In this document: in pieces, positions 1 to 64,000 of the stretch
How the letters are laid out: every line of letters starts with the position of its first letter
Numbering within the stretch: the stretch's first letter is position 1
DNA from: Apteryx mantelli
Lineage: Eukaryota; Chordata; Aves; Apterygiformes; Apterygidae
Direction: 5' to 3'
Assembly: GCF_036417845.1 (NCBI RefSeq)
Contig: NC_090013.1
Coordinates: 1,059,001 to 1,123,000, forward strand
DNA length: 64,000 nucleotides
The notes under the pieces: model-generated
The model's database searches: none
What the model saw: the letters and a program-made list of their open reading frames with translations, nothing else
Told to the model about the DNA's origin: nothing
Made by a program: the position numbers and the translations under genes

Positions 1-691
1 CAGGGACATGGGGACAAGGGGTGAGCTCGGCAAGGACTACCTCATCTGGGGACTTGGCACTGACCTCCGGAGTGCTGGCACCCGGTAGGGACACAGGACA
101 TGAGGATGTGGGGACACGGGGCATGAGGACACAGGGACATGGAGTTATGGGGACGTGGGGGACACAGGGACATGGAATATGGGGACACAAGGACATGGGA
201 CACAGGACAGGGACATGGGGACATGGCACATGGGGCCACAGGACATAGGGACATGGGACATGAGGACACAGGACATGGAGGGACATGAGGAGGACACAAG
301 ATATGGGACATGGGGACACAGGGACACATGGGGTACATGGGACACGGGGGAGGAGGACATGGGACATGGAGACACAGGAACGTAGAGATGAGCCCAGCAA
401 GGACCCCAAGTGCCGAGATTCTCCAGGGTCTTGTATAGGGTTGTGCACCCCCGGTGTCCCTCACTCCCCACTCCGGGGCCACCCGTGGGTGCCAGGGCTG
501 ACACCCACAGGTGCCCCCCCCCCCACCAACGCACCCCTGTTTCCCGCAGCTTCTCCTACCTGATCGGCAAGGACACGTGGCTGGAGCAGTGGCCCAGCGA
601 GGTCGAGTGCCAGGAGCCCGAGCTGCAGACCCTGTGCCAGGACTTCGTGGAGTTCGCCGAGGCCATGACCCTGTTCGGGTGCCCCACGTGA
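1..691 (+). CDS. C3: Complement C3, last two exons (3' end of gene)
   Basis: Two exons are visible: one running from before or near base 1 to 84, and the terminal exon 550-691 (stop TGA 689-691). The first reads ...GELGKDYLIWGLGTDLR and the second FSYLIGKDTWLEQWPSEVEC, ending LFGCPT. From memory these match the C-terminal C345C/netrin domain of C3 (human KHYLMWGLSSDFW, then SYIIGKDTWVEHW, ending VFGCPN). The donor at 85 and acceptor at 548-549 keep phase 2. C3 is the central secreted complement protein; this domain contains conserved disulfide cysteines and contributes to convertase assembly. The intron 85-549 is mostly minisatellite. No AATAAA follows the stop; TATAAA at 752-757 is the only weak candidate. 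The 5' limit of the first exon cannot be fixed because the window begins there. Confidence 0.93.
85..395. repeat. Minisatellite in C3 last intron
   Basis: Short tandem units built on GGACATGGGGACACA fill the intron directly after the splice donor. Long stop-free frames here come from the repeat, not from coding sequence. Confidence 0.85.
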
Positions 692-839
692 CCGGGTGCC
701 CCCCCACCCTGGGGACCCCCCCCCCGGCCTCCCCCCCCCCAATTTTTCTGCTATAAAAAGCTGCTTTCTAACAGCCTGGCTCTGGGGTGGTGGGGAGCCC
801 CCGGAGCACAATAGGGGTGAGGGGGACAATGGGGACAAC

Positions 840-1665
840 GGGGACAATGAGGACAATGCAGTGCACGGTGCTGCATGGTGCCACATGGTGCTCAGTGCAC
901 GGTGCTGCACAGCCCTCGGTGCTGCACGACACTCGGTGCACGGTGCTGCACAGCCCTCGGTGCACGGTGCTACAGGACACTCAGTGCACGGTGTTGCACA
1001 GCCCTCAGTGCTGCATGACACTCGGTACATGGTGTTGCACAGCCCTCGGTGCACGGTGCTGCAGGACACTCGGTGCACAGTGTTGCACAACCCTTGGTGC
1101 ATGGTGCTGCACGACACTCGGTGCGCAGTGTTGCACAGCCCTCGGTGCACGGTGCTGCACGACACTCGGTGCACGGTGTTGCACAGCCCTCGGTGCACGG
1201 TGCTGCACGACACTCGGTGCACAGTGTTGCACAACCCTTGGTGCATGGTGCTGCACGACACTCGGTGCACAGTGCTACACAGCCCTTGGTGCACGGTGCT
1301 GCATGACACTCGGTGCGCAGTGTTGCACAGCCCTCGGTGCACGGTGCTGCACGACACTCGGTGCACGGTGTTGCACAGCCTGTGGTGCACGGTGCTGCTC
1401 GGTGCATGGCCCTCGGTGCACGGTGCTGCACAACCCTCAGTGCATGTTCCTACACGGGCCCTTGGCACAGGGTGCTACGCAGTGCCCGGTGCACGGCCCT
1501 TGGTGCAGGGTGCTCAGTGGCGGGTGCTCAGTGCAGGGTGCTCGGTGCACGGTGCTGCACGGCCCCCAGCGCAGGGTGCAGCACGGTGCTCGGTGCAGGG
1601 TGCTGCGCAGTGCAGGGTGCTCAGTGCAGGACGCAGCACGGTGCCGCTCGGTGCACGGCCCACCC
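840..1665. repeat. 24/48-bp minisatellite with GTGCAC dyads
   Basis: Tandem units alternate CGGTGCACGGTGCTGCAC-type and TTGCACAGCCCTCGGTGCAC-type halves, giving a 48-bp higher-order period from about 850 to 1440 and decaying to about 1665. Each half carries the palindrome GTGCAC. The array fills the gap downstream of C3, and I see no gene in it. Confidence 0.85.
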
Positions 1666-1884
1666 CCCCCCCAGCAGCAGCAGCAGCCCCGCCGGGGGCG
1701 CGCATGGTGCTGCGCACCGCGGCGTTCCGGCCCGGCGGTTTCCGGCCTCCCCAGCCAGGCCCCACTGCGGCTTCGCTCCTACGGCGATTTCCGGTGCCTA
1801 ATGGGACGCTCGCCCCCGCAGTCCCAGCACCCATGGGTGCAGGTGGGGGCGTGCGCGAGCGTGGGGCAGGGGCTGGGTCCCTCA

Positions 1885-2400
1885 CGCAGTGGGGGAGGCC
1901 CCGGTTGCCTGGATCCCTCTCTGCAGGCCCCTGAGATCCCCTTCACCACCCCCAGCGAGCCCCAGGCCCAGGGTGGCACTCCGGGTGGATTCTCGGGTGG
2001 CTTGTATAGGGTTGTGCACAGGGCCTGACGCCTCCTGTCCTCAGGCCTGACACCCGGGTCCCTCTCTCTGGGCTTGCAGAGACCCCCTTCACCATCCCTG
2101 GCACCCCTAAGGCTCGGGAGAGGAGGGGTGGGATCAGGGTGGATTCTCAGGTGGCTCGTATAGTGTTGTGCACGAGGCCTGAACCCTCCTGGCCCTGGCC
2201 CTGACCTGCCCGGACACCTGGGTCCCTCTCTGCAGGCCCACTGGGACTCCCTTCACCACCCCCGGTGATCCCCAGACCCAGGGTGGAGATGAGGGTGGAT
2301 TCTTGGGTGACTCGTATAGGGTTGTGCATGGGGCACCCATGGGCTGAGCCCCTCTCCACCCTGCCCGGACACCTGGGCCCCTCTCTGCAGGCCCACTGAG
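1885..2400. repeat. About 150-bp repeat family, three adjacent copies
   Basis: Three diverged units share a core close to TTGTATAGGGTTGTGCA (about 2002, 2155 and 2311), followed by CACCCGGGTCCCTCTCT-like sequence. A fourth core lies in the last C3 intron at about 431. The stretch 2400-2690 is low in repeats and I recognise nothing in it. Confidence 0.75.
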
Positions 2401-2693
2401 ATCTCGCTCACCACCAAATTGGTGCAAATCTGGGATCGGGGCAAATTTGGGCATTTAGGGGCAAATGTGGGGGGTCAAAGGCAAATCCAGCCTCGGGGGG
2501 GCAACTGAGCCCTTTATAGCTCCCCAGGTTCCCCCATTTCCACCAGAAAGGGGAGGATTTAGGGTGGGAAAAGCTTGGATTCACCCCCAAAATGAGCCTG
2601 GTGACAACCTGAAGGGGGCTTTGGGGGGGGGGGTGTCGCATTTTTGGGGTGGGAGGTGAAGGACACCTGGGGCCACCCAGAGCCATAAATAAA

Positions 2694-2699
2694 TTTATT
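2694..2699 (-). other. Polyadenylation signal of the TNF-family gene
   Basis: TTTATT on the plus strand reads AATAAA on the minus strand, about 770 bases past the stop codon of the TNF-like ligand. It implies a 3' UTR largely made of minisatellite. Confidence 0.7.
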
Positions 2700-2819
2700 A
2701 AGACAATAAATCACAATAAATAATGTACATTAAAGTGCCTGGCAATAAATTAGAGGGCCCCCCCCTCAGGCCTGCTGGGGGGGGGAGTCGGAGGATGGCT
2801 GGGGCACCCATGGGTGCAG

Positions 2820-3440
2820 GGAGGCTTTGAGGGTGGGGGCTGCTCAGGGTCCTGGGGCACCCCCAGATTTCCAGATGGTGAGGTCTCAGGACCCAAACTT
2901 CTGGGTGGGTGGGGTCTCCAGGGTCCCCCGATGTCTCTGGGGCCCCCCAAGTCACCTGGCAGGTGGGTCTCCAGCCCCACATCTCCAGGATGGTGGGTCT
3001 CCAGCCACAGATCTCTGTGCAGGTGGGTCTCCAGACCCAGATCTTCGGGAAGGGGGGGGTCTACAAGGTCCTTTGATGTTCCCAAATCTCCTGTCAGGTG
3101 GTCTCCAGCCCCAGATCTCCATACGAGTGGGTCTCCAGCCCCAAGTCTCCATTCGGGTGGGTCTCCAGCCCCACATCTCTGGGCAGGGGGGTCTCTGGAC
3201 TGAAGTCTTTGTGCAGGGGGGGTCTGCAGAGTCCCTTGATGTCCCCACATCTCCATGCAGGTGGGTCTCCAGCCCCACATCTCCAGGAAGTTGGATCTCT
3301 AGTTCCGAACATCCAGGGACAGGGGTCTACAAGGTCCCTTGACGTCACCAAATATCCACGCAGCTGGGTCTCCAGGCCCAGATCTCCATGCAGGGGGGTC
3401 TCTGGACCCAAGTTTCTGGGCAGCGGGTGTCTCTGTCCCC
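2820..3440. repeat. 33-bp minisatellite in the TNF-like 3' UTR
   Basis: Units of about 33 bp contain AGGTGGGTCTCCAGCCCCAC and lie between the predicted stop codon and polyadenylation signal of the minus-strand TNF ligand, so they should be transcribed in its 3' UTR. Confidence 0.8.
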
Positions 3441-3466
3441 TGCCAGCTGGCAGCAGGTGCTGGGCG

Positions 3467-6400
3467 TCAGTCGGTGGCGATGCGGATCATGCCCACGAAG
3501 TTGCCCTCACGGTCGTCCTGAGCCAGCTGCCAACTGTCCCCGGGCAGCTCACCGGCCAGCCTCAGCTCGAGGACATCACCGGTCTGCAGGTGCCCCACGG
3601 CTTGCGTCAGCTCCGAGTGAGCCGGCCCCGGCCCCGGGGTCAAAGTCAACGGTACGGCTAACAACGGCCGTGATGAGTTATCCCGGAGGACCTGGAGCGT
3701 CACGGCGCCGCCGGGACACGTGGCCTCCGTGCACGCCAGGGCGAACTGGCCGTAGAGGAGGTAGAGCCCGCCCGCATCCACCTGCAGCCCCTGCGCCACC
3801 GGCTGCACGTCCCCGCTGACGAAGACGCCGTTGATGCCTTCCTCGTACCGCCAGGCCAGTCGCGAGGGCACTGCCAGCGAGCCTGGAGAGAGCGGGAGAA
3901 AACGGGGGGGAAAAGGAAAAAAAAAGGCATCGTGAGCCTGGGTGGAAATGGGAAACGGTAGGAAAGGGGTGCTGTGATGCCCATGGGAATCATGGATGGG
4001 GCACCCAATTTTTTAGGGGGGGGGGGGGGAGCCCTGGAGACCATGGTATGGAGGATGCTCCATGATGGCCTGATGGACCATGGGATGGAGGATGCTCCGT
4101 GATGGCCCCATGGGCTGGAGGACACCCCGTGACATCCCTGGGGACCGTGGGATGGAGAACACTCCGTGACAGCCCTGGGGGCTGGAGGACACCCTGTGAT
4201 GTTTCCACGGGCTGGAGGACACCCCGTGACGTCCCTGGGGACCATGGGATGGAGAACGCTCCGTGACAGCCCTGGGGGCTGGAGGACACCCTGTGATGTT
4301 TCCATGGGCTAGAGGACACCCCGTGACGTCCCTGGGGACTGTGGGATGGAGAACACTCCGTGACAGCCCTGGGGGCTGGAGGACACCCTGTGATGTTTCC
4401 GTGGGCTGGAGGACACCCCGTGACGTCCCTGGGGACCATGGGATGGAGAACGCTCCGTGACAGCCCTGGGGGCTGGAGGACACCCTGTGATGTTTCCGTG
4501 GGCTAGAGGACACCCCGTGACGTCCCTGGGGACTGTGGGATGGAGAACACTCCGTGACAGCCCTGGGGGCTGGAGGACACCCTGTGATGTTTCCACGGGC
4601 TGGAGGACACCCCGTGACGTCCCTGGGGACCATGGGATGGAGAATGCTCCGTGACAGCCCCGGGGGATGGAGGACACCCTGTGATGTTTCCACGGGCTGG
4701 AGGACACCCCGTGACGTCCCTGGGGACCATGGGATGGAGAATGCTCCGTGACAGCCCCGGGGGATGGAGGACACCCTGTGATGTTTCCACGGGCTAGAGG
4801 ACACCCCGTGACGTCCCTGGGGACCATGGGCTGGAGGTTGCTCCGTGACAACCCTGGGGGACTGGGGACACCCCATGACGGCCCTAGGGATGGAGGACAC
4901 CCCATGACAGCCCCGGGGACCACAGGATGCTCCGTGATGGTTCCGGATGAGCTGGCGCAGGGCCACCTTTTCCCCTCTGAGGTCGGAACATGGAAGGTGC
5001 CACCCTCCCTCCCCACACGGTGCTTTCGAGATGACTGGGCCAGGCGCTGGAGGAAGGACTGCTCCTGCCTGTCCCGGCGACCCCCCGTCCCCCCCTCTCC
5101 CCGTCCCCCCCCAGCACTTACCAGCGCTGAGCAGCACGTGGGCGGCCGTGGCACCCTGCGCGGAAGGAGAGCGGGTGTCAGCAGGAAGGGCCCAGGCGTC
5201 CCCAGTTCCTCCCACCCCCAGCGCAGGAGAAGGGGAAGTCTGGAACCTCTGGAGGGTTTCGGCTTGGGATTTGGGGACTTTCCAGAGCCCCCAGGGGGAT
5301 TTTGGTGGGTCCCCGCCACCAGGATGGGGAGGGGACAGGGTCATTCGCCCCCTTTGAGGATGGGGAAACCGAGGCATGGGGGGGAGGGGGGGGGCACCAG
5401 ACAGACAGACACCCCTTGGCCCCAGGGGACAGTCCCGGACAGGTGGACAGACATGTCCCTCCTGGATGGACACATGGACCCCCAGACGGATAGACAGGAG
5501 GCGGGAGGGATGGACACCCGGATGCACAGGTGGATGGACCCCTAGATGGACACACAGACCCCCAGATGGACATACAGACAGACGGACAGCTGAGTGGCTA
5601 GATGGACACGCGGACGGATGCACAGCCAGGCAGGCAGCCAGGCAGGCAGATAGATGGACTTCCAGATAGACAGATATGTGGACAGACACCTGGAAGGACA
5701 GACACTCAGACAGACACCAGGATGGATGGACACCTAGATGGACACCTAGATGGATGGACATCTGGATGGATACCTGGACACATGGACTCCTGGACAGACA
5801 GACACCTGGATGGATGGATACCCAGATGGACAGACATGAGGATGGACACAGTTGTGAGCAGCCAGACAGATGGAGGGACACATGGATAGACATATGGACA
5901 CCTGGATGGACAGACACCCAGACAGATGGACACCTGGATGCATGGACATCTGGACAGAGAGACACCCAGATGGATAGACATAAGAACAGACACACATGTG
6001 CCGATGGATGAATGGAAACTGGGATGGACAGACACCTGGACGGACACCCAGATGGCTGGACACCCAGATAGACAGAGAGCCTGGACTGACACTCAGATGG
6101 ACGGACACCTGGATGGACACCCGGACAGACAGCAGGACACCTGAGCGGATGGACGCTCAGGTGGACATCCAGAAGGACAGACACCCAGATGGACAGACAG
6201 GCACCCAGACAGACAGACACCTGGACGGATGGACAGAAACACGGACGGAAAGACAGAGACACGGATGGAAACACAGAGACACGGATGGAAAGACAGAGAA
6301 ACGGATGGATGGACAGAGACACGGACGGCTGGACAGACACCTGGACGGCTGGACACCCGGACGGCCGGACACCCGGACAGCTGGACAGAGACCCAGAGAG

Positions 6401-6734
6401 AGAGAGAGACCCAGCTGGACGGACAGACACCCGGGTGGACAGACGGACACGCAGGCAGCCGCCCCGAGGGCCGGGCAGAGGCACGGACGGACGGACAGAC
6501 AGACGGACGGACAGACAGACGGACCCCCCGACGGCCGGGCGCGGCGCCCACCTGCGGCGCGGGGGGGGCCCGCAGCAGCCCCAGCAGCGCGGCGGCGGCG
6601 GCGGCGGCGCCCAGCGCGGCGGCGCCCAGGGCGGCGGCGAGCGGCGGCAGCAGGCGGCGGCGGCGGCGGCCCCGCGGCTCCCCCGCGCTCTCGGCGTCGA
6701 CGGCGGCATCGGCGGCGGCGGCGGGCGGCGGCAT
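3467..6734 (-). CDS. TNF-superfamily ligand, TNFSF9/CD70 type, next to C3
   Basis: Three coding exons: 6734-6552, 5155-5122 and 3882-3467 (stop 3467-3469), 210 aa, phases 0 and 1. Residues 1-26 form a short cytoplasmic tail ending in an Arg run; about 27-53 is an Ala/Leu-rich membrane anchor, giving a type II topology. The ectodomain has the TNF-homology signature: AAHVLL, then RLAWRYEEG, GLYLLYGQFAL, GDVLELRLAGELPG, and a final strand NFVGMIRIATD. Three coding exons match TNFSF9 and CD70 rather than the four of TNFSF14. SWQLAQ recalls TNFSF9 (AWQLTQ), while FALAC and GDVLELRLAGEL recall CD70, so I leave the symbol open. In human, TNFSF14, CD70 and TNFSF9 lie beside C3, which supports the family call. 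A co-stimulatory role for T cells is inferred. The domain is short and the tail contains almost nothing beyond Ala, Asp and Arg. Confidence 0.85.
4030..4935. repeat. 97-bp tandem array in TNF-like intron 2
   Basis: About nine copies of a 97-bp unit (GGCTGGAGGACACCCCGTGA followed by CGTCCCTGGGGACCATGGG-type sequence) with few differences between copies. It lies between coding exons 2 and 3. High copy identity suggests recent expansion. Confidence 0.88.
5395..6535. repeat. GACA/GGAC-based array in TNF-like intron 1
   Basis: Low-complexity tandem sequence built from GGACAGACACCTGGATGGACA-like words, almost free of stops on both strands. It runs up to exon 1 of the TNF-like gene. Long predicted frames here are repeat translations. 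Confidence 0.85.
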
Positions 6735-6773
6735 CGCGGCGGCGGCGGCGGCGGCGCGGGCGCCTTTATAGCG

Positions 6774-6781
6774 GGGTCGCC
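6774..6781 (-). promoter_or_regulatory. TATA box of the TNF-like gene
   Basis: The minus strand reads CTATAAAG about 40 bases upstream of the ATG at 6734, in otherwise pure GC sequence. Spacing would give a start site near 6748 and a very short 5' UTR. Confidence 0.6.
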
Positions 6782-6844
6782 GCTGCCGGGCGGGGGGCGG
6801 GGCGACACCGGGGGCGGGGCGAGCCCGGGGGGGGGGGGACGGGG

Positions 6845-7860
6845 ACGGGGACGGGGCGGTACCGGAGGGCACCGGCGACACCGGGGGCGGGGAGAGCCCG
6901 GAGACGGGGGACGCCGGGGGGAGCGGGGGGCACCGCGGGACACCGGGAGAGCTGGGGACACCGGGGACACCGGGGGACCAAAGGACACTGGGAGATCTAG
7001 GGACATCGGGGGACACCGGGGGGGACCAGGGGACACCAGGAGAACTGGGGACACCAGAAGGATCAGGGGACACTGGGGACACCAAGGGGCACCGGGTGAC
7101 CGGGGACACCGGGGGGATCGGGGGCACCGGGGGGGACCAGGGGGCACCAGGAGAACTAGGGACACCAGAAGGATCAGGGGACACTGGGGACACCAAGGGA
7201 CACCGAGGGACACCGGGGGGACTCCTGGGACACTAGGGGACACTGGGAGAACTGGTGACACCGGGGGGGACCAGGGGGGGACCAGGGGGCACCGGGGGGG
7301 ACCAGGGGGACCAAGAGACACCGGGAGAACTAGGGACATCAGGGGACACCGGGGACACTGGGGGGGACCAGGGGGCACCAGGGACACCGGGAGAACTAGG
7401 GACATCGGGGGACACCGGAGAGGACCAGGGGGCACCAGGGTGACCGGGGACACTGGGAGAACTAGGGACACCAGAAGGATCAGGGGACACTGGGGACACC
7501 AAGGGATACCGAGGGGCACCGGGGTGACCGGGGACACCGGGAGGACTCCTGGGACACTAGGGGACACTGGGAGAACTGGTGACACTTGGGACACCGGGGG
7601 GACCAGGGGGACCAAGAGACACCAAGAGAACTAGGGACATCGGGGGACATCGGGGACACTGGGGACACCAACGGACACCAGGGGGCACCTGGGAGACCAG
7701 GGGACACTGGGAGAACTGGGGACACTGGGGGAGACCAGGGGGCACCGGGGGGAGGACCAGGAGAACTAGGGACACTGGGGGAGACCAGGGGAGACCCGGG
7801 AGACTAGGGGACACCAGGGGACACTGGTGGAGCTGGGGACACCGGGGGACACTGGGGAGG
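6845..7860. repeat. GGGACACCGGGGG-type minisatellite
   Basis: Degenerate 9-12 bp words (GGGACACCGG, GGACCAGGGGGCACC, GAGAACTAGGGACA) repeat for about 1 kb upstream of the TNF-like promoter. Collagen-like Gly-rich translations come from the repeat. No gene is seen. Confidence 0.85.
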
Positions 7861-8220
7861 AGGGATGGAAAGAGGAGGAGGAGGAGGAGAGGGGAGGAAA
7901 CCAGTGAGTGCGGTGAGAGGGAGGGAGGAAGAGAGGGACGGAAAGAGAGAGGGAGGGAGGGGACGGGGGGGGTGGAAAGGGGGAGGGAGGGAGGAGAGAG
8001 GAAGGAGGGATGGAAAGAAGGAGGAGACAGGAGGGAGGGAGGAGGAAAGGAGGGATGGAAAGAGGGAAGGAGGGAGGAAGAAGAGAGGGAAGGAGGGAGG
8101 AAGAAAGGGAGAGAGGGAGGGAAAAAGAGAGGAAAGGGGGAGGGAGACAGAGAGAGGGAGAGAGGGAGGGAGAAGGAGAAGGGAGAGGAGGAGGAAGGAG
8201 AGGGGCAGAAGGCTGGGAAG
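7861..8220. repeat. Polypurine GGA/GA tract
   Basis: Nearly uninterrupted purines on the plus strand (GGAGGGAGGAAGAGAGGG-like) for about 350 bases. No gene is seen. Confidence 0.85.
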
Positions 8221-8665
8221 GGACCCAGGCGTCCGGGGCTTGCCCAGCTCCCCCACCAGGGCCGGGAAGGGGCCCAGGCGTCCGGGCGCTGCCCACGGGG
8301 ACCCAGGCGTCCGGGAACTCAAAGCCCGGGGGGGGGGGGCGGGGTTGGGCTCCCGGACGCCTGGGCCCCTCCCGCCGTGACGTCCCCCCCCCCCCCCCCG
8401 GGGATTTCGCCTCCCCCGGCCCTGATGAGGCCTCGGAGTTTCCTACCCGGAAACCGCGGCTTCTCCCGGGGGCTCCGGGAAGGATCTGGCGGTGGCGGCG
8501 GCTGGGGGGGGGCCCGGACGCCTGGGCCCCCTGGGGGTGGGGAATATCCTCCTTCCCCCCCCCCCCCCAGCAAGGCCCGGACGCCTGGGTCCTCATTTCG
8601 GCTGGTGGGGTGGGGCCTGGACACCCGGACGCCTGGGCCCCCCTGGGGTGGGGGAGCAGGAGCCC
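8221..8665. repeat. Dispersed CCCAGGCGTCCGGG motif cluster
   Basis: The 14-mer CCCAGGCGTCCGGG or its complement (CCGGACGCCTGGG) recurs about eight times in both orientations at irregular spacing, with unrelated GC-rich sequence between. Related copies occur near 5184 and 28777. Confidence 0.75.
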
Positions 8666-9945
8666 CGGATGCCTGGGGCGGGTGCGAGGGTGCGAGCAAC
8701 GGTGCGAGGGTGCGTGCGAGGGTGTGAGCCCTCGTGTGAGGGTGCGTGCGAGGGTGCGTGCGAGGGTGTGAGCCCTTGTGCGAGGGTCCGTGCGAGGGTG
8801 CGTGCGAGGGTGTGAGCCCTCGTGTGAGGGTGCGTGCGAGGGTGTGAGCCCTCATGCGAGGGTCCATGTGAGGGGCTGTGCGAGGGTCTGTGCAAGGGTG
8901 TGAGCCCTCGTGCGAGGGTCCGTGCGAGGGTCTGTGCGAGGGTGTGAGCCCTCGTGCGAGGGTCCGTGCGAGGGTCTGTGCGAGGGTGCAAGCCCTCATG
9001 CGAGGGGCTGTGCGAGGGTCTGTGCGAGGGTGCGAGCCCTCATGCGAGGGTCCGTGCGAGGGGCTGTGCGAGCCCTCGTGCGAGGGGCTGTGCGAGGGTC
9101 TGTGCGAGGGTGCGAGCCCTCATGCGAGGGGCTGTGCGAGGGGCTGTGCGAGCCCTCGTGCGAGGGGCTGTGTGAGGGTGCAAGCTCTTGTTGCAGGGGC
9201 CGTGCGAGCCCTTGTGCAAAGGTCCGTGCAAGGGTGTGAGCCCTCGTGCGAGGGTCCGTGCAAGGGTCTGTGCGAGGGTGCGAGCCCTCATGCGAGGGGC
9301 TGTGCGAGGGGCTGTGCGAGCCCTTGTGCAAAGGTCCGTGCAAGGGTGCGAGCCCTCGTGTGAGGGTCCATGCAAGCCCTCGTGCGAGGGTCTGTGCGAG
9401 GGTCCGTGTGAGCCCTTGTGCAAGGGTCCATGCGAGGGTCTGTGCGAGGGGCCATGTAAGGGTGCGAGCCCTCGTGCGAGGGTCTGTGCGAGAATCTGTG
9501 CAAGGGTCCGTGCGAGGGGCTGTGCAAGCCCTCGTGCGAGGGGCTGTGCGAGGGTGTGAGCCCTTGTGTGAGGGGCTGTGCGAGGGGCCGTGCAAGCCAC
9601 CATGTGAGGCTCCGTGCAAGGGTCTGTGCGAGGGGCTGTGTGAGGGTCTGAGGGTCCATGCGAGCCCTCGTGCGAGGGGCCGTGCGAGGGTCTGTGCAAG
9701 CCCTTGTGCAAGGGTCTGTGCGAGGGTGCGAGCCCCCGTGCGAGGGCCGTGCCCGGTCCCGTGTGAGCCCCCGTGCAAGCCCTGCCCCTACCCCGTGCAA
9801 GGGCTCACACGAGCCCCCTCCAGGTCCCGTGCGAGGGTCTGTGCGAGGGTGTGAGCCCTTGTGCGGGGGGCCGTGTGAGGGGCCGTGCGAGGGTGCGAGC
9901 CCTCATGAGAGGGTCCGTGTGAGCCCTCGTGCGTGGGGTCTGTCC
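8666..9945. repeat. TGCGAGGGT minisatellite
   Basis: About 1.3 kb of units built on TGCGAGGG and GTGCGAGCCCTCG, in the spacer between the TNF-like gene and ILVBL. The inner GAGCCCTCG is partly self-complementary with CGAGGG. A related, shorter stretch continues to about 10080. No gene is seen. Confidence 0.85.
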
Positions 9946-10179
9946 CCATGGTGTCCTCAGCATCAAGTGTCCCCTGCGCGAGGGCCGTGCCCGGTCCCGC
10001 GTCAGCCCCCGTGCAAACCCTGCCCCTACCCCGTGCAAGGGCTCACGCGAGCCCCCTCCAGGCCCCGTGCGAGCCCCGAGCCGGCCCTCGCACCGGGCCC
10101 AGCCGAGGCCCCCTCCAGCCCCCGTCCGGGCCCAGGCCCCGCTCCCGGCCCCACTCCCGGCCCCGTCGAGGCCGCCGCA

Positions 10180-10570
10180 GACCCCGCCCCGCTCCGGCCC
10201 CGCCCACGCACAGGCCCCTCTCCTTCCGCTTTGCCCCGCCCCGCCTCCCGCCGGCGGCGGCGGCCAATCAGCGCCCTGTGCCCCGGGAGGGGGGCGTGGC
10301 GCGGGCCGCGCGGGTCACGTGGCTGCGGCGCGGCGCGGCGCGGTGACGCTCTCGGGGGGCCGCGGCCGCTCGGGCCCGGCGCCCCCCTCCCCACCCGTTG
10401 CCGGTACGCGGGGGGCGGGGCCGGCGCCGGGGGGGCGGGGCCAGGCGGGGCACCCTCGGCACAGGGAGCCTCCCGCGGCGGGAGGCCGGGGGCGGGGGGG
10501 GGGGGGGGGAGAGGTAACGTGTGGGGGCGTGGCTGAGCGAGGTGGTGGGTGACGTCACGGCCAGGGCCGG
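10180..10570 (+). promoter_or_regulatory. ILVBL: CpG-island promoter and non-coding first exon of ILVBL
   Basis: A unique, very CpG-rich stretch contains a CCAAT box (10264-10268), a CACGTG E-box (10316-10321) and, downstream, a full palindromic CRE TGACGTCA (10550-10557). A good donor, GTTGCCG|GTACGCG, ends at 10403. The first coding exon of ILVBL (12995) lies behind a pyrimidine-rich acceptor at about 12960, so a 5' UTR exon here and an intron of about 2.5 kb are inferred. An unrelated minus-strand gene cannot be excluded, but no coding frame supports one. Confidence 0.6.
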
Positions 10571-10899
10571 GAGAGGCGGGGCACACGTGGGCGGGGGCGT
10601 GGTCCGGGTGGGCGTGGCCAGCCCGGGGCGTGGCCGGGCAGTGCAGGGCCTTTGGGGAAGGGCCGGGGGGGTGTGGGGGGACCTCGGGGCGGGGGGGGCA
10701 CCGGGGGGGGCTACGGGTGCTGGGGAGGGTCATGGGATCGAGGGGGGGTTACTGGGGTGGGTCATGGGGGGGATTTGGGGACAAGGGGGGGGTCACCAAG
10801 GGGGTCTCAGGCACCAGGGGGGTCCCAGGGGGGCCTTTGGGGACCAGTGGGGTCACCGAGGCGGCCATGGGGGACTATGGGGGGGCCATAGGGCCAGGG

Positions 10900-11590
10900 G
10901 GTGGCCTTGGGACAGGGTGACCACTAGCACATGGTGGCCACAGGGACGAGGTGGCCACAAGGATGAGGTGACCTCAAGGACAAGGTGGTCACAGGAATGG
11001 GGTGACCACCAGGACAAGGTGGCCATGGGGACGAGGTGGCCACAAGGATGAGGTGACCTCAAGGACAAGGTGGTCACAGGAATGGGGTGACCACCAGGAC
11101 AAGGTGGCCATGGGGACGAGGTGGCCACAAGGATGAGGTGACCTCAAGGACAAGGTGGTCACAGGAATGGGGTGACCACAAGGACAAGGTGGCCATGGGG
11201 ACGAGGTGGCCACAAGGATGAGGTGACCTCAAGGACAAGGTGGTCACAGAGATGGGGTGACCACAGGGATGAGGTGACCCCAAGGCTAAGGTGGCCACAG
11301 GGACAAGGTGACTCTAAGAACAAGGTGGCCATGGGGACGAGGTGGCCACAAGGATGAGGTGACCTCAAGGACAAGGTGGTCACAGGGACAGGGTGACTCT
11401 AAGGACAAGGTGACCACGGGGGTGGAGTGACCACAAAGATGAGGTGGCCGTGGGAACAGGGTCACCATAAGGATGAGGTGACCCTCAGGAAAAGGTGGCC
11501 ACGAGGATGGGGTGACCATGGTGTTGGGGTGACCACAGGGATGAGGTGACCCTCAGGACAAGGTGGCCATGGGGACAAGGTGGCCCCAGG
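10900..11590. repeat. 85-bp tandem array in ILVBL 5' intron
   Basis: Units of 85 bp (GGTGGTCACAGGAATGGGGT, GACCACCAGGACAAGGTGGC) recur with near identity at 85-base steps, then decay. Their minus-strand reading repeats the same His/Pro-rich peptide and is not coding. Confidence 0.85.
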
Positions 11591-11789
11591 GCTGAGATGG
11601 CCCCGTGACCACAGCGGGGGTGGTGGCCGGCCACCCACGGGGACAGCAGTGGCCTGGCGACCCCAGAGGGGCAGGTGGCCGCTGGTTGTGGGGACGCGGT
11701 GGCCTGGTGGCCCTGGGAAGCCACTGGCCCAGCCTGGAGCTCTCTCTTTTGCCGCAGGGACTCGCTGCCACGTTGGGACCACAAGGAGG

Positions 11790-12520
11790 TGACCCTGCGG
11801 TGTCCCCTGGCGTCCCTGGCCCCTGGCGTTGAGTGTCCCCCGTGTTGTCCCCAGCATTGAGCATTCCTCAATGTCCCTTGGCATTGAGTGTCCCTCAATG
11901 TTCCTTGGTGTCCCTGGGCATCGAGCATCCCCCAACGTCCCCCCTGGCATTGAGCGTCCCCCGATGTCCTCTGGCGTTGGGTGTCCCCCATGGTGTCCCC
12001 AGCATTGAGAGTCCCTCAATGTCCCCTAGTGTCCCTAAGCATCGCGTGTCCCCCAGCGTCCCCTGGCCTTGAGTGTTCCGTGACGTCCCCTGGTGTTGAG
12101 TGTCTCCTGCAGTGTCCTCAGCATCGAGCGTCCCCTGATGTCCCCAGCGTCGAGTGTCCCCCGTGGTGTCCCCTGGCATCAAGTGTCCCCCATGGTGTCC
12201 TCAGCATCGAGCGTCCCCCAACATCCCCTGGCACTGAGCGTCTCCCAACGTCCCTTGGTATTGAGTGTCTTCCATGGTGTCCTCAGCATCAAGTGTCCCC
12301 CGCGGTGTCCCCCAGCATCAAGTGTCCCCTGTGGTGTCCTCGGCATCAAGTGTCCCCTGATGTCCCTCAGCGCTGAGTGTCTCCCATGGTTTCCCCAGCA
12401 CCAAATGTCCCCCAACGTCCCCCGGCGTTGAGTGTCCCCCGTGGTGTCCTCGGCATTGAGCGTCCCCTGACGTCCCCCAGCCTTGAACGTCCCCGCGTCG
12501 CGTCCCCAACCTCTGTCCCC
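11790..12520. repeat. GCGTCCCC-type minisatellite in ILVBL 5' intron
   Basis: Units of about 20-30 bp on the theme TGGCATTGAGTGTCCCC and CCCAGCATCGAGCGTCCCC. The unique stretch 12520-12960 that follows includes an AT-rich island (TATTAATTATTAATCG near 12822) but no gene I recognise. Confidence 0.8.
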
Positions 12521-12994
12521 ACCCGTCCCCACATCCACCCCCATCAACCCTCCTTAACCCCAATTCTCCTTCCGTATCCGGCCCCGAGTGCCACCACTCC
12601 GGGCGCTTTTCCGGCCCTGGAAACCCGTGTGACACCGGCAGAGGACGCGTCTCCTCGGGGCCAATCCCGCCGACAACCTTGTTGGCCTTTAATTGGGCTT
12701 TTTCCCACGCCCGGGGGCCGGCACAGGAACGGGTTTTCCGAGTCGGGAAGCCGGGGCGCGTCCTGGCATGCTGCGGGGGATTTCGGGAACGCTGAGCAGA
12801 GGTCGCCTTGTTGCCTTCGCCTATTAATTATTAATCGTTCCTCCCAGCGAGCAGGCACCATCCGGCGGCTTTTTCCCCCAAAACGCAAAGGTATTTTCCC
12901 GCCGCGTTTCCGGCATCTAGGAAGGGTTTTGCGGGAGGGTTTTTTGCCTTTTTTTCCCAGGTTTTCCGGGGCTTTTTTAGCCCGCCGTTCCCGC

Positions 12995-15900
12995 ATGGAT
13001 GCCCTGGGTGGATTCGCTTGCGCCTGCGCCGGGCTCGTGCTGCTGCTGCTGCTCGCGGCCGCTCATCGCTTGGGTCTCCTCTACCAGCTGCGGCATAAGG
13101 TAGGAGGACACGTGGTTTTGGGGGGAAAAAAGCGCCTTTTGGGACAATTGGGACTTTCTGGTTCCTCGGTTCCCAGGTGGATCCCAAAAGCAGCCGGCAC
13201 GGGGGCGAGCTGGTGGCGGAGGTGCTGAGGGCCCATGGCGTGCGCTGCCTCTTCGCCCTGGCCGGTGGCCACGTGTCCCCCGTGCTGGTGGCCTGCGAGA
13301 AGCTGGGCCTGCGGGTGGTGGACACCCGGCACGAGGCCACCGCCGTCTTCGCCGCCGACGCCGTCGCCCGCCTCTCGGGTGGGTGCGCGGGGAGCGCGTG
13401 GTCCCCGGGGTCACCCCCCGGCAGCGGGTTGTCCCCTTTCATCCCTAGCTGGGTGGGTTTTGGGGTGATTTCCCAGGGTTTTGGACCATCTGAGGTGGCT
13501 CCGCTCGGTGGTGGTCACCCAAACCCCATTAAATGGGGGGGTATCCGCAGCCAGGTGGGTTTTGGGGGGATTTCCCTGGGTTTTGGCCCCTTTGTCACCT
13601 CCCCAGGAGTGGCTCATCCCCTTTCATCCCTAGCTGAGTGGGTTTTGGGGTGATTTCCCGGGGTTTTGGGCCATCTGGGGTGGCCCCACTTGGTGGTGGT
13701 CACCCAAACCCCATTAAATTGAGGGTGTCCATAGCTGAGTGGGTTTTGGGGGGATTTTCTTGGGGTTTGACCCCTTCGTCATCCCTGGGTGATGTAGCTG
13801 GGTGGGTTTTGGGATGATTTCCCTGGGTTTTGGGGCATTTGGGGTGGCCCCGCTCGGTGGTGGTCCCCCAAAGCCCCATTAAACAGGGGGCAACCATCGC
13901 TGGGTGCATTTTGGGGCGATTTCCCTGCTTTTCGCCCCCGGGGGATGCCCCATCCCCACCGCCCGTGTGTCCCCGCAGGTCGCATCGGCGTCGCCGTCGT
14001 CACCGCCGGCCCCGGCGTCACCAACACGGTGACGGCGGTGAAGAACGCCCAGATGGCCGAGTCGCCCGTGCTGCTCCTCGGAGGGGCGGCCGCCACGCTG
14101 CAGCGGGTCAGTCCTGTCCCCAAAACCCCGGGGACAACTTCGGGGACAGAGGAGGAGGGAAAAACCCCTCTTTTCCAGGCGGCTTGAGCTGGATTTGACC
14201 TTTTGGGGGTGTTTTTTGTCGCGCAGGGGCGCGGAGCGCTGCAGGAGATCGACCAGCTGTCGCTCTTCAAGACGCTTTGCAAGCGGCGCACGTCGGTGCG
14301 CGCCGTGCGGGACATCGTCCCCGCGCTGCGCCAGGCCATCGCCACCGCGCAGTCGGGCACGCCGGGTAAGGGACGACGGCCCCGGGCGGGGGCGCGGGGG
14401 CCGTTTTCCCGCCGTTTGGCAGCTTCGGGGTGGTTTTTCCCGCGTTTTGGCCGCTTCGGGACAGTTTTTCCCGCGCTTTGGCCGCTTTGGGGCGATTTTC
14501 CCTGTGTTTCGGCCGTTTTGGGGTGGTTTTTCCCGCGGTTCGGCTGCCTCGGGGTTGGTTTTCCCACGGTTTGGCTGCTTCCAGGGTTTTTTTCCCGCGG
14601 TTCGGCCACTTTTTTTTCCCACAGTTCGGCTGCTCCTGGATGGTTTTTCCCACAGTTTGGCCACTTTGGGGCAGTTTTTCCCACGGTTTGGCTGCTCCAG
14701 GGTGTTTTTTCCCACAGTTTGGCCACTTTGGGGCCGTTTTTCCCACGGTTCGGCTACTCCAGGGTGTTTTTTCCCACAGTTTGGCCACTTTGGAGCAGTT
14801 TTTCCCACAGTTTGGCCACTCCAGGGCGTTTTTTCCTGCAGTTCAGCTACTCCAGGATTTTTCCCACAGTTTGGCCACTTTGGGGCAGTTTTTCCCACGG
14901 TTTGGCTGCTTTGGGGCAGTTTTTCCTTCAGTTTGGCTGCTTCGGGGTTGGTTTTCCCGCAGTTCGGCCACTTCCAGTTTTTTTTCCCGCAATTCGGCTA
15001 CTTTGGGGCAGTTTTTCCCACGGTTTGGCTGCTCTGCGGTGTTTTTCCCTGTGGCCCGGATGCTTCTGGGCATTTTTTCCCACGATCCGGTTGCTTCCAG
15101 GGTTTTTTTTCCCCCATGATCCGGGTTTTTTTCCCGCGGTGACTGAGCCTGGCTGGGGGTCCGGCAGGTCCCGTCTTCGTGGAGCTGCCCCTGGACGTGC
15201 TTTACCCCTTCCACGTGGTTGAGAAGGAGCTGGGGCAGGCGACGAGCCCCGGCGGGCTGCGGCGGAGCCTCGTCCACTGGTGAGCGGCGTCACCGGCTGC
15301 GTCACCGCGATGCCACCGCCGCTGTGACGCCGGTGGCTCCTCGCAGGTACCTGCGCAATTATGTCCACAACCTCTTCGCCGGTGCCTGGGAGCCCCGGGA
15401 CATGACGCCGCTGCCCGTGCAGGTGCCGCTGGCCACCGCGGAGCAGGTGAGTGTCACCACGGCCGTCCCCACCGCCGTGCCACCGTCACCGCCGCGCCGC
15501 TGCCGCGTCCCCGGCGGGGCTGACGGCGGCGGGGCGGGCGCAGGTGCAGCAGGTCGCCGAGCTGGTGAGCCGAGCCTCGAAGCCGCTGGTGCTGCTGGGC
15601 AGCCAGGCCACGCTGCCACCGACCCCTGTGGAGGAGCTGAGGTGAGCGGCCGCGGGCGCCCGGCCTCCTCTTCCTCGCCACCGCGCGCCCATGGCCGGGC
15701 CGGGGTGCTGCGAGCCGCAGGTGAAAGCGGCAACCGGTTTGCAAAAGCGGCGGTTGCATTTGCAAAAGGGGCGGCTGCAGTTTGCAAAACTGGTGGTTGC
15801 AGTTTGCAAAAGCAGCGGCCGCGGGTTGCAAAAGCGGCGGCAGCAGTTTGCAAAAGCGGCGGCAGAAATTTGCAAAACTGGCGGCTGCAGTCTGCAAAAG

Positions 15901-18900
15901 CAGCGGCTGCGCTTTGCAAAACCAGGGGTTGCATTTGCAAAGGCAGCGGCTGCAGTTTGCGAAAAACAGCAGCTGGGATTTGCAAAAGCAGTGGCTGCTG
16001 TTCGCAGGAATGGCGGCAGCAATGTGCAAAAGTGGCCGCAGCTTGCAAAAGCGGCGGCTGCAACTTGCAAAACTGGTGGCTGCAGTTTGCAAAAGTGGTG
16101 GCTGCAGTTTGCAAAACTGGCTGCAGCTTGCAAAAGTGGCGGCTGCAGTTTGCAAAAGTGGCGGCTGCAGCTTGCAAGACTGGCGGCCGCAGTTTGCAAA
16201 AGCGGCTGCAGTTTGCAAAAGCAGCAGCCGCAGTTTGCAACAGCAGTGGCTGCGGCTTGCAAAAGTGGCGGCTGCAGTTTGCAAAACTGGCTGCAGCTTG
16301 CAAAAGTGTCGGCTGCGGCTTGCAAGACTGGTGACTGCAGCTTGCAAATCTGGTGGCCGCAGTTGGCAAAACTGGTGGCTGCAGTTTGCAAAAACTGGCT
16401 GCAGCTTGCAAGAGCAGCGGCCACAGTTTGCAAAAGCGGCGGCTGCGGTTTGCAAAAGCAACGGCCGCCGTTTGCAAAAGTGGCGGCCGCAGTTTGCAAA
16501 ACTGGTGGCTGCAGTTTGCAAAACTGGCTGCAGCTTGCAAAAGCAGCGGCCACAGTTTGCAAAAGCAACGGCCGCCGTTTGCAAAACCGGCTGTGGCTCG
16601 CCCAACCGGCCCGTTTTTTGCGGCGCCGTTGCCCCCGCAGGGCGGCGCTGGAGGCGCTGGGCCTGCCCTGCTACCTGGGCGGCATGGCGCGGGGGCTGCT
16701 GGGCAAGGCCAGCGCCCTGCACGTCCGCCAGAACCGCCGCGATGCCCTGCGCCAGGCCGACCTCGTCATCCTGGCAGGTACGCGGGGCGGGGAAGGGTGG
16801 GGGGCACCCACGGGGGAGGCGGGGGGCACCCCGGGGCGCCGCCGCTCACCTGCCGCCCCCCCCCGCCAGGCACCGTGTGCGATTTCCGCCTCTCCTACGG
16901 GCGCGTGCTGAGCCGCCGCAGCACCGTCGTCGCCGTCAACCGGGACCGGGCGCAGCTGCTGCGCAATTCGGACGTGTTTTGGAAACCCCGGCTCGCCGTG
17001 CAAGGTGAGGGGGGACCCGAAAAGCGCAGCGGGGAGAGGGGCGCCACCAGGATGCATGTTGGCACATGTGACGAGCTGCCCCGTTCTCTGCAGGCGACGC
17101 CGCCTCCTTCCTGGTGAAGCTTTCGCAGAGCCTCTGCGGCTATTCGTGCCCCCGCGAGTGGCTCGAGGGGCTCCAAGAGGGCGACCGGCGCAAAGAGGCG
17201 GCCAACAGGTAAGCGGGGGACATGGGGGACCCACGGGGGACGTGGCGAGGGGACGCGCTTGACCCCGGCGGTGGCCCCCTCCGGCAGGGAGAAGGCGGCC
17301 GAGCCGGCGTCGGCGCATCTCAACCCGCTGGCGCTGCTGCACCGCCTGGACGCGCTGCTGCCCGACGACTGCCTGCTGGTGGCCGACGGCGGCGATTTCG
17401 TGGCCACCGCCGCCTACGTGGTGCGGCCCCGGGCGCCCCTGGGGTGGCTCGATCCCGGTAAGGGCTGGCGGCGGCGGCGGGTCCCCGCGCTGGGGCACCC
17501 ACGGGTGCCGGCGCCTCGGCACAGCCGGTGGTTTCTCCGCAGGAGCTTTCGGGACGCTGGGTGTCGGCGGAGGATTCGCGCTCGGCGCCAAGCTCTGCCG
17601 GCCCGAGGCCGAGGTGGGTTGGGGGGTGGCGGTGGCGGGGTGGTGACGACAGTGACGGTGGCGGTGACGGTGACGCCCGGCAGGTTTGGATCCTCTACGG
17701 GGACGGCTCGCTGGGCTACAGCGTCATGGAGTTTGACACCTTCGTGCGGCACAAGGTAAGGGCGAAGCGTGGCGGGCGGTGCCACACCGGGCCACGCTGC
17801 ACCGTGCCGTGCAATGCCACGCTGTGTCGTGCTGCGCTGTGCTGTGCAATGCCACACTGTGCCGTGCAATGCCACGCTGTGCCATGCTGCACTGTGCCAT
17901 GCAATGCCACGCTGTGCTGTGCCGCACCATGCTGTGCAACGCCACGCTGTGCCATGCTGCACCGTGCCATGCAATGCCACGCTGTGCCGTGCTGCACTGT
18001 GCCATGCAATGCCATGCCGTGCTGTGCTGCACCGTGCTGTGCAATGCCATGCTGTGCCATGCTGCACTGTGCCATGCAATGCCACGCTGTGCCATGCTGC
18101 ACCGTGCTGTGCAACGCCACGCCGTGCCGCACCACACTGTGCAATGCCACGCTGGGCAATGCCATATCATGCTGCATCATGCCGCGCTGTACCGTAGCCA
18201 TGCTGCACTGTGCTGTGCAAGGCCACGCCACGCTGTGCAATGCCACGCTGTGCCGTGCTCTGCTGTGCTGTGCTGTGCAAGGCCACGCTGTGCAATGCCT
18301 CATCGTGCTGTGCTGCATCGTGCTGTGCAATGCCACGCTGTGCCATGCTGTATCATGCTGCACCATGCCATATGCTCCATGCTGTGCAATGCCACGCTGT
18401 GCCATGCTGTGCCGCTCCATGCCGTGCAATGCCACACTGTGCCATGCCGTATCATGCTGCACCATGCCATATGCTCCGTGCTGTGCACGGCCACGCTGTG
18501 CTGTGCTGCGCCGTACTGTGCTATGCCACGCTGTGCAATGCCATATTGCGTTGCACCATGCCGTGCTGCACCACGCTGTGCAATGCCACGCTGGGCCATG
18601 TTGCACCGTACCAGGCGGCTGTGCTGCAACATGCTATGCTGCACCTTGCCGTGCTGCGCTGTGCCATGCTGCACCGTGCCATGCCACGCTTCGCCGTATG
18701 TGCTGCACACCATGCCACGCTGCACCATGCCACGTTGCTCTGTGCCATGCCATGCTACATTGCACTGTGCTGTGCCACGCTGCACCGTGCCACACCGTGC
18801 TGTGCCATGCCGTGCCATGCTGCACTGTGCTGTGCCACGATGCACCATGCCATGCCATGTCACACTGTGCCACGCCATGCGACATTGTGTCAGGCCACCA

Positions 18901-19410
18901 CCGGTACCAGGAAGGGCCAAGCCAGGGCTGTGGCTACTAAAGAACTGGACCTGGGTGGCGGTGGGGGGGGAGGTTGCTCCCGGGTTTGGGCCACGGGCCG
19001 CCCCCGTGGGCCACCCCGTGGCTCAGCGCCTCGCTCCACAGACGCCCGTCATCGCGCTGGTGGGCAACGACGCCTGCTGGAGCCAGATCTCCCGCGAGCA
19101 GGTGGCTCTGCTGGGCAGCAACGTGGCCTGCGGCCTCGAGTACACGGGTGAGCCACGCGCGGCGGCGCGTCCCCGTGTCCCCCCCGCCTTCCCCGGAGGC
19201 GGCGCGGAGCTGAGCCGAGCCGTCCCCGCAGATTACCACGCCGTGGCGGAGGGCCTGGGCGCCAAAGGCTTCGTGGTGGGCAGCGACGCCGGCGAGGGGC
19301 TGGACGCGGTGCTGCGCGCCGCCCAGGCCACGTGCCACCAGGGCCGGCCCGTCCTCGTCAACGCCCTCATCGGCAAGAGCGACTTCCGCCAGGGCTCCAT
19401 CTCCGTGTGA
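12995..19410 (+). CDS. ILVBL: ILVBL / 2-hydroxyacyl-CoA lyase 2 (acetolactate synthase-like)
   Basis: Exons 12995-13099, 13177-13378, 13979-14106, 14227-14365, 15168-15279, 15347-15446, 15544-15641, 16641-16777, 16870-17004, 17094-17208, 17288-17457, 17543-17613, 17684-17755, 19042-19147, 19232-19410; all junctions are GT-AG and stay in phase, 622 aa (human about 632). Residues 5-25 form an N-terminal membrane anchor, followed by [14 protein letters not shown] as in mammals. The pyrimidine domain carries the ThDP-activating Glu88 ([10 protein letters not shown]); the C-terminal domain carries the GDG...ND diphosphate/Mg motif ([17 protein letters not shown]). Known role: ThDP-dependent cleavage of 2-hydroxy fatty acyl-CoA at the ER in alpha-oxidation and phytosphingosine breakdown. 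The start is the first ATG after an acceptor. Introns 2, 4, 7 and 13 are packed with minisatellites. The gene is convergent with SYDE1, as in human. Confidence 0.96.
13440..13930. repeat. Repeat in ILVBL intron 2
   Basis: Several diverged copies of a unit containing GTGGGTTTTGGGGTGATTTC and GGTGGTCACCCAAACCCCATT recur at roughly 90-180 bases. Confidence 0.75.
14405..15135. repeat. 31-32-bp array in ILVBL intron 4
   Basis: Tandem units of about 31-32 bp (CAGTTTGGCCACTTTGGGGC, AGTTTTTCCCA) fill nearly the entire intron. The array is open in several frames but is not coding. Confidence 0.85.
15725..16615. repeat. TTTGCAAA minisatellite in ILVBL intron 7
   Basis: Dozens of roughly 21-24-bp units of the form GCAGTTTGCAAAAGCGGCGG. 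Each contains the palindrome TTTGCAAA or a one-base variant. Unit lengths are often multiples of three, so several frames stay open throughout. Confidence 0.87.
17765..18905. repeat. TGCCATGC-type array in ILVBL intron 13
   Basis: About 1.1 kb of degenerate words such as CTGTGCCATGCTGCACCGTG and CCATGCAATGCCACG. The array forms a single large intron between two conserved catalytic-domain exons. Not coding. Confidence 0.85.
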
Positions 19411-19635
19411 GGCCACGCGTGGCACCGCCGGCCTTCAGCGCCGCCGCGGTGGCCTGTCCCCCCCGTCCCTACCCCGGCGCGGTGACACGGAGGATCCCGG
19501 CGGAGCCGCTCGGCTCGGTGCCACGGGCCACGCCGAAGTGCCACGACCCCATGGCCGGACACTCGGGGACAGGACAGCCACCGGCACGGTGCGTAACCCC
19601 GCGGTGGCTTCGTCCCCGTCCTTTCTCCCCCTACT

Positions 19636-19641
19636 AATAAA
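19636..19641 (+). other. ILVBL: ILVBL polyadenylation signal
   Basis: AATAAA lies 226 bases past the ILVBL stop codon and only about 85 bases from the SYDE1 signal on the other strand. Confidence 0.85.
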
Positions 19642-19726
19642 TCGACCCCGTGTGATACGTGGCCGCGGCCACGGCGTTGCCTCCGCGCACGGCCCCCGGC
19701 GCACGCGTTGAGTGCAGCTTGTGTCC

Positions 19727-19732
19727 TTTATT
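19727..19732 (-). other. SYDE1: SYDE1 polyadenylation signal
   Basis: TTTATT on the plus strand reads AATAAA on the minus strand, 271 bases past the SYDE1 stop. The two genes end tail to tail. Confidence 0.82.
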
Positions 19733-20002
19733 GCTGGTGATGGTGGTGGGGCCCCGGGCCCAGCCGGACGTGGCGGGCAGCCACGCGAGGCGGTCGGGGT
19801 AAGGCCGTGGCGGCGAAGCTCGAGTAATAAATAACAGCTCCCGTGCCGTGGGACGGGGACAGGCACTTGGCGGCGGAGTTTGGCCGTGAAAAGCGTCCCC
19901 CCCCCCACCCTTTCTGCGCGGGGCCACGTTTGTGGCCGGGGCCTCCCCGAACGGGGGCGAAGGCCGCGGATTTGGTCCGAAAATCTCGGCCGTGGCCGTG
20001 GC

Positions 20003-23000
20003 TCACAGACACACGTTGATGGGCTTGGCCAGCTCCCGCTCCAGGTCGAGGATGAGGGCGTCGAAGTCCTTGAGGTTGAGCCGGGGGCCGAAGGGCGCCT
20101 CGGCCTCCAAGTCGGCCACGAAGACGCTCGTGGCTGTGGCTGTGGCCGGCAGCACCTCCTGGCCGCAAATGCTCCAGTCGCCGGCGTAGCGGTTGCTAGG
20201 GGGGCTCTCGGGGCCCCGGGGACGGTGGCGGGCCACCACGGGCCGCTCGGGCGCAGCCGGGCCACGTTGGGGACACGGGCAGCCGGGCTGGGGGGCCAGA
20301 TCCTGCTGAGGGGCTGCGGAAGGGAGAGAAAATAGGAGGTTAAGGCCACGGACCCGCTGCCGAAAATGGGTGGCCACGGGGAAGCCACGTGGGATAGAAG
20401 CCACGGATTGGATGATGAAAACAGGCCACGGACCCACTGCCAAAAATGGGTGGCCATGGGGCAGCCACGTGGGATAGGAGCCACGGATTGGATGATGAAA
20501 ACGGGCCACGGAGCAGCCACATGGGGCTGGGGGCCACGGACCCACTGCTGAAAACAGGTGGCCACGGGGAAGCCACGTGTGGCTGGGGGTGGCAGGCAAA
20601 AACGGGGCAGAAATAGGTTCTTTGGCAGAAATGGAGCCACGGCACAGCAGCCCACGGACAACCTCGTGGCCCGTTCTTTTCCCCAAATCCCAAGAGCGAT
20701 CCTGGGCCGGGAGCGAAGCAGCACCACGCGGATCCCCACCACCACCACCACCACCGTGGCCACGTGGCGTGGCCCGTGGCCGCCCCGCTCACCCGGCCAG
20801 GCCCGCAGCAGGTAGTGCAGCACCTCGAGGTGCCTCTTGAAGTCGACGGTGCCGGCAGGGTGCTGGGCGCGGGGCGAGCCGGGCTCGTGGCCGCGGCCCA
20901 GCAGGACGGGCCCGAAGCACACGGCGATGTTCTGCGGGTTCATGCGGTTGAAGGCGTGGAAGGAGGCCACGAGGCTCAGGTGGTCCAGGAGGCGCGTCAG
21001 CGTGGCCTGCCGAGGGGGGCGGCGTCAGCCATGGAGCGCCCGGACGCCGGGGCCCCCGGGAAAAGGGCGCTCGGGGAAATGGGGTGCTCACGGGACACGG
21101 CGCGATTCGGCCACCACGGGCTGCGGGCGGTGACGTGGGAGGGACGATGTCCCAGGAGATGGACCCTCCTTGGCCCTCCCCTTGGCCAACACCACTTCCT
21201 GGGTGCCAGCACCCATCTTCTCAGCACCATCACCCAACTCCTCAGTGCTAGCATCCACCTCCTTAGTGCTGTCACTCATCACCTCATTGCCAGCACCCAC
21301 CTTGGTGCCATCACCCACCTCCTTGGTGCCATCACCCACCTCCTTGGTGCCATCACTCATCATCTCATTGCCAGCACCCACCTTGGTGCCATCACCCACC
21401 GCTTTGGCATCACCACCCACCTCCTTGGTGCCACCACCCACCTCTTCAGCGCCATCACACATCTCCTTGCCTTGAGCACCCACCTCCTTGGTGCTGTCAC
21501 TCATCATCTCATTGCCAGCACCCACCTTGGTGCCATCACCCACTTCTTCAGCGTCACCACCCACCTCCTTGGTGCCACCACCCACCTCTCTGGCGCCATC
21601 ACACATCTCCTCGCTGTGAGCACCCACCTCCTCAGCGCCATCACCCACCTCTTCAGTACCATCACACATCTCCTTGCCACCAGCACCCACCTCCTTGGTG
21701 CCACCATCCACCTCTTCAGCGCCATCACCCACTTCCTCGGCACCAGCACTCACTTCTGCACCAGCACCCACCTCCTTGCCACCGCCACCCACCTCCTCCG
21801 CACCCGCACCTGGCCACCAGCACCCACCTTCTCGGCGTCGGGCAGGCAGTCGAGGAGGGCGACGGCGTCCCGCCGGCCCGGCAGCACCCCAGGCGCCCGG
21901 GCACCCATGGCCTCCAGCACCACGCGGTAGAGCGTGGGCGTGATGAGCGGCGTGGGCAGCTCCCGCAGGTAATCCTTGAGGATGCCTGGGGGCAAGCGGC
22001 TGCCGTGTCAGAGCACCCAAGGGTGCCACCACCCCCCCACCCGTCACCCCAGCACCCCAGCGCTCACCCGTCACCACGTTGATGTCGGGGTAGAGGCGCT
22101 CCGAGAGCGTCACGGCACCGCTGTCCCGCTCGAAGGCGTCGCGCAGCTCCTTCTTGACGGCGGCCGAGCCACAAAGCCGGTACAGACCCACCACCTGGGT
22201 GCGAGGAGGGCGGCGTCACCGGTGTCCCCGAGAGGCCACCACCTCCCTCGCGGTGCCACCAACCCACCTTCAGCCCCCGCTTCTCGATCTCGGCCAGGCA
22301 CTTCTGCATGAGCAGCGGCACCTTGGTGGCCGCCCGCTCCCGCTCCACCAGCCGCCGCAGCTCCACGCCGAAAACCTGCGGCTCCCGCTCGCCGCCAGCC
22401 CGCCGCTCCGCCAGGGTGACCTTGCAGAAGAGGACGCCGCCGGGGCGCAGCCGCAGGGCCAGCCGCCGCGCCTGGCCGCCTACGGGTGCAGAACGCCGCC
22501 CTGAGCATCGCCTCCCCCGGGCGCGCCCGCCGCCGCCCCGCGTCTCCTCGCTCACCCGCGAAAACGTGGGGCAGCCCGAGGGCGCCGTGGCAGCAGAGGC
22601 GGTTGCGGCCGGCGGCCGGGTCCCAGGAGAAGAGGAGCACCCGAAGGTGCTGAGCGCCCTCCAGCTCCAGGTTGAAGGTGTGGTTGAGGGTGAGGAAAGG
22701 CGCTTTGCAGGGCAGCGGCGCCGTACGGCCCCGCTTGGCGCCGTCCACCTGCAGCACGCAGAAAACCTCGCCGGCGCCCGCCGCCAGGTCCCGCACGCCG
22801 CACAGGTGCACGCTCAGCAGCCCCGAGACGGGCCGGCCGCGCCGCGCCGCCTCGTCCTCGTCGCCGTAAGGTTGGAAAGCGCCGGCGTCCAGGCCGCCCT
22901 CCTCTTCCTCGGCCTCGGCTCGTCGCTCCGGCGAGTCGCCGTCGCTCAGGTAGCCGCCCTTGGCGGCCGCTTTGGCGCGGGGCGGCGGCGAGGCCACGCT

Positions 23001-26000
23001 GCTGTCCAGGTGGTAGCGGCTGATGACGTTGCTGGATTCCTTGGCGGAGGGCGAGGCGAGGCCGGAGCCTTCGGCCTCGGCGCCGCGGGGGGGCCGGGGC
23101 CCGCGCAGGCTCAGCTTGCGCCGCAGCTCGGGCAGCTTCTTCATCTTCAGGGAGAGGCGGCGCACGGTGCCCGGCGACTTGGCCTTGCTCGGCGAGCGGC
23201 TCTTCTTGGAGGCGTCGGGGCTGCAGGGGGGCGACGGGGGTCCCGGCCCCACGCAGGGCAGCGGCACCTTCCCTGGGGGGGGGCGGGGGGGGTGAGTGGG
23301 TGCTGGGTGCCCCAGGGTGGGACAGGGGGCAGCGTGGGGAGCCGCTGAGGGGGGGGATGGGGACTGGGGGGTCTGAAGGACAGGGAGGAGATGGGGACTG
23401 AGGGGGCTGGGCAATGGGGTGGGGACAGGGACTTGGGGGTCTGGGGGACAAACTGGGCGCACCAGCCTGGGGGACGGGGACTTTGGGGTCTAGGGGACAG
23501 GATGGGGACAGGGACTGGGGGGTCTGGGGGACAGGGAGGAGATGGGGACTGGGGGGGCTGGGCGATGGGGTGGGGACAGGGACTTGGGGGTCTGGGGGAC
23601 ACTGGCCTGAAGGACGAGGTGAGGACAGGGACTTGGGGGTCTGGGGGACGGGATGGGGACAGAGACTAGGGGGTCTGGGGGACAGAGAGGAGACGGGGAC
23701 TGGGGGGGTCTGGATGATGGGGGGGGACAGGGACTTGGGGGTCTGGGGGACGCTGGTCTGGGGGATGGGGTGGGGACAGGGACAGTGGGATCTAGGGGAC
23801 AGGGAGGGGACAAGGACAGTGGGGTCTGGGGGACGCTGGCCTGAGGGATGAGGTGGGGAAAGGAACTTGGGGGTCTGGGGGATGGGGACTTTGGGGTCTG
23901 GGGACGGGGAGGGAACAGGGACAGGGGGGTCTGGGGGACACTGGTCTGGGGGACAAGGTGGGGACACCAGCCTGAGGGACGGGGACTTTGGGGTCTGGGG
24001 GGCAGGGAGGGAACAGGGACAGGGGGGTCTGGGGGACACTGGTCTGAGGGACAAGGTGGGGACACCAGCCTGGGGGACAGGGACTTTGGGGTCTGGGGGA
24101 CAGGGAGGGAACAGGGACTGGGGGGGTCTGGGTGACGCTATGTTGGGGGACAAGGAAGGGACAGGGCCCTCGGGATGCGGCGGCTGGGGATGGGACAGGG
24201 ATGGTGGCACCCGGGGGACGCTGTGCTCGGGGATGGGGACCTCAGGGTGCAGCGGATGGGGACGGGACAGAGACGTTGGCACCCGGGGGACATTGTCCTC
24301 GGGGATGGGACAGGGACAAGGGGACCTCGGGCGACGCGAGCAGCCCACAAACCCCGCAGGGGACAGCTGCCCGCCACCGTCCCCAACCCGTCGCCCCTCA
24401 CCGCAAACAGGGCTCCCGCCGGCACCCGGCTCCTCTCCTCGGCCACCGGCGGGCGCCCGCGGCGGCTCGTGGGTGCTCTCAGGTGACACCGGGTCCCCAC
24501 CCGGGGTCCGTGGCGGGTCCCGGGCGCCCCAGGGCCACGGCTCGTCCTCGTCCTCGGGGATGGGATTGTACCAAATCTCGCCGCCCGCCGCCTCGTCGCC
24601 CGCCAGCACCCAGCGCCGGCTGCTGGGCTCCAGGCTCTGCAGGTAGGCGCCGGCGCTTTTGCCGGAGCCTCCGGCCGCTTCCTCGGAGGGCGGCGCGTCT
24701 TCGGCGCCATCACCCTCCTCCTCCTCCTCCTCCTCTTCGTCCTCGTCGGTGTCCCCGGCAGCCGGCGGCCTCTTGGCACCGGGCTCCTCGCGGGCACCGC
24801 GGGCGAAAGGGGCCCAATTCTGCCGGCGGGGCGGCTCGGGTGCCGCGGCGGGGCTCACCGGGGGGGGCTCTGCCGGGGGGGGCTCTGCCGGGGGGGGCGC
24901 GGAGAGGGGTTGGGTGCTGGGGGGCACCCGGTGGTGTCCCCAAGCGCTTGGGGGGGGGGGGCTGTGTCACCCGGACCTTGCCGGTTTGCACGTGCACCCC
25001 GGACCCCCCCCCAGCACCCATTTGGGTCGTATGCCCCAAATCCCTGCACCCGTGCCCCCCCCCGGCTCAGATACCCATCCCGGACCCCCACCCGTGGGGA
25101 CACCCCTGCTTGAGACCCCCACCTGGATCACCACCTTTGGGGACCCCCCTTTGGCTCGGATACCCACCCCGGACCCCCACCCATGGGGACACCCCTGCTT
25201 GGGACCCCCAACCCAGACCCCCACCCTTGGGACACCCCCAGGGGCAGAGAGATCTGGAGGGGGGAGCGGGGGGGGGAGCCCGTCCTTGGGGGACAGGGGG
25301 GACCCCCCCAAAGGGACCTGGGGGAGTCCTGAGGCGGGGGGGTCCCCAAAAGTCTCTCCTGGGGGGGGAAATCCTGAATTGGGGGGCTTGGGGGTCTCTC
25401 GGGGGGGGGCCCTGAGTCAGGGGAGCCCCGAGGGTCTTTCCAGGGTGGGGTCCTGAGTTGGGGGGGGCCTGAAGGTCCCTCTTGGGGGGGGGGGTCCTGC
25501 GGCAGGGGAGGGGTCTCTCGGGAGGGGGGGGTTCCTGAGTCAGGGGTCCCCCGGGGGGGGACTTGGAGGTCCCCAGAGGGTTCCTCCGGGGGGGGGGTCG
25601 CTGAGTCGGGGGTCCCTGGGGGGGGTCTGTCAGGGGGGTCCCTGAGTTGGGGGATCCTCGAGGGTCCCTCTGGGGAGGGTCTTTCGAGGGGGTTCCTGAG
25701 TCAGGGGTCCTGGGGGGGCTTGGGGGTCCCTAGAGGGTCCCTCTGGGGGGGGGGCCCTGAGTCGGGGGATCCCCAGGGGTCTCTTGGGGGGGGGGCCCTG
25801 AGTTGGGGGATCCTCGAGGGTCCCTCCGGGGGGGGGTCTCTCGGGGGGTTCCTGAGTCAGGGGTCCCTGGGGGGACTTGGGGGTCCCTGGGGGTCCCTCT
25901 GGGGGGGGTCCCTGAGTCAGGGGTCCCCGGGGGGGTTGAGGGTCCCCGGGGGGGGGGTCTCTCGGGGGGGGTCCCTGAGTTGGGGGTCCCCGGGGTCCCT

Positions 26001-26293
26001 CCGGGGGGGGTCTTGAGGCAGAGGGTCCCCAGGAGAGTTTGGGGGTCGCTCTCGGGGGGGTCCCTGAGCCAGAGGGTCCCCGGGGGTCTCGGGGGTCCCT
26101 CCGGGGGGGGGGGGTCCCCGGGCGGCTCCCTCTCGGGGATGGCGGGGAAGGAAGTGTGTGGGGGGGGGGTCCCGGTGCCCCGCGGGGTCCCCGGTAGCTC
26201 CGTACCTCGCTCGCCGCCCTCCGGCTTCTTGCCGCGCGGCCGGTCCCTGCCCCGCAGCCGCGAGAAGGTGCGTCGCAGCAGCGGCTCCGCCAT
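20003..26293 (-). CDS. SYDE1: SYDE1, synapse-defective Rho GTPase-activating protein
   Basis: Exons 26293-26206, 24884-24402, 23272-22556, 22479-22268, 22194-22068, 21985-21828, 21006-20793, 20313-20003; 769 aa (human about 735), phases consistent throughout. The N-terminus [19 protein letters not shown] matches mammalian SYDE1, as do [17 protein letters not shown] and [11 protein letters not shown]. Later parts are a basic [19 protein letters not shown] stretch, [10 protein letters not shown], a C2-like domain (about 255-345) and a RhoGAP domain (about 380-590) with the Arg finger in LYRLCG. The C-terminus [13 protein letters not shown] is conserved. The protein regulates Rho-family signalling and the actin cytoskeleton. 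Exon 2 could begin at 24869 instead, because two identical acceptors lie 15 bases apart (a five-residue difference). A 12-residue acidic run ([12 protein letters not shown]) precedes the conserved AYLQSLE block. Confidence 0.96.
20335..20600. repeat. Repeat in SYDE1 intron 7
   Basis: Three or four copies of a unit with GCCACGGACCCACTGC, GGGTGGCCACGGGG and AGCCACGTGGGAT recur about every 90-100 bases. Confidence 0.75.
21195..21820. repeat. CACCCACCT minisatellite in SYDE1 intron 6
   Basis: Units of about 21 bp (CCTTGGTGCCATCACCCACCT) in higher-order blocks of roughly 190 bp. CACCTT occurs repeatedly and resembles a minus-strand splice donor; the real donor at 21828 sits at the array edge. Confidence 0.82.
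23320..24310. repeat. GGGGTCTGGGGGACAGGGA array in SYDE1 intron 2
   Basis: About 1 kb of roughly 30-50-bp G-rich units (GACTTGGGGGTCTGGGGGAC). Both strands are open for long stretches without coding character. Confidence 0.85.
24960..26145. repeat. G-rich array in SYDE1 intron 1
   Basis: The first part (to about 25230) has GGACCCCCACCCATGGGGAC-like units. The rest is GGGGTCCCTGAGTCAGGGGT-like, with many G-runs of seven or more. No exon is seen. Confidence 0.85.
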
Positions 26294-26520
26294 GGCCCGG
26301 TAACGGCCGGGGGGGGGGGGGGCCCGGTGCGGCCCCCTCAGCGCCGCCCGGCGCGGCGGAGCCCCCTCAGCCCGGCGGGGCCCGGTGAAGCTCGGCGCGG
26401 CCCCCTCAGCCCGGTGGAGCCCGGCGGGACCCGGCGCGGCCCCCTCAGCGCGGCGGGGCCTGGAGCGGCGGCGCCGCCGCCATCCCGCTCCGCCGAGTCC
26501 TGCGATGGCGCCCGCAACGC
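26294..26520 (-). promoter_or_regulatory. SYDE1: CpG-rich SYDE1 promoter region
   Basis: Dense CpG sequence with repeated CAGCCCGGCGGGGCCCGG-like units lies directly upstream of the SYDE1 ATG. No TATA box is evident. It merges into a minisatellite at about 26560. Confidence 0.5.
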
Positions 26521-26559
26521 GGCCGGGACGGGGCGGCCCCGGGACCCCACCTCCCCGCG

Positions 26560-27385
26560 GCGGGACCGGCCTCTTCCCGGGATCTCCCCGCGGCGGGACC
26601 GGCCTCTTCCCGGGATCTCCCCTCGGTGGGACCGGCCTCTTCCCGGGATCCCGGACACCCCCCCCTCCCCGCCGGGATGGGCTGTTCCCGGGATACCCCC
26701 CCCCCTCACGGCGGGACAGGCTGTTCCCGGGACCACGGACACCCCCCCTCCCCGCCGGGATGGGCTGTTCCCGGGATACCCCCCCCCCTCACGGCGGGAC
26801 AGGCTGTTCCCGGGACCCCGGACACCCCCCCTCCCCGCCGGGATGGGCTGTTCCCGGGATACCCCCCCTCACGGCGGGACAGGCTGTTCCCGGGACCCCG
26901 GAGCCCCCCCCGGCCGGGATGGGCTGTTCCCGGGACCCCGGACCTCCCCCCCCGCCGGGAGGGGCTGTTCCTGGGACCCCCCTCACGGCGGGACAGGCTG
27001 TTCCCGGGACTCCGGACCTCCCCCCCCGGCCGGGATGGGCTGTTCCTGGGACACCCCCCCCCCGGCCAGGACAGGCTGTTCCCAAGACCTCGAACACCTC
27101 CCCCCCCGCCCCGGCCTGCGGCCACCGGGGGTACTTGGGGGGGGTGGGAGTTGGGGGTATTTGGCAGGGGGTTGGGGGTATTTGGGGGGATGTTGTGGGG
27201 ATTTGGGGGTGATCTGGGGGGTATTAAAGGGTCGGGGGGGTTGGGCGAGCTCGGGGGGGGTATTTGGGGGCCTTTTGGGGGAGTATTGAGGGGGTTGGGG
27301 GAGCGCGGGGGGGTATTTGGGGGGGGTTGGGGGAACCCAGGGGGGCATTTGGGGGGGGCGGGAAGCCTGGGGGCAGTTGGGGGGG
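26560..27385. repeat. 80-bp GCTGTTCCCGGGA array and TATTTGGGGG tract
   Basis: From 26560 to about 27100, units of about 80 bp or half that share GGGCTGTTCCCGGGA and CTCACGGCGGGACAG. From 27120 to 27385 a simpler GGTATTTGGGGGG-type repeat follows. No gene is seen. Confidence 0.84.
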
Positions 27386-27479
27386 TCCCATTAACCCCAG
27401 CACCCCCCCTCCACCCCCACTGCTCTGCGGGGGGAGGGAGGGGGGGGGTCCCGGTGTCCTGCCGCCACGTGCACGCGTG

Positions 27480-27890
27480 TGGCACGACATGGCGTCACGC
27501 GGTGAGGCGTGAGGAGACGTGAGGCGACGCGACGTGGCGCAACATGGCGTCACGTGGTGAGGCGCAACGAGGCGTGAGGAGACGCGATGTGGCACGACAT
27601 GGCGTCATGCGGTGAGGCGCGACGAGGCGTGAGGAGACGTGAGGAGACGTGAGGCGACGCGATGTGGCGCAACATGGCGTCACGTGGTGAGGTGCGACGA
27701 GGCGTGAGGAGACGTGAGGAGACGCGACGTGGCGCGACATGGCATCACACAGTGAGGCGCGACGAGGCACGACGAGGCGTGAGAAGACGTAAGGAGACAC
27801 GACGAGGCACGACGAGGCGTGAGGAGACGTGAGGAGACGCGACGAGGCGTGACGCGACGTGATGTGGCGTGACGAGGTGTGATGAGGTTT
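27480..27890. repeat. GAGGAGACG-type minisatellite after the lectin stop codon
   Basis: Words such as GTGAGGAGACGCGACGTGGC and GCGACATGGCGTCACG repeat for about 400 bases and end 18 bases before the lectin stop codon, so the array would form its 3' UTR. I see no AATAAA on the minus strand for more than 1 kb. Confidence 0.83.
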
Positions 27891-27907
27891 GGGGGGGGGG
27901 GGGTCGC

Positions 27908-30900
27908 TCAGGGCTGCCCCTCGCACACCCAGGCCTGGGGGCTGCTGCAGGGCCGGTCGCCCCAGGCGCCGTCCACCCCGGCCACGGCGCAGTTCTCCCG
28001 GCGCCCGCCATCGGGCTGACCCACCTGCCACCACCTGCCACCCGGACACACGGACATGGGTGAGCGCGGCGCCCTGGCCCCCTCCGCCGTTCCCGTCCCC
28101 CCCCCGGCGCCCCGCAGGGCCCTACCCGGCCTCCGGCGACACCGCGCTGCCGTTGGCCCCCGTCCACACGCCCTCCGCCGCCTCGTCCCGGATGCCGAGC
28201 CAGGAGGGGCCGTGCACCAGGGTCCGCACGTGCTCCTGCGGACGGCAACCCCAGCACCCCAGAATTTAGCTTTAGGTCGAGATTAGGGCCCCATGGGCGT
28301 TCGGGCACGCTTAGAGCTCTCTTAACCCTATATATTTAAGGTTAGAGCTCTGTGGGGCTTTGGACTTGCTTAGGGCTCGCTTAACCCTATATATTTAAGG
28401 TTAGAGCTCTGTGGGGCTTTGGGCTTGCTTAGGGCTTGCTTAACCCCATAAATTTAAGGTTAGGGCTCTATAGGGGTTTGGGCTTGCTTAGGGCTCGCTT
28501 AACCCCATAGATTTAGAGTTGGGGGTCCTGTGGGGGTTCAGGCTCACTTAGGGCTCGCTTAACCCTTTAGATTTAGAGCTTTAGGCTTAATTTAAGAAAT
28601 ATTGCCCCCGGGGCATGCGTTTGGGGCTAAAGACGGGGATGGGGTGGGCAGCAGCGACGCGTGGGTGAGGGCTATGGGGGGCTGAGGACAACCTGGGGTT
28701 AGGAGCAGGGTTTTTTGGGGGGGTTTCGCAGGAGGCTTCCAGCCTCATCCCCCAGCCGGGCTGAGTGTCCCCTTCCCGGACGCCTGGGCCCCCGGGCGCC
28801 GCTCACCTGCTCACGGGGGCTGTCGACCTCGAGGAGGTGGGCGCCCAGGGCCGAGCAGAGGCTCCGCGCGTCCTCCCAGGGCAGCGCCGTGGCCGAGGAG
28901 AAGTAGCAGGAGTCCTCGAAACGGCTCCAGCCCTTGGCGCAGGGCAGGCAGTCTGGCAAGCGGCACCCGGGGGGGCTTAAGTTAGGGCCCCGTGGGCGTT
29001 TGGGCTAGCTTAGGGCTTGCTTAACCCCATAGATGTAAGGATTAGGGCCCCATGGGGGTTTGGGCTCACTTAGGGCTCACTTAACCCCATAGATTTAAGG
29101 TTAGGGCTCCATAGGCATTTGGGCTACCTTAGGGCTCGCTTAACCCCATAGATGTAAGGATTAGGACCCTGTGGGGGTTTGGGCTAGTTTAGGGCTCACT
29201 TAACCCCATAGATTTAAGGTTAGGGCTCCATGGGGGTTCAGGCTCGCTTAGGGCTCGCTTACCCCATACATTTAAGGTTAGAGCCCCGTTGGGCGGTTTG
29301 GGATAGCTTAGGGCTCGCTTAACCCCATATATTTCAGGTTAGGGTTAGGTGGATTAGTTTAGGGCTACCTTAACGCCATCTATTTAGGGCTCAGGTTAGG
29401 TGAGCTAGCTTAGGGCTAGCTTAACCCCATATATTTTGGGTTAGGGCTGGGTGGGCTAGCTTAGGGCTACCTTAACCCCATATATTTACAGCTAGGATTA
29501 AGTGGGCTAGCTTAGGGCTAGCTTAACCCCATCTATTTAGGACTCGGGCTAGCTTAGGGCTAGCTTAACCCATTTTATTTAAGAATTAGGGCCCCGTTGG
29601 GGTTTGGGACTATCTTAACGTTACCGTAACCCCACCTATTTAAGATTAGGGCCTCGTGGGGGTCGAGGCTAGCTTAGGGCTCGCTTAACCCCCTATATTT
29701 AACGCCCCCCCCCCCCCGACGCACAGGAGTGGGCGCAGATGTCCTGGCCGGTGTCGCGGTCCACCCAGCGGCTCCACTCGCGGTCGCCGCTGTAGAGCGT
29801 CACCACGCGCTGCTTGCTGTGGCCGTAGTTGAAATGCAGCTCGTGGCCGGCCAGGACGAGCAGGCCGTCGGCGCGACACTCCCAGCGCTGCAGCGCGCCG
29901 GGCGCCCCGCAGGGCCGCAGCTCCACGGGGCTCAGCTCGGCCGCCCGGGCCGCCGCCACGCACGGCCCCCCGGGCCCCCCGCTCCGCAGCCGCCCGCCCG
30001 CCGCCCACTGGAACCGCTGCTCCGGGGCGCCGGGCCGGCACGCCGTCACCGTCAGCTGCTGCCCGCGAGCTTCGGCGCATTTGGCGTGCGCTTTGTTGTA
30101 CAGCAGGAAGGAGCAGGAGGCTGCGGGGTGAGCGGAGGCGTTGGCGGGCGGGGGAGATTTGGGGGGCGGATTTGGGAGTGGGGGGGGGGTCGCGCTCCAG
30201 CGCTGCGCCCCGAGATGCGGATACTCACCACCGGTCGGCTCTTGCACCGCCACAGCCGTCTCGTTTGTACCTGCAGGGTGACAACATGCTGTCACCTTAA
30301 CTCTGCCCGCAGCACCATCACCTTAACTCTGCCCACAGCACTGTCACCTTAACTCTGCCCACAGCTCCATCATCTTTACTCTGCCCGCAACACTGTCACT
30401 GTAACTGCCTACAACACCGTCACCTTAACTCTTCCCACAGCTCCATCACCTTAACTCTGCCCACAATACTGTCACCTTAACCCTGCCCACAGCTCCATCA
30501 CCTTAACTCTGCCCACAATACTGTCACCTTAACCCTGCCCACAGCTCCATCACCTTAACTCTGCCCGCAACACTATCACCTTAACTCTGCCCACGAGGGC
30601 AGCAACAGCCCCACAAGCACCCAGAGGCCCCTCTGATACTCACTCGGCTGCAGGTACAAGGCGAGGAGGAGCATGTTGAGGACCACCGAGACGCCCAGGG
30701 CCACGGTGATGGCCAGCACCCACCTGGACCCAGGGCTGCCGGATGGGAGAGCCTGACGCCCCCAGCTGGAAGCGCCGTGGTGTTGGGCCCTGCCGGAGCC
30801 GCAGCTCTTGGCTAGGGTGGGTGGCTCAGTGTCCCGCGGGAGGCTCGGCGTGGTGCACGGAGGGTCCAAGGGCTCGTAGGGGTTCTCCTCGGTGAGGCAC

Positions 30901-31341
30901 AGGGTGCTGCAGGCTGGGGAGGGGGGCAGGGGGACGGCAGGGGTGGGGGGTGTCCCCACCTTGGTGACGTTGTCCACCCTGGGGACACCCTCGGGGACCA
31001 GGGGTGGAGATGGGGGATCACCTCTTGGTGCCACCATCCGCCCTGGGGACACCCCCTTAGTGACACTGTCCGCCCTGGGGACACCCTCGGGGACCAGGGA
31101 TGGAGATGGGGGATCACCTCTTGGTGCCACCGTCCACCCTGGGGACACCCTTGTGGACACCAGGGATGCAGATGTCCCCCCCCGCTGCAGTCCCGGAGAC
31201 CTGCATTGGGGCTGTGGCACCCACCAGGGTCACCCCCACCCCAGCCAGCACCCCGGGGTGCCCCGTACCTTCCTGCGAGCCGGGAACGGGCACCAGCGGT
31301 GGCCCTTGCCCGCGCGGGCCCATCGCCACGTTGCCGTACAT
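27908..31341 (-). CDS. Type II membrane lectin: cysteine-rich (R-type) domain plus C-type lectin domain
   Basis: Seven coding exons: 31341-31269, 30913-30644, 30270-30229, 30120-29725, 28952-28807, 28235-28126, 28034-27908; phases 1,1,1,1,0,2 agree at every junction, giving 387 aa. The start MYGNVAMGPRG is the only ATG in frame. The cytoplasmic tail (1-88) carries NPYEPL (35-40, a YxxL sorting or signalling motif). The membrane segment is about 89-113. Residues about 129-260 form a cysteine-rich beta-trefoil domain like the mannose-receptor N-terminus (LLYNKAHAKC, RWECRADGLL, FNYGHSKQR, EWSRW). Residues about 261-387 form a long-form CTLD on three exons (KGWSRFEDSCYF, PSWLGIRDE, GQPDGGRRENCAV, WVCEGQP). 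QPD suggests galactose-type calcium-dependent binding, but the usual WND is WGD. I know of no standard gene with this architecture. CD23, CLEC4G and CD209 are the nearby human 19p13.2 type II lectins. Predicted role: cell-surface glycan receptor. Confidence 0.82.
28260..28640. repeat. 59-60-bp TTAGGG-bearing array, part A (lectin intron 5)
   Basis: Tandem units of about 59-60 bp contain GCTTAGGGCTCGCTTAACCC and TATATTTAAGGTTAGAGCTC. They are AT-richer than all other arrays here. The array stops before the exon at 28807 and resumes on its other side. Confidence 0.88.
28970..29705. repeat. 59-60-bp TTAGGG-bearing array, part B (lectin intron 4)
   Basis: The same unit as at 28260-28640 continues upstream of the first CTLD exon, becoming more diverged (GGGCTAGCTTAGGGCTAGCT) toward the cysteine-rich exon at 29725. 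Confidence 0.88.
30290..30598. repeat. 26-bp array in lectin intron 2
   Basis: Units close to CACCTTAACTCTGCCCACAG plus CTCCAT or CACTGT alternate in pairs between the membrane exon and the small stalk exon. Confidence 0.82.
30925..31165. repeat. Tandem duplication in lectin intron 1
   Basis: Two to three copies of an approximately 100-bp unit containing TGGTGCCACCGTCCACCCTG and GACACCCTCGGGGACCAGGG. Confidence 0.75.
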
Positions 31342-31479
31342 CGTCCCTGTGGCCACCCCGCCGCCTGTCCCCGCCGATAGGGATGGGGACAGGAACAGGG
31401 GGGTGGCCCGGATGTGACGGGGCCTGCGTGGGGCCCCTCAGCACCCTGGGGCCCCTCCCCGCGCCCAGCCGCACTGCCT

Positions 31480-31960
31480 GGTGGGTGCAGGGCCCATGGG
31501 TTGCACCCATGGCAGTGCCTGGTGGGTGCTTGTTCTCATGGTGCACCCATGGCAGTTCCTGGTGGGTGCAGGGCCCAGGGTGCACCCATGCTAGCACCCA
31601 GCACGTGCCCATGTCCAGGGTGCACCCATGGCCACGTCCAGCACATGCCAATGTCTAGGGTGCACCCATTGCAACGGCTTGTAGCCGTGGGGCCCAGGGT
31701 GCACCCGTGGCCAAGCCTGGCACGTGCCGATGTCTAGGGTGCACCCGTGGCAGTGGCTGATGGGTGACCAGGCCCAGGGTGCACCCATGGCAGCACCCAG
31801 CATGTGCCCACGTCCAGGGTGCACCCATAGCAGCCATGGGTGCATGTTCATGTCCAGGTGCACCCACGGCAGTACCTGGTGGGTGCCCAGGGTGCACCCA
31901 TGCCCAGCGTGTCCATGCCCTGGGTGCGCCCACCCCTGGGTGCGCCCACGTCCATCCCTC
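31480..31960. repeat. GGTGCACCCATGGCAG array upstream of the lectin
   Basis: Units built on GCCCAGGGTGCACCCATGGC at variable spacing in the lectin to PNPLA6 spacer. No promoter motif or gene is evident. Confidence 0.8.
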
Positions 31961-32199
31961 CAGCGCGCATGGGGGGAGCCGGAAGCGGGACAGCGGGAGG
32001 CCCCCGGTGGGTGCCCAGCCCCAGGGTGGCCCCGGGCGCGCAGGAAGAGCCGGGTGCTATCAGCACCCACCAGCCCCGGCCACAGAGCCGGGTGCCGGAA
32101 ACCACCGCGGTGGCCGAGTCCCGGCTTAGCACGCTGAGCCTCGCCCTATGGGTGCTGCAGCAGGACCCGTGGGTGCCGTGGTGGTCCCCGAGCGCGTGC

Positions 32200-33235
32200 A
32201 CGTCCCTGTCCCCATAGCCAGCCCTGTCCTCCCCCAGCCATTGCCACACATGTCCCCAGAGGTCCCCAGGCATGTCCCGGTCCCCGGGGTGTCCCCACCC
32301 ATGTCCCATCCCCACACCCATGCCTGTCCCTTGGGGGTCCTCACAAATGTCTTCAGCCCCAGGATGTCTCTGCAGATGTCCCCATCCCCTAGGTGTCTCC
32401 ATGCACAGCCCTGTCCCCTAGGGGTCTCCAGCCATGTCCCCATCCCCAGGGTGTCCCCCCAGATGTCCCTGCTCCCACACACAGGCTCATCTCCAGGGTG
32501 TCCCCATCCCTGTCCCCATCCCTGTCCCCTGGGGGTCTCCATGCACGTCCCCATCCCCAGGGTGTCCCTATGCCCATCCCTGTCCCCATACACAGCCTCA
32601 TCCCCAGAGCATCTCCACCCATGTCCCTGTCCCCATGCCTGTCCCTGTCCCCTGGGGTCCCCACAGATGTCATCCCCACATGTCCCCATCCCCAGGGTGT
32701 CCCCTCCCATGGCCCTGTCCCCATACCTATTTGTCCCCTAGGGTCCCCACACCCATTCCTAGCACCAGGCATTTCCCCAGCCCCAGGGTGTTCCCAGGCT
32801 TGTCCCTGTCCCCACACGTGTCCCCACCGTAGTGTGTCCTGCAGCCACCAGGCGTCCTGCAGTGGTGGGAGCGGAGCCACCGGCGGGGCAGAGGGACCTG
32901 AGCCCAAGTCGGTGACCAGTAGGGCCCTGTCCCGTCCCGGGGTCCCAGGGATGCCCTGTCCCAGGTGCCATCAGGTGCCACCAGCTCACCCACCTCTCCC
33001 TGTGCCGCAGACTAGGAGGACAGCAGTGATACCCAAGTGACACCAGAGTGCTGGGACATGGCTGATGCCGGTGACACCAAGCCAACACCAGGGTGCCAGG
33101 ACGTGGCAAATGCTGGTGACACTGAAGGGACAGTGGTGACACCAAACCGACACCGGGGTGGTGGGACACAGCAGATACCAGTGACACCAAACCGATCCCA
33201 GGGTGCTGGGACCCAGCGCGGGTGCTGCTTCGCCC
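32200..33235. repeat. GTCCCCATCCCCAGGGTGTCC array and neighbour
   Basis: From 32200 to 32820, short C-rich units (TCCCCATCCCCAGGGTGTCC). From 33025 to 33235, a GGTGACACCAAACCGACACC type. The remaining spacer to 33440 shows no gene. Confidence 0.78.
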
Positions 33236-33451
33236 AGCTGCAGCTGGCACCCATGGGGACAAGCACCCATTTGCTTGCACGCAGGGTGGGCGCCGCTACA
33301 GCCGCAGCTCGAACCTGCTGCTACACCAGCGCGTCACCTGACACTGCCGCCTGACGCCGCCTTGCTCCCGCAGAGCCCAGCGCAACTCGTGACACGAGTG
33401 GGCCGCAGGGAGGCTGCCGCCCCAGCGCACGCCGCCGCCAGCCTCGAAGCT

Positions 33452-33457
33452 TTTATT
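33452..33457 (-). other. PNPLA6: PNPLA6 polyadenylation signal
   Basis: TTTATT (AATAAA on the minus strand) lies about 310 bases past the PNPLA6 stop codon. An AT-rich stretch at 33486-33531 (ATATTAATATTAATAATTAA) lies between the stop and this signal. Confidence 0.78.
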
Positions 33458-33765
33458 GCGGCAAGACAGGCAACCGCAAGCTTCCTTTTAAATAATATTA
33501 ATATTAATAATTAATAATAAAAAACATACAGCAGTCATTTTCCCCCTCGAATAGATGGATCCCGCGGGAAAAGCAGCCCCGCGGTCGGCACCCGCCGGAC
33601 GAGGTGGGCGCTCAGCCTTCGGCCTCCGAGGGGGAATTGGGCCAGTGCAACGGTGCCGGGGTGGAGGGGGAAGGGGGTCCCTTGAGCGTCCCCACCCCGG
33701 CTTGGGGACGGCGGCTCCTCCGGGCGGTCGGGGTCCCCGGGGTGCCAGGGCGGGTGCCGCGGGGC

Positions 33766-46461
<12,696 letters not shown>

Positions 46462-46999
46462 GTCGGCCCCGAGGTCGAGCCCATGCAGAAACCTGGGGAG
46501 AAAACAGGGAGTTTTGGGGTTACCGGAATCCTGCGGCGCCTGGTGTCCGCCCCCGGGACGGGTCGGAGCGGGGGGAATCCATGCCAGATGCCGCCCGGCT
46601 TCGGCGATCCGGCTGGACACTTCCTCCCTCCGGCGGAGGGGAAGTGCAAGCAGGAACCCCCCCCCCCCGCAGCAATTTCAACAGAGCCACCGAAATGTCC
46701 CCGATGGGCACATGTCACCCCCAAACGGCGGCGGAGCAGCGTCCCCAAGGCCGGGTGACAGCAACCCCCCGGGAAGGTGTTTTCCCCCCCCCCTCGGCAT
46801 CCCCCGTCCTTCCCAAGGACGAGCCCGGGGACACCCGATGCCGAGGGCGCCCGGAGGGATTTGGCACCGCCAGGGTAGTGGTGGTGGGGGGGACGTCACC
46901 GCGGCTGCCATGTCATGTGTGTCCCCCCCCCCACCCCGGTGCCACCCCGGCTCCGTCCGTAGCCCCCGGGAAAGTCTCGCTCCCGGCACCCAATTTCCA

Positions 47000-47870
47000 G
47001 CCCCCCCCCCCCCCCGAAGGCGTTTTTGGGTGTCGGGTGGCTTCGCCTGCACCGCTGGCGCCTAGCAGGCTTGGGGAGGGCACCCACGGGTGGTGGGGGG
47101 GGGGGTGCAGCCAGTATTGCCCCCCCTATAGCCCTTAATTGCCCCCCCCAGGCCCCCATTTCCCCCACACACACGTTGGCCCCATCATCCCCATGCCCAA
47201 ATTGCCCCCATCGACCCCCTTCCCCCAGGCAAATGCTTCCCCCCCCCTCAGCTGTTATTGCCCCCCATCCCCTTCTACTCCCTCCATATCTGCCCCCCCC
47301 CGGGCTGCTACTGCCCCCCATGTCCCCCCTCCCAGGCCGTTATTGCCCCTCCATCCCCCCCCATCCTCTACTACCCCTTAGGTGTCCCCTACCCCCCCCA
47401 GGACCACTAATACCCCCACAGGCTACTATTGTCCCTCCATCTCCCCTCCCAGGCCCCTATTGCCCCCCCCCGGCCCCTGTTACCCCTCCATCTCCCCCCC
47501 CCAGGCCCCTATTGCCCCTCCAGGCCCCTGTTATCCCTCCATCTCCCCCCCCACCAAGGACCCTACTGCTCCTCCAGGCCTCTATTGCCCCCCTCTCCCT
47601 CCCCAAACCTCTAGTGCCCCCCCAGGCGCCTATAGCCCCCCCATGTGCCCCCCAGGCCCCTATTCCCCCTCTAGGCCCCTACTGCCCCCCCCAGGGCCTC
47701 CCCAGGCCTGTATTGCCCCCTCAGGCCTCTATTGCCCCCCAGACCCCTAGTGCCCCCCCCAACCGCTACTGCCCCCCATCACCACCTCCCCGACCGCTAT
47801 CGCCGCCCCATCCCTCCCCCCCCCCCACACCGCTCCTACCCGCCCCCCCCGGCCGGTCCTGCCCCCCCCC
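47000..47870. repeat. Pyrimidine-rich CCCCTATTGCCCCCC array in PNPLA6 5' intron
   Basis: C-rich units (AGGCCCCTATTGCCCCCC) of about 25-40 bases run for nearly 900 bases between the inferred 5' UTR exon and the first coding exon. Confidence 0.84.
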
Positions 47871-47894
47871 AGGCCGGTCTCGCCCCCCCGCCGC

Positions 47895-48240
47895 ACTCAC
47901 GCGCCGCCGGTCGCCGCCCCGCCCCCCGCTCCGGCCTCCGCACCGGCGGCGGCGGCCGCAGCGGGGTCATGGTCCCTTTAAAGCGGCCCCGCCCCTCCTC
48001 CCTCCGCGCGCGCGTGCGCGCTGCCGTCATGCCCGCGGCGCGGAGGGGGAGGGGAAGGGGGAAGAGGAGGGGGCGTCGCGGCGCCGCCGCCATTATGGGA
48101 GAGGCCGCACGTAGCGGCGCAAGGGCGGCGGGCGGGCACCATCTTGGGTGTGGCGCGGGTTGCCGTGGCGTCACCGCAGGGCGCCGGCGCGCGGCTGTGA
48201 CGTAAACGAAGCCGCCGCGGCGCCATTCTGAGAGTGGGAA
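47895..48240 (-). promoter_or_regulatory. PNPLA6: PNPLA6 CpG-island promoter with YY1-like sites
   Basis: Unique CpG-dense sequence upstream of PNPLA6. It holds GCCGCCATTATG (about 48084), CACCATCTTGGG (about 48137) and GCGCCATTCTGAG (about 48220), which resemble YY1 sites (CCGCCATNTT), plus a CRE-like TGACGTAA (48197-48204) and Sp1-type GCCCCGCCCCTCC. A donor (GGCGC|GTGAGTG) ends an inferred non-coding exon near 47900. The ATG at about 47970 is out of frame with the exon 46492-46423 and would make an upstream ORF if included. Confidence 0.6.
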
Positions 48241-48299
48241 GGGAGGACGGCGGGCACCGAGGGGGCGCCCGGTGGGTGAGGGGAGGCCAAGGCGGGGGG

Positions 48300-48525
48300 G
48301 GGGGGGCGAGGAGGGGCACCCACGGGCGACAGCACCCACCAAGTTCCTGCCCCACGGGGGGACAGCACCCATCAGTGCCCCATGGGCAGCAGCACCCACA
48401 GCCAGGCTCTCACCCCATGGGGTGACAGCACCCAGCACCCTGGTGCCTCCCAGGGTGACAGCACCCACCATCCAGCCCCTGCCCCACAGACACCCTGAGG
48501 TGCCGGCACCCACCGCACCCTCCAC
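48300..48525. repeat. CAGCACCCACC repeat between PNPLA6 and MCOLN1
   Basis: Units of about 40-55 bp with GACAGCACCCACC and CTGCCCCACGGGG lie between the PNPLA6 promoter and the MCOLN1 polyadenylation signal. Confidence 0.75.
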
Positions 48526-48590
48526 CCACCCCACAGGGGGCTGGGGCAACACCCCAAAAAAACAAAGAGCCGCTTTTCCTCCCAGGATAC

Positions 48591-48596
48591 TTTATT
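48591..48596 (-). other. MCOLN1: MCOLN1 polyadenylation signal
   Basis: TTTATT (AATAAA on the minus strand) follows a unique 3' UTR of about 930 bases after the MCOLN1 stop. This UTR is the longest repeat-free non-coding stretch in the window. Confidence 0.78.
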
Positions 48597-49526
48597 CGCC
48601 CAGCGCAGCCCGGCACCTAGGTAGGGGCACCCTACAGGGCACCCTACTAGGGCCTGGCGGTGCCATCCGGCCCCATCTTCCTCCTCGACAGGGCCCCAAA
48701 ACGGTGACCGAGGGCTGGGGCGAAGGGGCCTCACCTGCAGCGCCACAGCTGAGACCAGGCACAACTCAGTTCAGGAGTGAAAGGCAGGATTGGAGGAAAC
48801 AGAGCAGCGAACACCCTGCGGCGGGGACGAATCCGGCCCAAGAGCCTGGTGCTGGCTCAGCCGCCCCTTTCCTCCGCTGGGAGGAGGAGGAGGAAGAGGC
48901 CGGACAGCCACTGGCCCCGCTCCAGCGGCAAACAGCTGCTCCGGCGGTTACAAAACCTGCCCTTCACCCGTCCGCGTGTAAACAGCCTCGGCGTTCGCCC
49001 GAGCCAAAACACAGAGCCACCAGCACCATCCGGGGCCACGCGGGGAGCGGGAGGTGCCAGCCCGCACCCGGCACGGGGCCGAGAGCGGAGGGGGAACAAA
49101 GCGCCCTTCAGCTCCCCGCCGGGAGTGACCCTGGAGGAAGCCATTTCGCTCTCGCCCCGGCTCTGCTCCGGGCTCCGGCAGCGACTCTGGAGGCACCAAG
49201 GGAGCCCCGAGAATGAGGCCCCCCCCCCCCCCCCAGCAGGACCCAGGGTCCGAGCCCAGGGGCTGCGTTTTGGGTGCCGGAGCACGGAGCCACCACATCC
49301 ATCGCGGGAAAAGGAGGGGGGGAGCCGCAACCATCCCGGATTGCCGGCGCTTTGAGATCTGCCCCGGATAACGCGGGCGCCATCTCACCCCATCCCCCCG
49401 TGGTGGGGGGTGCTGAGCTCCGGCGCCGCTAAAAGCTGACGTTAAAATAAATAAAAGGGTGTGCGGAGAGAGCGGCCCCGGCATCTGCGGAGCCGGAAGG
49501 AGTCCGTGCGGCCAGGCCGGCATCCC

Positions 49527-55987
<6,461 letters not shown>

Positions 55988-56260
55988 GGCGCCGCCGCAC
56001 CGCGGCTTCAAACAACCTCCTCACGTGACCGGAAGCGCCCGCCCCGCCCGGCGCCTGACGCCCCCTGCCCCGCCCCGTTTTTGAAGCCACGCCCCCTCCG
56101 GGAGCCTGACGCCCCGCCCCTACCCCCTCCAGGCGCCTGACGCCCCGCCCCTGCCCCCTCCGGCCCCAGACGCCCCCGCCCCGCCCCCTCGCAGCACGTG
56201 ACACTGGCGCCCCGCCCCCCCCTCCGCGGCCCCCGCTGCTCCCTGGCGCCCGCCGGGCGC
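55988..56260 (-). promoter_or_regulatory. MCOLN1: MCOLN1 promoter with CLEAR-type E-boxes
   Basis: TCACGTGA (56021-56028) lies 34 bases upstream of the ATG and touches an ETS-type CCGGAAG. A second CACGTG lies at 56195-56200. Between them, four copies of a GCCTGACGCCCCGCCCC-like GC-box unit are arranged about every 40-50 bases. MCOLN1 is an established TFEB target of the lysosomal CLEAR network in mammals, so this looks like the equivalent control region. Confidence 0.7.
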
Positions 56261-56399
56261 GGTGCATTGTGGGGGCTGCAGCGCCGTGACCCCTCTGCGC
56301 CCTCCGACCCCTGCCCTTGTCCCCTTCTCCCCCCTCCCCCCCCCGTGAACATCATGGCCGCCACTGCCATCACCCCCCCCAGGGCAGGTGACACGGAGC

Positions 56400-56965
56400 C
56401 CAGGGGATGTGGCCGTGACGGGAGGAGGACGTGTGGACCATGGGGACATGTCCATGCAGGGATGGTGACACCTGGCCCAGGGGACATGGCCATGATGGGA
56501 TGGTGACACCTGGGACAGGAGCTGTGACCAGGCCATGGCAGCAATGTGTGGCCTGGGGGGACATGTCCTTGCCTGGACGGTGCCGTGTAGCCTAGGAGGA
56601 CATGTCCATGCCCAGATGGTGTCACGTGGCCTAGGGGGACATGTCCATGCCCGAACGGTGTCACGTGGCCTAGGGGGACATGTCCATGCCCGGATGGTGT
56701 CACATGGCCTAGGAGGACATGTCCATGCCCGAATGGTGTCACGTGGCCTAGGGGGACATGTCCATGCCCAGATGGTGACGTGTGGCCCACAGGGACGCGT
56801 CCATGCCGGGATGACACCGTGTGGCCCAGGGGGACATGTCCACACCAGGACGTTGCCAGGTGGCCCAGGGGGACGCTTCCACATCCAGACGGCACCATGT
56901 GGCCCAGGGGAACACGTCCACGCCAGGACGTGGCCCGTGGGGACGCGTCCATTCCCGGGCAGCAC
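56400..56965. repeat. 42-bp array downstream of the P450 gene
   Basis: Units of about 42 bp (GGGGGACATGTCCATGCCCG, ATGGTGTCACGTGGCCTA) repeat between the MCOLN1 promoter and the P450 stop codon. The first copies are highly similar and later ones diverge. Related units appear inside P450 intron 10. Confidence 0.86.
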
Positions 56966-57067
56966 CATGTGGCCCCACCGCCGTTTCCCCCCCGCTGCCC
57001 CACGCCACGGCGACGGCAATGCCACGCCGCGCCACCACAGCCACCGGATGCCACCGTGCCGACCTTT

Positions 57068-62638
<5,571 letters not shown>

Positions 62639-62829
62639 GACCGCGCACCTCCAACCACGGCCACGGGCAGCTCCGGTCCTCCCCCCCCACCCCCGCACCC
62701 CACGCTCACACGTGACCGGTGATGGACTTTGCGCCGCGGTGGCAAGGTCGGGTGTGGGCGTGTGGACGTTCCCGGGGAGGTGCCACGGTCACGTGTGCTG
62801 GCGGCGGTGGTTGGACCCGTGTTTTGGTG

Positions 62830-63645
62830 GCGGTGGCACCTCCTCCAACATGTGTCTCCATCCTATCGCCCCTCCAAACACGTGTCTTCACGGTATTGAC
62901 CCCCCTCCAACACGTGTCCTGGTGGTATCACCCCCTCAACACGTCGTGGTGGTCTTGTCCCCCCCCAGTGTGTGTCCTAGTGGTCTTGTCCCCCCCAAAA
63001 TGTATCTTGGTGGTATCACCCCCCCTCAACATGTGTCTTCATGATATTGCCCCCCAACACGTGTCGTGGTGGTCTTGTCCCCCCCAACATGTGTCTTCAT
63101 GCTATCACCTCCCCCAACACGGGTCCTGGTGGCATCGTCCCCCCAACACGTGTCTTCATGATATTGCCCCCCAACACGTGTCTTCATGGTCTTGCCCCCC
63201 CACAACATGTGTCCTGGTGGCATCACCCCTCCAACGCATGTCATGGTGGTCTTGTCCCCCCCAGCACATGTCTTCATGGTATTGACCCCCCAACACGTGT
63301 CCTGGTGGTATCACCCCCCCAACATGTGTCTTCATGGCATGGCCCCCCAACACATGTCTTGGTGGTCTTGTCCCCCCTCAATGTGTGCCCTGGTCGTCTT
63401 GTCCCCAAAACACGTATCTTGGTGGCATCACCCCCCCAACACATGTCGTGGGGGTCTTGTCCCCCCCAACATGTGTCTTCATGGTATCACCCCCCCAACA
63501 CGTGTCTTGGTGGTCTTGTCCCTCCCAAAACACGTCCTGGTGACACCTCCCCCCTCAACATGTGTCCTGGTGGCCTTGTCCCACCTAACATGTCTCCTGG
63601 TGGCATCATGCCCCAACACGTGTCCTAGAAGCTTTGGTCCCCAAC
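62830..63645. repeat. CCCCCCAACACGTGTCTTCA array upstream of the 3' lectin-like exon
   Basis: Units of about 30-36 bp (CCAACACGTGTCTTCATGGT, CTTGTCCCCCC) run for about 800 bases between the P450 promoter side and the plus-strand NPYEPL exon. Confidence 0.86.
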
Positions 63646-63659
63646 ACGCATCCTGGCAG

Positions 63660-63800
63660 CGTGTCCTGGGCGCTGGGCCACCCATGGCGCGGTGCAGCCC
63701 CGTCACCCCACCTGTGGGTGCTGGGCCACCCACGGCGCGGTGCAGCCCCCTCACCCCACCCGTGGGTGCTGGGCCACCCACGGCACGGTGCCACCCCACC
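63660..63800. repeat. About 48-bp repeat before the NPYEPL exon
   Basis: Two to three copies of GGTGCTGGGCCACCCACGGC plus GCGGTGCAGCCCCCTCACCC. They are in frame with the following NPYEPL sequence, so an in-frame N-terminal extension from an ATG at 63684 is possible. Confidence 0.75.
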
Positions 63801-63802
63801 AG

Positions 63803-63929
63803 CAACCTCCAGGAGAGGGAGCACAACCCTTACGAGCCGCTGGAGAAGGCACCCCGGGGTGGGGGCGGGGGCCACCCAGGGCTCCCTGCTGGAGAGGCGG
63901 GGCCGGGAGAAGCCACGCCCCCACGTTAG
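63803..63929 (+). CDS. Partial N-terminal exon of a second NPYEPL receptor-like gene
   Basis: The plus strand reads NLQEREHNPYEPLEKAPRG. The lectin gene at 27.9-31.3 kb reads TLCLTEENPYEPLDPP at the start of its tail exon, so the two can be aligned without gaps around a shared NPYEPL. The exon may begin at an acceptor (CCACCAG at 63796-63802 or CCTCCAG at 63806-63812) or continue an open frame from an ATG at 63684. A possible donor follows APRG (GGTGGGGGC near 63857); otherwise the frame stops at 63927-63929. No membrane or lectin exon lies inside the window, so identity as a receptor is inferred from the motif alone. Confidence 0.4.
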
Positions 63930-64000
63930 CCCCGCCCCTGCAGGGGACCCAGTTTAACCAGTCGTGCGGGAGTTGCGATAGCCGGGAAGGAGCCGGGCTG

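What the first reader, a model, noticed from the sequence alone, without database searches (positions are those of the whole stretch)
27908..31341. Unusual receptor: mannose-receptor-type cysteine-rich domain fused to one CTLD in a type II membrane protein
Seven in-phase exons give a 387-aa protein with a YxxL tail, a membrane anchor, a CysR beta-trefoil domain and a single CTLD. As far as I know, CysR domains occur at the N-terminus of large type I receptors (MRC1, MRC2, LY75, PLA2R1), whereas CTLDs on three exons with a type II anchor are the CD23/CD209/ASGR design. This gene combines both. The CysR keeps the Trp-rich EWSRW site that in the mannose receptor stacks on sulfated GalNAc, and the CTLD keeps a galactose-type QPD, so a compact two-site glycan receptor is plausible.
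Basis: partly seen in the sequence, partly recalled or inferred. Interest (0 to 1): 0.88.

Follow-up and report, generated by a model that had tools for sequence, protein, structure and literature searches.

The report
Hybrid lectin receptor gene, mannose-receptor type
A bird-like vertebrate genome carries an intact-looking gene that joins a sugar-binding module of the mannose-receptor kind to a single C-type lectin domain on a type II membrane anchor; if it is expressed, it is an unusual combination of two well-known receptor designs.

Summary
Seven minus-strand exons (27908-31341) have GT-AG introns, phases 1,1,1,1,0,2, and give 387 aa. Codon-position-3 GC is 0.92, against 0.52 in the intron beside the CysR exon. 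Pfam finds CysR/ricin and Lectin_C. The CysR is closest to MRC1 (mouse CysR, E 4.4e-23); the CTLD leans to CD209-type receptors. In the same genome, all seven CysR exons found on C2, C6 and C28 have an FN2 exon 0.5-2.3 kb downstream, while none of 28 listed FN2 matches lies on this contig. Four related CTLD genes were read, two on the same contig 72-80 kb away. A CysR exon (phase 1-1) sits where relative L042 has coiled-coil-like neck exons (by eye). The glycan claims hold only in part: Trp117 is kept but N102 is His; QPD is present but WND is WGD, a site more like tetranectin's. Best reading: a type II endocytic receptor with the CysR as main ligand head. No transcript or orthologue could be tested, nor whether it is annotated elsewhere. 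New variant of a known kind; interest 0.6.

The parts
31269..31341 (-). exon 1: start codon, cytoplasmic tail aa 1-25 (YGNV)
   Evidence: GT donor, phase 0-1; stop upstream in frame
30644..30913 (-). exon 2: rest of tail (ENPYEPLD, YxxL motif) and membrane anchor aa 90-112
   Evidence: AG/GT borders, phase 1-1; hydropathy, flanking charges
30229..30270 (-). exon 3: 14-aa stalk with one N-glycosylation sequon (NET, aa 117)
   Evidence: AG/GT borders, phase 1-1
29725..30120 (-). exon 4: CysR (ricin-type beta-trefoil by homology), aa 129-261, with WSRW
   Evidence: phase 1-1; PF24562 and PF00652 over cut-off; MRC1 CysR E 4.4e-23; GC3 0.95
28807..28952 (-). exon 5: CTLD part 1
   Evidence: phase 1-0; PF00059
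28126..28235 (-). exon 6: CTLD part 2 (WLGI...EGVW)
   Evidence: phase 0-2
27908..28034 (-). exon 7: CTLD part 3 (QPD, WGD) and stop codon
   Evidence: phase 2, stop at 27908-27910

Best explanation
It is a protein-coding gene of the CD209-type C-type lectin cluster in which a CysR exon of MRC1 type sits where a neck would be, by shuffling of a phase 1-1 exon into a phase-1 intron (shown: anatomy, phases, kinship of both halves; inferred: the shuffling event, its source copy and its age). It makes a type II plasma-membrane receptor. The outermost CTLD follows the CysR directly, and two extra cysteines (Cys131 before and Cys262 after the CysR core) may pair to clamp the trefoil ends (inferred). 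The CysR, with its kept Trp117 and a more basic rim (His/Lys/Arg at MRC1 columns 102/104/106), most likely binds sulfated or otherwise acidic glycans without Ca2+ (inferred). The CTLD, lacking the WND Asn and with a tetranectin-like loop, is probably a protein-binding or weak-glycan domain (inferred). The NPYEPL tail (YxxL type) takes bound ligand into the cell and could be phosphorylated for signalling (inferred from motif).
For: Intact seven-exon frame, in-phase borders. GC3 0.92 against intron 0.52. Pfam for both domains. CysR to MRC1 85 bits against 25 for MRC2 and 18 for PLA2R. CTLD against PDB chains with one CTLD: CLEC4F 73, CD209L 70, CLEC4D 70 bits; MRC1 58 with one stretch; best printed domain of MRC2 50, PLA2R 27, LY75 20. 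Whole-genome CTLD kin: C337 gene L042 (44-45% identity) and two genes at C36:1.005-1.015 Mb (35-37%); window and these cluster rows part from the tetranectin/L015 pair with 100/100 support in a tree of 7. L042 has CD209L as best one-CTLD PDB kin. All 7 CysR exons on C2, C6 and C28 have FN2 0.5-2.3 kb downstream; 0 of 28 listed FN2 matches are on C36. MRC1L-like CysR exon L002 reads as phase 1-1 too. Trp117 stacking: PMC4635314 passage. Trp117 kept in 3 of 10 other rows (L057, mouse, human).
Against: No transcript. No orthologue could be searched, so purifying selection is untested. The CysR branch is long (2.51), its place unresolved, its composition biased; inside the CTLD cluster the window row is unresolved as well. 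An NKG2D chain (264 aa, two stretches, 80 bits) and multi-CTLD receptors head the CTLD list, and the FcRY chain (76 bits) was not seen domain by domain. The CysR binding lobe is not significantly better conserved than the rest (13/26 against 32/105 identical with L057, Fisher p 0.07). N102 is not kept. The last acceptor (gtccgggtggcag) has a poor pyrimidine tract. No polyadenylation-type hexamer was found in 1.5 kb downstream. The PF24562 genome search did not list this exon, so it misses divergent CysRs. The AF2 model of the CysR failed (pLDDT 38), so fold and Cys131-Cys262 pairing are untested.
Confidence: 0.6

Rival explanations
1. Two-site glycan receptor: CysR for sulfated GalNAc and CTLD for galactose/GalNAc with Ca2+.
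For: WSRW and QPD are present; four of five Ca2+-site letters (Q352, D354, E359, D372) remain (alignment; the Ca2+ ligand pattern is recalled).
Against: WND is WGD; QPD is followed by GG with no aromatic; the loop looks like that of the tetranectin row L013; N102 becomes His (PMC7948739). The nearest relative L042 keeps EPN and WND.
Confidence: 0.15
2. The CysR exon is skipped or belongs to no mature product; the gene makes an ordinary type II CTLD receptor, or both isoforms. Skipping keeps the frame because the exon is phase 1-1.
For: Phase 1-1 symmetry.
Against: Open 396-nt frame with GC3 0.95 and the six CysR cysteines, between the stalk and CTLD exons on the same strand.
Confidence: 0.12
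3. A decaying gene or pseudogene: long CysR branch, altered CTLD sugar site.
For: Branch 2.51, WGD, weak last acceptor, no polyadenylation-type hexamer found.
Against: No stop or frameshift in 387 codons, six GT-AG introns, strong GC3 contrast, cysteine pattern kept.
Confidence: 0.1
4. [quoted passage not shown]
For: CysR is MRC1-like.
Against: CTLD leans to the CD209-type cluster, no FN2 and no further CTLD seen, a tail and anchor before the CysR; the array of MRC1-like genes is on another contig. A tree with this genome's own mannose-receptor CTLDs was not built.
Confidence: 0.04

Closest known systems
MRC1 / CD206 CysR domain (and MRC1L-A-like copy L057 in this genome)
   Same: Six cysteines, FNYG, WSRW with Trp117; single exon, phase 1-1 in L002/L057; 34% identity to L057
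   Different: N102 His, Q104 Lys, K106 Arg; no FN2, not at the N-terminus of a type I receptor, only one CTLD
CD209 / DC-SIGN-type group II receptors (L040, L042 in this genome)
   Same: CTLD on three exons with phases 1-0-2 (read by eye), CTLD identity 35-45%; type II anchor in the known family (recalled)
   Different: CysR in place of a coiled-coil neck; WGD in place of WND; QPD in place of EPN; no C-terminal extra Cys (L040 has one, L042 none)
Tetranectin (CLEC3B; L013 in this genome)
   Same: QPDGG...ENC loop and W-x-D in place of WND
   Different: 29% identity, one-exon CTLD, separate in the tree with 100/100 support; soluble (recalled)
CD23 / FCER2, CLEC4G (recalled genes of the same human region)
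   Same: Type II, single CTLD, extra Cys before the CTLD (recalled)
   Different: No CysR; compared from recall only
ASGR1 / CLEC10A galactose-type CTLDs
   Same: QPD letters
   Different: No Trp after QPD, no Gly-rich loop, no WND (family features recalled)

Membership tests
Mannose receptor family (CTLD group VI) | CysR at the N-terminus | tested here: not met
   CysR present but behind an 89-aa tail, anchor and stalk
Mannose receptor family (CTLD group VI) | FN2 after CysR | tested here: not met
   0 of 28 listed FN2 matches on contig C36; 7 of 7 CysR exons on C2/C6/C28 have one; no FN2 pattern at 26-34 kb
Mannose receptor family (CTLD group VI) | 8-10 CTLDs | tested here: not met
   One CTLD; no other in the window
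Mannose receptor family (CTLD group VI) | Type I, signal peptide | tested here: inconclusive
   No hydrophobic N-terminus (maximum 0.53) and charges fit type II, but no signal-peptide program and no experiment
MRC1-type CysR domain | Sequence kinship, six cysteines | tested here: met
   E 4.4e-23, PF24562 over cut-off, alignment
MRC1-type CysR domain | Sulfate-glycan site (Trp117, N102) | tested here: inconclusive
   Trp kept, N102 is His (PMC4635314 and PMC7948739 passages)
Group II type II CTLD receptors (CD209 type) | Type II topology | tested here: met
   One hydrophobic stretch and flanking charges, by sequence only
Group II type II CTLD receptors (CD209 type) | CTLD kinship and three-exon CTLD | tested here: met
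Group II type II CTLD receptors (CD209 type) | Coiled-coil neck | tested here: not met
   Only 16 aa between anchor and CysR exon; no coiled-coil program was run
Galactose-type CTLD (ASGR/MGL) | QPD + aromatic + Gly-rich loop + WND | tested here: not met
   QPDGGRRENC...WGD; family features recalled

The most novel reading that the evidence does not exclude
Exon shuffling made a new receptor class in this lineage: a CD209-type gene swapped its coiled-coil neck for an MRC1-type CysR, held by a new Cys131-Cys262 bond, turning a multimeric mannose lectin into a compact receptor for sulfated or acidic ligands that is conserved and expressed on phagocytes or endothelium.
Probability: 0.3. Interest if true: 0.75.

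Novelty: new variant of a known kind. Interest (0 to 1): 0.6.

Why it matters
In the papers seen, CysR domains belong to large type I receptors of one family (PMC4229073 passages). A CysR on a small type II receptor would show that this sulfate-glycan module can be moved by exon shuffling, give a minimal receptor in which to test CysR function without eight CTLDs, and point to an immune or clearance receptor that I do not recall from mammals.

Tried and rejected
AlphaFold2 of the CysR exon alone (131 aa, single sequence) gave pLDDT 38 and was not used; no fold search was run. The Liu 2000 structure paper is not held, so sulfate-contact residues rest on passages of PMC4635314 and PMC7948739 and, for columns 104 and 106, on recall. 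Eight paper searches for this architecture, site or locus showed no CysR + single CTLD type II protein in the titles and abstract openings listed; four lists were cut (20 of 59, 15 of 233, 10 of 15, 10 of 62). Beyond listings I saw of PMC4229073 the abstract, part 1 of the Results and passages, and passages of PMC4635314, PMC514892 and PMC7948739. The library lacks most subscription journals and no bird or reptile protein set was on hand, so absence from print is not shown.

Rejected: a truncated MRC1 gene; chance ORFs (E-values, GC3). The 30 kb at C1:182.24-182.27 Mb around a further CysR-like exon were scanned for CTLD and FN2 patterns: one match, read as chance; a coding scan there was uninformative. 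The conservation excess of the CysR binding lobe was not significant (p 0.07, 0.06 and 0.09 against L057, mouse and human).

Full report
OBSERVATION. Reading the minus strand of 27908-31341 gives seven exons with GT-AG introns, phases 1,1,1,1,0,2 and a 387-aa frame, exactly as reported. The first ATG is parted from the next in-frame stop upstream by 32 codons. GC by codon position is 0.70/0.59/0.92 over the CDS and 0.73/0.58/0.95 in the CysR exon, while the intron between CysR and CTLD, mostly tandem repeats, has GC 0.52. Such a contrast is what a coding exon in a GC-rich vertebrate gene shows. One hydrophobic stretch (aa 90-112) with charges +2 before and -2 after fits a type II protein. No polyadenylation-type hexamer was found in 1.5 kb downstream.

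DOMAINS. Pfam: Lectin_C 60.2 bits (cut-off 22.6), Ricin_B_lectin 29.5 (29), CysR_MRC2_N 28.2 (27). Against solved structures the CysR exon matches the mouse MRC1 CysR (1fwu, 1dqg) at 85 bits, human MRC1 at 76, MRC2 at 25, PLA2R at 18. The CTLD matches 224 distinct sequences, 60 shown. Multi-CTLD receptors (LY75, PLA2R, MRC2, FcRY) and a two-stretch NKG2D chain (80 bits) lead by summed score; chains with one CTLD follow: CLEC4F 73, CD209L 70, CLEC4D 70 bits. MRC1 has 58 with one stretch; the best printed single domains are MRC2 50, PLA2R 27, LY75 20; FcRY (76) was not seen domain by domain. The CTLD thus leans to group II, with a moderate margin.

THE HOST GENOME. The window is C36:1059001-1123000 of a 1.504-Gb genome in 408 contigs. 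The window CysR finds itself and four exons at C2:147.20-147.41 Mb (5 matches at E<=0.001, 14 candidates scored), which by number, arrangement and kinship look like the avian MRC1L array of five genes, one of them without CysR, described for chicken (PMC4229073, Results part 1). The Pfam CysR model gives 9 matches, 8 over cut-off: the four on C2, two on C6, one on C28, one on C1; a weak one on C9. It did not list the window exon, which scores just over its cut-off, so divergent CysRs can be missed. FN2 gives 28 matches from 80 candidates: each of the seven CysR exons on C2, C6 and C28 has one 0.5-2.3 kb downstream (one of these, on C2, with a stop inside), and none lies on C36 or near the C1 exon. 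The window CysR is thus outside the mannose-receptor gene plan.

CTLD KIN. The CTLD search gives 49 matches at E<=10. After the gene itself come a single-exon CTLD on C2 (45.3 bits), C337:3039 (45.1), C10 (39.5), C36:1013774 (39.2), C337:4556 (38.0) and C36:1005740 (36.6). The C2 one (L013) is tetranectin (249 bits to 1tn3) and the C10 one (L015) looks like its relative; both are 29% identical to the window CTLD. Spliced by hand, the CTLDs on C337 are 44-45% and 40% identical and those on C36, 72-80 kb away, 35% and 37%. In a tree of these 7 rows, tetranectin and L015 part from the window and the four cluster rows with 100/100 support, but order inside the cluster is unresolved and branches are long. 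This genome's mannose-receptor CTLDs were not in that tree. L042 has CD209L as best one-CTLD kin (115 bits); for L040 SRCL/collectin placenta 1 (121) and CLEC4E (117) score slightly higher than CD209 (113). L042, the closest, has EPN and WND and, upstream, an exon-like stretch that reads as coiled coil (LDEAMAAARTQQQQLQQDLASLRDSL) with phase-1 borders (by eye); no CysR match was found on C337. The simplest history is a CD209-type gene in which a phase 1-1 CysR exon now sits where a neck would be. That the L002 CysR exon also reads as phase 1-1 fits exon shuffling. The tree of 11 CysR rows puts the window row among MRC1 rows but unresolved, with a branch of 2.51 and odd composition: neither date nor source copy can be given.

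MECHANISM. The Trp that stacks on 4-SO4-GalNAc (Trp117; PMC4635314 passage) is kept in the window and in 3 of the 10 other rows (L057, mouse and human MRC1), lost in the other three MRC1L rows and in the MRC2, C6 and C1 rows. N102, named as ligand-coordinating and used to explain why DEC-205 is unlikely to coordinate sulfated ligands (PMC7948739 passage), is His here; columns 104 and 106 are Lys and Arg (their contact role is recalled). Sulfated or acidic ligands remain plausible; identical specificity does not follow. In the CTLD, Q352, D354, E359 and D372 remain of the Ca2+-site pattern, the WND Asn is Gly371, and QPD is followed by GG (ligand pattern recalled). The same QPDGG, ENC and W-x-D letters stand in the tetranectin row L013; tetranectin is recalled as a protein binder. 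A galactose-type lectin activity is therefore doubtful. The ectodomain has 14 cysteines: six CysR, six CTLD and two extra, Cys131 and Cys262, at the two ends of the CysR. In L040 and L043 an extra Cys before the CTLD goes with one at the C-terminus; L041 has only the C-terminal one, L042 neither; the window gene has no C-terminal one. Since the ends of a beta-trefoil lie close together (recalled), a Cys131-Cys262 bond is a testable guess. The tail has YGNV and ENPYEPLD, the second a YxxL-type uptake motif; roles are inferred.

SURROUNDINGS. By Pfam: SYDE C2 and RhoGAP (20.8-23.1 kb), patatin and cNMP-binding of a PNPLA6-type gene (39.4-42.7 kb), an ion channel domain (50.2 kb), P450 (57-58 kb); under cut-off, an NTR tail (0.55 kb, E 0.00032) and a TPP enzyme (19.2 kb, E 0.049). 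Names C3, ILVBL, MCOLN1, CYP4F, PGLYRP2, RASAL3 and a TNF ligand (no Pfam match) are by eye. In man such genes lie on 19p13, where FCER2, CLEC4G and CD209 lie near PNPLA6 (recalled). This fits a CD209-cluster origin.

VERDICT. The architecture is real in the sequence and unusual. Whether it is expressed, conserved, or already annotated in bird or reptile genomes could not be tested. I file it as a group II-type receptor with a foreign CysR. [quoted passage not shown] the type I plan is also against it by sequence, though not proven.

Noticed in passing
window 63798-63848 (+): A short open stretch TSNLQEREHNPYEPLEK repeats the NPYEPL tail motif of this gene, upstream of a PGLYRP2-like gene (by eye); it could be a tail exon of another gene or chance (tblastn E 2.3).
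   Followed up: partly
L061, genome C1:182249814-182250146 (+): A further CysR-like exon (PF24562, 41 bits) with no listed FN2 match near it and no convincing CTLD pattern in the 30 kb read: perhaps a second CysR outside the mannose-receptor gene plan.
   Followed up: partly
genome C2:147364181-147364306: An FN2 match in the MRC1L-like array with no CysR match beside it: a fifth gene that lacks CysR, or a missed CysR.
   Followed up: no
L058, L059, L060 (C2): Three of the four CysR exons found in the MRC1L-like array have lost Trp117; only L057 keeps WSRW.
   Followed up: partly
genome C337:3039-21772: A 29.8-kb contig with at least two CTLD genes of this cluster type, perhaps an unplaced piece of the same cluster; one CTLD (L043) has QPD and WAD.
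   Followed up: partly
window 28309-28565 and 28977-29539: Tandem repeats of about 51-60 bp (and multiples) fill much of the introns on both sides of exon 5.
   Followed up: no
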